Shown: positions 1 through 42,574 of the stretch, piece by piece
Layout: each line of letters opens with the position of its first letter
How positions within the stretch are numbered: position 1 is the first letter of the stretch
From: a virus
Strand: one strand, 5' to 3'
IMG/VR virus record: IMGVR_UViG_3300017755_000013
Span: 1-42,574 of that record
Length of the DNA: 42,574 nt
Notes under the pieces: generated by a model
Seen by the model: only the letters and a program-made list of their open reading frames with translations
What the model was told of the DNA's origin: nothing
Database searches by the model: none
Program-made: the position numbers and the translations under genes

Positions 1-1
1 A

Positions 2-1000
2 TACTGTAAGAAGAACAAAATCAAACAGAAACCAGTTTACTCAACACCAATGGAAGGTTCAAGTGCATACAAAGTTGGTCTTATGATTGACAAAACTTAT
101 AGTAAAACAGATGACTATGACAGGGGTGTAGACTTACAACCTTTATATGTTGCATTAAGTAAACTAAAGACTGCAGAAGACCACGGTGGTGGTTGGAGTC
201 AAGCAGTAGTTAAAGAAGACGAAGTAGAAGAAGGTAAAGATAAAATCAAATACCGTGGTAATCTAAAAGGATTAAAAGAAGGTAAGTCTCTTAAGAATAA
301 GAAAGAAGAAGTATCAGAAACAACTGATAAAGAAATTAAAGCAGTACAAAAACTTTCTAAAGATATGCAAAGCGTATTAAAAGGTTATCAAAAAATCACT
401 GGAATGGGTGATAAAGAACTCAAAGATACAAAACACAACGATACTTATAAATCAATTTTAGATGCAAGAGATAAAGTCGTTACACTTATCGGAACACTTC
501 AAACAGGTAAATTACTTAAAGGTGAAGAAACAATCTCAGAAGGTAAAAACCTTATGCCAGATGTTCAAAAGATTGTTGACACTAAAGGTGCAGCTAAAGT
601 TGGTGGTATAATGATTGATATGTTTACTGCATCAATGATTACACAAATCTACAGTAAAGTAAACGACCAAAACAAAAAGAAAATGGAGAAGTCAAATATC
701 TCTACACTTGTCGACCTTGCACAAAGAATGATGCAGAAAATGGGTGACAACATGGAAGGAGATACTATTTCAGAAGAGATGATTACTTACAGAGTTAAAG
801 GAATGCAGAAACCCGAAGAACAAAAATTTATTCGTTCTGCAAAAATGATGGGTTTAAAGATTACTATGGATAAAGGTAAGAAAGATACAGTAATCGTTAT
901 GAGTGGAACTAAGAAGAAACTCAGAGACTTTGATGCAGTTGCAAGAGGTAAATCATCATATGGTGACCCTTCAACAATTACACACTTTGACGAGAAGTAA
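2..1000 (+). CDS. Hypothetical protein, 5' end outside the window
   Basis: The reading frame is open to the window edge, and 16 codons precede the first ATG at 50, so that ATG is probably internal and the gene begins upstream. The visible part is lysine- and glutamate-rich with several Met-rich stretches, and I recognise no family. The C-terminal third has alternating hydrophobic and charged segments. The stop codon abuts the ATG of the next gene, suggesting co-translation. Its place just before small virion-like proteins hints at a structural or packaged role, but this is inference. Confidence 0.6.
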   Translation, partial: YCKKNKIKQKPVYSTPMEGSSAYKVGLMIDKTYSKTDDYDRGVDLQPLYVALSKLKTAEDHGGGWSQAVVKEDEVEEGKDKIKYRGNLKGLKEGKSLKNKKEEVSETTDKEIKAVQKLSKDMQSVLKGYQKITGMGDKELKDTKHNDTYKSILDARDKVVTLIGTLQTGKLLKGEETISEGKNLMPDVQKIVDTKGAAKVGGIMIDMFTASMITQIYSKVNDQNKKKMEKSNISTLVDLAQRMMQKMGDNMEGDTISEEMITYRVKGMQKPEEQKFIRSAKMMGLKITMDKGKKDTVIVMSGTKKKLRDFDAVARGKSSYGDPSTITHFDEK

Positions 1001-1546
1001 ATGAGCGTCAAAGGTGATGCGAGATACAAACTTTTTAAGGAGAAACTTAAGAAGTTAGGATACGTAAAAGACGCTGCAAAGAAGACCAATGCCGTAATGG
1101 AGAAGGCTTCAGATTTTGCAATGATGAGTGACGGTGGCAATAAGAAGATTGCACGTGCAGTATCAAAGGCAAAATCAGAGAAAGAATTGCGTGCGATGAT
1201 ACAGAAAATCAGTACAATGGCTGGTGGAAAGTATTCAGAAGCACAAGAGGATGAGGTTATCGATAGAGCAATCGATGCTTTTAACTCAAAAGCAAAGGGA
1301 ATGCAATTAAGACCCGATGCAAACGTTCTTGTTCAGTTATCAAAAATGATTGATACTAAACGAGATACGGAAGTAAGAACGGATGATATGAAAAAGTTGA
1401 AGGTAAAGCATCAAGATGCAGCCAAAGTTTATCAGGCATTAATGTCTGTTAAGCCCGCCTTAAGAGATAAATACTCACGACTTTTACAAAAAGATATAAA
1501 ATCTTTTAAAAAGACTTTTGATACAATATTAAGAGTCGCTAAATAA
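1001..1546 (+). CDS. Small basic hypothetical protein
   Basis: The 181-residue product is strongly lysine-rich and predicted largely helical, without Cys or membrane segments. Its ATG follows the previous stop codon with no gap, so translation is probably coupled. Such basic proteins in T4-like head regions are sometimes packaged with the DNA, but no motif proves that here. The end of the gene overlaps a late-promoter box at 1539-1545, which would serve the next gene. Confidence 0.7.
   Translation: MSVKGDARYKLFKEKLKKLGYVKDAAKKTNAVMEKASDFAMMSDGGNKKIARAVSKAKSEKELRAMIQKISTMAGGKYSEAQEDEVIDRAIDAFNSKAKGMQLRPDANVLVQLSKMIDTKRDTEVRTDDMKKLKVKHQDAAKVYQALMSVKPALRDKYSRLLQKDIKSFKKTFDTILRVAK
1539..1545 (+). 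promoter_or_regulatory. Putative T4-type late promoter (CTAAATA)
   Basis: CTAAATA overlaps the stop codon of the upstream gene and lies 21 nt before the ATG at 1567, which also has a GGAG ribosome-binding site. It resembles the T4 late box TATAAATA and recurs before many genes here. Confidence 0.5.
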
Positions 1547-1566
1547 ATCTATAACGGAGAAATAAA

Positions 1567-2139
1567 ATGGCACTTTGGGGACATACAAGTGGTTCAGAAT
1601 CAAAACCTAACTGGTTATCTGCAGCCGACAAAACAAATACTCAAGCTAAACCATATGGTTGGGAATTAAAAAAAGTAGTGGGTTCAAGAACATTGACTGA
1701 AGTATTAGTCGCATGGTCTAGTTCTGCACTTACAACTGCTCTTGGAGCAGCTGATATCACTGATATCGATTGGGTTTCAACTGGATGGGACGTTTCTGCT
1801 GGTGGAACTCTATCTGCAAAAGTTATATTTAACGAAGCAGTAGACGTTACTGGAACACCTCAACTATCAGTTACTAACGGTAACCAAGGTAGTGGAAGTG
1901 GAAGAGGCCCACATGTATTATCATATGCAAGTGGAACAGGTACTAATGAACTTACATTCACAATTACATACGGTGCAGCGAATGCAGCGATTGCAGCTGA
2001 TGATGTACTAAGTTTTGGTGCAAACCCAGTATCACTAAACAGTGGAACCATTAAAGACAAAGGTACTTCAACTGTATCAACAATTACCTCAATAGCAGGT
2101 ATTGGAACTGCAGCTGGTACACTTACTGCAGTAGCATAA
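1567..2139 (+). CDS. Probable virion protein with Ig/SwmB-like beta domain
   Basis: The 190-residue product is rich in Gly, Ala, Thr and Ser. From about residue 75 to 170 the pattern KVIFNEAVDVTGTPQLSV, a Gly/Ser linker, then LTFTITYG and ADDVLSF resembles the SwmB/Ig-like repeats common in adhesins and phage virion surface proteins. The start follows AACGGAGAAATAAA, a good ribosome-binding site, behind a late-promoter box. Late control and composition suggest a head or tail decoration protein. The family call rests on pattern only. Confidence 0.6.
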   Translation: MALWGHTSGSESKPNWLSAADKTNTQAKPYGWELKKVVGSRTLTEVLVAWSSSALTTALGAADITDIDWVSTGWDVSAGGTLSAKVIFNEAVDVTGTPQLSVTNGNQGSGSGRGPHVLSYASGTGTNELTFTITYGAANAAIAADDVLSFGANPVSLNSGTIKDKGTSTVSTITSIAGIGTAAGTLTAVA

Positions 2140-2147
2140 GTTAAGTA

Positions 2148-2375
2148 ATGGCGTACGTAGCAGTCACAGGTTCGGGTGGAATTTGGGAGTATGATAACGC
2201 TGCAACTAAATCAGATGCAGAAACATACTCCGAATCCAACGGAACTGTAACAAACGGTATTAGAACATTTACATCGATTGGTGGTAATACAGAAAGAGTC
2301 TACATTAAATGTAGAAAAGTCGGTGAAACAATAGTTCGTGGTGAACTAAATAAAAATTACTACGACGCACAATAG
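2148..2375 (+). CDS. Small conserved virion-like protein
   Basis: This 75-residue protein begins MAYVAVTGSGGIWEYDNAAT, a beginning I associate with short proteins of marine T4-like phages. It is beta-rich with one Cys and no membrane segment. It lies 8 nt after the Ig-like gene and probably shares its late transcript. The function is unknown; a structural role is inferred from context. Confidence 0.65.
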   Translation: MAYVAVTGSGGIWEYDNAATKSDAETYSESNGTVTNGIRTFTSIGGNTERVYIKCRKVGETIVRGELNKNYYDAQ

Positions 2376-2385
2376 GAAAAAAATT

Positions 2386-2784
2386 ATGAAAAAATTCAGT
2401 CAATTCATAACAGAAACAAAACAAGTTGGTGGACTTTCTTCAACAGAAATACCACACGACATTGATGATGCAGAAGTTAAGGCTAAAATCAATGCTGTCT
2501 TAGGACATACAGCAAGTTCAGAATACATGAACCCACAAGCTGCAGTCGAACAAATGAAGGCAAAACTCGAACAACTTGGACTTGCAATGATGAAACATGA
2601 TGATGTTGAGTTCAACGAAAGTGGAGAGTTTGACCTTTCTTTCTCAAGATATGGTGAAACATTTGGAAAATCAGTGGATACACCACATGATGAGTTCGAA
2701 AAAGAAGAAAAACTAGTTTCACTTAATGTGAAATACGAAAGGTTAATGAACAACAGTTACAAAGTATACGGTTCATTGGTCTAA
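2386..2784 (+). CDS. Putative packaged internal head protein (CTS-like N-terminus)
   Basis: The 132-residue product begins MKKFSQFITE. T4 internal proteins start with a ten-residue capsid-targeting sequence of the form MKTYQEFIAE, which the gp21 prohead protease removes after the (L/I)xE site. Here I8-T9-E10 fits in spacing and chemistry. The remaining 122 residues are acidic, helical then beta, with no family recognised. The ATG follows an A-rich leader containing AGGA. If the N-terminus is a targeting signal, the mature protein would be packed in the head and injected with the DNA. Confidence 0.55.
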   Translation: MKKFSQFITETKQVGGLSSTEIPHDIDDAEVKAKINAVLGHTASSEYMNPQAAVEQMKAKLEQLGLAMMKHDDVEFNESGEFDLSFSRYGETFGKSVDTPHDEFEKEEKLVSLNVKYERLMNNSYKVYGSLV

Positions 2785-2797
2785 AACCTTCCTTAGA

Positions 2798-2822
2798 GGT
2801 CTACTAAATACCATGGTAGACC
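2798..2822 (+). promoter_or_regulatory. Perfect hairpin carrying a CTAAATA late box
   Basis: GGTCTAC (2798-2804) and GTAGACC (2816-2822) form a perfect 7-bp stem around an 11-nt loop. CTAAATA (2804-2810) begins at the last base of the left arm. No T-run follows, so simple intrinsic termination is unlikely. The downstream gene starts at 2841. Confidence 0.45.
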
Positions 2823-2840
2823 ACTATTTAAAATTATATT

Positions 2841-3212
2841 ATGAGTCTTTTTGACAAACTAACAGCAAAAAACTTTTCTGCATATGCTATGAAGCACTAT
2901 GATGACCCTCAATGTGAGGACATGGAAGACTTCCAAGAGGATTTACGTAGATTCAGATATCTTAAAAGATTACTATTCAGATACCATGAGAGTGGTGAAC
3001 TAAGAGAACGCCTGTTACTCAATCATCTTATATGTCTATTCAATGTATTTGGATACGAACCATGTATGAGAATGTTGAAATTCAAAATAAAAGAAGATAG
3101 ATATTGGTCTTCAATCAAAACCTTACTACTATACCTAGATTACATCACACAGGACTTCGAACCCGAATTACCAATTGACGATGTGGTTGCACAAAGATTG
3201 AGAGAATTGTAA
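2841..3212 (+). CDS. Conserved T4-like marine phage protein, unknown function
   Basis: The 123-residue product is helical. It has a charged N-terminus, a DLRRFRYLKRLLFRYHESGEL core near residues 34-55, and a hydrophobic helical stretch after it. The pattern is familiar from marine T4-like phages, where it has no assigned role. The stop codon is directly followed by the first base of the tRNA-Thr, so both are probably on one transcript. No catalytic motif is visible. Confidence 0.7.
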   Translation: MSLFDKLTAKNFSAYAMKHYDDPQCEDMEDFQEDLRRFRYLKRLLFRYHESGELRERLLLNHLICLFNVFGYEPCMRMLKFKIKEDRYWSSIKTLLLYLDYITQDFEPELPIDDVVAQRLREL

Positions 3213-3288
3213 GCTCCCATAGCTCAGCTGGTAGAGCAACTGATTTGTAATCAGTAGGTCAACCGTTCGAATCGGTTTGGGAGCTCCA
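3213..3288 (+). tRNA. tRNA-Thr (anticodon TGT)
   Basis: A full cloverleaf can be drawn. The acceptor stem is GCTCCCA/TGGGAGC, the D-arm contains AGCTCAGCTGGTAGAGC, and the anticodon stem ACTGA/TCAGT closes a TTTGTAA loop. The T-arm is AACCG-TTCGAAT-CGGTT, and CCA is encoded. It reads ACA, a frequent Thr codon in the surrounding genes. Confidence 0.97.
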
Positions 3289-3301
3289 CTGCTCAAAACA
3301 C

Positions 3302-3308
3302 CTAAATA
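3302..3308 (+). promoter_or_regulatory. Putative late promoter placed for a leaderless start
   Basis: CTAAATA ends exactly 5 nt before the ATG at 3314, and no Shine-Dalgarno is visible. With T4 late-promoter geometry, transcription would start on the A of that ATG. Confidence 0.5.
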
Positions 3309-3313
3309 GATAT

Positions 3314-3898
3314 ATGAGAATAGTAGATACTTTAATAGTCTTTAGAATGCTCAAGATGTTGACAACACCTTGGGAGAAGATGCAGGCATATAAATTTGGG
3401 TTTATCGACAACAAAGGAACTAGAATTAAAAAGATAGATGTTGACGGAAAGATGGTTGACAACAAACCCGAAACTTCTGCAGAGAAAGCTTCCTTGACAC
3501 CTCTACATCGTGTAGTATTCAATCTAAAGAAAATAATAAACAAGGTACCATTTGGTAAATCACAATTTGCATCTTATGCTGTTGCACTTCTTATGTTGAA
3601 GGAACAGAATGAGTTAGAAGAAGACCAAATGGAAGAACTATGTGAGAAGTTCTATAGACATCTAAAAGAACTGGGTAAGGTAGATGCAGAGGTTCTAGAA
3701 GAATCTATGTCAGTCGGTAAATTACAGGCTGGTGGAGTGTATCACTTACGTAGAAGATTAGAACAGTTAGATATAGAATATCCACACAAATCAGAAATTT
3801 CAATCATGGAACATCATTCTAAAGTATTTGGAATAGATGTTTACATTGGTTATATCAACGAAGATAGAGTCTTGGTAACAGAAGATGACGTATACTAA
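3314..3898 (+). CDS. Conserved T4-like marine phage protein, unknown function
   Basis: This 194-residue protein begins MRIVDTLIVFRMLKMLTTPW, a beginning I recognise from uncharacterised proteins of T4-like marine phages, which supports the ATG at 3314. It is mostly helical, with an acidic segment near residues 95-125 and a beta-rich C-terminus. It overlaps the phosphatase gene by 14 nt. No enzyme motif is visible. The start has no ribosome-binding site but sits 5 nt behind a CTAAATA box. Confidence 0.7.
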   Translation: MRIVDTLIVFRMLKMLTTPWEKMQAYKFGFIDNKGTRIKKIDVDGKMVDNKPETSAEKASLTPLHRVVFNLKKIINKVPFGKSQFASYAVALLMLKEQNELEEDQMEELCEKFYRHLKELGKVDAEVLEESMSVGKLQAGGVYHLRRRLEQLDIEYPHKSEISIMEHHSKVFGIDVYIGYINEDRVLVTEDDVY

Positions 3899-4685
3899 TA
3901 AACACCTCTCAGTTTTTCTAGATGAAGACATAGACCATATGGTCTTCAAACCACAAGAAGAACTTAAAAAAGCAAAGTACAAAAACCTAGAGATATGGAG
4001 TGAAGGTTGGGAGACTATAATGTTAGGACAGTTTCCTAAAGGTAATGCAGTTGTTAAAGAATTGCAAGAAATACAGAAACACGTTACAGGTGCAACAGAA
4101 GAACAAAAAGAAGAATATCTTAAATGTGATGAAGATTCAACTTATTATATCAAAGAATATATGAATAAAGAGGACTTAGATTATGATGTAGATGATGTAG
4201 AGTATCTTGAAGACCAGTGTAAGCCTATAATCAAACATCATAAGAATCACTTCAATCGTGCAAGACCATATCAAGTTGCAGAAGAATTAGGTATGGATTT
4301 TGAAAGATATGTAACCGATACTGCAAAGACACCTTCATACCCAAGTGGACATACAGTCCAACCATTTGTAGTTGCAGAGTATTATAGTAGATTATACCCA
4401 CAACACCGTGCTGGATTAATGAACGGTGCAAAGATTAGTGGGTTTGGTAGAGTTATAGCAGGATTACACTATCCTTCAGATTATGAAGCAGGAGTAAAAC
4501 TTGCATCCGAACTCATGGAATTCATGAACTTCGGAAAATTAAAAGAAGATGCACCTATGAATGCCACTGGTGCAGCTGTTTCAACCGATGCAAGTAGTAT
4601 TGGTTTCAAGAAGAGATATAAAAGAAATAAAAAGTATGAACCAAATGCTTTATATACTCTCTTGCGTAGAAACATCAAGAGATAG
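3885..4685 (+). CDS. PAP2-superfamily acid phosphatase
   Basis: All three parts of the PAP2/class A acid phosphatase signature are present: K120-x6-R127-P128, PSGH at 153-156, and R189-x5-H195-x3-D199. In this family the second His is the nucleophile and the third-motif His the proton donor. The protein has 266 residues with no signal peptide or clear membrane segments, so it should be a soluble cytoplasmic enzyme unless exported otherwise. Related genes occur in marine T4-like phages. The substrate cannot be told; the last 40 residues are basic and outside the domain. Confidence 0.88.
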   Translation: MTYTNKHLSVFLDEDIDHMVFKPQEELKKAKYKNLEIWSEGWETIMLGQFPKGNAVVKELQEIQKHVTGATEEQKEEYLKCDEDSTYYIKEYMNKEDLDYDVDDVEYLEDQCKPIIKHHKNHFNRARPYQVAEELGMDFERYVTDTAKTPSYPSGHTVQPFVVAEYYSRLYPQHRAGLMNGAKISGFGRVIAGLHYPSDYEAGVKLASELMEFMNFGKLKEDAPMNATGAAVSTDASSIGFKKRYKRNKKYEPNALYTLLRRNIKR

Positions 4686-4688
4686 ATT

Positions 4689-5864
4689 ATGAACAGATTT
4701 TTGAATTACCTCGCGGTAATTACGTCCCTAGGAATTGCATCAATAGCTGCATATTTCTCAGTGTTAGGTCTTGCAACAATATTTGCTGGTGCCTTCATGG
4801 GTGTTGTAATTATGGCAGGTGCTTTAGAATTTGGTAAAGTCGTAACTGCAGCTTATCTACATCTTGCATGGGAAAAACTCAATTACATGAAATACTATCT
4901 TGTATTTTCAGTATTCGTTCTCATGTTAATTACATCACTGGGTATATTTGGATACCTATCAAAAGCACATTCAGAACAAACAGGGGATACTGCACAAGCA
5001 CAATCTATTGTTGATAGAATCGAGAATCAGATTGCAAGGGAAGAGAACAAGATACAAACCTATCAAGACAGGATAGACAATCTTGGGGGTGCAAAGATAG
5101 ATGTATCAGAGTCTATCAAACAACAAGAAACTATTAGAGATGGTGCATGGGACAGAGTTCAAGGGGATATAGACTATGCAAAGGGTCAAATAACATCTCT
5201 AAGGGGTTCTGTGACTGCACTAGACACGGCTGTAAGCAATCTTAGAGAGAAAGGGATTGAGACTATTACTACCTCAGAAGGGGGAGTATTTACACAGGAT
5301 GAGTTAGAAGTTATAGACTATGTTCAACAGGCAAATACGTTGTTTGACCAACAATCAACTCAAAGAGAACAGATAAGAGATGACATTGCAGAACAACAGA
5401 GTAACATTGACCGTTATAGAGCTCAAGCACAGAAGACTATTGATGATGCAAATGTAGAGATAAAGAGATTACAACAATCATCTACAGGTGATTCAAATGA
5501 GATAATTGCAAAGACCGATGAATTCAACTTGTTGATTGATGAGTCCTATGATATAATAGATGAATACAAAGACGAGATGTTTGAGAGTAAACAAATTATC
5601 CTCAATTTAGAACGTGAAGTGGGCCCAATCAAGTATATTGCAGAGGTAATATACGGACAAGAGGATTCTGTCAAGTACCTTGACAACGCGGTTCGATGGG
5701 TAATTTACATGCTGATTTTTGTATTTGACCCGCTGGCAATTCTATTATTGGTTACATCATTAGGATTGATACAAGGAAAAGGACATACTAAAAAGTTAAG
5801 AGAAACACAAAGAATTGTGCTTCAAGTACCAAAAAAGAGAGTGAAGAAACTTCAAAAAGACTAA
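4689..5864 (+). CDS. Membrane protein with long periplasmic-type coiled coil
   Basis: The 391-residue product has three hydrophobic segments near the N-terminus (about 8-28, 30-50 and 70-92) and another near 336-360 containing FDPLAILLL. Between them lies a roughly 240-residue charged, glutamine-rich region with heptad-like patterning, including IENQIAREENKI. The C-terminal tail is basic. Similar uncharacterised proteins occur in T4-like marine phages. It could scaffold replication or assembly at the inner membrane, but that is speculation. The start is 3 nt after the phosphatase stop. Confidence 0.75.
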   Translation: MNRFLNYLAVITSLGIASIAAYFSVLGLATIFAGAFMGVVIMAGALEFGKVVTAAYLHLAWEKLNYMKYYLVFSVFVLMLITSLGIFGYLSKAHSEQTGDTAQAQSIVDRIENQIAREENKIQTYQDRIDNLGGAKIDVSESIKQQETIRDGAWDRVQGDIDYAKGQITSLRGSVTALDTAVSNLREKGIETITTSEGGVFTQDELEVIDYVQQANTLFDQQSTQREQIRDDIAEQQSNIDRYRAQAQKTIDDANVEIKRLQQSSTGDSNEIIAKTDEFNLLIDESYDIIDEYKDEMFESKQIILNLEREVGPIKYIAEVIYGQEDSVKYLDNAVRWVIYMLIFVFDPLAILLLVTSLGLIQGKGHTKKLRETQRIVLQVPKKRVKKLQKD

Positions 5865-5879
5865 ATACAATTATAAATA
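5861..5879 (+). promoter_or_regulatory. Late promoter pair (CTAAATA and exact TATAAATA)
   Basis: CTAAATA (5861-5867) overlaps the upstream stop codon, and a canonical T4 late box TATAAATA follows at 5872-5879. The latter lies exactly 15 nt before the ATG at 5895, which has an AGGAG site. The same 15-nt spacing occurs at 19642. Confidence 0.7.
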
Positions 5880-5894
5880 TTTCTAGGAGAAATC

Positions 5895-6365
5895 ATGTCA
5901 GACAAATACTTAGACCCTCGTCTAAAAATCGAACACTTACTATACGACATTCGTGGAATGTTGTTAGATATTGAACATACACTTGGTAATATACCACACG
6001 AAGAAGAAAATGTCGAGGACTATTCTGTAGTATTCACAGAGTCTAGTGAAGGTGATTATATCCATCCCGAAACACCAACTCACCCATGCCCAGAAGGGTT
6101 TGGTGAAGATGCTTATTGGGATTGTATCTACCAGTGTTGGATGCAACCAAATGACATGGATGAAGACGAGTATAACTTGTCTACTAACATCGATACAGAT
6201 GCATGTTACGACTCAGTAGCAGGTGAGTGGATGAGAACTGAAGAAGATGATTGGTCAAACGACTGGGCAGCTTATATGGCTCCTATTCATGAAATGGAAG
6301 AAGAAATGTCTCATGAAGAACATCAAGTAGAAGAACCAACAACAGAACATAACGGAGAAGTATAA
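5895..6365 (+). CDS. Acidic hypothetical protein
   Basis: This 156-residue protein is strongly acidic and rich in Tyr, Trp and Met, with four Cys between about residues 64 and 103. The C-terminal 35 residues are a Glu/His-rich tail. Start and ribosome-binding site (CTAGGAGAAATC) are clear, behind an exact T4 late box. Its stop codon overlaps the next ATG (TAATG). No family is recognised; late control suggests a virion-related or late host-modifying role. Confidence 0.7.
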   Translation: MSDKYLDPRLKIEHLLYDIRGMLLDIEHTLGNIPHEEENVEDYSVVFTESSEGDYIHPETPTHPCPEGFGEDAYWDCIYQCWMQPNDMDEDEYNLSTNIDTDACYDSVAGEWMRTEEDDWSNDWAAYMAPIHEMEEEMSHEEHQVEEPTTEHNGEV

Positions 6366-6550
6366 TGGCAATATCAGATTCTATGACTCTAACAGAGTTT
6401 ATGGCAGAATTGGTAGCAACAGAACCAAGTATGGACGGAGCTCCAGCAGAAGGAACAGATGGAAGAGCTCTTGCTCAGACATCATATGACACTTCAAAAG
6501 CAGCTTGGGACACAGAAGTAGCACGTGTTCAAGCTCTAATCGACGGTTAA
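6365..6550 (+). CDS. Small acidic hypothetical protein
   Basis: The 61-residue product is acidic and Ala/Thr-rich, with no Cys and no membrane segment. It is translationally coupled to the previous gene by a TAATG overlap. The C-terminal half, SYDTSKAAWDTEVARVQALI, looks like a single amphipathic helix. The function is unknown. Confidence 0.6.
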   Translation: MAISDSMTLTEFMAELVATEPSMDGAPAEGTDGRALAQTSYDTSKAAWDTEVARVQALIDG

Positions 6551-6568
6551 TTTAGTTTAAAAAACACC

Positions 6569-6597
6569 TTGTATTTTAGCATGTATTCATGTATAAT
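6569..6597 (+). promoter_or_regulatory. Sigma70-like promoter for the primase operon
   Basis: TTGTAT (6569-6574), a 17-nt spacer and a perfect TATAAT (6592-6597). The ATG at 6604 follows the -10 box by exactly 6 nt, so the predicted transcript starts on the start codon. This rules out the in-frame ATG at 6589, which lies upstream of the -10 box. Confidence 0.75.
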
Positions 6598-6603
6598 GAA
6601 TGT

Positions 6604-7641
6604 ATGCTATGGTTAGAAAGAAAATATCTTTCTATGTGTGTGGGTTCTCTAGAGCTTGCAAAATGGAAGGGTGATACAACACTGAATCACAGGTGTTTAT
6701 ATTGTGGAGATTCTCAAAAGAATAAACACAAAGCACGTGGGTATCATTTCGTTGTAGAACAAAGTTTTATATACAAATGTCACAATTGTGGTAAATCCAC
6801 ATCTAGTGTAAATTTTATCAAAGACCATTTCCCTGTACTACATAAAGAGTACATTAAAGAATGGTTAACAGAGAGTGGTAAGAAACCTAAAAAACATGCC
6901 TCGGGTCATAAGATGCCAAGTGCAAATGAATTCAAGTTCACTCCAAAAACAGAATTACTAAATATGATTAAAGTTGACTTGTCAGCGATTATGTTTCCTG
7001 CTAGAGAGAAACAAGTTGCAAGAGAATATCTACAGAACAGGAAAGTTCCCGAAGACAAGATTGACACTCTATGGTTTGTAGAGTCAGCACAAACTCTTGG
7101 TCTTCTTCATGAGAAGTATAAAGACAGAGTTCTTGGGACAGACCCAAGAATAATATTACCATTCTTTAAAGAGGATGGGGAACTCGTAGGAGTATCGGGT
7201 AGAGCAATTAATGACTCACCATTACGATACCTTACAATGAGGCTCCTAGATGATGTTCCACTCATCTATAACATAGAAAATGTGGACAAGACAAAAACTA
7301 TCTATGTTACCGAAGGCCCTATAGATAGTTTATTCCTACCCAATAGTATTGCAGTCGGGGGTAGTGACTTTAAGAAAATAGACGATGGTATAAAAGATAA
7401 TGCAATTATCATTTATGATAATGAACCTCGTAATGAAGAGATACTCAAGAAGCTTAAGGAAGTAATTGAGTTAGGATATAAAGTTTGCATATGGGACGAC
7501 AGACGTATTGCAAACTGTAAAGATATAAACGATATGATAATGAGTGGATTGAGTCAAAGTGAAATAATAGATATCATTAATGCTTGTACATTTGAAGGTC
7601 TTTCGGCAAACTTAAAACTTATGGAGTACAAGAAAATATGA
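6604..7641 (+). CDS. 61: DNA primase, T4 gp61-like
   Basis: The protein makes RNA primers for lagging-strand synthesis with the replicative helicase. An N-terminal zinc ribbon is visible: C31-x2-C34 then C59-x2-C62, with CGDSQKNKHKARG between them, as in gp61 and DnaG relatives. A TOPRIM-like region follows, with YVTEGPIDS near 240 and an acidic DNEP patch. The C-terminal WDDR...CKDINDMI resembles the usual KDiND segment. I chose ATG 6604 because the earlier ATG at 6589 lies upstream of the -10 box; the product is then 345 residues. It overlaps nrdA by 4 nt. Confidence 0.9.
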   Translation: MLWLERKYLSMCVGSLELAKWKGDTTLNHRCLYCGDSQKNKHKARGYHFVVEQSFIYKCHNCGKSTSSVNFIKDHFPVLHKEYIKEWLTESGKKPKKHASGHKMPSANEFKFTPKTELLNMIKVDLSAIMFPAREKQVAREYLQNRKVPEDKIDTLWFVESAQTLGLLHEKYKDRVLGTDPRIILPFFKEDGELVGVSGRAINDSPLRYLTMRLLDDVPLIYNIENVDKTKTIYVTEGPIDSLFLPNSIAVGGSDFKKIDDGIKDNAIIIYDNEPRNEEILKKLKEVIELGYKVCIWDDRRIANCKDINDMIMSGLSQSEIIDIINACTFEGLSANLKLMEYKKI

Positions 7642-9956
7642 ATGCAGAGTTCAAGGTAATCAAGTCTGACGGTTCAAAAATGAACATTGACTTGGAAAAG
7701 ATTCATAGAATGATGGAGAAAGCTTGTAAAGATATTACAGGTGTATCAGAATCATCCGTCGAGATGAATAGTGGTTTACAATTTTATGATGGTATTACAA
7801 CAAAAGACATACAACAAATCCTTGTAAAAAGTGCAAGTGATTTAATTTCACTGGACAATCCAAACTATCAGTTTGTAGCTGCAAGATTATTACTATTTGG
7901 TGTACAGAAACAGGTCTTTAACACCAAGTGGAAAGACTCAGAAATCTATCCACCACTATTGGATATTATCAATAGAAATATAGATTACGGTGTGTATGAT
8001 AAAGACATTCTTAATTATTATACTGAAGATGAAATAAATCAGTGTAATAGGTTTATAAGACACCAAAGAGATTTAGACTTTACATATGCTGGTCTACAAC
8101 AAATTGTGGACAAGTATTTGGTACAAGACAGGTCAAGTAACACATTATATGAAACACCACAGTTCATGTACATGATGATTGCAATGACGTTATTTAAAGA
8201 TTATAAAGAGAGTAGATTAAGTTATGTCAAAGGATATTATGATGCCATATCACAGTTTAAAATTAACATACCCACACCCATCATGGCAGGGGTCAGAACT
8301 CCACTCAGACAATTTGCATCATGCGTCTTGGTTGACTCAGACGACACACTCGATTCAATCTTTTCGAGTGACATGGCAATCGGAAAATATGTTGCACAAA
8401 GAGCTGGAATTGGAATTAACGCAGGAAGAATTAGAGGAATTGGGTCAAAGATACGTGGTGGAGAAGTTCAACATACTGGAGTTGTCCCTTTTCTTAAGAA
8501 ATTTGAAGCAACGGTTAGGAGTTGCACACAAAATGGCGTCCGAGGTGGAAGTGCAACGGTACATTTCCCAATCTGGCATCAAGAAATCGAAGATATCCTC
8601 GTACTTAAAAACAATAAAGGAACAGAGGACAACAGAGTAAGAAAGTTAGATTACTCTATACAGATATCAGAACTATTCTATAAGAGATTCTTAAAGAATG
8701 AAGATATATCATTATTCTCACCACATGATGTTAAAGGTTTATACGAGGCGTTTGGAACGCCAGAGTTTGATGAACTCTATGAAAAGTATGAACGTGCAAC
8801 CAGTATTCCTAAACAGAAGATTGGTGCAAGAGAATTATTTACAAGTTTATTAAAAGAAAGAGCAGAGACTGGCCGTATTTACATTATGAATATAGACCAT
8901 TGCAATACGCATAGTAGTTTTATCGACAAGGTTAACATGAGTAACTTATGTCAAGAGATAACACTACCCACCGACCCTATCAGTCATATTGATGGGGAAG
9001 GTGAGATTGCGTTGTGCATCCTATCTGCAGTTAACATAGGTATCTTAAAGAACTTTGATGAACTTAGTACTTTATGTGACCTTGCAGTTAGAGGGTTAGA
9101 AGAACTAATAGACTATCAGAAATATCCAGTGATTGCAGCTGAGAAATCAACAAGAGCAAGACGTTCATTAGGAATAGGATACATTGGTCTTGCACATTTC
9201 CTTGCAAAGAATAAGGTTAAGTACGATGACCCCGAAGCACATAGATTAGTACATGAACTAACCGAGAGATTCCAGTACGAGTTATTAAAATCATCTAATC
9301 AGATTGCATCCGAGAAAGGTGCATGTGAATACTTCCATAAAACTAAGTATGCACAAGGAATATTACCCATCGATACCTATAAAAAGGATGTTGACAGTAT
9401 CACACCAAATGAGTTACAATGTGACTGGGATAAACTTAGAACATGCATCAAAGTACATGGTCTAAGACACTCAACTCTTACTGCACAGATGCCTTCAGAG
9501 TCCTCTAGCGTGGTCTCTAATGCAACGAATGGAGTAGAACCCCCTAGAGATTACCTTTCAGTCAAGAAAAGTAAAAAAGGAACCCTAAAACAGGTAGTTC
9601 CACAGTATAGTATACTTAAAAACAATTACACGTTACTATGGGATATGCCTAGTAATGAAGGATATATTAAAGTACTTGCAGTGATGCAAAAGTTCTTTGA
9701 CCAAGCGATTAGTGGTAACTGGTCTTACAACCCCGAAAATTATGACAAGGGTGAAGTACCAGTATCAGTCATGGCTCAAGACATGTTGAACACATACAAG
9801 TATGGATGGAAGACATCATATTACCAAAACACAATGGATGGTAAAGTAGAGGATGTAGTTACAGACCCTAATTCAGCGTCTAATGATTACATACCACCAA
9901 TGATGCATTCTGCACCAAGTGAAGATGAGGAAGATTGCGATGCCTGTGCCATATGA
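7638..9956 (+). CDS. nrdA: Class Ia ribonucleotide reductase, alpha subunit
   Basis: It reduces ribonucleoside diphosphates to deoxy forms for phage DNA synthesis. The 772-residue length matches the family. An ATP-cone region occupies about residues 1-95. The redox pair is C229 and C460, and the radical-site Cys and Glu are C438 and E440 (NLCQE). A SYYQNT segment carries the radical-transfer tyrosines. The C-terminal shuttle pair is C767-x2-C770, so reduction by the nearby glutaredoxin is plausible. ATGA overlap with primase indicates coupling. The oxygenase gene starts inside its 3' end. Confidence 0.97.
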   Translation: MNAEFKVIKSDGSKMNIDLEKIHRMMEKACKDITGVSESSVEMNSGLQFYDGITTKDIQQILVKSASDLISLDNPNYQFVAARLLLFGVQKQVFNTKWKDSEIYPPLLDIINRNIDYGVYDKDILNYYTEDEINQCNRFIRHQRDLDFTYAGLQQIVDKYLVQDRSSNTLYETPQFMYMMIAMTLFKDYKESRLSYVKGYYDAISQFKINIPTPIMAGVRTPLRQFASCVLVDSDDTLDSIFSSDMAIGKYVAQRAGIGINAGRIRGIGSKIRGGEVQHTGVVPFLKKFEATVRSCTQNGVRGGSATVHFPIWHQEIEDILVLKNNKGTEDNRVRKLDYSIQISELFYKRFLKNEDISLFSPHDVKGLYEAFGTPEFDELYEKYERATSIPKQKIGARELFTSLLKERAETGRIYIMNIDHCNTHSSFIDKVNMSNLCQEITLPTDPISHIDGEGEIALCILSAVNIGILKNFDELSTLCDLAVRGLEELIDYQKYPVIAAEKSTRARRSLGIGYIGLAHFLAKNKVKYDDPEAHRLVHELTERFQYELLKSSNQIASEKGACEYFHKTKYAQGILPIDTYKKDVDSITPNELQCDWDKLRTCIKVHGLRHSTLTAQMPSESSSVVSNATNGVEPPRDYLSVKKSKKGTLKQVVPQYSILKNNYTLLWDMPSNEGYIKVLAVMQKFFDQAISGNWSYNPENYDKGEVPVSVMAQDMLNTYKYGWKTSYYQNTMDGKVEDVVTDPNSASNDYIPPMMHSAPSEDEEDCDACAI

Positions 9957-10932
9957 TGAAAAGACTGTAATATATACGTATCCCGACGACGAGAGAATGG
10001 ATAAGGATGGAGAGAACCATTTAAGAATAAGTGGTAGAACCAATCAACTAACTTGGGACTTAATGAAAGACAGGTTTGTTGTCTTACGTAATTTCATTCC
10101 TAAAGATATTATTAACTTATCATTAGATACATGGAAGACTATTGAACACAATGGTGCATGGGATGAAGCAATATTCAAAAGAGAACATGAAATCACTCAA
10201 AACTCACCTAAAGATTCTTTAGGAAAATCTAAAGCTAATTACTGCACTCCGATGGCAGTTTCCCTACATAGATGGCTAAAGGAAAAATTAGATAACGTAA
10301 TTGATATGGGGTTAAGAGAAACATACTCTTACACTCGGAAATATGAAAGAGGTGCATATCTAAGAGCTCACACTGATAGACCATCATGTGAAATAAGTGC
10401 AACAATCTGTTTAGATTATAAAACAGATGATAATGCACCATGGAAGATATGGGTACAGAATGATGATAACTATGTCGACATGGGTTGCATGGATGAAGTG
10501 TATGATATATCTCAAGGGATATCACATAGAAATAGAAGAGGTATTCCAATAAGTTTAGAGCCTGGTGATGTTTTATTATATCAAGGGCCTAATGTAATAC
10601 ACTGGAGAGATTACTTAGTAGGTGACTACTCGTATCACATCTTCTTACACTTCTTCAATGAAGATAGTAAGTTGTTGAACATAGACAAAATGCATACAGA
10701 TATGGAAGACCATTTTGCACTATCGTTTGATGGAAGACCACATAGATATGCAGATGAGACATATAATGTTGAAACTGGTGTATATAATGATGCAGAAACA
10801 GGTAAAACCAAAAAAAGGTTTAAAGAGTTTGCAAACATATATCATAACGTAGTAGATAAGAAAGCTAACTTTGCAAATAATTATGATGATTTTGAATTAG
10901 ACACAAGAAAAAAGAGGGCCGTGAAGGAATGA
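9940..10932 (+). CDS. 2OG-Fe(II) oxygenase-like protein between nrdA and nrdB
   Basis: The double-stranded beta-helix oxygenase pattern is visible: H144-x-D146 (HTD) within YLRAHTDRPS, a GDVLLYQG strand and a distal H221 in VIHW. An expected basic residue for 2-oxoglutarate is not obvious after YSYHIFLHFF, so cosubstrate use is uncertain. I chose ATG 9940 because AGGAA lies 7 nt upstream; an in-frame ATG at 9919 lacks this. The gene overlaps nrdA by 17 nt and nrdB by 4 nt. An oxygenase between the reductase subunits is seen in marine T4-like phages. The substrate is unknown. Confidence 0.78.
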   Translation: MPVPYDEKTVIYTYPDDERMDKDGENHLRISGRTNQLTWDLMKDRFVVLRNFIPKDIINLSLDTWKTIEHNGAWDEAIFKREHEITQNSPKDSLGKSKANYCTPMAVSLHRWLKEKLDNVIDMGLRETYSYTRKYERGAYLRAHTDRPSCEISATICLDYKTDDNAPWKIWVQNDDNYVDMGCMDEVYDISQGISHRNRRGIPISLEPGDVLLYQGPNVIHWRDYLVGDYSYHIFLHFFNEDSKLLNIDKMHTDMEDHFALSFDGRPHRYADETYNVETGVYNDAETGKTKKRFKEFANIYHNVVDKKANFANNYDDFELDTRKKRAVKE

Positions 10933-12026
10933 CAGTATTTAACAAAAAAAATGTAGATTTTACAAAAGAGTCCATGTTCTTCGGTGAGGAATTAAACACG
11001 CAAAGATTTGACACATTCAAGTATCCTATATTTGACAAACTAACACAGACACAACTATCATTCTTTTGGAGACCCGAAGAGGTATCCCTACAGAAAGATA
11101 GAGGTGATTACCAAACACTTTCTGACGCACAGAAACACATCTTTACCTCTAACTTGAGGTATCAAACTTTACTCGACTCAGTTCAAGGAAGAGCTCCATC
11201 CATAGCATTCTTACCGTTTGTGAGCCTGCCTGAACTTGAGTCTTGTATTATCACATGGGATTTCATGGAGACTATTCATTCACGAAGTTATACTCATATT
11301 ATAAAGAATGTTTATAGTGACCCTAGTGAGATATTTGACACAATCCTAGACGAACCAGCAATTGTAGCTAGAGCAGAACAGGTAACAGAAAAGTATGATA
11401 AGTTTATACAACTAGGAAGACGTAGATTACTAGGTCTTAAAGTTGATGATTACGAGCTTAAGAAAGCATTATACCTTGCATTGGTATCAGTTAACATCTT
11501 AGAAGGAGTTCGTTTCTTCGTATCCTTTGCATGTTCTTTTGCATTTGGTGAGTTAAAACAGATGGAAGGAAGTGCAAAAATCATATCTCTTATTGCAAGA
11601 GACGAAGCACAACATCTTGCAATCACACAACACATTCTTAAAGCTTATAAGAAACAAGAGAACGACAAAATGATGTTAAAAATCATGAAAGAATGTGAAG
11701 AGGAAGTATATGATATGTATCGTGATGCAGTCCAACAAGAAAAGGATTGGGCAGACTTCTTATTTAAGGATGGTTCTATGATTGGACTATCTACTGCATT
11801 ACTTGGACAATACGTAGAGTACACAGCAAACAAAAGATTACGTGCATTGGGTCTGAATCCATTGTTTGATATCTCTTCAACAAACAACCCTTTACCTTGG
11901 ACATCACATTGGTTCAACAGTAGAGGATTACAGAATGCACCACAAGAGACGGAAATAGAATCCTATCTAATTGGGGGTATAAAACAGGACGTAGACGACG
12001 ATACGTTTGAAGGCTTTGAGTTGTAA
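10929..12026 (+). CDS. nrdB: Class Ia ribonucleotide reductase, beta subunit
   Basis: It houses the diiron-tyrosyl radical cofactor for NrdA. The iron ligands and radical Tyr are readable: D83, E114, H117, Y121 (ETIHSRSYTH), E192, E226 and H229 (RDEAQH). The Tyr is intact, so the enzyme should be class Ia. The acidic tail ends in DDDTFEGFEL, the type of peptide that docks to NrdA. Length (365) is normal. It starts by ATGA overlap with the oxygenase and ends by TAATG overlap with the QueC-like gene. Confidence 0.97.
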   Translation: MTVFNKKNVDFTKESMFFGEELNTQRFDTFKYPIFDKLTQTQLSFFWRPEEVSLQKDRGDYQTLSDAQKHIFTSNLRYQTLLDSVQGRAPSIAFLPFVSLPELESCIITWDFMETIHSRSYTHIIKNVYSDPSEIFDTILDEPAIVARAEQVTEKYDKFIQLGRRRLLGLKVDDYELKKALYLALVSVNILEGVRFFVSFACSFAFGELKQMEGSAKIISLIARDEAQHLAITQHILKAYKKQENDKMMLKIMKECEEEVYDMYRDAVQQEKDWADFLFKDGSMIGLSTALLGQYVEYTANKRLRALGLNPLFDISSTNNPLPWTSHWFNSRGLQNAPQETEIESYLIGGIKQDVDDDTFEGFEL

Positions 12027-12637
12027 TGCACGATTGTGTTGTCATGTTCAGTGGTGGGGTTGAATCTACTGCTTTATTAAACTGGTGTGTAGAGAAAGGT
12101 AAGAAACCTATTGCACTACATTCACTATGGGACAACCCCATCACAACAGCAAATCAACTACATAGTAATATTACACAGATATGTGATATGTTGGATGTAG
12201 ATTTGATTACTCATGAGCATCCTAAATATGACCATGATGAAAGGTCAGAAGAATACTTTCATTCTGCTAGACATTGGTCAATTGCATGTTTAAGTGCATT
12301 GACTCAGTTCCCACATATAGAAGAATACTATTGGGGTGTGAACAGTGGGATGATAAACTATGCAGATGACCATAAACACTATTCTGATTGGCCATGGGTG
12401 CCACGTGCATGGGAGTTTCAAATAGTATTTGAATTCTATGCAAGGTTGATGAACAAGAATCACAACTACAGACTTTATCCACCTCTTGGTGGAATGACCA
12501 AGATGGAACAGTGGTCATCAATACCAGTGGATATAAGACAATACGTCAATTCATGTGCATTAGGTTACCCAAACCAATGTGGTGAATGTGACAAATGCTT
12601 GGAATATAAACATTTAACAAAAATATCGGGATTTTAA
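12026..12637 (+). CDS. QueC-like PP-loop ATPase (7-cyano-7-deazaguanine synthase family)
   Basis: The PP-loop SGGVES (9-14) is at the N-terminus. A C-terminal zinc site C177, C185, C188, C191 (CGECDKC) and a GVN...PPLGGMTKMEQW core match QueC, which converts 7-carboxy-7-deazaguanine to preQ0. Phages use preQ0 derivatives to modify DNA or to feed tRNA queuosine synthesis. No queD, queE, folE or DNA-inserting transglycosylase is visible here, so the product's fate is unknown. The gene is coupled to nrdB (TAATG), which favours a link with nucleotide metabolism. Confidence 0.75.
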   Translation: MHDCVVMFSGGVESTALLNWCVEKGKKPIALHSLWDNPITTANQLHSNITQICDMLDVDLITHEHPKYDHDERSEEYFHSARHWSIACLSALTQFPHIEEYYWGVNSGMINYADDHKHYSDWPWVPRAWEFQIVFEFYARLMNKNHNYRLYPPLGGMTKMEQWSSIPVDIRQYVNSCALGYPNQCGECDKCLEYKHLTKISGF

Positions 12638-12638
12638 T

Positions 12639-12893
12639 ATGATAGAAATATTTGGAAAAACACAATGTCCATTCTGTGATAAAGCAAAAGCTTTATGTGA
12701 GAAAGAAGGACTAGAATACACTTACAAACAGTTGGACACAGACTTCACAAGAGAAGAACTCTTTGAAGAGTTTCCAACTGCAAGAACCTTTCCACAAATC
12801 AGAGTCAGAGAAACAGAAAATACTTGGACTTACATAGGTGGATATGACAAACTTGCAGAGTTCGTAAAACACGGAGACGTTTGGGAAGACTAA
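12639..12893 (+). CDS. nrdC: Glutaredoxin
   Basis: The 84-residue product has the glutaredoxin active site CPFC at about residues 11-14. TFPQIRV carries the cis-proline, and the GGYDKL glutathione-binding segment follows. It most likely reduces the C-terminal Cys pair of the phage ribonucleotide reductase, as T4 NrdC does; the neighbouring nrdAB genes support this. It begins 2 nt after the QueC-like gene and overlaps the next start (TAATG). Confidence 0.92.
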   Translation: MIEIFGKTQCPFCDKAKALCEKEGLEYTYKQLDTDFTREELFEEFPTARTFPQIRVRETENTWTYIGGYDKLAEFVKHGDVWED

Positions 12894-13132
12894 TGAAACA
12901 AGTTCATGTATATCTCAATGTAAAACATAGCCAGACAGCTATAGATTTAAGACTTGAGCATATTGCAAGAACACTTGATAAAGATTTAGTAGAGATTAGA
13001 ATTTACACGTGTGGGGAAGATTTCTTTAAAAAAGATATTGATAGACCACTACCATTCGGAATGATTGATGGTAAAGCTAAATCAAATGATAACTTTTTCA
13101 AGGAAATCGTAGGAGATAAAGTTGAAGATTAG
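12893..13132 (+). CDS. Small hypothetical protein
   Basis: The 79-residue product starts at the ATG overlapping the glutaredoxin stop codon; an in-frame ATG 12 nt upstream is less likely because it lies inside the glutaredoxin gene. The N-terminal beta-strand KQVHVYLNV and a single Cys (YTCGEDFF) are the only notable features. I recognise no family. Near its 3' end is an AGGAG that appears to serve a short zinc-ribbon gene. Confidence 0.65.
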   Translation: MKQVHVYLNVKHSQTAIDLRLEHIARTLDKDLVEIRIYTCGEDFFKKDIDRPLPFGMIDGKAKSNDNFFKEIVGDKVED

Positions 13133-13274
13133 ATTACACTGCAACGACTGTAAATCAGAGTGCATAGTAGAACATGAAATGGATTCACACCAGTATGGAA
13201 TCGAACATTGTCCATTTTGTGGCGCACAAATGGATGAAGATACAATAGAAGAGGTATTTGAATACGACGATTAG
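13122..13274 (+). CDS. Short zinc-ribbon protein (TTG start)
   Basis: This 50-residue frame has two CxxC pairs, C7-x2-C10 and C30-x2-C33 (CPFCGAQM), the classic zinc ribbon. A strong AGGAG at 13111-13115 sits 6 nt before TTG 13122; no ATG occurs before the first Cys pair. The gene overlaps the previous one by 11 nt. The acidic tail is DEDTIEEVFEYDD. Its small size and zinc ribbon suggest a nucleic-acid- or protein-binding accessory factor. The start codon is inferred from the ribosome-binding site. Confidence 0.7.
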   Translation: MKIRLHCNDCKSECIVEHEMDSHQYGIEHCPFCGAQMDEDTIEEVFEYDD

Positions 13275-13278
13275 GGCC

Positions 13279-13308
13279 TTGACTACAAGGTAGATTTTTT
13301 GATATAAT
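13279..13308 (+). promoter_or_regulatory. Sigma70-like promoter, -10 box touching an ATG
   Basis: TTGACT (13279-13284), 18-nt spacer, TATAAT (13303-13308). ATG 13309 abuts the -10 box, so that ATG cannot be in the transcript from this promoter. The true start is probably TTG 13342, which has AAGGAA 9 nt upstream. Confidence 0.75.
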
Positions 13309-13341
13309 ATGACACAACTGAGAAGAAAGGAACATTACCCC

Positions 13342-13752
13342 TTGATTGACATTCAAATAAATGGTCAAATTGCACAAAAACGTCGAATTCGTACCTTTGT
13401 GAAGTCCTGTATTGCCTATCTTTCCCCTAAATTACGTAGGGATATAACCATAGAACTAAATGTTATAACTAGATGTGAGAATAATCACTATGCTTTATGT
13501 TGGGGTGACCGTGATGAGGTCATTATAGAGATTGCACGTGGTAGTAATGGACTAGAATTCACTCTAGAAGACCAAATGTTGAATCTTGCACATGAATTAG
13601 TTCATGCAAAACAATTCTTAACTGGACAACTCAGTCCAGTTCGTCAAAAATGGAAGAAAAAGGACTACTCTAAGGCACCATATAGCCGTCAACCTTGGGA
13701 GCGAGAAGCCTACGCAAAGGAAGAAAAACTGTATAAAATATTTTGGGAATAA
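13342..13752 (+). CDS. SprT-like zinc metallopeptidase
   Basis: A zinc-binding HExxH motif (HELVH, in LNLAHELVHAKQ) lies in the middle and WEREAYAKE follows near the C-terminus, giving a likely third ligand as in SprT/minimal gluzincin folds. The protein has about 136 residues from TTG 13342. The in-frame ATG at 13309 touches a TATAAT box and cannot be transcribed from it. AAGGAA 9 nt before the TTG supports the later start. The target is unknown; SprT relatives act on DNA-protein crosslinks or chaperone-type substrates. Confidence 0.75.
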   Translation: MIDIQINGQIAQKRRIRTFVKSCIAYLSPKLRRDITIELNVITRCENNHYALCWGDRDEVIIEIARGSNGLEFTLEDQMLNLAHELVHAKQFLTGQLSPVRQKWKKKDYSKAPYSRQPWEREAYAKEEKLYKIFWE

Positions 13753-13764
13753 GCCCGAAATGCC

Positions 13765-13794
13765 TTGACAACAGGGCCGAAAGAGTGTTATACT
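13765..13794 (+). promoter_or_regulatory. Sigma70-like promoter (TTGACA-18-TATACT), leaderless geometry
   Basis: A perfect TTGACA (13765-13770), 18-nt spacer and TATACT (13789-13794). The ATG at 13801 follows after exactly 6 nt, so the predicted transcript starts on the A of the start codon. Confidence 0.8.
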
Positions 13795-13800
13795 ATACGT

Positions 13801-14310
13801 ATGGAAAATAAGAGAGTAAAGATAAAAAGAATCTTCATCGATATGGATGGAGTATTAGCCGATTTCAACACTGGTGTTGAAAAACTAACAGGGAGAGAAT
13901 TCCCTAACACCGACCAAGGTCATAATGACTATGACTTAAGGAAGGAAGAGTTAACAAACAAAAGACTGTTCAGAATGTTACCACCTATGCCTGATATGCA
14001 TGAATTGGTTGGTTACGTTAGACACACTAAACTACCGTGGGAAATACTCACTGCAGCTGGTGTTATAAACAGAGAGTTGGTTGTGTATGATAAGAACGAG
14101 TGGATTAAAGAACATGTTAGTCCTACTGTTGTTGTTACTTGTACTATGACTGGTAGTCAGAAAGGTATGTTTGCAATCAAAGGAAGTGTCCTTATTGATG
14201 ACAGACAAAAGAACCTTGATGCATGGGTAGAACATGGTGGTATTGGAATACTACACACTAGTGCAGCTGATACAATTGCACAACTTAAAGTATTAAGAAA
14301 TGGTGACTAA
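13801..14310 (+). CDS. HAD-family 5'(3')-deoxyribonucleotidase
   Basis: The 169-residue enzyme has the HAD nucleophile motif DMDGVLADF (D14, D16), an ILTAA segment carrying the second motif, and a C-terminal LIDDRQKNLDAW acidic loop, as in the NT5C family. It would dephosphorylate (deoxy)nucleoside monophosphates and balance pools beside the reductase genes. The start is fixed by the promoter just upstream. No Shine-Dalgarno precedes the ATG. Its stop codon is followed immediately by tRNA-Arg. Confidence 0.85.
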   Translation: MENKRVKIKRIFIDMDGVLADFNTGVEKLTGREFPNTDQGHNDYDLRKEELTNKRLFRMLPPMPDMHELVGYVRHTKLPWEILTAAGVINRELVVYDKNEWIKEHVSPTVVVTCTMTGSQKGMFAIKGSVLIDDRQKNLDAWVEHGGIGILHTSAADTIAQLKVLRNGD

Positions 14311-14387
14311 GGGGTTGTAGCTCAATCGGATAGAGCAACTGCCTTCTAAGCAGTAGGTTATAGGTTCGATTCCTATCAGTCCCGCCA
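14311..14387 (+). tRNA. tRNA-Arg (anticodon TCT)
   Basis: The cloverleaf is complete. Acceptor GGGGTTG/CAGTCCC has two wobble pairs. The anticodon stem ACTGC/GCAGT closes CTTCTAA, the T-arm is ATAGG-TTCGATT-CCTAT, and CCA is encoded. It reads AGA, plainly the dominant Arg codon in these genes. Confidence 0.96.
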
Positions 14388-14402
14388 CCATTTCTAAACA
14401 CA

Positions 14403-14435
14403 CTAAATAAGAGTAAGGAATAATCCTTACTTTTT
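14403..14435 (+). terminator. CTAAATA box followed by intrinsic terminator-like hairpin
   Basis: GTAAGGA (14413-14419), loop ATAA, TCCTTAC (14424-14430), then five Ts (14431-14435): a short, plausible intrinsic terminator after tRNA-Arg. CTAAATA at 14403-14409 lies just before it. A late transcript from that box would begin inside the hairpin, so the two signals may act at different times. Confidence 0.55.
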
Positions 14436-14445
14436 GGTATATATT

Positions 14446-15069
14446 ATGGAAACACAAAATAGATTTGCAGAAGATAGACACATAGAAGACCTTGGAGAAC
14501 ATGTTCTCCTTTATCGTGGTTGGACAGACGACGAGTTCATAGACTATGTCATGGGAATATACAAAAAATGTGAAGCCAGAGGTTTAACACTTCCAAGAGC
14601 TCATTACGACACAACTTTAATAACAAAAAAGAGTGATGACGCAATCAGCATGACTTCAGTACCCGAGTCATACTTCGGTAGTCAGATGAATAGAATACTA
14701 TCTATCTTTGAAGAACCCGATGGTGTTATCGATGAGTGGTTTCAAAAGTACCCAGTCCAAGATAACTACAGAGGTCTTATGGTCAGTGGTGCAAAAATTC
14801 AAAAGACATTACCACAACAAGGATATCATATCTGGCATTGTGAACACTGTAATTGTCCATCTAGTTCTAAATCCCTACTTGCATGGGCAATCTTCCTTAA
14901 TGACGTTGAGGAAGGTGGAGAGTTAGAATTCCTATACCAATCATTACGTATCAAACCCAAAAAAGGTGACATAGTATTGTGGCCTGCTGGTTTCACTCAT
15001 ATGCATAGAGGTAATCCACCTCTCAAAGGAGAGAAATATATAGTAACAGGATGGATAGACTATGCTTAA
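14446..15069 (+). CDS. 2OG-Fe(II) oxygenase-like protein with HxE motif
   Basis: The P4H-like C-terminal half is clear: WHCEH (H131-x-E133), GGELEFL, KPKKGDIVLWPAGFTH with a distal His near 185, and a basic K197 in KYIVTGW. The metal site reads HxE rather than the usual HxD, as in some marine phage members. I chose ATG 14446; the frame extends upstream only to a TTG inside the hairpin's T-run. No strong Shine-Dalgarno is visible. It overlaps the next start by 8 nt. The substrate is unknown. Confidence 0.82.
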   Translation: METQNRFAEDRHIEDLGEHVLLYRGWTDDEFIDYVMGIYKKCEARGLTLPRAHYDTTLITKKSDDAISMTSVPESYFGSQMNRILSIFEEPDGVIDEWFQKYPVQDNYRGLMVSGAKIQKTLPQQGYHIWHCEHCNCPSSSKSLLAWAIFLNDVEEGGELEFLYQSLRIKPKKGDIVLWPAGFTHMHRGNPPLKGEKYIVTGWIDYA

Positions 15070-15334
15070 CAAACTATGGAATAAGATAAAAGAATTACTG
15101 AAGAGATTTTTTTGGTTCATTTGGACATGGATTAAACATCTCTTTAAAGCAGAATACAAGATTACCATTTACAGACAATCTGAGGGTGGTAACATGTACA
15201 AGTCGGAATATATGTCAAGAAATATCATGGTAAATAGACCGAAACATTTAAAATTCAAAGACTATGAAACTAAGAACGTTATAGAAATACGTTCAGTTCT
15301 AGGACTTGAAGTAAAAATTGAGGAGATAGATTAA
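15062..15334 (+). CDS. Small membrane-associated hypothetical protein
   Basis: The 90-residue product has an aromatic, basic N-terminal helix (about residues 12-28: LLKRFFWFIWTWIKHLF) that could insert in or lie on the membrane, followed by a soluble beta-rich part. It overlaps both neighbours, with its stop TAA sharing a base with the next ATG. It precedes the spanin pair, so a lysis-related role is possible but unproven. Confidence 0.6.
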   Translation: MLNKLWNKIKELLKRFFWFIWTWIKHLFKAEYKITIYRQSEGGNMYKSEYMSRNIMVNRPKHLKFKDYETKNVIEIRSVLGLEVKIEEID

Positions 15335-15723
15335 TGAATCAGTTAACTATGGGTCTTCTAGTAGCAGTGGGATTGTTTTGTTTCTTTTTGTATAATGAGA
15401 ATCAAACACTTACACAAAATAACATTAAGTTAGAAGCTGCAGTAGAAGAACAACAACGTGCCATGGAAGTGATGAAAGAGAACTTTGAAAAACAAGGGAA
15501 AGCATTGCAGAACATGAGTCGTAAAAATGCATCGATTGAAGCAGAAAAGGCGGAGTATCTACAAATATTCCAAAGACATAATTTAAGCGCTCTTGCAGTT
15601 GCAAAGCCTGGCATAATGACAGGAAAGGTCAATCGTGCAACGGATAGAGTATTTGAGGGAATCGAAGATGATACAAAGGAAATATATAACCTTGATGAGT
15701 CTAATCGCACTGATAACGATTAG
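15334..15723 (+). CDS. Probable inner-membrane spanin (Rz-like)
   Basis: The 129-residue product has one N-terminal transmembrane segment (about 4-20) and a following charged coiled coil, EEQQRAMEVMKENFEKQGKA, the standard i-spanin layout. The 3' end overlaps a lipoprotein gene in another frame, as in Rz/Rz1 pairs. Together they would link inner and outer membranes and fuse them at lysis. The call rests on architecture and gene overlap, not on sequence recognition. Confidence 0.7.
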   Translation: MNQLTMGLLVAVGLFCFFLYNENQTLTQNNIKLEAAVEEQQRAMEVMKENFEKQGKALQNMSRKNASIEAEKAEYLQIFQRHNLSALAVAKPGIMTGKVNRATDRVFEGIEDDTKEIYNLDESNRTDND

Positions 15724-16228
15724 TGGATGCTCGTTAATTGGAACGAAACAAGTAGAGATAGTATCTAAACCATTAGAAATAGATATAATTCAACCTACAC
15801 TTCCAAGACCTATTGAAATGACATCACCTAATTGGTATGTCGTATCTGAGGCAAAGAAAGACAATCTATGTGTTGCAACATTATCGTATGACCCTAAAAG
15901 ATTCGAAGAGAAAGACGGAGTACAAGTAGAAAAACTTAAACGTCCTAAGACATGTAACCTTGAGGACAGAGACAATCCCGAGTGGCCAGTCGATTACTCA
16001 CATCTTGACTATTTCTTAGATGAAATGAAAGAACAGAATGGTGGTGAGGTTGTATTTGTTGCAACGACTATAGGTGATTATCAAGTCATGAGTGCAAATA
16101 TGCAAGAACTCAAACGATACATCAAACAGTTAGGAGAAGTAGTTGTATACTACAGAGACGTAACTATCAAAACACCCAAGGGTAACGAAAAGGGGGTTGC
16201 AGTACAGATAGAGAAAAAGAATGACTAA
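15668..16228 (+). CDS. Probable outer-membrane spanin lipoprotein
   Basis: The product has a lipoprotein signal peptide with lipobox ISGC, lipidated Cys at residue 21. I chose ATG 15668 because GAGGG lies about 8 nt upstream and it begins the signal peptide; an upstream in-frame GTG would put extra charged residues before it. The mature part (about 165 residues) is longer than typical Rz1. Its C-terminal VATTIGDYQVMSANMQELK resembles a segment found in phage proteins annotated as spanin-like. It overlaps the i-spanin gene by 56 nt. Confidence 0.68.
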   Translation: MIQRKYITLMSLIALITISGCSLIGTKQVEIVSKPLEIDIIQPTLPRPIEMTSPNWYVVSEAKKDNLCVATLSYDPKRFEEKDGVQVEKLKRPKTCNLEDRDNPEWPVDYSHLDYFLDEMKEQNGGEVVFVATTIGDYQVMSANMQELKRYIKQLGEVVVYYRDVTIKTPKGNEKGVAVQIEKKND

Positions 16229-16418
16229 GTGGTGGGAGATACTTTGGAAACAGAATCCCAAGACTGATATTGACCATGGGCCTGACCCCGATGACATTAC
16301 AGTAGATAATGCATACAAGACAAGATGGATATGGTATCACACTATTCTTGCAATAGGTATCTTCATGTCAAACGTCATTCTCATTGCAATACTTTTACTA
16401 TTGGCAATTAAATTATGA
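16221..16418 (+). CDS. Small single-span membrane protein
   Basis: The 65-residue product has a Trp-rich N-terminus (MTKWWEILWKQ), an acidic middle and one C-terminal transmembrane helix (about 42-65). The layout matches the 53-residue protein at 17170: Trp-rich start, acidic linker, C-terminal helix. It overlaps the spanin gene by 8 nt and the next gene by 4 nt. Proximity to the spanins makes a holin or lysis-timing role conceivable. Confidence 0.65.
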   Translation: MTKWWEILWKQNPKTDIDHGPDPDDITVDNAYKTRWIWYHTILAIGIFMSNVILIAILLLLAIKL

Positions 16419-17167
16419 AACCAGCGACATACAAGCAGTCTTTTTATCAGCCTGCACAACATAGAATATTACAATTATTCCCAACACCATTTCTAAGAGG
16501 TCACATAGGATTTCCGCCTGACCAAATTATCAGAGATATAGATAGACTCATTGATATGGTTGCAGACAAAGATAACAAAGACAAACTCTGTAACTACACA
16601 TCTTATTTTGATAATGATATAAGAGAAATGACACATAAGTTACCATGGTTTAATGACTTTGCTAACATCATGAAAGATACCTATATTGAATTCATACGTA
16701 CACAATTCAACACAGAGGTTAGACATCTATCTAGAAAGGATATACATCTGTTTGCATGGATTAATAGATATGATGCAGAACATGACCATCAAGTCCACAA
16801 TCATGTTGACTCACATATCAGTGGAACCTACTATGTAAACAATTCGGATAGACCAATCAAGTTTTGGAATCCAAACATGGCAGCTCAATATGCACATAAT
16901 GGTACTGAAGATATGATTAAGTTTGATGATTTACCTAATATGGGATTCACAGGTTGTCAAGGGTTTCAATCAGAAATGATGTTTGAACCATCGGCTGGTG
17001 ATTTCTTACTTTGGCCGTCTTATTTGATGCACTCGGTTCCGCCCACTGGAAATAGCGAACAGGAAGAACTCAGATATTCCGTGTCATTTAACTTAAAACA
17101 TAGACAAGAACTTAATGACAATGAAACAGGGGATGCACTATATTATAGTGATGTATTTGGTGAATAA
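16415..17167 (+). CDS. 2OG-Fe(II) oxygenase-like protein (2OG-FeII_Oxy_5 type)
   Basis: The pattern VHNHVDSHISGTYYV (H128, H130), then GDFLLWPSYLMHSV (H206) and R220 in EELRYSVSFN, matches the phage-rich oxygenase family in which a His pair replaces the classic HxD spacing. The protein has 250 residues and begins with a QLFPTPFLRG segment typical of this family's N-terminus. It starts by ATGA overlap with the small membrane protein. The substrate is unknown; two similar copies are at 19036 and 21778. Confidence 0.82.
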   Translation: MKPATYKQSFYQPAQHRILQLFPTPFLRGHIGFPPDQIIRDIDRLIDMVADKDNKDKLCNYTSYFDNDIREMTHKLPWFNDFANIMKDTYIEFIRTQFNTEVRHLSRKDIHLFAWINRYDAEHDHQVHNHVDSHISGTYYVNNSDRPIKFWNPNMAAQYAHNGTEDMIKFDDLPNMGFTGCQGFQSEMMFEPSAGDFLLWPSYLMHSVPPTGNSEQEELRYSVSFNLKHRQELNDNETGDALYYSDVFGE

Positions 17168-17169
17168 AT

Positions 17170-17331
17170 ATGTGGGAGATATGGAAACATGCTCTTGGAG
17201 CATTTGACGAAGAGGATGGATACAACCCTCAAAACGAGAACAAGATTGCGATAATCAGAACAATCATAGTAGGAATTAACATCCTATGTGGTCTTCTAAT
17301 TATGGTAAACATTATAATGGATTGGTTATGA
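17170..17331 (+). CDS. Short single-span membrane protein
   Basis: This 53-residue frame starts at ATG 17170 and ends by ATGA overlap with the next gene. It begins MWEIWKHALGAFDEEDG and has one hydrophobic helix (about 30-53) at the C-terminus. The layout repeats that of the gene at 16221, suggesting two diverged copies flanking an oxygenase gene. There is no convincing Shine-Dalgarno, so the start is less certain than the frame. Confidence 0.55.
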   Translation: MWEIWKHALGAFDEEDGYNPQNENKIAIIRTIIVGINILCGLLIMVNIIMDWL

Positions 17332-18029
17332 AAAAGACATACGCACTAGATGAACTTTATGCAATAAACCCTAAGCTTGAACACACATATGAGAATGGTG
17401 TTATTACTATACACGATTTCTTTGAAAACCCCGAAGACCTATACGAACACATATCTAGTAGACAATATCCTATGTGGAAATATTCTACAGAGAGAGATTC
17501 ACCTAATGGTACTGTATACAATGACTGCCGTATTACAGACAAGATAGGACATCCTACTAGAATAGGTATCAATGAGAACGAGAGAATACTGGACATCTGT
17601 AGACGATATTGGTGGAAAGGTGATTATGACTATCAACAGATTCATGAGTTCAATTGTTTCCAAACCATAACAGAGTTTGACCCAAAGATGCAACACTATC
17701 CACACATTGATAGTGCATTCATTACACCCGACGATAAATCTACACTGAATATGTTAGTCTATATGGACAAAGAAGAGTCTGGCGGGACTGCAGTATATAA
17801 AGGTGAATGGATTACTAACATGGAACATATGGGTGTTCTCTATGAAGTAGAGAAAGACTTCGAGATAGACTATATAATACCAGCCAAATTCAATACATGT
17901 GTTATCTTTACAGGTAACAAACTACATGGTGCATGGATAGATGACTACAAGAAATATTGTGAGGACTCATGGAGATACTCATATGTAAGATTCTTCCATC
18001 CTAATAACGATAGACGTAACAATGCCTAA
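17328..18029 (+). CDS. 2OG-Fe(II) oxygenase-like protein (DUF6445-like)
   Basis: HYPHIDSAF (H126-x-D128), then NMLVYMDKEESGGTAVY, a distal H200 in GNKLHGAW and R216 in SWRYSYVRFF match a 2-oxoglutarate oxygenase-like fold of the DUF6445 type. I chose ATG 17328 because it overlaps the upstream stop codon (ATGA). An ATG at 17286 in frame lies inside the small membrane-protein gene. It overlaps the next gene by 8 nt. The substrate is unknown. Confidence 0.78.
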   Translation: MKKTYALDELYAINPKLEHTYENGVITIHDFFENPEDLYEHISSRQYPMWKYSTERDSPNGTVYNDCRITDKIGHPTRIGINENERILDICRRYWWKGDYDYQQIHEFNCFQTITEFDPKMQHYPHIDSAFITPDDKSTLNMLVYMDKEESGGTAVYKGEWITNMEHMGVLYEVEKDFEIDYIIPAKFNTCVIFTGNKLHGAWIDDYKKYCEDSWRYSYVRFFHPNNDRRNNA

Positions 18030-18660
18030 AAGAAAGATAGTAGTACAATCTCAACAAGAAAAGGATGCAGTCGAAGAAACTGAATCTAGTTCTAATATCT
18101 TAATGATTGCAGATAGTGTATTGACGATAGACACATGTGATGTTATAATAGAACAGTTGTCTTTATTACCAGTAGAGAATGTACAACAAGAAGAGAACGG
18201 ACAGATATGTCCCGATGATTTATCTGCATTGGATAGGTCTTGGAGATATACACATCCACAGACTGGTCATGATGTTGCAGTTTTAGAACAGGGAACATCA
18301 CAGTTTGAAATAGTGATGCAGTTAGTAGAACCTTATATGCCAAAGAACAGAGATTTTGGTGAGGTTACATATGCAACTATAATGCAGTATCCAAAGGATA
18401 CTATGTTTAATTGGCATAAAGACTCAGCTGATATGCAAGACACAGGAACTTGTATCTTCATGTTGAATGAAGAATACGAAGGGGGTAGGTTGAATGTTGA
18501 AGGACATACAATACTACCAAGAAGAGGCACTATGGTAGCATTTAACAACTCAACGGAGAGATGGCATAGTGTAGAACCCATATTTGCAGGCGAGAGATAC
18601 GTTTTTGCAATATGGTTTAAAAGGGCAGAGGAAGACCAAACCCATGACAACGAAACTTAA
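18022..18660 (+). CDS. Prolyl-4-hydroxylase-like 2OG-Fe(II) oxygenase
   Basis: This is the clearest oxygenase of the set: NWHKDSADM (H132-x-D134), EGGRLNVEG, PRRGTMVAFNN, distal H182 (WHSVEP) and R192 for 2-oxoglutarate, all in normal P4H order. The first 25 residues are charged and probably disordered. It overlaps the previous gene by 8 nt and the following short zinc-finger gene by 17 nt, within a compact run of oxygenases. The substrate is unknown. Confidence 0.88.
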   Translation: MPKRKIVVQSQQEKDAVEETESSSNILMIADSVLTIDTCDVIIEQLSLLPVENVQQEENGQICPDDLSALDRSWRYTHPQTGHDVAVLEQGTSQFEIVMQLVEPYMPKNRDFGEVTYATIMQYPKDTMFNWHKDSADMQDTGTCIFMLNEEYEGGRLNVEGHTILPRRGTMVAFNNSTERWHSVEPIFAGERYVFAIWFKRAEEDQTHDNET

Positions 18661-18820
18661 ATGCAGTGAATGTGATAAAGAATTAGAAATGGAAAAAATC
18701 AAATACCACACAAATCCTAAACAGTCACCAGTGCATGTCTTTTGTGATGCATATTGTAGTCACGACTGGCATGTTAGAAATAAACCCCGAACCAAGGAGA
18801 GAAATGCCGATAAAATTTAA
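18644..18820 (+). CDS. Short zinc-finger protein
   Basis: The 58-residue product has CSEC near the N-terminus and FCDAYCSHDWH later, a treble-clef-like set of four Cys with extra His. I chose ATG 18644 because AGAGGAAG lies just upstream. It overlaps the oxygenase gene at its 5' end and the next gene at its 3' end. The basic tail NKPRTKERN could bind nucleic acid. The function is unknown. Confidence 0.68.
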   Translation: MTTKLKCSECDKELEMEKIKYHTNPKQSPVHVFCDAYCSHDWHVRNKPRTKERNADKI

Positions 18821-19043
18821 ACCAACCCAAAAAACTGTTGCACGTGGAACAAAAGTAGTAACCACAACTCATTACTATATCAAGTCAACACCATTACAAG
18901 AACTGATTGATGAGTACAACAAAATTAAAAGTACCAAGGGTAAAGGGAAATTAAGGCAAAAAATATCTAATGAGTTTGCACGAAGAAAAAAGAAAGGATT
19001 GCCATATGCAATCTTTAGAGAACCAGTAAGTGAAAATGGTTGA
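18804..19043 (+). CDS. Small basic hypothetical protein
   Basis: The 79-residue basic product starts at ATG 18804 with AAGGAGAGAA directly upstream; earlier in-frame codons lack such a site. A LQELIDEYNKIKSTKGKGKL segment is helical and lysine-rich. Proteins of this look occur in marine T4-like phages without known function. It overlaps both neighbours by a few bases. Confidence 0.65.
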   Translation: MPIKFKPTQKTVARGTKVVTTTHYYIKSTPLQELIDEYNKIKSTKGKGKLRQKISNEFARRKKKGLPYAIFREPVSENG

Positions 19044-19650
19044 TGGTAATCTAATTACACCTTTTGGCCCACCAGTATGGGTTGGAAAGATGGACATGTC
19101 TGTTATTGATGAAGTCAATGAACAGATAGAATCACGCAGGTACAGTAAAGAACATAAAATAGGTTCCAACTTACTTGCTGGTAGAGTCCACTCTCAGATA
19201 TCTATTGTAGATGTGATGTCTGATACGACAAAGAACCATATTCTAGACCATGCAGTGACATGGGCCCAAGGGACTGGTATGGAAGTTGTCAATGAACAGC
19301 TGCAAATAGACAACCTTTGGGTCAATCTACAAAAAGAGTTTGAGTATAATCCTATCCATGCACATGATGGTTTGTTTAGTTTTGTATTCTACACAAAAAA
19401 CACAATTTTACGTGATACTGCAATCGATAATGAATTCGATAGTAATATCAACACAGAGTCTAAACCACTAGCTGGTCATATAGACTTACATTATGGAGAG
19501 AACAATTTTATGAATTGGACTTCCATGTCACATTACCCCGAGAAGGGAGATATACTTATCTTCCCATCGTGGTTAAATCATTCAGTCTATCCATTCCATG
19601 ACCCTAAAGGTGAAAGGATATCGGTGGCTGGTAATATACACTATAAATAG
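19036..19650 (+). CDS. 2OG-Fe(II) oxygenase-like protein (2OG-FeII_Oxy_5 type)
   Basis: NPIHAHDGLFSFVFYT (H108, H110), GDILIFPSWLNHSV (H182) and R194 in GERISVAGN follow the same family pattern as the gene at 16415. The N-terminal half is the variable region with FGPPVWVGK. The start is ATG 19036, overlapping the preceding stop; a GTG at 19030 in frame is an alternative. Its stop codon overlaps an exact late box for the next gene. The substrate is unknown. Confidence 0.8.
   Translation: MVDGNLITPFGPPVWVGKMDMSVIDEVNEQIESRRYSKEHKIGSNLLAGRVHSQISIVDVMSDTTKNHILDHAVTWAQGTGMEVVNEQLQIDNLWVNLQKEFEYNPIHAHDGLFSFVFYTKNTILRDTAIDNEFDSNINTESKPLAGHIDLHYGENNFMNWTSMSHYPEKGDILIFPSWLNHSVYPFHDPKGERISVAGNIHYK
19642..19649 (+). 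promoter_or_regulatory. T4 late promoter (exact TATAAATA)
   Basis: TATAAATA overlaps the oxygenase stop codon and lies exactly 15 nt before the ATG at 19665, which has a GAGGA site. Same geometry as at 5872. Confidence 0.75.
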
Positions 19651-19664
19651 TGAGAGGATAAATT

Positions 19665-19847
19665 ATGGGATTTTGGACAAAATTTACAGATTTCCTTGGT
19701 TTCGAAACTGTCAGAGCAAGAGACTCAAAAGGTCGTTACGTTGCAGATGATAAATCAACACCCGATGTTGATGAATCTAAGAAGAGAGTTTATAAGAGTA
19801 GAACCAAGAAGAAATCTTACAAACCCAGTATAGATAATAACGGATAA
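19665..19847 (+). CDS. Small basic hypothetical protein under late promoter
   Basis: The 60-residue product begins MGFWTKFTDFLGFETV, an amphipathic aromatic helix, and continues as a basic, probably disordered tail with KSRTKKKSYK. It has its own canonical late box and ribosome-binding site and is followed by tRNA-Ala. A membrane- or capsid-binding role is possible; no family recognised. Confidence 0.65.
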   Translation: MGFWTKFTDFLGFETVRARDSKGRYVADDKSTPDVDESKKRVYKSRTKKKSYKPSIDNNG

Positions 19848-19854
19848 GATTTTT

Positions 19855-19930
19855 GGGGCTGTAGCTCAGTTGGGAGAGCGACTGCCTTGCACGTAGTAGG
19901 TCGCAGGTTCGACCCCTGTCAGCTCCACCA
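19855..19930 (+). tRNA. tRNA-Ala (anticodon TGC)
   Basis: Acceptor GGGGCTG/CAGCTCC, a normal D-arm (AGCTCAGTTGGGAGAGC), anticodon stem ACTGC/GTAGT around CTTGCAC, T-arm GCAGG-TTCGACC-CCTGT, then ACCA. It reads GCA, the prevailing Ala codon in this window. Confidence 0.96.
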
Positions 19931-19956
19931 GTCTCTATCCACAACAGGAGAAATAT

Positions 19957-20571
19957 ATGAGAAATATATTATGTACATTATTGTTTTCAATAATGAGTTT
20001 AGGAGTTTCAGCTCAGTCATTCGACTTTACAGGTGAAATAGGTTATGATTCAGATTATGTATGGAGAGGTGTCTCACAAGGCAATCAACCAGCATTTTCT
20101 ATAGGTGGTACCGTTGTACACAATACAACTGGACTATATGCTGGAGTATGGAATTCAGACGTTGAGTTTGATGATGCAACTTCAGAGACAGACTTTTATG
20201 GTGGAATAATTCTACCAGTATCAGATACAATCAATCTCAACGTAGGGTACATTAGATACACATACGATGGTACGGTTGCATCTTTTGAAGAGTTATATGT
20301 CATTGCAGACATAGGTGACCTCTCATTATCATACTATCAAGATATTGATACAAATGATAACTATGCAGAGGTTGGTTACAACTTATGGTTCATTCCAGTA
20401 TTGGATGTGACATTGGTTGGTGGTCTATATGACAGTGAAGAAACCTTTGGTCAGTTAGATGTTAGTTATTCATTTAACGACAGCTGGTCATTGAATGGTA
20501 TTATTGGTCAAGATGTTTTTGAAGACCAAGTTGCAGATAGTTTTTCAGTAGGCATACTTTACACCTACTAA
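19957..20571 (+). CDS. Outer-membrane beta-barrel protein (TIGR02001/Gcw_chp-like)
   Basis: A signal peptide (about residues 1-19, ending VSA) precedes GEIGYDSDYVWRGVSQ, the hallmark start of the proteobacterial TIGR02001 outer-membrane family. About ten alternating beta-strands with aromatic girdles follow, and the last residues are YTY, as expected for recognition by the BAM machinery. It has 204 residues, normal for the family. A good ribosome-binding site (CAGGAGAAATAT) precedes the ATG. It was probably acquired from a Gram-negative host and would place a phage-made barrel in the outer membrane. Superinfection exclusion is one possible role. Confidence 0.8.
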   Translation: MRNILCTLLFSIMSLGVSAQSFDFTGEIGYDSDYVWRGVSQGNQPAFSIGGTVVHNTTGLYAGVWNSDVEFDDATSETDFYGGIILPVSDTINLNVGYIRYTYDGTVASFEELYVIADIGDLSLSYYQDIDTNDNYAEVGYNLWFIPVLDVTLVGGLYDSEETFGQLDVSYSFNDSWSLNGIIGQDVFEDQVADSFSVGILYTY

Positions 20572-20575
20572 TCCC

Positions 20576-20609
20576 CTAAATATAATGTGGCACATGAGTG
20601 TCACATTAT
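20576..20609 (+). promoter_or_regulatory. CTAAATA box and 12-bp hairpin
   Basis: CTAAATA (20576-20582) runs into a 12-bp hairpin: arms 20582-20593 and 20598-20609, loop ATGA, one G-T pair. No T-run follows, so it is more likely a stabilising 5' or 3' RNA structure than an intrinsic terminator. Confidence 0.55.
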
Positions 20610-20692
20610 CGTGACAAGTACGTAACAAGAGTAAGTAGGTATATCCGAAGTCACCGACGTTATCGAAAGACACACCAACATAGGAGATAAAA

Positions 20693-20803
20693 ATGCAATA
20701 TATAGCATCATTGTCTACCGAGTATCTAAGGACACAAGGCAGACGATTTCATAGGATGATGAAGAGTGGTCGTTTAAATAAAGTATGTAATACTTTTATG
20801 TAA
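20693..20803 (+). CDS. Very short basic protein
   Basis: This 36-residue frame starts at ATG 20693 with TAGGAGATAAAA directly upstream, one of the best ribosome-binding sites here. The product is basic (RTQGRRFHRMMKSGRLNK) with one Cys. It stands alone in a 343-bp gap between the outer-membrane protein and the glycosyltransferase-like gene. Such short basic phage proteins often bind host proteins, but there is no direct evidence. Confidence 0.5.
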   Translation: MQYIASLSTEYLRTQGRRFHRMMKSGRLNKVCNTFM

Positions 20804-20811
20804 ATAGCCTC

Positions 20812-20840
20812 TTGAAAGAAACCCTTTATTGTCTTATAAT
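20812..20840 (+). promoter_or_regulatory. Sigma70-like promoter (TTGAAA-17-TATAAT)
   Basis: TTGAAA (20812-20817) and a perfect TATAAT (20835-20840). ATG 20847 follows after exactly 6 nt but opens only a 7-codon frame, which could be a leader peptide before the gene at 20915. Confidence 0.6.
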
Positions 20841-20860
20841 AGGAATATGAAGGGTTTTTT
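20819..20860 (+). terminator. Hairpin with T-run, terminator-like
   Basis: AAACCCTT (20819-20826) pairs with AAGGGTTT (20850-20857), followed by Ts to 20860. The 23-nt loop contains the -10 box of the promoter at 20812. It could stop read-through from the upstream short gene. Confidence 0.4.
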
Positions 20861-20866
20861 ATATCC

Positions 20867-20873
20867 CTAAATA
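20867..20873 (+). promoter_or_regulatory. Putative late promoter (CTAAATA)
   Basis: CTAAATA lies 41 nt before the ATG at 20915, giving a possible second, late promoter for that gene after the sigma70-like one. Confidence 0.4.
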
Positions 20874-20914
20874 AATTAAACAAAACATTATTATTATATT
20901 ATTAGGAGTTATAA

Positions 20915-21790
20915 ATGTTTGAAGTGATTACGATTAAGACCGATGGTCTAGGTGTTACATCTGAGGATGTTAACAGATTAAAGCTGTCATTAGATAGACA
21001 AAGAAGTCTAAACAATGATGGAATGTCCATTGCAAGATTATCTTGTTATACCGATGACCCTACAGGTCTCGATGAAGGAATCAGAGTTATCCCACTACTA
21101 AAAGACGAGAGAATCATTCATCCCGAATGGTATCAAATTCTTTTATGGGATGGTGATATGAAAGGACTCAGAGAAGAGTCTAAATGTACCTATGTAAATG
21201 CAAGAGTTGTTGCACGTAACATGTGTACCTCTATCATATACGAAGGACTACCTAATAAAGGTACAACCACAGAATGTAATTTCGAATTCACAGATGAAGA
21301 AACTGCATCAATCGAAGCGAATGAAACATCATTCTTATATCAAGAAAGAAACTGGATGGAAGAAGGAGATACTCAATATTTCCCACACTTCTGTGGATTC
21401 GTACAAGGTGACGCAATGTATCTTGTAAACGACTTCCTTGCAGACCCAGCTGGTGTTCAAGAGAAATACGGTACCAACGTACAGCAATATATCGAAGATA
21501 AGATTGCAGAACATAAAGGTATGGTACTTAACACTATGCATGGTATGATAGGACAATATCATATCGGTGATGAGTTTGCAAACCTTGAACTCAATAGACT
21601 GTATGAAGAGAAATGCAGACCATCATTTGACAATGACGGAGAGTGGAGAGGATTAGGTGGTGACCAACAAGCTAAGTTCATTCACTTTGACCATGAGTAT
21701 AGAACTATTACTCAACAATGTTCATTCGTACACCTAAAAGGAGATGCAGACCCGAAATCGGATAGGTATCTCGAACTATGGGTTCTATAA
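20915..21790 (+). CDS. Glycosyltransferase-like protein
   Basis: The N-terminal part reads VITIKTDGLG..., DVNRLKLSLDR..., ARLSCYTDDPTGLDEGIRVIPL. This is the order seen in a group of predicted glycosyltransferases whose hallmark is a C(L/F)TDDP-GL turn after the first Rossmann strands. The rest is acidic, with Trp-rich and His-rich segments and no clear DxD. The start has a perfect TTAGGAGTTATAA site. It overlaps the next gene by 13 nt. The N-terminal resemblance is moderate; the acceptor is unknown. Confidence 0.5.
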   Translation: MFEVITIKTDGLGVTSEDVNRLKLSLDRQRSLNNDGMSIARLSCYTDDPTGLDEGIRVIPLLKDERIIHPEWYQILLWDGDMKGLREESKCTYVNARVVARNMCTSIIYEGLPNKGTTTECNFEFTDEETASIEANETSFLYQERNWMEEGDTQYFPHFCGFVQGDAMYLVNDFLADPAGVQEKYGTNVQQYIEDKIAEHKGMVLNTMHGMIGQYHIGDEFANLELNRLYEEKCRPSFDNDGEWRGLGGDQQAKFIHFDHEYRTITQQCSFVHLKGDADPKSDRYLELWVL

Positions 21791-22485
21791 GACAATCAGA
21801 AGATTATCACGTAGTAATCCCTAAGTTCTATACAGACGAGGAATGTGACCACGTCTGTGACCTTATACTAAAAAATCACGAGTCCTTAATATCAGAATAT
21901 GGTATTAAGGATTCTTCACATGTAGAATACAATCTATACGAAGGACTCACTTCACTGCATTCATCCTATAACTGGATACCCTTCATAGAAGATGAGTTAG
22001 GTATCAACCTACTCGAACGTCTCATGCATGAGATAGACACCAAAGACACCCAAGATATATTCATCAAATCATGGTGCAATCTATGGACAACTGGAAAGGG
22101 TATACAACCACATAGACATGCAGCCCTAGAATACGAGACAATTGGTAAGAATGAATATGCAACGATTAGGGAACACACACCTTACGAGGACATGGCTAGG
22201 AATCACATGATTAGCGGTAATATATTCCTTAGTCATAACGACCACAGAGAATACGGTACATGGTATCAACATAAGGGTTGGATAGAGAATATCCGAGGAG
22301 ACTTACATTTATTCAGTCCACTTATCGTGCATTCCGTAGACTCTAACACGAGACAAGAGCCTAGAATGAGTCAGGCATTCGACATCCATATAGACGGACA
22401 CGTCTGTGGCATTCACCTAGACCCTATATCAATATACAATAGTGGAGACGGTAGAGACAACTTCGTACACGTAGAGATTAGTTAG
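21778..22485 (+). CDS. 2OG-Fe(II) oxygenase-like protein (2OG-FeII_Oxy_5 type)
   Basis: QPHRHAALEY (H112, H114), MISGNIFLSHND, GDLHLFSPLIVHSV (H185) and R192/R196 give the family pattern seen at 16415 and 19036. The N-terminus contains VVIPKFYTDEECDHVCDLI, a typical cap segment. The gene overlaps the glycosyltransferase-like gene and converges on the minus-strand gene with an 8-bp tail overlap. The substrate is unknown. Confidence 0.75.
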   Translation: MGSIRQSEDYHVVIPKFYTDEECDHVCDLILKNHESLISEYGIKDSSHVEYNLYEGLTSLHSSYNWIPFIEDELGINLLERLMHEIDTKDTQDIFIKSWCNLWTTGKGIQPHRHAALEYETIGKNEYATIREHTPYEDMARNHMISGNIFLSHNDHREYGTWYQHKGWIENIRGDLHLFSPLIVHSVDSNTRQEPRMSQAFDIHIDGHVCGIHLDPISIYNSGDGRDNFVHVEIS

Positions 22486-23080
22486 ACTTCTCCATCCAAC
22501 CAACCGTACCACATACATTCACATTCATAATCCAACGATTGACATCCATATTATTCTGATATGAATGCACAGACCTATCAGAGGGTCTAAACATATATGC
22601 ATCATTGACCGCCCATTCATGACACCATACACGAGACCGAGACGCTCCATGAAACATCGTAGGATTACCCATATCACTCATAGGAACAAGTATAGTTAAC
22701 AGCTTCTTACTACCCTTATCAGTATGCATGGGATACAACTTAGAGTTAGGGGGAGAACCACGTAGAGATTCATCCGTATATGTGGGTGGGTTATCATGAT
22801 AGAACCTCTTATCAACACCTTCTATATGAGTGAGTTCACATACTTCATCCCAGTTATCAAGAAACCATTGAGTCTTTTCTCCAATAAACTTTGAGGGAGT
22901 GTGATTAGGTCTAGGTAGGTTTACTCTACAGGATGGATACACCTCGGGAGATATGGGTGTAGTAGGTATTCTAGACTGCAGAAAGTCCAATTCAGAGGGG
23001 GTGTAGTAGTTAGGTATACGGAATATGTGTCCATAATCATCTACATCGGGGGTGATTGAATATAATTCAAAGGGTATCAT
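22478..23080 (-). CDS. Minus-strand 2OG-Fe(II) oxygenase-like protein
   Basis: This is the only convincing minus-strand gene. The 200-residue product has LYPMHTDKGS (H119-x-D121), a TILVPMSD strand, distal H172 (RSVHSYQN) and R182 (NRWIMNVNV), the normal order for 2-oxoglutarate oxygenases. A reverse TATAAATA lies at 23136-23143, about 55 nt before its ATG. A second box is at 23206-23212, so it has its own late promoters. Its 3' end overlaps the plus-strand oxygenase gene. Confidence 0.78.
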   Translation of the reverse strand: MIPFELYSITPDVDDYGHIFRIPNYYTPSELDFLQSRIPTTPISPEVYPSCRVNLPRPNHTPSKFIGEKTQWFLDNWDEVCELTHIEGVDKRFYHDNPPTYTDESLRGSPPNSKLYPMHTDKGSKKLLTILVPMSDMGNPTMFHGASRSRVWCHEWAVNDAYMFRPSDRSVHSYQNNMDVNRWIMNVNVCGTVGWMEKSN

Positions 23081-23135
23081 GGTGGACTCTAATATATTGT
23101 GTGTAGTAGTGTGTCAAAGTGTGTAATAATAATGG

Positions 23136-23143
23136 TATTTATA
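23136..23143 (-). promoter_or_regulatory. T4 late promoter on the minus strand (exact TATAAATA)
   Basis: The plus strand reads TATTTATA. It faces the minus-strand oxygenase gene, giving a leader of roughly 50 nt. Confidence 0.65.
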
Positions 23144-23205
23144 CGGAGTGGTGGGAAGTGGAATAAAGTGGGGTTACGTGCTGTTGTTCGGAGAGGTTAA
23201 TCACA

Positions 23206-23212
23206 TATTTAG
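23206..23212 (-). promoter_or_regulatory. Second minus-strand late box (CTAAATA)
   Basis: TATTTAG on the plus strand is CTAAATA on the minus strand, 126 nt before the oxygenase start. It may be a distal late promoter. Confidence 0.35.
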
Positions 23213-23308
23213 TTTGGAGTCAATGGCCCTCAGAGGGGTGCAGTGGTACTCTAAGTATATCACAGAAAGCCCGTAGTGTCAAGGCACGCAGACCTTCGGC
23301 GAGAGGCC

Positions 23309-23338
23309 TTGACAGTGGTATGGCTTTAGTGGTATACT
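23309..23338 (+). promoter_or_regulatory. Sigma70-like promoter (TTGACA-18-TATACT)
   Basis: A perfect TTGACA (23309-23314), preceded by GCC, and TATACT (23333-23338). The ATG of a short frame follows 8 nt later at 23347. Confidence 0.75.
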
Positions 23339-23346
23339 AGCTGTAT

Positions 23347-23448
23347 ATGATAAAGATAATAAAGAAAAACGGATTGTTGGATGCTGATTTCATTCAAGCA
23401 CTCCCTCTGTTCATACTCCCTATACTATTAAAGGTGCTTGGCGGATGA
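23347..23448 (+). CDS. Very short hydrophobic protein
   Basis: The 33-residue frame starts 8 nt after a strong promoter -10 box and ends by overlap with the next ATG. It has a basic start (MIKIIKKNG) and a hydrophobic C-terminal half (LPLFILPILLKVL), compatible with a single membrane helix. There is no ribosome-binding site. Promoter and overlap are the main support. Confidence 0.45.
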   Translation: MIKIIKKNGLLDADFIQALPLFILPILLKVLGG

Positions 23449-23669
23449 TGAATGGACTAGAAGGTATTCATATCGCTTCTAATATACCTGTCTCTATAGA
23501 ACTCAATGACGTAGAGATGTCGTATGCATGTGATAATGACCCTGTTAGCTCTAACGCTTCATGGGAGTATATGTGTGCGATGGTGTATGAGCGCCTGGGT
23601 ATCGAGATTATTGGTCAGATAGAATTAAACGAAATCATCATAAAGGGGGTTGCAAGACCGTTCCATTGA
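23445..23669 (+). CDS. Small acidic hypothetical protein
   Basis: The 74-residue product is acidic with two Cys and no membrane segment. Its ATG overlaps the stop codon of the preceding short gene, so translation is probably coupled. A second in-frame ATG follows directly. It ends just before another promoter-like pair. The function is unknown. Confidence 0.55.
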   Translation: MMNGLEGIHIASNIPVSIELNDVEMSYACDNDPVSSNASWEYMCAMVYERLGIEIIGQIELNEIIIKGVARPFH

Positions 23670-23678
23670 TGATATAAT
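23650..23678 (+). promoter_or_regulatory. Sigma70-like promoter (TTGCAA-17-TATAAT)
   Basis: TTGCAA (23650-23655), 17-nt spacer, TATAAT (23673-23678), partly inside the end of the upstream gene. The DNA downstream has no convincing long frame, so it may drive a non-coding RNA. Confidence 0.55.
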
Positions 23679-23684
23679 AGAGTT

Positions 23685-23829
23685 ATACTTTATATTTACA
23701 GGAGTTGAACTGAGAATTGTACTGTGGATTGCTTTGAGTTAAGTCTCAGTGGGTCGTAACCGAAAGCGCGTGTGGTGATGAGAAGCGCCACCTCTGTATG
23801 CCTTGCTACTACGGCGTTTCCGAGTGGCC
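23685..23829 (+). ncRNA. Candidate structured non-coding RNA or leader
   Basis: About 145 nt lie between two promoters without a convincing gene. ACTGAGA (23709-23715) pairs perfectly with TCTCAGT (23744-23750), and AAGCGC is directly repeated at about 23764 and 23783. The stretch is visibly more GC-rich than its surroundings. An AGGAG near 23700 is followed only by a very short frame. I cannot assign it to a known RNA family. Confidence 0.3.
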
Positions 23830-23858
23830 TTGACAAAAGCATACGCTTATGTTATAAT
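23830..23858 (+). promoter_or_regulatory. Sigma70-like promoter (TTGACA-17-TATAAT)
   Basis: Both hexamers are perfect: TTGACA (23830-23835) and TATAAT (23853-23858). It is followed by AGGAG and ATG 23872, and sets the start of that gene. Confidence 0.85.
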
Positions 23859-23871
23859 AGGAGATACATCT

Positions 23872-24045
23872 ATGAAATGGAATACTGTACACGTATACAG
23901 TATTGATACCAAAGTCGTTAAGATTGATGGTAGTCATACGTTGCTCAAGCGCACAGAGAAACCTGTGAGCCTCTCAGAGGGTCTCAGCATCTGTGCAGAG
24001 CTAGAGAGGTATAAACACGTAGTCGAGTTACGTAGAGCGTCTTAG
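23872..24045 (+). CDS. Small hypothetical protein under strong promoter
   Basis: The 57-residue product begins MKWNTVHVYSIDTKVVKIDG, two or three beta-strands, then a helical EGLSICAELERYKHVVEL. I placed the start at 23872 because a perfect promoter and AGGAG lie directly upstream; in-frame codons before it sit in the promoter. A strong early-type promoter suggests a host-takeover function, unproven. Confidence 0.65.
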   Translation: MKWNTVHVYSIDTKVVKIDGSHTLLKRTEKPVSLSEGLSICAELERYKHVVELRRAS

Positions 24046-24182
24046 AACAGTGCTACGGGACTCCTAGGTATTGTGGGCAGCAACTCAACCCCCCTACCTA
24101 ATAGCTCTGTGAAGCATTATATACTACTACCGAGAATTTTTTTTTCGGGTAAATTTTTGAGTTAAATAGGAAATATTATATT
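24046..24182 (+). promoter_or_regulatory. Intergenic region with hairpin and TTAAATA box
   Basis: No gene is seen. CCGAGAA and TTTTCGG can form a 7-bp stem (about 24130-24148) around a T-loop, without a T-run after it. TTAAATA (24162-24168) lies 14 nt before ATG 24183, followed by AGGA, and is a possible late promoter. Confidence 0.4.
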
Positions 24183-24578
24183 ATGATAAAACCAAAATTA
24201 CACAGACGATTCATCCTATGGGTGGTAGACAGTTGGAAACTAGTAATGGATGTGAGATACAATCCTCTTAAATACGTTCCCGACCCTAGTCTACAAGCAT
24301 ACTTCATGTTAGTACTCTTTACTATGTGGAGTGGATTCTTCGGATTCCTTTGCACATTCTACCTAGGATGGTATGGTTATTCTATTGTTACCAGTATATT
24401 CATACACGCAGGTGTCCTTATCCCTATACTCGTTACGAATGCAGTCTTTGTGGATGCAGAGAGAGACGGACATAAGTGGCATGAAGAGTGGAGACGTGAA
24501 CAGTCTAAGTTTAAACTGTTTCTGAATCGTACTAACAATGGTGTCCGTATACTATGGGATATAGATAGAGAAGCATGA
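24183..24578 (+). CDS. Two-span membrane protein
   Basis: The 131-residue product has a basic N-terminus, two hydrophobic segments (about 39-63 and 66-92) and a charged C-terminal cytoplasmic tail ending in a helical WHEEWRREQSKF. AGGA lies upstream of the ATG. It overlaps the next membrane-protein gene by 4 nt. Similar uncharacterised proteins are familiar from T4-like marine phages. Confidence 0.7.
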   Translation: MIKPKLHRRFILWVVDSWKLVMDVRYNPLKYVPDPSLQAYFMLVLFTMWSGFFGFLCTFYLGWYGYSIVTSIFIHAGVLIPILVTNAVFVDAERDGHKWHEEWRREQSKFKLFLNRTNNGVRILWDIDREA

Positions 24579-24802
24579 GTATTAAGTCACGTAAGATACA
24601 CAAAGAAACCTTTACCACAGTCTTCACAGGACTGTTAATTAACTATCCATTGAATCTAATAGGTTTGTGGATATGTATAGACCTATTAGAATGGACTGAT
24701 TCGTTTACCATAGGGACAACCATTACTGCATGGATGACAGGTGTAGCTTACACACGTGTGTATATCATACGTAGACATTTTTATAATAGGGGTGGTGCAT
24801 AA
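24575..24802 (+). CDS. Small membrane protein (DUF7220-like)
   Basis: The 75-residue product starts by ATGA overlap. It has two hydrophobic stretches (about 17-38 and 46-62) and ends RVYIIRRHFYNR. The N-x-x-G...T...R-x-Y-x-x-R-R pattern resembles the DUF7220 family of small phage membrane proteins. Together with the previous gene it may form a membrane complex. Confidence 0.6.
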   Translation: MSIKSRKIHKETFTTVFTGLLINYPLNLIGLWICIDLLEWTDSFTIGTTITAWMTGVAYTRVYIIRRHFYNRGGA

Positions 24803-24900
24803 TTGCACTCACTCGGGAAGGGGACAGGGAATCGAACATCACCAAGTCCACAAATACTTACACGACATGCGTGAAACCGTATTCCCATCCCCCCAGTTTT
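24795..24900 (+). ncRNA. Strongly structured intergenic element
   Basis: GTGCA/TGCAC form a small hairpin (24795-24808). GGGGA and GGGAAT (24820-24832) pair with ATTCCC and TCCCC (24881-24892), giving 11 bp with a small internal loop. Inside, CACG/CGTG form a hairpin (24861-24873). TTTT follows at 24897. It may be a terminator, a small RNA or both. The minus strand contains TTCGATT, a tRNA T-loop-like string, but no tRNA can be drawn. Confidence 0.4.
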
Positions 24901-24904
24901 ATGG

Positions 24905-24910
24905 TATAAT
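24905..24910 (+). promoter_or_regulatory. TATAAT box, leaderless geometry
   Basis: A perfect TATAAT lies exactly 6 nt before ATG 24917. The -35 position (24882-24887) reads TTCCCA, a poor match, so another activator may be needed. Confidence 0.5.
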
Positions 24911-24916
24911 AGACTT

Positions 24917-25117
24917 ATGATAAAATATTTAATACCCCTTACATTTCTACTCAGTAGTTGTTCTATGATAGAGACAGCTATTGAAATAGAAGAAATTATT
25001 AACGACCCTTATAATGATTACATCGATTACCCTACCAATTGGGAAAGATGTGAGTGGTTATTAGAGTTAGACACGGTAGAACAATGGCAGATGTGCATAT
25101 GTGAGTGTGTCGTATGA
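24917..25117 (+). CDS. Small lipoprotein
   Basis: The 66-residue product has a lipoprotein signal peptide MIKYLIPLTFLLSSC, lipidated Cys at residue 15, and an acidic mature part with four more Cys near the C-terminus (CEW...CICEC). The signal peptide begins at ATG 24917, which independently supports this start, 6 nt after a TATAAT box. It overlaps the next gene by ATGA. A lysis or surface role is possible. Confidence 0.68.
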   Translation: MIKYLIPLTFLLSSCSMIETAIEIEEIINDPYNDYIDYPTNWERCEWLLELDTVEQWQMCICECVV

Positions 25118-25416
25118 GATATGGTTCTATGACTCATTCCTTCAGTGGTAAGAAACGTAAGACCAATGCATGGAAAGTCAAGACTAAGAAGGCTTCTGAT
25201 TATAATTGGGACGTTAGAATAAAACCACCAGCTCCTTACGTGCGTGAGAGTGTATACTATCCGTCGATGACTTGTGATAAAGGTTATGAACCTTCAAATA
25301 CCCTAAGTAAAGAAGAGAGGCAACGTATCTCGTCCGAGTATACCGTTGCACCGTCCTACAATAAGGGTGCATACCAAGTTATACCTCGAAATGAGGTTAA
25401 ACATATAGGGAGATAA
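25114..25416 (+). CDS. Basic hypothetical protein
   Basis: The 100-residue product starts at ATG 25114, overlapping the lipoprotein stop (ATGA); a GTG 9 nt upstream is an alternative. It contains THSFSGKKRKTNAWKVK, a start I have seen in uncharacterised marine phage proteins, then Tyr- and Pro-rich stretches. It is probably disordered in part. The function is unknown. Confidence 0.62.
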   Translation: MRYGSMTHSFSGKKRKTNAWKVKTKKASDYNWDVRIKPPAPYVRESVYYPSMTCDKGYEPSNTLSKEERQRISSEYTVAPSYNKGAYQVIPRNEVKHIGR

Positions 25417-25418
25417 CT

Positions 25419-25619
25419 GTGTTAAGTTGGATAATAAGAAAAATAAACAAAGAACTAGAGAGATTTCTCGAACGTTCCTTTCAACGTACTGCAGATAAAA
25501 TCAATTCACGGAATCTTAAAGAGTTTGAAGCAATGTATGACCGTAATAAAGTCCCCTACATAAATGAAATTGGTGCAGACAAGCCTTCTAAAGGTAATAT
25601 TGTCGACGAGAGAGTATAA
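25419..25619 (+). CDS. Small charged hypothetical protein (GTG start)
   Basis: The 66-residue product starts with GTG 25419, 2 nt after the previous stop codon. The N-terminal 40 residues form an amphipathic basic helix (KINKELERFLERSFQR). No family recognised, and there is no strong ribosome-binding site, so translation is probably coupled. Confidence 0.55.
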   Translation: MLSWIIRKINKELERFLERSFQRTADKINSRNLKEFEAMYDRNKVPYINEIGADKPSKGNIVDERV

Positions 25620-25621
25620 TT

Positions 25622-25813
25622 ATGAGAGTATTAATAGAAAGTTACGGAGAAGTAAGAATATTTTCTGATAGACCCTTCGGATATAAGAGATATCATGTGG
25701 ATTGGAGAGACGGAAGGTCTTCAATGTACAGTGGATTATGGTATTCAGAGAAAAAAGTCAGAGAACTTGTCGAATCACAACTAAATAATTTAGAACATAA
25801 TAAAGGAACCTAA
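25622..25813 (+). CDS. Small hypothetical protein
   Basis: The 63-residue product begins MRVLIESYGEVRIFSDRPFG and is beta-rich and then helical, rich in Arg, Tyr and Trp. It starts 2 nt after its neighbour. Its stop codon lies inside the CTAAATA box at 25810. The function is unknown. Confidence 0.58.
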   Translation: MRVLIESYGEVRIFSDRPFGYKRYHVDWRDGRSSMYSGLWYSEKKVRELVESQLNNLEHNKGT

Positions 25814-25816
25814 ATA
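25810..25816 (+). promoter_or_regulatory. Putative late promoter, leaderless geometry
   Basis: CTAAATA contains the stop codon of the upstream gene and ends exactly 5 nt before ATG 25822. Confidence 0.5.
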
Positions 25817-25821
25817 AAACC

Positions 25822-25998
25822 ATGAGTACTGAATTAATATTAATACATATAGGTTTTATCGTAGCTCTTGTGTGGTCAGTGTACCGTAATGGTCTCCGAG
25901 CAGGTAGAGAAGAGATGGTAAATCAACTCATTGAAGATAAACTCGTCCTACCAAAGGACATAATAACATTCTATAAGGCTAATAAAGAGTCAGAATAG
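25822..25998 (+). CDS. Short single-span membrane protein
   Basis: The 58-residue frame starts 5 nt after a CTAAATA late box. It has one N-terminal transmembrane helix (about 4-21) and a charged cytoplasmic tail (LRAGREEMVNQLIEDKLVLP). An AAGGAA lies too far upstream (about 14 nt) to be a normal ribosome-binding site. Confidence 0.6.
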   Translation: MSTELILIHIGFIVALVWSVYRNGLRAGREEMVNQLIEDKLVLPKDIITFYKANKESE

Positions 25999-26016
25999 AA
26001 ATAACAGGATTATATT

Positions 26017-27216
26017 ATGAGAATAATTGGAATCAATTCCAGCCATGACACTTCTTTGTGTATCATGGAAGACGGTGAAGTCAAAGAACTCTTTGAAGAA
26101 GAGAGAGAACGTCGAGATAAGTACTATTCACCGAATATAAACAACCCCGAATTACATGTAGTAGACTCTAAAGGAGTTGCAGATGCATTAATCAACGAAG
26201 ATGGTACCCCATGTGGTGAACTTATCTTTGCTTCTTTCGATAGACGTGTATGTCAGATAGACATGGACAAAGAATATCTTATGGAGAATAGATTAATTGC
26301 AGAAGAAGTAGCAGTTGCATTTTCAAAAGAACAACTCAGTCTTAAAAGACTAGAAGAAATATCAGAAGAGTTTCCTAAACTCGGACTAAAGTTCGACTGG
26401 CACGAAGATATGGATGAAGCTATACACGATGCAATGTGTAAACAGTTTCATGAGGTAGAAGAATATCATTTTGATATCGAACATCATATGTATCATGCAT
26501 ACAGTGGTTACTTCCTAAGTCCTTTCTATGAGAAGGGTGAGGATGCAATGGCTATCGCATGGGACGGTGGCGGTGCAAAGTGTTTGCACAAAGAGTATCC
26601 GAACTACCAAGAGATTGAATCTATTTGGTCTTGTAACTTTGAGAAGAAAGAGATTCTACCCCAATGGAAGAAGATGTCTAATCACCGTGAGTTAGGTTCA
26701 CTTGCAAGTAAGTATTTCCCTAACATGTACTATGATTCAGCACACTGTTTACAGGATAAGGTAGTCAACGATGACTCTACTAATAATATCCCTACAGTGT
26801 TCACTAGCTTCCCTTCTAGCGGTATGAACTTCAGTAACATGAGTTATGCCTTCGGTGCAGATGCTCATGGACGTGCAGCGGGTAAGGTAATGGGTATGGC
26901 ATCATACGGAAGACTATATGAAGATAGACCCGATAGATTTGATAGACATATCGTTGCACAAATGTGTGAGGAAGAATCATTTAAGAATGCATGTATTGTT
27001 ATAAGACGTGCAATGGAATTAAATCCCGATTGTAAGAACCTAGTACTCAGTGGTGGGTTCTCATTAAATTGTACAAACAATTATAGATACCTAGAAGAGT
27101 TCCCCGAATTAAATATATTTGTTGACCCTGTACCCCATGATGGTGGTACTGCACTTGGAGCTGCATACTGGTTGCATTATTATAATCAGAAACAACAGGA
27201 GACTACAAATGATTAA
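26017..27216 (+). CDS. Carbamoyltransferase, N-terminal (Kae1-like) subunit
   Basis: This corresponds to the catalytic ASKHA-type domain of NodU/CmcH-family O-carbamoyltransferases: GINSSHDTSLCIMEDGEV at the start, metal-binding His residues in the EHHMYHAYSGYF region, a WDGGG nucleotide-binding turn and an LSGGFSLNC segment late. The frame ends at 399 residues, just after HDGGTALGAAYW, where family members normally continue into a second domain. That domain is in the next gene, which overlaps by 8 nt. The pair would carbamoylate a hydroxyl on a sugar or modified base; the acceptor is unknown. Confidence 0.85.
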   Translation: MRIIGINSSHDTSLCIMEDGEVKELFEEERERRDKYYSPNINNPELHVVDSKGVADALINEDGTPCGELIFASFDRRVCQIDMDKEYLMENRLIAEEVAVAFSKEQLSLKRLEEISEEFPKLGLKFDWHEDMDEAIHDAMCKQFHEVEEYHFDIEHHMYHAYSGYFLSPFYEKGEDAMAIAWDGGGAKCLHKEYPNYQEIESIWSCNFEKKEILPQWKKMSNHRELGSLASKYFPNMYYDSAHCLQDKVVNDDSTNNIPTVFTSFPSSGMNFSNMSYAFGADAHGRAAGKVMGMASYGRLYEDRPDRFDRHIVAQMCEEESFKNACIVIRRAMELNPDCKNLVLSGGFSLNCTNNYRYLEEFPELNIFVDPVPHDGGTALGAAYWLHYYNQKQQETTND

Positions 27217-27847
27217 AGCAGAAGTCATAAGAGACCAAGACCAAGTAATCGAATTACTTACAGATAAACAACAGGTTATTGGTATGTTTCAAAACGGTTC
27301 CGAATGGGGCCCACGTGCATTAGGTAATCGTTCAATATTATTTGACCCTACTAATCCAAATGCAAAACAAATTGTTAATACAATTAAGAAGAGAGAATAT
27401 TATAGACCATTTGCTGGTACTGTATTAAAAGAACATGCACATGAATATTTTAAAATGTTGCAGTTAGAAGAGTCTCCTTATATGTCGTTTGCAATTCAAT
27501 GTAAGAAGAAAGCATACGAAGAGATTCCTGCTATTGTTCATGCAGATGGTACATGTAGAATTCAAACAGTTACAGAAGAACAAAATAAAAATTATTATAA
27601 TTTAATTAAAGCATTAGGTGAAAAGAATGGCACCCCTATTATATTTAATACATCATTTAATTTAGGTGGTGAAGCTTTAGTGGAAACTATCTTCGATGCA
27701 ATTGATACATGTAACCGTTCAGATATTAATTATCTCTATGTACCCGAAGACCAAACTGGAGATATTCCTTATGAATTATTTAAACCTAAAAAAGATAAAC
27801 ATGATAACGACGCTAATGACCACGGCGTATGGGAGTCTGAAGTATAA
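27209..27847 (+). CDS. Carbamoyltransferase, C-terminal domain as a separate protein
   Basis: The product contains FQNGSEWGPRALGNRSIL near residue 25, followed by NTIKKREYYRPFA and FNTSFNLGGEALV, the hallmarks of the C-terminal YrdC-like half of NodU/CmcH carbamoyltransferases. It starts at ATG 27209 with AGGAG 7 nt upstream, so it looks independently translated, not a frameshift ruin. Both halves are intact and together match the usual full length. The stop codon overlaps a late box for the next gene. Confidence 0.85.
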   Translation: MIKAEVIRDQDQVIELLTDKQQVIGMFQNGSEWGPRALGNRSILFDPTNPNAKQIVNTIKKREYYRPFAGTVLKEHAHEYFKMLQLEESPYMSFAIQCKKKAYEEIPAIVHADGTCRIQTVTEEQNKNYYNLIKALGEKNGTPIIFNTSFNLGGEALVETIFDAIDTCNRSDINYLYVPEDQTGDIPYELFKPKKDKHDNDANDHGVWESEV

Positions 27848-27850
27848 ATA
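27843..27850 (+). promoter_or_regulatory. T4 late promoter (exact TATAAATA), leaderless geometry
   Basis: TATAAATA contains the upstream stop codon and ends exactly 5 nt before ATG 27856. No Shine-Dalgarno is visible. Confidence 0.65.
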
Positions 27851-27855
27851 CTTCT

Positions 27856-28182
27856 ATGATAGAAGTTACAGACATTGCCATAGCAAAACTTATAGAAAAA
27901 CAAGTAGACAAAGTTAGACTAGGAGTTACAGGTGGTGGTTGCAGTGGATACGAATATGTTTTCATCCGTGACGAATACCAAGACGGTGACCTAGAAATAG
28001 ATTACGGTAAGTTTAAATTTTTAATAGATAGAATGAGTCAACCTTTTTTAAATGGTATGACTTTAGATTATGAACAACAGGGATTAAATGAAACGTTCAC
28101 GTTTCAGAATCCTAATGAAGAAGCCAGTTGTGGTTGTGGAGTGAGTATTACTTTTAATGAAGACATCATCAGCAAAAGCTAA
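27856..28182 (+). CDS. A-type iron-sulfur cluster carrier (IscA/ErpA-like)
   Basis: The three conserved cysteines of the HesB/IscA family are present: C29 in GGGCSGYEY and C92, C94 in SCGCGVS. At 108 residues it has the normal length. It would deliver Fe-S clusters, perhaps to the phage radical SAM enzyme or to host enzymes. A-type carriers are known from marine phages. The start sits 5 nt behind an exact late box. It overlaps the nuclease gene by 26 nt. Confidence 0.9.
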   Translation: MIEVTDIAIAKLIEKQVDKVRLGVTGGGCSGYEYVFIRDEYQDGDLEIDYGKFKFLIDRMSQPFLNGMTLDYEQQGLNETFTFQNPNEEASCGCGVSITFNEDIISKS

Positions 28183-28540
28183 AGGACGTAAACTACAACA
28201 GTGGTTTCGTAATCTTCTAGTAGAGAAGTTAGAGTTAGACCCCGAAGATTCAGAGTCTAGACCTATGGGTTCTCAAGGTGAGGATATTATCCTAGGTACA
28301 GAGTCCCGAAGATTATTTCCATACAGTGTAGAGTGTAAGAACCAAGAAGCAGTTAACGTGTGGAATGCATACACACAAGCAGAAAGCAATTGTGGTAAGT
28401 ACGAACCTATTGTTGTAATTAAAAGAAACAGACATAAACCATTGGTGTTGGTGGATGCAGAATACTTTGTAGAGTTGCATAAGAAACCATTAACCCCATT
28501 AGAAGAACAAGCCATACAGGTGGGATTAAAAAAGAAATGA
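28157..28540 (+). CDS. PDDEXK-type nuclease
   Basis: The 127-residue product has SRPMGSQGEDIIL followed by FPYSVECKNQE, giving a D43...E59-x-K61 PDDEXK core of the restriction/resolvase type. A basic N-terminal helix (KAKGRKLQQWFRNLL) precedes it, as in small Hjc- or VRR-like enzymes. It could process recombination intermediates or degrade host DNA. It ends by ATGA overlap with the ATP-grasp gene. Confidence 0.72.
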   Translation: MKTSSAKAKGRKLQQWFRNLLVEKLELDPEDSESRPMGSQGEDIILGTESRRLFPYSVECKNQEAVNVWNAYTQAESNCGKYEPIVVIKRNRHKPLVLVDAEYFVELHKKPLTPLEEQAIQVGLKKK

Positions 28541-29919
28541 AATCATTTCAAGAATTAATAGTAGAAGAAGACGTTAAGAAATCAGACCCTTATCGTCTTG
28601 TTGTTATCGCAGAACGTCCTAAGAAACAATCTAAGAAATCTACCAGTGGTAAGATAGTTGGTGTTGCAGAAAAGTTAGGTATGGATGTTTACAACGTTCG
28701 TGTCAATGGTGCATACCTAGAACGTGATGATGAGTCTGGCGTTATCTCTATTCACAATGCAGACGATGAGAAAGGATTCGAGATTGATGCAGACACATTA
28801 GTTATGATTCGTGGTGCAGTAACAACTAAGGATTCCTACCTTGATTTAATCTCTCAGATTGAACGCTACGGTATTGCAACATGCAACCCTAGGGAATGTA
28901 TCGAAGTTTGTTCAGACAAGTTTAGAACGTATCTGAGACTGCAAGAGATAGGTCTAAACCAACCACGTACCGTATTGATTCCAAACGATGAACCCGAGAC
29001 CGTAGATAGAGCTCACGAAGCATTAGATAATAATTTCCCGATGGTACTCAAAACATTACAGGGTTCTAAAGGTGTAGGTGTTCTACTCATCGAAACAGAA
29101 CGGTCACTACAATCACAGGTCAGCTTGATTTATAAGATTGACCCCTACTGTGATATTCTATTACAAGAGTATATCGAATCAGATTACGATGTACGTGTTG
29201 TCATTGTCAACAGAGAAATTGTTGGTGCAATGAGACGAAACAAAATTACAGATGACTTTAGAAGTAATGTATCCCAAGGTGCAGATGCACAATCAGTTAC
29301 ATTGACAGAGTTAGAAAAAGATGTTTGTCTAAGAGCTAGCAAAGCCGTCAACGGACAATGGTGTGGTGTAGACTTTATTCCTAGCAAAAACAGAAAGACT
29401 GAACCACCATACCTATTGGAAGTAAATCATTCGCCAGGCACTGAAGGAATCTCTAAGGTTATCGGTGAGGACATTGTTAAGATGGTTCTTAAGATTTACA
29501 GAGACAGAGACATATGGAAGAAGTCACCAACAGAGTGTGGTGTATTAGAAACCATCGAAGTCGAAGGTCAAGAAATGACAGTGAAGTTAGACACAGGTAA
29601 TTCAGTTACAGCTTGTTCACTTCATGCAGAAGATTTAAAGGTCAACGGTAAGATAGTTACATGGACAACAGAGGGTGTTAAGTATAAGAAACCATTAAAG
29701 AGAATGGTTACTTTATTAAAACCAGCTGAAGACAGACCAGTCGTAGAACTTGAATTAAATTTTCTAAACACTATATACGAACAAGAAGTTAGTTTAGATA
29801 GTAGAGGTGTCATTCCTTTTCTTGCAAATCGTGACTTAATGCAACGTGCAAACTTAATGATAAATCCAGCACGTAAGTTTATGATTACGAACAAGAGAGA
29901 TGAAAAAGACGATAGTTAA
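28537..29919 (+). CDS. RimK-like ATP-grasp ligase fused to retropepsin-like protease, CTS-like N-terminus
   Basis: Residues 18-325 form an ATP-grasp ligase of the RimK type: a VLKTLQGSKGVGV loop with K172, an EYIESDYDVRV strand and a metal-binding LEVNHSPGTEGI (E295). Residues 333-455 match the retropepsin-like RimB/ATP-dependent zinc protease family, with catalytic D352-T-G in KLDTGNSVTAC and a terminal FLANRDLM...NPARKFMI. RimK adds glutamates to ribosomal S6, and RimB-type proteases act with it. The N-terminus MKSFQELIVE mimics the T4 capsid-targeting sequence with an (L/I)xE site at residue 10. It starts by ATGA overlap. Confidence 0.82.
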   Translation: MKSFQELIVEEDVKKSDPYRLVVIAERPKKQSKKSTSGKIVGVAEKLGMDVYNVRVNGAYLERDDESGVISIHNADDEKGFEIDADTLVMIRGAVTTKDSYLDLISQIERYGIATCNPRECIEVCSDKFRTYLRLQEIGLNQPRTVLIPNDEPETVDRAHEALDNNFPMVLKTLQGSKGVGVLLIETERSLQSQVSLIYKIDPYCDILLQEYIESDYDVRVVIVNREIVGAMRRNKITDDFRSNVSQGADAQSVTLTELEKDVCLRASKAVNGQWCGVDFIPSKNRKTEPPYLLEVNHSPGTEGISKVIGEDIVKMVLKIYRDRDIWKKSPTECGVLETIEVEGQEMTVKLDTGNSVTACSLHAEDLKVNGKIVTWTTEGVKYKKPLKRMVTLLKPAEDRPVVELELNFLNTIYEQEVSLDSRGVIPFLANRDLMQRANLMINPARKFMITNKRDEKDDS

Positions 29920-29929
29920 ATAAACATAC

Positions 29930-29959
29930 TTGACAATGCACTAAGCTTTATTATATACT
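29930..29959 (+). promoter_or_regulatory. Sigma70-like promoter (TTGACA-18-TATACT), leaderless geometry
   Basis: A perfect TTGACA (29930-29935) and TATACT (29954-29959), exactly 6 nt before ATG 29966. A TTAAATA late-like box (29916-29922) overlaps the stop of the upstream gene. Confidence 0.8.
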
Positions 29960-29965
29960 GCTCAC

Positions 29966-30679
29966 ATGATTATGAAAACTGAACCCAAAAAAATAAACAT
30001 TCAAGAGAGGATGCGTGAGAAGGCAATGGATGCTTATGCCGAAGTAGAATATCAAATAGATTGTTGGATGGATAATAAGAAATCTGATTTCTCAATGTAT
30101 AAGTATTTAAAACAACTTGAGTACAGTGGAAAGGTTGTTACATTTATGAAAGGTCATACCGAACCAGCATTGGTTGAAGTGAAGAACGAAGAAGGATGTG
30201 AACAGTTAGAGGAAGCTTTTAATTTCCTTACCAAGACACAAAAGAAAAAATACATTAAATTTCTAGAGAGTATTGAATCCGATATTGGAAAATATTGTGA
30301 TGAATACAAACCAATCCGTAGAGTCAAACCTATGACCCCAGCTCGTATGGTAAGGAAACTTCCTTTCCTTGCAGAGTGGGAAGATTACAAATCAATAGAA
30401 CCAATAGAGATACCACGTGCATATGATTTATTCACGTACAACACTGCATCTAAAAAGTTTACACACTTCAGTGGTAATCTTGCAGTCAAAGGTTCTAGAA
30501 TTACTGGATACGATTCATGCAAAGAAAAGACCTTGACAGATTCCAAGTTGCTTGATAGACTAGTAAGAGGTGGTAATATTATTGCTCGTGGATTTATGGA
30601 TGAGATTCCTAGGTCGAAGTTGAAAGACGGAAACGACATGATGACCAAAAATACATTATTATTAAAAGTGATTAAATGA
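29966..30679 (+). CDS. Conserved hypothetical protein preceding RNase H
   Basis: The 237-residue product begins MIMKTEPKKINIQERMREKA and is mostly helical, with a basic centre (YKPIRRVKPMTPARMVRKL) and a C-terminal beta-rich part. I recall such proteins from marine T4-like phages without known function. The start is 6 nt behind a strong promoter; a second ATG two codons later is possible. It ends by ATGA overlap with the RNase H gene, suggesting a replication link. Confidence 0.7.
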   Translation: MIMKTEPKKINIQERMREKAMDAYAEVEYQIDCWMDNKKSDFSMYKYLKQLEYSGKVVTFMKGHTEPALVEVKNEEGCEQLEEAFNFLTKTQKKKYIKFLESIESDIGKYCDEYKPIRRVKPMTPARMVRKLPFLAEWEDYKSIEPIEIPRAYDLFTYNTASKKFTHFSGNLAVKGSRITGYDSCKEKTLTDSKLLDRLVRGGNIIARGFMDEIPRSKLKDGNDMMTKNTLLLKVIK

Positions 30680-31512
30680 TTCTTATAGACTTTACTCAGA
30701 CCATCATTGCTGGTCTAATGGCTCAACTTAAAATGAATGGTGGTGAAATGAGTGAGGACATGTTGAGACACATGATACTTAACTCAGTCAGAAACTATCA
30801 AAAGAAATACTCAGGCGACTATGGTGAGATAACTCTTTGCACGGATGCAGCCAATCCGTGGAGACGTGACTTCTACCCACAGTACAAAGCAAATCGTAAA
30901 AAGTCTAGAGAGGCTGACGATAAAGATTGGGGTATGATATTCGATACCCTTCACAAAGTTAAGATGGAAATCAAAGAGAACTTTCCATACCGTTACATGT
31001 ATGTTGAGAAGTGTGAAGCTGATGACATCATTGCAGTGTTAACTAAACATGCAAAGGAAGATGTACTCATTGTCAGTGGAGATAAAGACTTTCAGCAATT
31101 GCATAAATACCCATATGTAACTCAATGGAGTCCCAATCTAAATAAGATGATAGATTGTCAAGACCCCGATTTATTTTTGAGAGAACATATCCTTACTGGT
31201 GATAAGTCAGATGGAGTTCCAAACATTCTATCTAATGATGATTGTTTAGACCTAGGTATTAGACAGACACCCTTAAGGAAACCTATCAAAGATAAGTACT
31301 TAAGAATTACAATTGAGAGTGACGATAAATACTATCGTAACTATTTAAGAAACCAAACTTTAATTGACTTAGAGTTTATACCAGCTGAGATAGAAAAGAA
31401 TATCTTAGAAGAGTTTGACAAGACTGAACCTGTAAGAGGTAAAGTGTTTGACTATCTAAGAACACATAGACTAGACCAGTTGTTAAATCATGTAGAGGAT
31501 TTTACATTATGA
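30676..31512 (+). CDS. rnh: RNase H / 5'-3' exonuclease (T4 Rnh-like)
   Basis: The FEN-family acidic residues are readable: D4 (MILIDFTQ), CTDAANPWRRDFYPQYKANR, CEADDIIAVL, SGDKDFQQL and LTGDKSDGVPNI. This matches T4 RNase H, which removes RNA primers and nearby DNA from Okazaki fragments. Length (278) is slightly shorter than the T4 enzyme. It overlaps neighbours by 4 nt on both sides. It acts with gp32, gp59 and the primase encoded elsewhere in the window. Confidence 0.93.
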   Translation: MILIDFTQTIIAGLMAQLKMNGGEMSEDMLRHMILNSVRNYQKKYSGDYGEITLCTDAANPWRRDFYPQYKANRKKSREADDKDWGMIFDTLHKVKMEIKENFPYRYMYVEKCEADDIIAVLTKHAKEDVLIVSGDKDFQQLHKYPYVTQWSPNLNKMIDCQDPDLFLREHILTGDKSDGVPNILSNDDCLDLGIRQTPLRKPIKDKYLRITIESDDKYYRNYLRNQTLIDLEFIPAEIEKNILEEFDKTEPVRGKVFDYLRTHRLDQLLNHVEDFTL

Positions 31513-32024
31513 CAGAGAAAAAAAGAGGAAGAGGAAGACCGAAAGGAGCTCCCAATAAACCGAAGATGAAGTTGATTACCGAAAGGAAAGAACTTCAAAA
31601 CAATGCAGATGCATATGAAATACTATGTCAAGCAAACATCGTTGCAGAGAAGGAACCCGAATTAGCAGTTCAAGGTCTAAAAGTATTCAACGATAGAAAT
31701 GGTGCAATCAAACCAATACTTCAATGGGCATTTGATGACAATATTAATTCAACATTACCCGAAGGTAAAACACCTTATGGAAGAAACGCTGCACCAGCAA
31801 CAGACCTTACAGAAACAAGTCTAAGATTTGAACATAAACAATTCAAATATTTTGTAACCGAACAAGTGCCTACTACAAAAAGAGAAGCACTATGGATTGG
31901 ATTACTAGAAGGTATCCCTAAAGAAGAAGCAGAACTGTTAGACCTTCTCAAGGATGGCGTTTGGGCATTCCCAAATATTACTAAGGAAATTGCAGTTTCA
32001 GCCTTTCCCGAGATTTCACGATAA
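31509..32024 (+). CDS. AT-hook protein (DUF6433-like)
   Basis: The N-terminus KKRGRGRPKGAPNKPK is an AT-hook-like DNA-binding motif. The body, FNDRNGAIKPILQWAFDDNI, then LRFEHKQFKYFV and KREALWIGLLEGI, matches a family I know as DUF6433 from T4-like phages. It may bind phage DNA in replication or packaging. It starts by ATGA overlap with RNase H. Confidence 0.75.
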   Translation: MTEKKRGRGRPKGAPNKPKMKLITERKELQNNADAYEILCQANIVAEKEPELAVQGLKVFNDRNGAIKPILQWAFDDNINSTLPEGKTPYGRNAAPATDLTETSLRFEHKQFKYFVTEQVPTTKREALWIGLLEGIPKEEAELLDLLKDGVWAFPNITKEIAVSAFPEISR

Positions 32025-32083
32025 CTAAATATAAGAGTAGACCGAGACTATACATATTAAAAAGGGAAGTTAGATTTAACTTC
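32025..32083 (+). promoter_or_regulatory. Late promoter and leader hairpin before the large acidic gene
   Basis: CTAAATA (32025-32031) directly follows the stop codon of the AT-hook gene. The roughly 100-nt leader contains a perfect hairpin, GAAGTTA (32066-32072) with TAACTTC (32077-32083) and loop GATT. ATG 32132 follows. Confidence 0.55.
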
Positions 32084-32131
32084 AGTAAACAACTTTCTAG
32101 TCTAGTTCTGCTCCATGGAGTAAATTAAATT

Positions 32132-33679
32132 ATGGCAACAAATGAAAACCAAACTGTATCTCAGTTTGCACAAGACGCACCCGAACCAACTGAATTGGAA
32201 AGAATCCAAAAGAGGATTGCTGATTTTAAAATCGGGTTTACAATTAACAGTGCTGGCGTAGTCAATGCACTTGTTCAATCACATCTTAAAAGTGGAAACG
32301 TTACCCAAGGTGAATTAATTCCTCTTGATGCAGTTACTAGAGAGTACGCTGCTGGTCAAGAAGAATATAATACCATGGTTCAAAATGCACAACGTAGAGC
32401 AGAAGAATTAATCGCTGCAGACAATCTTGCAAAACAAGAACTCTTTGCACAACGTCAAAGAGAACAAGACGATAGATTAAGTTCTGAAAGAATCAAAAGA
32501 AAAGAAGCAGACTTGAAGATTGCACAGTTAGAAGCAGTACTTGCTTCTCATGGAATCAACATGGACTTAAACAACGATGGAGTCATCGGAGTTAAACAGG
32601 GTGAATTAAACTCTGAAGGATTCGTACAGTTGTCAGCAGAAGAGATTGGTGTCCTTGCAAAACAACATGGATACGAACTTCCTACTCCACCCCCACAAAC
32701 ACCTCTTGCACCTAAGAAGAGTGCTACAGGAGCATTCGGACTTGCACGTGCAATGAATCCAGCTCCCGAAGGTGTAGAAGAAGAACCTTACATACCGTTG
32801 GATACACCACAGTCTCATACTAAAGTAGACACACCTAACCCAGCACCAACACATCCTGCTGATGGTGGATGGGATACACCAACAGAAGAAACACAAGAAA
32901 CTATTCAACCAGCAGAAGAAGTATTTGATTCTCCAGCAGTAGAGACTCCAATATTCCAACCAAGTGGAACTACAACAGAATCCTTCTTGGATGAAGTTGA
33001 GAGAGTAGATGAAGTTGCACAAGCAGATGAGATAATCGAAGACAAACCTTTATCTACAGACGAAGCTTTCAATGACAAGATAGAAGAAACAAAACAATCA
33101 TTCCAAGAATGGGTTGATGCAAATGATAATGTTACTGAAGACACAGTTGAAGAAGATACAGGTTTTGAATTATCAGACGAAGTACAACCTCTAGGTTCAG
33201 AGTTTCAAGTACAGGAAGAAGATGTAAGAACTGAATCTGAATTTGCAAAACCAGTAATCACTGGTGGTAACTTTAAACCAAGAGCAGAAACTTTACAGGA
33301 TGGTGATGAAGTATCAGCACCAGTAACGGAAAAAACAATTCCTTCTTATGATACTGAAGAAGAATTACTTGCAGCTGCACAAGCAAAAATTGATGCACAA
33401 ACAGATGTTGAAGAAGAAGAGTCTTATGACGAGATTACAATTCCATCAAGTGCAGAACTAGATGCAATGACCAAGACTGGTATTAAGAAAGCAGCTGAAG
33501 GATTAGATTTTACAGTCAATACTTCAGATACAAAAGCACAAATGATTGAGTCATTCCAAGACCAAACAGATGAGTTAATCCAATCATTACAAGATGACGG
33601 TTCATTTGTTTCAGCTGTAGATAGCGACGGAGACAAAGACAATGACGATGATACTGTGCGAGACGGTGGATACTTCTAA
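32132..33679 (+). CDS. Large acidic protein with C-terminal HeH-like domain
   Basis: The 515-residue product has a helical N-terminus (1-190), where about 75-140 is a Glu/Arg/Gln-rich coiled coil. DLNNDGVIG near 151 is calcium-loop-like. A long acidic, Pro/Thr/Glu-rich disordered centre follows (about 190-440). Near 448-490, ELDAMTKTGIKKAAEGL with TKAQMIESF resembles an HeH/SAP-type fold. The tail is VDSDGDKDNDDD. Similar acidic proteins occur in marine T4-like phages. Late control suggests a virion or assembly role. The family is not recognised. Confidence 0.65.
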   Translation: MATNENQTVSQFAQDAPEPTELERIQKRIADFKIGFTINSAGVVNALVQSHLKSGNVTQGELIPLDAVTREYAAGQEEYNTMVQNAQRRAEELIAADNLAKQELFAQRQREQDDRLSSERIKRKEADLKIAQLEAVLASHGINMDLNNDGVIGVKQGELNSEGFVQLSAEEIGVLAKQHGYELPTPPPQTPLAPKKSATGAFGLARAMNPAPEGVEEEPYIPLDTPQSHTKVDTPNPAPTHPADGGWDTPTEETQETIQPAEEVFDSPAVETPIFQPSGTTTESFLDEVERVDEVAQADEIIEDKPLSTDEAFNDKIEETKQSFQEWVDANDNVTEDTVEEDTGFELSDEVQPLGSEFQVQEEDVRTESEFAKPVITGGNFKPRAETLQDGDEVSAPVTEKTIPSYDTEEELLAAAQAKIDAQTDVEEEESYDEITIPSSAELDAMTKTGIKKAAEGLDFTVNTSDTKAQMIESFQDQTDELIQSLQDDGSFVSAVDSDGDKDNDDDTVRDGGYF

Positions 33680-34091
33680 GTTATCAGAAGTATTACCCCT
33701 TGATTTAAACAAAGTTAGTCCAAGATACGTAGAACGTTTTTCTGAAATAGAGGATGACGTTCTTCGTTTTAATTTCCCTACCGAATACACAATCCGTTTA
33801 GGTATCCAATACGATACCCCATTCGTTAATCTTTATCTAGAAGACAATGAGCTGATTTTCTCAGCACACGATTTAAACAAAGACGGATTACACGTTAGAC
33901 CATATCTTTACAATAGACATGGTGACCCAAGAAGTTGTAAAATCAACGAAGACAAATCATCACAGTTTTTTATCATCCCCAAATACTTTACAGAAGGAGA
34001 GTTTAACATTGGCGACTCAATTGAGTTTTCTTACCACGAACAGATTTTGGATGAACAAGAAAGACAAATCAGAGTTAAACGTGTCACGTAA
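33642..34091 (+). CDS. Conserved beta-rich hypothetical protein
   Basis: The 149-residue product contains YTIRLGIQYDTPFVNLYLED, a beta-rich core I have seen in marine T4-like phage proteins without function. It overlaps the large acidic gene by 38 nt and the radical SAM gene by about 40 nt. The first ATG (33642) has GGAG upstream; ATG 33648 is an alternative. Confidence 0.65.
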   Translation: MTMILCETVDTSKLSEVLPLDLNKVSPRYVERFSEIEDDVLRFNFPTEYTIRLGIQYDTPFVNLYLEDNELIFSAHDLNKDGLHVRPYLYNRHGDPRSCKINEDKSSQFFIIPKYFTEGEFNIGDSIEFSYHEQILDEQERQIRVKRVT

Positions 34092-35004
34092 TATTCCAAT
34101 CACTGCAGTTGACCAGTATGATTTTCTAGAACACCGTAGGAAGCAAGAAGAGAAACATTGGAGTCGACAAGGAGAGTTGACAGAACTTAGTTCTATTCTC
34201 ACAGTCGAAGTTAACACTACAGAGTTGTGCAACAGGACATGTTCATTTTGTCCACGTGCAAATCCCGAAGTGTTTCCAAATAGAAACTTACATATGACAC
34301 CCAAGGCTGCAAAGACTATTGGAGACGAATTACATAAGAATGGATTTAGTGGTAAGATATCGTTAAGTGGATACGGAGAAAATTTACTTAATCCTAGGTT
34401 CCAAGAAATTGTGCATACGTTTAGACACAGTGTTCCGAATGCAACATTAGAGTGTAACACTAACGGAGATAAACTTACTAGAGAATATGCAGAAGAGTTG
34501 TTTGAGTTTAGTGGATTAGATTTACTCTACATTAATCTTTATGACGGAGTAGAACAGATAGAACACTTTGATGAAGTGATGAAATACATTCCCGAAGAAA
34601 GATACAAGTACAGAATGCATTGGGGAGATTTCGTAACACATGGATTGATACTAAACAATCGAAGTGGTGTAATGGATTGGGTAGGAATAGAGGAGTCTAC
34701 AATTGAAGCACTTAAAGGTAAGCCATGTCATTATCCTTTTTATAAAATGTTTGTTGATTGGAATGGTGATGTTTTATTCTGTTCCAATGACTGGGGTAGA
34801 GAGCATGTTGTAGGTAACTTATTATCAGAGACCCTACATAATGTATGGTTCTCTAAACCCATGAATAAGATTAGAAAAAAATTAATAAAGGGGAACAGAG
34901 ATATGTCCCCATGTAATAAGTGCAGTGTCGATGGTAGCTTATTTGGTAAACAATCGTTCGACATAGTGAGTGAATATTATGAAGGTAGCAATAACAGGAA
35001 GTAG
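34051..35004 (+). CDS. Radical SAM enzyme with SPASM-like C-terminus
   Basis: The radical SAM cluster motif CNRTCSFC is present (C60, C64, C67 counted from ATG 34051), followed by a LSGYGENLLNP segment equivalent to the GGE motif region. The C-terminal part has further Cys residues (GKPCHYPF, VLFCSNDW, SPCNKCSVDG) consistent with a SPASM-type auxiliary cluster. The reaction is unknown; SPASM enzymes often modify peptides or sugars. The start is uncertain (ATG 34051 or GTG 34081); neither has a Shine-Dalgarno. It overlaps the SDR-like gene by 26 nt. Confidence 0.85.
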   Translation: MNKKDKSELNVSRNIPITAVDQYDFLEHRRKQEEKHWSRQGELTELSSILTVEVNTTELCNRTCSFCPRANPEVFPNRNLHMTPKAAKTIGDELHKNGFSGKISLSGYGENLLNPRFQEIVHTFRHSVPNATLECNTNGDKLTREYAEELFEFSGLDLLYINLYDGVEQIEHFDEVMKYIPEERYKYRMHWGDFVTHGLILNNRSGVMDWVGIEESTIEALKGKPCHYPFYKMFVDWNGDVLFCSNDWGREHVVGNLLSETLHNVWFSKPMNKIRKKLIKGNRDMSPCNKCSVDGSLFGKQSFDIVSEYYEGSNNRK

Positions 35005-35590
35005 TGGTCTCGCAAAGAACATTAAAGATACACTAGAAGCAACACCATATCAAGGTGATGATATTAAAGTGTCTACACCTAGACTAGACGACATACTAAT
35101 GAATGACGTTAACTGGTTCGGATTTGATTATGAGAACCCTAATCATATTGACGTGTTAATTAACTTTGCACATAGAGACTTTGACCAAACTAAAGTTCTA
35201 GAGATAGCTCACCGTGCATGGAAAGAAGATAAAACTAAGTTCATCATTAACTTTTCATCTCGTGCATCTCAACCAAACATCTCCAAGGGTCACATGTATG
35301 CAGCTGAGAAAGCTTCTCTAAATCATTTAAGTAGTAACCTTACATACAACTCAGAAAGACAATACAAACTTACTACACTCAATCTAGGACTGTTAAATCA
35401 TGAAGACTTACCTAGTCTTACATGGCAAAGTGTTTCGGGTCTAGTGTATTATTTAATTACTAGTTATCCCGATATAGAGATTCCCGAAGCAACCATACAA
35501 GCATTTGCAAACTATCAAGATGTACAGAGTGACAAACAGATGTATAAAGATATGGAAACTTTTTACCATCTTCACGACGATACGTTATAA
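34979..35590 (+). CDS. SDR-type NAD(P)-binding protein
   Basis: The start VAITGSSGLAKNI is a Rossmann glycine-rich turn. INFSSRASQ and MYAAEKASL supply the Ser and the Y-x3-K pair of short-chain dehydrogenases. At 203 residues it is short for an epimerase but fits a minimal SDR. ATG 34979 is preferred; a GTG 9 nt upstream is in frame. It overlaps the radical SAM gene, so the two enzymes may act on one small-molecule pathway. Confidence 0.75.
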   Translation: MKVAITGSSGLAKNIKDTLEATPYQGDDIKVSTPRLDDILMNDVNWFGFDYENPNHIDVLINFAHRDFDQTKVLEIAHRAWKEDKTKFIINFSSRASQPNISKGHMYAAEKASLNHLSSNLTYNSERQYKLTTLNLGLLNHEDLPSLTWQSVSGLVYYLITSYPDIEIPEATIQAFANYQDVQSDKQMYKDMETFYHLHDDTL

Positions 35591-35593
35591 ATA
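35586..35593 (+). promoter_or_regulatory. T4 late promoter (exact TATAAATA), leaderless geometry
   Basis: TATAAATA contains the stop codon of the SDR-like gene and ends exactly 5 nt before ATG 35599. No Shine-Dalgarno is present. Confidence 0.65.
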
Positions 35594-35598
35594 CTACT

Positions 35599-35844
35599 AT
35601 GACAGACTATAACGATTTCGGATTTACAGCGATGGATGCAGATGAACTTGCAGCCATTGATACTAAGATTATTGAGAAGACTACAACTGCAACGGATGTA
35701 ATCAACAAACTCGATAATTTTGTCAGACCCCTTCTAGAGAATCTTGCAAAAGATTCAGACAAGGATTATATCTATTGGCCCAATAGAGTAGACATCATCA
35801 ATAAGAAATTAAAAGAATTAGACGAGATACAAAAAAATCTCTAA
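35599..35844 (+). CDS. Small helical conserved protein
   Basis: The 81-residue product begins MTDYNDFGFTAMDADEL and continues as two or three helices. Similar short proteins occur in marine T4-like phages without known role. Its start lies 5 nt behind an exact late box with no ribosome-binding site. Size and late control suggest a virion or assembly factor. Confidence 0.68.
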   Translation: MTDYNDFGFTAMDADELAAIDTKIIEKTTTATDVINKLDNFVRPLLENLAKDSDKDYIYWPNRVDIINKKLKELDEIQKNL

Positions 35845-35850
35845 AAGGTC

Positions 35851-35880
35851 TTTACAGCACCCCCAGCTTTTTGATATACT
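35851..35880 (+). promoter_or_regulatory. Promoter cassette 1 (TTTACA-18-TATACT)
   Basis: TTTACA (35851-35856), spacer ending GCTTTTTGA, TATACT (35875-35880), then exactly 30 nt to ATG 35911 with AAGGAG in the leader. The spacer end and 30-nt leader recur at 36169 and 36840. Confidence 0.8.
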
Positions 35881-35910
35881 GGTATCCATTAAACAATAAA
35901 GGAGTTTATA

Positions 35911-36183
35911 ATGGAAAACAGTATTTACACATCACCCGAATCTCAAATGAAGATTGTAAAACTTGGACGTGAAATTATCACGGCATGTGAAATGGGAGAA
36001 CTACACGCTGGGAATGATGAAGATTCTCTAAGACTATGGAATGCAGCGGTCACTGCTGGAAACAAGATGACCACAATAGGATTAACCTATTCTAGGTTCA
36101 ATGGAATATCCGACTTAACTAAAACTGAACAGATAGCAGTACAAGAATTTCTACTAGCCAAAGAGGCCTTGACAGCAGCCTAA
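35911..36183 (+). CDS. Small hypothetical protein, cassette 1
   Basis: The 90-residue helical product is expressed from its own sigma70-like promoter with a good AAGGAG site. Its last codons (ending EALTAA) overlap the -35 element of the next promoter. There is one Cys and no membrane segment. The function is unknown; early-type control suggests host takeover. Confidence 0.7.
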   Translation: MENSIYTSPESQMKIVKLGREIITACEMGELHAGNDEDSLRLWNAAVTAGNKMTTIGLTYSRFNGISDLTKTEQIAVQEFLLAKEALTAA

Positions 36184-36198
36184 GCTTTTTGTTATACT
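36169..36198 (+). promoter_or_regulatory. Promoter cassette 2 (TTGACA-18-TATACT)
   Basis: Perfect TTGACA (36169-36174) inside the end of the upstream gene; spacer ending GCTTTTTGT; TATACT (36193-36198). Exactly 30 nt separate it from ATG 36229. Confidence 0.85.
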
Positions 36199-36228
36199 AT
36201 GTATATAATGAAAAATCAAGGAGACAAT

Positions 36229-36603
36229 ATGAAACTTTCAGAACTAGTAAACGAGGTTAACCAAGAGCAAGAACTCTTACAACTTTGTGATAAACTGTGT
36301 GACGATTTATTAATCGAACACTTAAAACAGTATCCAACACTAACGGATTACTCTTACGAGTATAAAGTGTCTAGGAAGTATATTAAGATTATCACTAATA
36401 GTGGAAGTCAACGTTCAGTTTGGGGTTTCATTAATAAAGCAGAGTGGACTAAATCAAGTGGAATCACTTTCAAATGTGGTGATGTTCTAATGTCTGCTGG
36501 ATGGGCAACTCCTGCTCTTAACGCTCCTAGAGGAAACCTCTTCATGGAAGGTGGATATCAAATCACTGGCATGAGAAAATACGGGCCGGATTATCTAATA
36601 TGA
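36229..36603 (+). CDS. Hypothetical protein, cassette 2
   Basis: The 124-residue product starts at ATG 36229, preceded by AAGGAG; upstream in-frame ATGs at 36199 and 36208 are too close to the -10 box. The N-terminal half is helical and acidic. The C-terminal half contains SRKYIKIIT and a Trp/Gly-rich stretch. It overlaps the next gene by 4 nt. No family recognised. Confidence 0.68.
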   Translation: MKLSELVNEVNQEQELLQLCDKLCDDLLIEHLKQYPTLTDYSYEYKVSRKYIKIITNSGSQRSVWGFINKAEWTKSSGITFKCGDVLMSAGWATPALNAPRGNLFMEGGYQITGMRKYGPDYLI

Positions 36604-36863
36604 AATATTCAAAAAAAAGTGTAACCCCAAAACATACCACGGATTGGTATGTTAAGTGGTTGGCATGTGTATTCGTTCTTGCAGCGATGTCTCTAAGAGG
36701 TATCGATGGTATGGCACATTATGACTTAGGTCTTTCCATGGTTGGAATTGCACTTTGGTTATGGGTATCATTCTTATGGAACGATAGGGCATTGATATTA
36801 CTTAATGCAGTAGGTCTACTATTCTTAATTAAGAATGCCTTGACAATGGCTCTGGCTTTTTGA
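36600..36863 (+). CDS. Small membrane protein
   Basis: The 87-residue product has three hydrophobic segments (about 18-34, 44-62 and 64-82). It starts by ATGA overlap, and its last codons and TGA stop form part of the promoter of the next gene. A role in membrane takeover or superinfection exclusion is possible but unsupported. Confidence 0.65.
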   Translation: MKYSKKSVTPKHTTDWYVKWLACVFVLAAMSLRGIDGMAHYDLGLSMVGIALWLWVSFLWNDRALILLNAVGLLFLIKNALTMALAF

Positions 36864-36869
36864 TATACT
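36840..36869 (+). promoter_or_regulatory. Promoter cassette 3 (TTGACA-18-TATACT)
   Basis: Perfect TTGACA (36840-36845); spacer ending GCTTTTTGA that contains the upstream TGA stop; TATACT (36864-36869). Exactly 30 nt separate it from ATG 36900 with AGGA. Confidence 0.85.
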
Positions 36870-36899
36870 AGTAGAGTAATAAATTAATAGGAAAAAATT

Positions 36900-37253
36900 A
36901 TGAGAAACCAATATGTAATCACCACCCAAAATCTTGAAGAGTATGGAGATAACTTCCATAAGTTCAAAGGTGGGTCGGATTATGTCATCGGTTTCGATGT
37001 GGAGACCCTCGTGTATGAGGAGAACGCATATGGTGAGGGTGAACACTCTTACTACCATTCACCTAGTTTGACTGAGGCTAGTGCAGCTGCATTGGTCATG
37101 AAACATGTCAACAGGTACAATGGCCTGAGAGGGTCATTCGATTACATCACTTCGATTGAAGTGCAAGAAGGAGATTTTCGTTCTGATGAAATCGACAATC
37201 CTACATGGGTGGGTGATGTAACAGAATTAATTAGTGAGGTAAATGCAATATGA
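36900..37253 (+). CDS. Hypothetical protein, cassette 3
   Basis: The 117-residue acidic product has its own strong promoter and an AGGA site. It is rich in Tyr, Glu and His in the centre (GEGEHSYYHSPS). It overlaps the next gene by 4 nt, so 36900-38368 and beyond may form one early operon of small genes. No family recognised. Confidence 0.66.
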   Translation: MRNQYVITTQNLEEYGDNFHKFKGGSDYVIGFDVETLVYEENAYGEGEHSYYHSPSLTEASAAALVMKHVNRYNGLRGSFDYITSIEVQEGDFRSDEIDNPTWVGDVTELISEVNAI

Positions 37254-37642
37254 TAATTAAAGATTATGAAGTCCTTTCCCCCGATATGTGTTCGGGCGGG
37301 ACATCCCTTAAGGGATATAAAACTACAACCTATTCAAGGTTGTGTGAAGTGTTGGGGCCCCCAACATTTACTAGTGCTAACCCCGATGACAAAGTGTCAT
37401 GTGAGTGGGTTATTGATGCCAAGTGGTATGATGCAAACAATGTCGATGAGATTGATTACGATGATTGGGAGTATGAGACTGTTACCATTTATGCTTGGAA
37501 GTATGGATACATTCCTACTGAAGAGTGTCAGTGGAATATTGGTGGTACGTCCTTTTGGGCAGGTGATGTTGTTGACATGATTGTTGACAACTATAATAGA
37601 AACGGTGAGAACTGGAACGGAGAAAGAAATTATGCAGCTTGA
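37250..37642 (+). CDS. Conserved phage protein of the 'TIYAWK' type, unknown function
   Basis: The 130-residue product has YSRLCEVLGPPTF, then DKVSCEWVIDA, VTIYAWKYGY and a WNIGG segment. This pattern resembles a widespread phage and plasmid group in which LGEPT, DKV-EW and TIYDWK recur in this order. It is probably a small alpha/beta fold with no known function. It overlaps both neighbours by a few bases. Confidence 0.7.
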   Translation: MIIKDYEVLSPDMCSGGTSLKGYKTTTYSRLCEVLGPPTFTSANPDDKVSCEWVIDAKWYDANNVDEIDYDDWEYETVTIYAWKYGYIPTEECQWNIGGTSFWAGDVVDMIVDNYNRNGENWNGERNYAA

Positions 37643-37844
37643 TTACGAAAGTGCAAAACTAATTGCATCATGTACCGATGGTAAACTATCAGCAGATGAT
37701 GTTTACAATCTTGCAACTTATGGAACAACTAATGCTCAAGATATGAATCCTTTTCAAGGTGAATTGGATTTAGATGAGAACATATGTGTCTGTGGTGAAG
37801 AAGCTTGTGAAGATGAGTATGCTCATACAACGAGCGGTTACTAA
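37632..37844 (+). CDS. Small acidic protein with CxC...C motif
   Basis: The 70-residue product starts at ATG 37632 with GGAGAAAG upstream; earlier in-frame ATGs lie in the previous gene. A C-terminal ENICVCGEEACEDE could bind a metal. It ends by TAATG overlap with the next short gene. The function is unknown. Confidence 0.6.
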   Translation: MQLDYESAKLIASCTDGKLSADDVYNLATYGTTNAQDMNPFQGELDLDENICVCGEEACEDEYAHTTSGY

Positions 37845-37942
37845 TGGATATAGGTTTAACAGTAGTGGTAGGGTTTATGTGTGTAATGTGCTTAGCCGTT
37901 GCCAAAATGCTTATGGATGATGACGATGATTATAGAAACTAA
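37844..37942 (+). CDS. Very short single-span membrane protein
   Basis: The 32-residue frame starts by TAATG overlap. It is a hydrophobic helix (about 4-22: LTVVVGFMCVMCLAVA) followed by a poly-Asp tail (DDDDDY). It overlaps the next start. Compact overlaps and composition support it; there is no other evidence. Confidence 0.5.
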   Translation: MDIGLTVVVGFMCVMCLAVAKMLMDDDDDYRN

Positions 37943-38165
37943 AGAATATGCCAATGGTGTACAGGTTGTACACGAATTTCCTAACGGTTATGGTGCAAGT
38001 GTAGTTAAACACGACTACTCATATGGCGGTAAAGACGGTTTATGGGAAATGGCAGTTCTCAAAGAAGGAGAATTGTGTTATAATACACATATAACAAATG
38101 ATGTTATAGGTTATTTATCAGATGCAGACGTAAAAAGCACTCTGAAGGAGATAGAACAATTATGA
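37926..38165 (+). CDS. Small hypothetical protein
   Basis: The 79-residue product starts at ATG 37926, inside the end of the preceding short gene; an in-frame ATG further upstream is less likely. It begins MIIETKEYANGVQVVHEFPN, beta-rich. It ends by ATGA overlap with the next gene. The function is unknown. Confidence 0.58.
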   Translation: MIIETKEYANGVQVVHEFPNGYGASVVKHDYSYGGKDGLWEMAVLKEGELCYNTHITNDVIGYLSDADVKSTLKEIEQL

Positions 38166-38368
38166 GTAATTATCATTTAAACCAAAATCAGTTAAGTAGG
38201 GCAGATTTGCCTTTTGAACCAGCTGAGTGGTTTCCCGAATTAGACTTATTACAAGAAAGTGGTGAAATTAACATGTTTGGAGCTCCAAGATGGTTAAGAG
38301 AAAACTTTGGTTTTAACAGAGACCAAGCAAATACAATTTTTAAGGCTTGGGTGGAGTATAAATCATGA
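38162..38368 (+). CDS. Small hypothetical protein
   Basis: The 68-residue product starts by ATGA overlap; AAGGAG lies about 13 nt upstream, inside the previous gene. It has an aromatic, acidic N-terminus and a C-terminal helical segment (WLRENFGFNRDQANTIFKAW) that could be a small DNA- or protein-binding helix pair. It ends by ATGA overlap with the endolysin gene. Confidence 0.6.
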   Translation: MSNYHLNQNQLSRADLPFEPAEWFPELDLLQESGEINMFGAPRWLRENFGFNRDQANTIFKAWVEYKS

Positions 38369-38889
38369 AAATACCAAATTCAGAATCTAAATGGTTCATT
38401 CCTATGCACATGGGGTTGATGACTTTGACCCTTATTGGTGTTATTTTCGTTCAGAAGGCTTTTGCATCCGACCCAAATGGTGAAAATGTCTGTATGGCAA
38501 AAAATATTTACTTCGAAGCTGGAAATCAGCCTCTGGCAGGTAAAATAGCGGTTGCACAAGTCGTGATGAATCGCGTTGCAAACCGAGATTACCCCGATAA
38601 TATTTGTGGAGTGATTTATCAGTCCAAATGGAAAACAAACTGGCAAGGTAATCCAGTACCAGTTAGAAATATGTGTCAATTTTCATGGTTTTGTGATGGT
38701 AAGTCAGACGAACCTGTAGATAGTGCAACTTGGTTGGCTTCACTCGAGGTTGCACAGGCAGTTGCATGGGGTGAGTACAAAGATATCACTGAAGGTGCCA
38801 CACATTACCATAGTGACAGTGTAAATCCTTATTGGGCAGACTCATTGAATGAGACTGTAGTTATTAATAATCATTTATTTTATAAATGA
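38365..38889 (+). CDS. Secreted endolysin, SleB/CwlJ-type cell-wall hydrolase
   Basis: After an N-terminal hydrophobic segment (about 12-30) ending AFA, the mature part reads CMAKNIYFEAGNQPLAG with the catalytic Glu (E51), AVAQVVMNRV, CQFSWFCDG and EGATHYHSDSV...W, the Hydrolase_2 (SleB) signature. These enzymes cleave peptidoglycan. The export signal means it could reach the periplasm through the host Sec system, as a cleaved or signal-arrest-release endolysin, without needing a large-pore holin. It overlaps both neighbours by 4 nt. Confidence 0.88.
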   Translation: MKIPNSESKWFIPMHMGLMTLTLIGVIFVQKAFASDPNGENVCMAKNIYFEAGNQPLAGKIAVAQVVMNRVANRDYPDNICGVIYQSKWKTNWQGNPVPVRNMCQFSWFCDGKSDEPVDSATWLASLEVAQAVAWGEYKDITEGATHYHSDSVNPYWADSLNETVVINNHLFYK

Positions 38890-39041
38890 CAGAGAATTCT
38901 AAAAGATGGCAAGACTCATCCACTGGTTGGGTTGATACCATGACAAAATCAAAAGAAAATAAAGAGGAATACAAAAAGTATTTAACAACAACAGACAATC
39001 CAGTCCCTTACAGAGATTGGTTAAGGGAGATTAAACAATGA
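38886..39041 (+). CDS. Short hydrophilic protein
   Basis: The 51-residue frame starts and ends by ATGA overlaps with its neighbours, which is strong evidence for translation. The product is charged and without Cys or membrane segments (SKENKEEYKKYLTTTDNPVP). The function is unknown. Confidence 0.6.
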   Translation: MTENSKRWQDSSTGWVDTMTKSKENKEEYKKYLTTTDNPVPYRDWLREIKQ

Positions 39042-39574
39042 ACATATTCTATTTACATGAAGAACCCGAAGTCGCTGCAGAATTGCATTGTGACAAACAT
39101 GTGGTCAAAATGATTATAGAATATGCTCAGCTTTTATCAACTGCACATAGAATGTTAGATGGTAAACATTATATTGACGATTCAAGTGGACGTAGAATTC
39201 AAAGATGGAGACTTGAAGGTGATATGGACAATTTATACAAGGCTTCACACGTCAATCATCCGTCTGCAATATGGACTAGAGAGAATGCAGTACACTATCA
39301 ATTCGTATATGACCTATTTGCAGCGTTATGTAAGGAATACACCTATCGTTATGCCAGGGCCCATTTAACAGAGACAAAACTACTAGATTTACTAAACCAG
39401 TTACCGAACAATATTGACCTCTGTGCATGGAGAGAACCACCTCAGTGTATGCCAGACGATGTCAAAATGAAATCGAGTATAGATGGTTACCATAAATACT
39501 ATAACAAATACAAAAAAGATTTTGCAGTATGGACTGCAAGACCAACACCCGAGTTTATGAATGCCTCTATATGA
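39038..39574 (+). CDS. Conserved phage protein, His/Asp-rich, unknown function
   Basis: The 178-residue product begins MNIFYLHEEPEVAAELHCDKH and contains KMIIEYAQLLSTAHRML, NHPSAIWTRENAVHYQF and CMPDDVKM. This is a pattern widespread in phages and always annotated as hypothetical as far as I recall. Conserved His, Asp and Glu could bind a metal. It starts by ATGA overlap and overlaps the next gene by 14 nt. Confidence 0.72.
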   Translation: MNIFYLHEEPEVAAELHCDKHVVKMIIEYAQLLSTAHRMLDGKHYIDDSSGRRIQRWRLEGDMDNLYKASHVNHPSAIWTRENAVHYQFVYDLFAALCKEYTYRYARAHLTETKLLDLLNQLPNNIDLCAWREPPQCMPDDVKMKSSIDGYHKYYNKYKKDFAVWTARPTPEFMNASI

Positions 39575-39869
39575 TTTTTTAAATAATGAAACTGGTGAAG
39601 TAGAAGAGCATAATATGTCTTATACAAAACTTGACCAATTCAAAGAAAACAACCCACATCTAAAACAAGTAATACTTGACGCTCCCATGACCGTAGGTGG
39701 ACATGGAGATAGAGTAAAAACAGATGATGGATTCAAAGAAGTCCTCAATAAAATTTCTTCTGCAAACCCAGGCTCACCTATGGACAGACATAGACAACGT
39801 GGAACCAAAGAAGTTAAGACTAAAGAAATAGTTAAAAAGCATCTAGACATTCAATCAAGAAAGAAGTAG
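39561..39869 (+). CDS. Conserved small protein (MPLYDF start)
   Basis: The 102-residue product starts MPLYDFLNNETGEVEEHNMS. The MPLYDF opening recalls FmdB-type regulators, but the zinc-binding Cys residues are missing. The C-terminal half is basic. Similar proteins occur in marine T4-like phages. The overlap with the previous gene suggests coupled translation. Confidence 0.65.
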   Translation: MPLYDFLNNETGEVEEHNMSYTKLDQFKENNPHLKQVILDAPMTVGGHGDRVKTDDGFKEVLNKISSANPGSPMDRHRQRGTKEVKTKEIVKKHLDIQSRKK

Positions 39870-39878
39870 AATAGACTT

Positions 39879-40544
39879 ATGAGTAAATTATTAGAACTGT
39901 GGGAACTAGAACATTTAGATTTAAAAACTGTTCAGAAGAATGGTAAAAGATTTTACACAGATGGAGAAGAATCATTTCACTATCCAAGTGTAACAACGGT
40001 TGTCGGTTTACTCAATAGAGAACATATCAAATTGTGGAGAGAACGAGTTGGTGAAGAAGAGGCCAATCGTATTTCAACTGGTGCAGCCAAACGTGGTACA
40101 TCATTCCACCAAGTCGTAGAAGACTATCTAAGGCAAGAAAAGGAAGTAGTATTCCAAGACCTTATAGAAGAGAATAGATTCAGAGGAGTCCAACCAGTAC
40201 TAGATGAAATAGTACCGATATGTTTAGAAGCACCTATGTTAAGTAACAAGTTGCAAATGGCTGGACGAGTAGATTGCATTGGAATATTTGAAGATGCATT
40301 ATCTATTATAGATTTTAAGACATCTTCTTCATTCAAAGAAGATTATATGGCTAAACCTTGGTTCTTACAGATGACTGCATATGCAATCATGGTAGAAGAA
40401 CTAACAGGAACACCCATTGAAGAAATTACTGCAATAGTAAGTCTTGAAAATGGTAACTTTCAATTATTTTCTGCAGACCCATGCGAATATGTTGACGAGT
40501 TGTATAAATTGAGAGAACAGTATTCAAACTTACATGGAGTATAA
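39879..40544 (+). CDS. PDDEXK exonuclease (RecB/Cas4/MGME1-like)
   Basis: The 221-residue product has RGTSFHQVVE (H77, E81), GRVDCIG (D132) and SIIDFKTS (D145, K147), the order of the RecB-nuclease-type PDDEXK core. A predicted basic helical N-terminus with YPSVTTVVGL resembles MGME1-like single-strand exonucleases. It precedes gp33, gp59 and gp32, which supports a replication or recombination role. Confidence 0.82.
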   Translation: MSKLLELWELEHLDLKTVQKNGKRFYTDGEESFHYPSVTTVVGLLNREHIKLWRERVGEEEANRISTGAAKRGTSFHQVVEDYLRQEKEVVFQDLIEENRFRGVQPVLDEIVPICLEAPMLSNKLQMAGRVDCIGIFEDALSIIDFKTSSSFKEDYMAKPWFLQMTAYAIMVEELTGTPIEEITAIVSLENGNFQLFSADPCEYVDELYKLREQYSNLHGV

Positions 40545-40546
40545 AT

Positions 40547-40783
40547 GTGATTAGTAAAAAAGAATTTACAGAACAAGTTGAAAAACTATTGATAGGTGGT
40601 AAAACGGATGTTATGGGAGCAATCATAAAAGTTTGTGATGATAACAAAGTAGAACCCGAATCAGCAAAGAGGTTAATATCCCAACCTCTCAAAGAAAAGC
40701 TAGAAGCGGAAGCAACTGGTTTGAAAATGATAAACAGGGGTTCATCAGCACAAGGAACCATTACAGGTTTCTTTAACAAGTAG
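40547..40783 (+). CDS. 33: Late-transcription co-activator, gp33-like
   Basis: The 78-residue product starts with GTG 40547, behind GGAG. KEFTEQVEKLL, MGAIIKVCDDNKVEPESAKRLI and LKEKLEAEATGL follow the T4 gp33 pattern; gp33 bridges RNA polymerase and the sliding clamp at late promoters. The location next to gp59 and gp32 is right. The many TATAAATA/CTAAATA boxes in the window are its expected targets. Confidence 0.78.
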   Translation: MISKKEFTEQVEKLLIGGKTDVMGAIIKVCDDNKVEPESAKRLISQPLKEKLEAEATGLKMINRGSSAQGTITGFFNK

Positions 40784-40789
40784 GTAATT

Positions 40790-41098
40790 ATGAAAAAAGG
40801 TGATATCGTCACAGTAGTGGCAATCAGTGGAGAGTATGTTGGAACATTTGACAGTCAGTTAGATACAACCATTACATTAACTCAACCAAAAATGATAGTA
40901 TCCAATCCCGAAGGTGGAATGGGTTTTGCTAGAGGTGTGGCTGTAACTGGAGACGAAAATCCAGCAGTCATTACATTTAATAATTATGTTTTTGCAACCG
41001 AATCTAACGAAGGTGTTCAAAATGCATATCTTATTGCAACAGGACAAAAAGAAGCTCCAAGAGTTGAAGTCCCAGCAGAGAAAAAGATTATTACTTGA
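40790..41098 (+). CDS. Small beta-barrel protein (Sm-like)
   Basis: The 102-residue product begins MKKGDIVTVVAISGEYVGTF and is nearly all beta, with an arrangement (KGDIVTV, GEYVGTF, TITLTQPKMI) resembling Sm/LSm or SH3-type barrels. I recognise it as common beside gp33/gp59 in marine T4-like phages. RNA binding is possible but not shown. Confidence 0.65.
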   Translation: MKKGDIVTVVAISGEYVGTFDSQLDTTITLTQPKMIVSNPEGGMGFARGVAVTGDENPAVITFNNYVFATESNEGVQNAYLIATGQKEAPRVEVPAEKKIIT

Positions 41099-41691
41099 TG
41101 ACTTCTAGAGAAGGCTATGATGCATACACGTTATACCTTGGGATAAAGTTACATTTTCATTCCAAGGATTATGACTTCGTTAAGTATAACGGAAAAGTGA
41201 AGTCAGACATCAAGTCATTTCTTAAACGTAAAGATAAATACCATTTTGGTAAACTGTACCGAACATATAAACAAGAATTACAAGATTTCTATATTGCAAA
41301 TCTATCATATAAAGATTTCTGGGCGGGTGACCTTCTAGATAAAGAATGTGATAAGAGATATCGTGAATGGAAGAAACGTAATCAGAAATTAGGTTATATG
41401 TTTGAAACAGAAGTGAATGACTTGATACGAAAGTTCAAGATTCAGACACAACTTAAAGTAGTCGACGGTCAACACCCTAGATTACTTAAAGCTTACATGA
41501 GTAAGGATGTAAGTTTAGAAACCATTTGCATCATGGATGAAATAATTGGTTTCACTAAAGATTGGGAAGCACTTATCTCAGAGAAGGTAGTGTATCCCGA
41601 CTTACACATTAGAATTAACAAGTACAAGTCATTCATATCATATGACCAACAGAAATACAAAAAGAAGCTTCTAGAAATATGCTCTACTTAA
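41095..41691 (+). CDS. 59: Helicase loader, gp59-like
   Basis: The 198-residue product is basic and helical, with DAYTLYLGIKLHF at the start and KYNGKVKSDIKSFLKRKDKY, LGYMFETEVNDLI and a C-terminal DEIIGFTKDWEAL. Its length and composition match T4 gp59, which loads the gp41 helicase at forks with gp32. It overlaps both neighbours and is followed by gp32. Confidence 0.85.
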   Translation: MMTSREGYDAYTLYLGIKLHFHSKDYDFVKYNGKVKSDIKSFLKRKDKYHFGKLYRTYKQELQDFYIANLSYKDFWAGDLLDKECDKRYREWKKRNQKLGYMFETEVNDLIRKFKIQTQLKVVDGQHPRLLKAYMSKDVSLETICIMDEIIGFTKDWEALISEKVVYPDLHIRINKYKSFISYDQQKYKKKLLEICST

Positions 41692-42410
41692 TAGGGAATG
41701 GCCCTAGTCAGAAGAATGTAGACTGGGAAGAATTCAAAGATAAAGAGTGGTGGGGTTTTAATGCAGTATCAAATAATATTGTTAAACCCGACTTACTATT
41801 TGCAATTGATATAGAAGTTCAAGCAGAAATTGTAGACGAAGAATACTATAAAACAAACAAAGTTGCATTTGCCGAGTTCGAGACCGTCCCGATTGAAATG
41901 TGGGATATGATGAAGATGGGTATTGGTGAATATGATAACTTCTATGAGATTAGGAAGGACGGAGATACGGAGTTTTCAGTCCAAGGAAGTTACGACGGAA
42001 AGGAATGTTTCTTTATAGGTATTAGCGGGGACTATGGGAATAACATAGTTATGTATAATAATCCTAAGCTTAAGAATCTATTTGGTGGAATGAGTGCATT
42101 AGGATATGCAATCGAAAACGGTTACAAAGACATATGTCTAATAGGATTCGATGCACTTGAACATAATGACCCCAGTAATATATTTGCTGAGTCTGGCTTG
42201 TATAAATACAAGGTTGATTATTCAGAAGACGATAGAGTCTTCCATACTCAACAACAACAGTTTCTTGCTCTATTAAAGGAGTATGAAAACATTAATGTCT
42301 ATTGGAAAAAGCCTCTTGAAGGTTTTGTGAAAGTAGAGTATAATGAACTTAACTATGAAAATAGTGAAAAGTGGATACTTGGGGTGGGACACCCATCTGA
42401 AGTATCTTGA
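41679..42410 (+). CDS. DUF115/MptE-like or sialyltransferase-like protein
   Basis: The 243-residue product opens LYLIGNGPSQKNVDWEEFKD, followed by WWGFNAVSN and PDLLFAIDIEV. This order (GNGPS, NA, P-D-Y/L-VA-D) occurs in a predicted glycosyltransferase/pyrophosphokinase-like group. The second half has MSALGYAIENGYKDICLIGFDAL, also typical. It may transfer a sugar or nucleotide group. It overlaps gp59 by 13 nt. Confidence 0.55.
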   Translation: MLYLIGNGPSQKNVDWEEFKDKEWWGFNAVSNNIVKPDLLFAIDIEVQAEIVDEEYYKTNKVAFAEFETVPIEMWDMMKMGIGEYDNFYEIRKDGDTEFSVQGSYDGKECFFIGISGDYGNNIVMYNNPKLKNLFGGMSALGYAIENGYKDICLIGFDALEHNDPSNIFAESGLYKYKVDYSEDDRVFHTQQQQFLALLKEYENINVYWKKPLEGFVKVEYNELNYENSEKWILGVGHPSEVS

Positions 42411-42436
42411 TAATATGCGATAAAATGCGATACAAT
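42407..42436 (+). promoter_or_regulatory. Sigma70-like promoter for gp32 (TTGATA-18-TACAAT)
   Basis: TTGATA (42407-42412), 18-nt spacer, TACAAT (42431-42436), then an AGGAG site and ATG 42459. It gives gp32 its own promoter, as expected for a protein needed in large amounts. Confidence 0.6.
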
Positions 42437-42458
42437 TGTAATAAAATAGGAGAATACA

Positions 42459-42574
42459 ATGTCAAGTAGTTTAGATAAACTAAGAGCTGCAATGGAATCA
42501 GCTTCCCCAACAGGCGGAGAAAAAAAATCCTACTCAGACGACACTATGTGGAAACCCGAACTCGATAAGAGTGG
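42459..42574 (+). CDS. 32: Single-stranded DNA-binding protein gp32, 3' end outside the window
   Basis: Only the first 38 complete codons are present. The start MSSSLDKLRAAMES followed by KKSYSDDTMWKPELDKS matches the N-terminus of gp32 in T4-like marine phages, before the DNA-binding core. The AGGAG site lies 6 nt from the ATG. It follows gp33 and gp59 homologues, the normal gene order. Confidence 0.85.
   Translation, partial: MSSSLDKLRAAMESASPTGGEKKSYSDDTMWKPELDKS

What the first reader, a model, noticed from the sequence alone, without database searches (positions are those of the whole stretch)
28537..29919. RimK-like ligase plus retropepsin protease with a capsid-targeting-like N-terminus
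One protein joins an ATP-grasp ligase (K172 loop, E295-V-N) to a RimB-like protease (D352-T-G). The first ten residues, MKSFQELIVE, follow the T4 internal-protein targeting sequence with the prohead-protease (L/I)xE site at residue 10. If packaged, it would be injected with the DNA and could add or remove amino-acid tails on host proteins, such as ribosomal S6, before any phage gene is expressed.
Basis: partly seen in the sequence, partly recalled or inferred. Interest (0 to 1): 0.7.

Follow-up and report, generated by a model that had tools for sequence, protein, structure and literature searches.

The report
Capsid-tagged RimK–RimB enzyme of marine phages
A common enzyme of marine T4-like viruses, which probably adds and removes glutamate tails on proteins such as a ribosomal protein, carries a conserved address tag that in phage T4 sends proteins into the virus head, so it may be injected into the host cell together with the viral DNA.

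Summary
ORF 28537-29919 (460 aa, unambiguous ATG) is a RimK-type ATP-grasp ligase (residues 19-328) fused to a RimB/DUF785 retropepsin-like protease (335-450, D352-T-G). Both folds were confirmed by AlphaFold models against solved RimK and RloA/DUF785 structures. Phage RimK with a C-terminal DUF785 domain next to regA was already reported from marine metagenomes in 2008, so the enzyme itself is not new.

What I found no report of is the N-terminus. Residues 1-18 lie outside the RimK fold and carry a T4-type capsid-targeting sequence. The motif is present in 70 of 73 full-length homologues (42-100% identity), and its conserved positions (4, 7, 8, 10) are the ones that mutagenesis of T4 IPIII showed to matter. 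It is under stronger purifying selection than the adjoining linker. Related genomes encode the gp21 protease and keep an LxE|A site in gp23. A T4-type late-promoter box heads the gene cluster. A distant RimK-RimB homologue was found by LC-MS/MS in virions of Yersinia phage YerA41. Cyanophage, faecal-phage and cellular RimKs lack the tag.

Packaging and injection are therefore well supported but not shown here. The substrate (host S6) is inference.

The parts
28537..29916 (+). RimK-RimB fusion protein, 460 aa (stop codon 29917-29919)
28537..28566 (+). residues 1-10 MKSFQELIVE: T4-type capsid-targeting sequence with predicted gp21 cleavage after E10 (IVE|E)
   Evidence: conserved in 70/73 homologues; positions 4, 7, 8, 10 as in T4 IPIII; purifying selection
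28567..28590 (+). residues 11-18: variable, disordered linker between the tag and the RimK fold
   Evidence: low pLDDT 1-17; high pN/pS; RimK structures align from residue 19
28591..29520 (+). residues 19-328: RimK-type ATP-grasp ligase (K128, K172, R220, R234, FRSN 241-244, D279, E295-V-N)
   Evidence: Z 30.8 to P. syringae RimK 7qys; 30.3 to RimK-RpsF complex 5zk6
29539..29886 (+). residues 335-450: RimB/DUF785 retropepsin-like aspartic protease (D352-T-G-N, H363)
   Evidence: Z 15.2-15.4 to RloA 9g58 and Lpg0085 2pma; about 9 to retroviral proteases
27843..27850 (+). TATAAATA, T4-type late-promoter box heading the IscA-like / PDDEXK / RimK-RimB cluster
   Evidence: conserved with unrelated upstream sequence in relatives; same box 5 bp before the gp20 portal gene and before gp18, gp22, gp8 and gp4 in G001
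27856..28182 (+). IscA/HesB-like Fe-S protein, first gene of the cluster
   Evidence: PF01521 7.7e-16
28157..28540 (+). PDDEXK-type phage endonuclease, second gene; stop overlaps the start of the fusion gene
   Evidence: PF24608 3.7e-5, just under the curated cut-off; phrog_244 2.3e-20

Best explanation
The gene encodes a phage writer/eraser of glutamate tails (RimK ligase plus RimB protease) made as a head-internal protein. Its first ten residues act as a T4-type capsid-targeting sequence: they draw it into the prohead core, the gp21 protease cuts after E10 (IVE|E), the mature 450-residue enzyme stays with the DNA and enters the next host on injection. There it most likely alters C-terminal glutamylation of a host protein, with ribosomal protein S6 on the 30S platform as the leading candidate, before phage genes are translated. 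Shown here: both domains, intact active-site residues, motif conservation and selection, gp21 and its site in relatives, late-promoter box. Inferred: packaging, cleavage, injection, substrate. My separate estimates: RimK-RimB enzyme 0.97; packaged through the tag 0.75; acts on S6 0.4.
For: Enzyme: PF08443 9.5e-35; RimK structures Z about 30 with the ATP, metal and phosphate-contacting residues kept; RimB fold Z 15 to DUF785/RloA peptidases; DTG invariant in all 34 aligned proteins. Tag: residues 1-18 precede the RimK fold and are disordered. The motif occurs in 70 of 73 homologues, and E10 and F4 are nearly invariant. The conserved positions match those that control targeting (4, 7) and processing (8, 10) in T4 IPIII (PMC9026906); real T4 IPs read MKTYQEFIAEA. 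pN/pS is 0.34 and 0.23 in the tag against 0.72 and 0.48 in the linker. gp21 (PF03420) is in G001, Mosig and Melnitz, and gp23 keeps LEE|A or LSE|A. Other unrelated proteins of these genomes carry the same tag, among them a DUF6267 protein whose Pfam domain starts at residue 16. TATAAATA heads the cluster as it does true late genes. YerA41 gp066, a 35% identical RimK-RimB, is annotated structural, and the paper's virion LC-MS/MS list marks a 'Ribosomal protein modification protein'.
Against: No virion proteomics exists, to my knowledge, for any tagged member. The gene sits among replication genes (regA, gp43) in the Mosig-type clade, where the upstream late box is present in only some members. 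YerA41 lacks a T4-type tag and its virion list includes many replication enzymes, so that detection could partly be carry-over. Cyanophage RimKs work without the tag. No substrate test was possible. A few members (L020) have a poor motif.
Confidence: 0.62

Rival explanations
1. The protein is an ordinary early/middle takeover enzyme made after infection that modifies host S6 or other proteins; the N-terminal motif is a docking peptide for another partner and not a packaging signal.
For: In the Mosig-type clade the gene lies between regA and DNA polymerase gp43, in the clamp / clamp-loader / regA neighbourhood. Cyanophage and faecal-phage RimKs have no tag. Monier et al. 2008 proposed intracellular modification of the host translation apparatus (PMC2530865).
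Against: The same tag recurs on unrelated proteins of these genomes, its conserved positions equal those needed for T4 capsid targeting and processing, and the window's clade has a late-promoter box.
Confidence: 0.22
2. The enzyme is packaged but works on phage head proteins: it trims or adds glutamate runs on the scaffold core during maturation, and does not act on the host.
For: RimB needs about six consecutive glutamates (PMC11957791), and the G001 scaffold gp22 contains a run of six (KEEEEEEV). Core proteins are where targeted proteins reside.
Against: Mosig and Melnitz gp22 showed no such run in the scan; gp21 already degrades the core; a ligase is not needed for that.
Confidence: 0.08
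3. The ligase acts on a different acceptor (a LysW-like carrier, a defence protein, or free polyglutamate), so the enzyme is packaged but is not an S6 modifier.
For: LysX/ArgX fit the model about as well as RimK (Z 28.0-30.8). RimB stimulates poly-alpha-glutamate synthesis by RimK (PMC11957791 abstract).
Against: By sequence RimK structures score far better than LysX (4e-26 to 3e-25 against 2e-13), and RimB is dedicated to polyglutamate in the characterised systems.
Confidence: 0.25

Closest known systems
Marine phage RimK and RimK-DUF785 reported by Monier, Claverie and Ogata 2008 (PMC2530865)
   Same: Same enzyme, same T4-like context next to regA, same C-terminal DUF785 in several members; more than a hundred metagenomic contigs.
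   Different: The passages read do not mention a capsid-targeting N-terminus or packaging; they suggest modification of the host translation apparatus.
Bacterial RimABK / RimBK hybrid (Pseudomonas fluorescens, Desulfotalea psychrophila; PMC11957791)
   Same: Same two catalytic domains, RimK ligase and DTG retropepsin-like RimB; the hybrid cleaves polyglutamylated RpsF.
   Different: Bacterial hybrids have RimB before RimK; here RimB follows RimK (an order also noted in haloarchaea), with an 18-residue N-terminal extension.
T4 internal proteins IPI-IPIII and Alt
   Same: Ten-residue N-terminal targeting sequence with gp21 site (L/I)xE; proteins packaged and injected to act on the host.
   Different: The cargo here is a protein glutamyl ligase/protease, unrelated to the T4 cargoes.
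Yersinia phage YerA41 gp066
   Same: Same RimK-RimB order, 35% identity, detected among virion proteins.
   Different: No T4-type targeting sequence; a different phage group.

Membership tests
RimK-type ATP-grasp ligases (PF08443) | Profile match above cut-off and RimK fold | tested here: met
   120 bits against cut-off 21; Z about 30 to RimK structures
RimK-type ATP-grasp ligases (PF08443) | Nucleotide and metal residues kept (Lys, Asp, Glu-x-Asn, Arg) | tested here: met
   K128, K172, R220, R234, D279, E295, N297 invariant in 34 homologues and matched in 7qyr
RimK-type ATP-grasp ligases (PF08443) | Adds glutamate to the S6 C-terminus | not testable with these tools
   needs an enzyme assay
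RimB / DUF785 retropepsin-like peptidases (PF05618) | Profile match | tested here: met
   33 of 34 homologous domains match at E up to 0.01, best 3.5e-10; the window's own domain scores 25.2 bits against a cut-off of 27
RimB / DUF785 retropepsin-like peptidases (PF05618) | Retropepsin fold with catalytic DTG | tested here: met
   Z 15.4 to 2pma and 15.2 to 9g58; D352-T-G invariant; equals catalytic D31 of RimB
RimB / DUF785 retropepsin-like peptidases (PF05618) | Cleaves polyglutamate | not testable with these tools
   needs an assay
T4-type capsid-targeted internal proteins | About 10-residue N-terminal motif with determinants at 4, 7, 8, 10 and (L/I)xE | tested here: met
T4-type capsid-targeted internal proteins | gp21-type prohead protease in the phage and cleaved gp23 site | tested here: met
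   met in near relatives: gp21 in G001, Mosig and Melnitz, gp23 site in G001 and Mosig; the window itself is a fragment without the head genes
T4-type capsid-targeted internal proteins | Present and processed in virions | not testable with these tools
   only the distant YerA41 homologue was seen in virions
RimBK hybrid of bacteria | RimB domain N-terminal to RimK | tested here: not met
   order is RimK then RimB

The most novel reading that the evidence does not exclude
Abundant marine T4-like phages carry a ready-made polyglutamylation writer/eraser in the virion and inject it with the DNA to reset the host's ribosome (S6, next to the phage-encoded bS21 that related records also carry) before the first phage protein is made: a virion-delivered ribosome-modifying enzyme.
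Probability: 0.35. Interest if true: 0.82.

Novelty: new variant of a known kind. Interest (0 to 1): 0.6.

Why it matters
T4's injected enzymes act on RNA polymerase (Alt) or on restriction enzymes (IPI). If this reading is right, some of the commonest viruses in the ocean inject an enzyme that edits translation or another host protein by adding and trimming glutamate chains. It would explain why phage RimK, known since 2008, has an extra N-terminus, and it gives a simple sequence rule for finding other injected proteins of marine T4-like phages (here also DUF6267 and a nucleotidyltransferase-kinase fusion).

Tried and rejected
Chance N-terminal match: rejected, because the motif is conserved across 42-100% identity and under purifying selection. 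Wrong start codon: rejected, because the ATG is the first start after the stop and overlaps the upstream stop codon. Inactive or decayed enzyme: rejected, because all checked active-site residues are invariant and pN/pS is 0.21-0.28 in both domains. General property of phage RimK: rejected, because cyanophage (S-RIM8, S-RIM32) and human-faecal phage RimKs lack the tag and the RimB domain. Late box by chance: TATAAATA alone is not enriched in the window (6 against 4.5 expected), but its conservation before the IscA-like gene with unrelated upstream sequence, and its placement before known late genes, argue that it is real. Host S6 tail: one alphaproteobacterial S6 was read (ends ...EKDAN), but the true host of the window phage is unknown, so it says nothing. 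A retroviral origin of the protease is not suggested: DUF785/RloA peptidases fit far better than retroviral proteases (Z about 15 against 9). The PF03420 search of the window's own record found nothing, and the controls rang nowhere, so it is uninformative.

Full report
Observation. The ATG is the first possible start after the upstream stop and overlaps the stop codon of the preceding gene. The window is a 42.6-kb viral fragment with T4-type genes such as RNase H.

What the enzyme is. Residues 126-318 match RimK (PF08443, 9.5e-35). By sequence the best solved structures are Pseudomonas RimK (7qyr, 4e-26) and E. coli RimK. An AlphaFold model of the whole protein (34 homologues, pLDDT 81) aligns with RimK chains over residues 19-328, Z 30.8 to P. 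syringae RimK 7qys and 30.3 to the RimK-RpsF complex 5zk6 (Foldseek agrees). The C-terminal part is a RimB/DUF785 domain: PF05618 matches 33 of 34 homologous domains, a profile finds 9g59, 2pma and 9g58, and a model of the domain alone aligns to 2pma and 9g58 with Z 15.4 and 15.2, against about 9 for retroviral proteases (Foldseek). The DTG motif, catalytic in RimB as D31 (PMC11957791), is invariant in 34 proteins, as are the RimK nucleotide and metal residues. pN/pS is 0.21-0.28 in both domains, so the protein is under constraint.

Already known. Monier et al. 2008 found more than a hundred marine contigs with T4-like phage rimK, first seen next to regA, several with DUF785 at the C-terminal side, and suggested modification of the host translation apparatus (PMC2530865). 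Bacterial RimBK hybrids with the opposite domain order have protease activity on polyglutamylated S6 (PMC11957791). The isolates Mosig (Pelagibacter) and Melnitz (Methylophilales, RimK only) carry it.

What I found no report of: the N-terminus. RimK structures begin to align at residue 19, so residues 1-18 are an extension. In T4, ten N-terminal residues (MKTYQEFIAE in IPII and IPIII; read from the T4 record) suffice for packaging. Residues 4 and 7 govern targeting, 8 and 10 processing, and gp21 cuts after (L/I)xE (PMC9026906). Among 73 full-length homologues 70 carry the pattern. The scan pattern itself asks for F or I, two hydrophobics and E or A, so the column counts are conditional; but F4 and E10 also come out nearly invariant in a plain alignment of 34 sequences. 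Examples: MKAPKFREFITEA, MEKFKSFITEQ, MKPVKFNEYITEE, MRSFSEVIREE, and Melnitz (TTG start) MTQKFSQFITEE. The next residues vary freely (about 1 bit per column). In two clades pN/pS is 0.34 and 0.23 for the tag against 0.72 and 0.48 for the linker. By shuffled N-termini the motif is expected 0.1-0.3 times per genome and is seen 1-4 times. The other carriers include a DUF6267 protein whose Pfam domain starts only at residue 16, and a nucleotidyltransferase-kinase fusion.

Machinery and timing. gp21 (PF03420) is present in the close relative G001, in Mosig and in Melnitz. gp23 of G001 and Mosig keeps an LxE|A at the expected site (LEE|AAP, LSE|AAP). In the window's clade a TATAAATA box stands 5-6 bp before the IscA-like gene that opens the cluster IscA-like / PDDEXK / RimK-RimB. 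It is kept where the upstream sequence is unrelated, and in G001 the same box precedes gp20 (also 5 bp), gp18, gp22, gp8 and gp4. This suggests late expression, as a head protein needs. In the Mosig-type clade the gene lies between regA and gp43, with an upstream box in only some members. This is the weakest point for packaging there, although the tag is best conserved in that clade.

Independent evidence for virion association. YerA41 gp066, a RimK-RimB of the same order, is annotated structural in the record. The paper marks 'g112 Ribosomal protein modification protein' as LC-MS/MS-identified (PMC7354516). That g112 equals gp066 is inferred from gene order. YerA41 is not T4-like in this N-terminus, and its virion list contains many replication enzymes, so carry-over is possible.

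Where the tag is absent. S-RIM8 and S-RIM32 RimKs (T4-like cyanophages, no RimB) and human-faecal phage RimKs lack it. Cellular RimKs lack it too: solved RimK chains start at the first strand of the fold, and two microbial genome homologues show no such start.

Function. The most likely role is to set the glutamate tail of a host protein on entry. S6 is the leading candidate from RimK/RimB biochemistry (PMC11957791). Five phage records with this gene also encode a bS21 homologue; S6 and S21 both sit on the 30S platform (general knowledge). bS21 is common in marine phages (general knowledge), so this is only suggestive. RimB needs runs of about six glutamates; the G001 scaffold gp22 contains one such run, which keeps a head-maturation role open at low probability.

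Verdict. The enzyme is known; the conserved capsid-targeting sequence on it, and the resulting prediction of a virion-delivered glutamyl writer/eraser, appear new in the literature searched (open-access papers only).

Noticed in passing
window 2386-2784 (+): A second protein with a capsid-targeting-like start (MKKFSQFITET, 132 aa, no known family); its homologue in G001 (51815-51417, -) also starts MKKFNQFMAEQ. A further candidate packaged protein.
   Followed up: partly
G001 59870-58584 (-), in locus L117: Nucleotidyltransferase (CTP_transf_like) fused to a zeta-toxin/AAA-type kinase domain, starting MKKTFGKFLTEA: another enzyme with the capsid-targeting motif; the next ORF upstream starts MKSFKQFLEEE.
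   Followed up: partly
Melnitz (L130) 12029-13276 (+): DUF6267 protein with a capsid-targeting-like N-terminus (MINFSKYITED, TTG start) lying outside the Pfam domain; contains a ligase-like VKWDGAPA motif.
   Followed up: partly
L059 2170-2811 (+): ORF directly upstream of the RimK-RimB gene also begins with a targeting-like sequence (MKRFTSHFIEQ).
   Followed up: no
window 26017-27216 and 27119-27847 (+): NodU/NolO-like carbamoyltransferase split into two overlapping ORFs in different frames; the same split is seen in L040, so it may be a natural two-gene form or a programmed frameshift.
   Followed up: no
G001 and Mosig genomes: TATAAATA boxes only about 5 bp before start codons of late genes such as gp20 in G001, implying very short or absent leaders in late transcripts.
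   Followed up: partly
window 33919-35004 (+): Radical SAM protein with SPASM domain in the phage.
   Followed up: no
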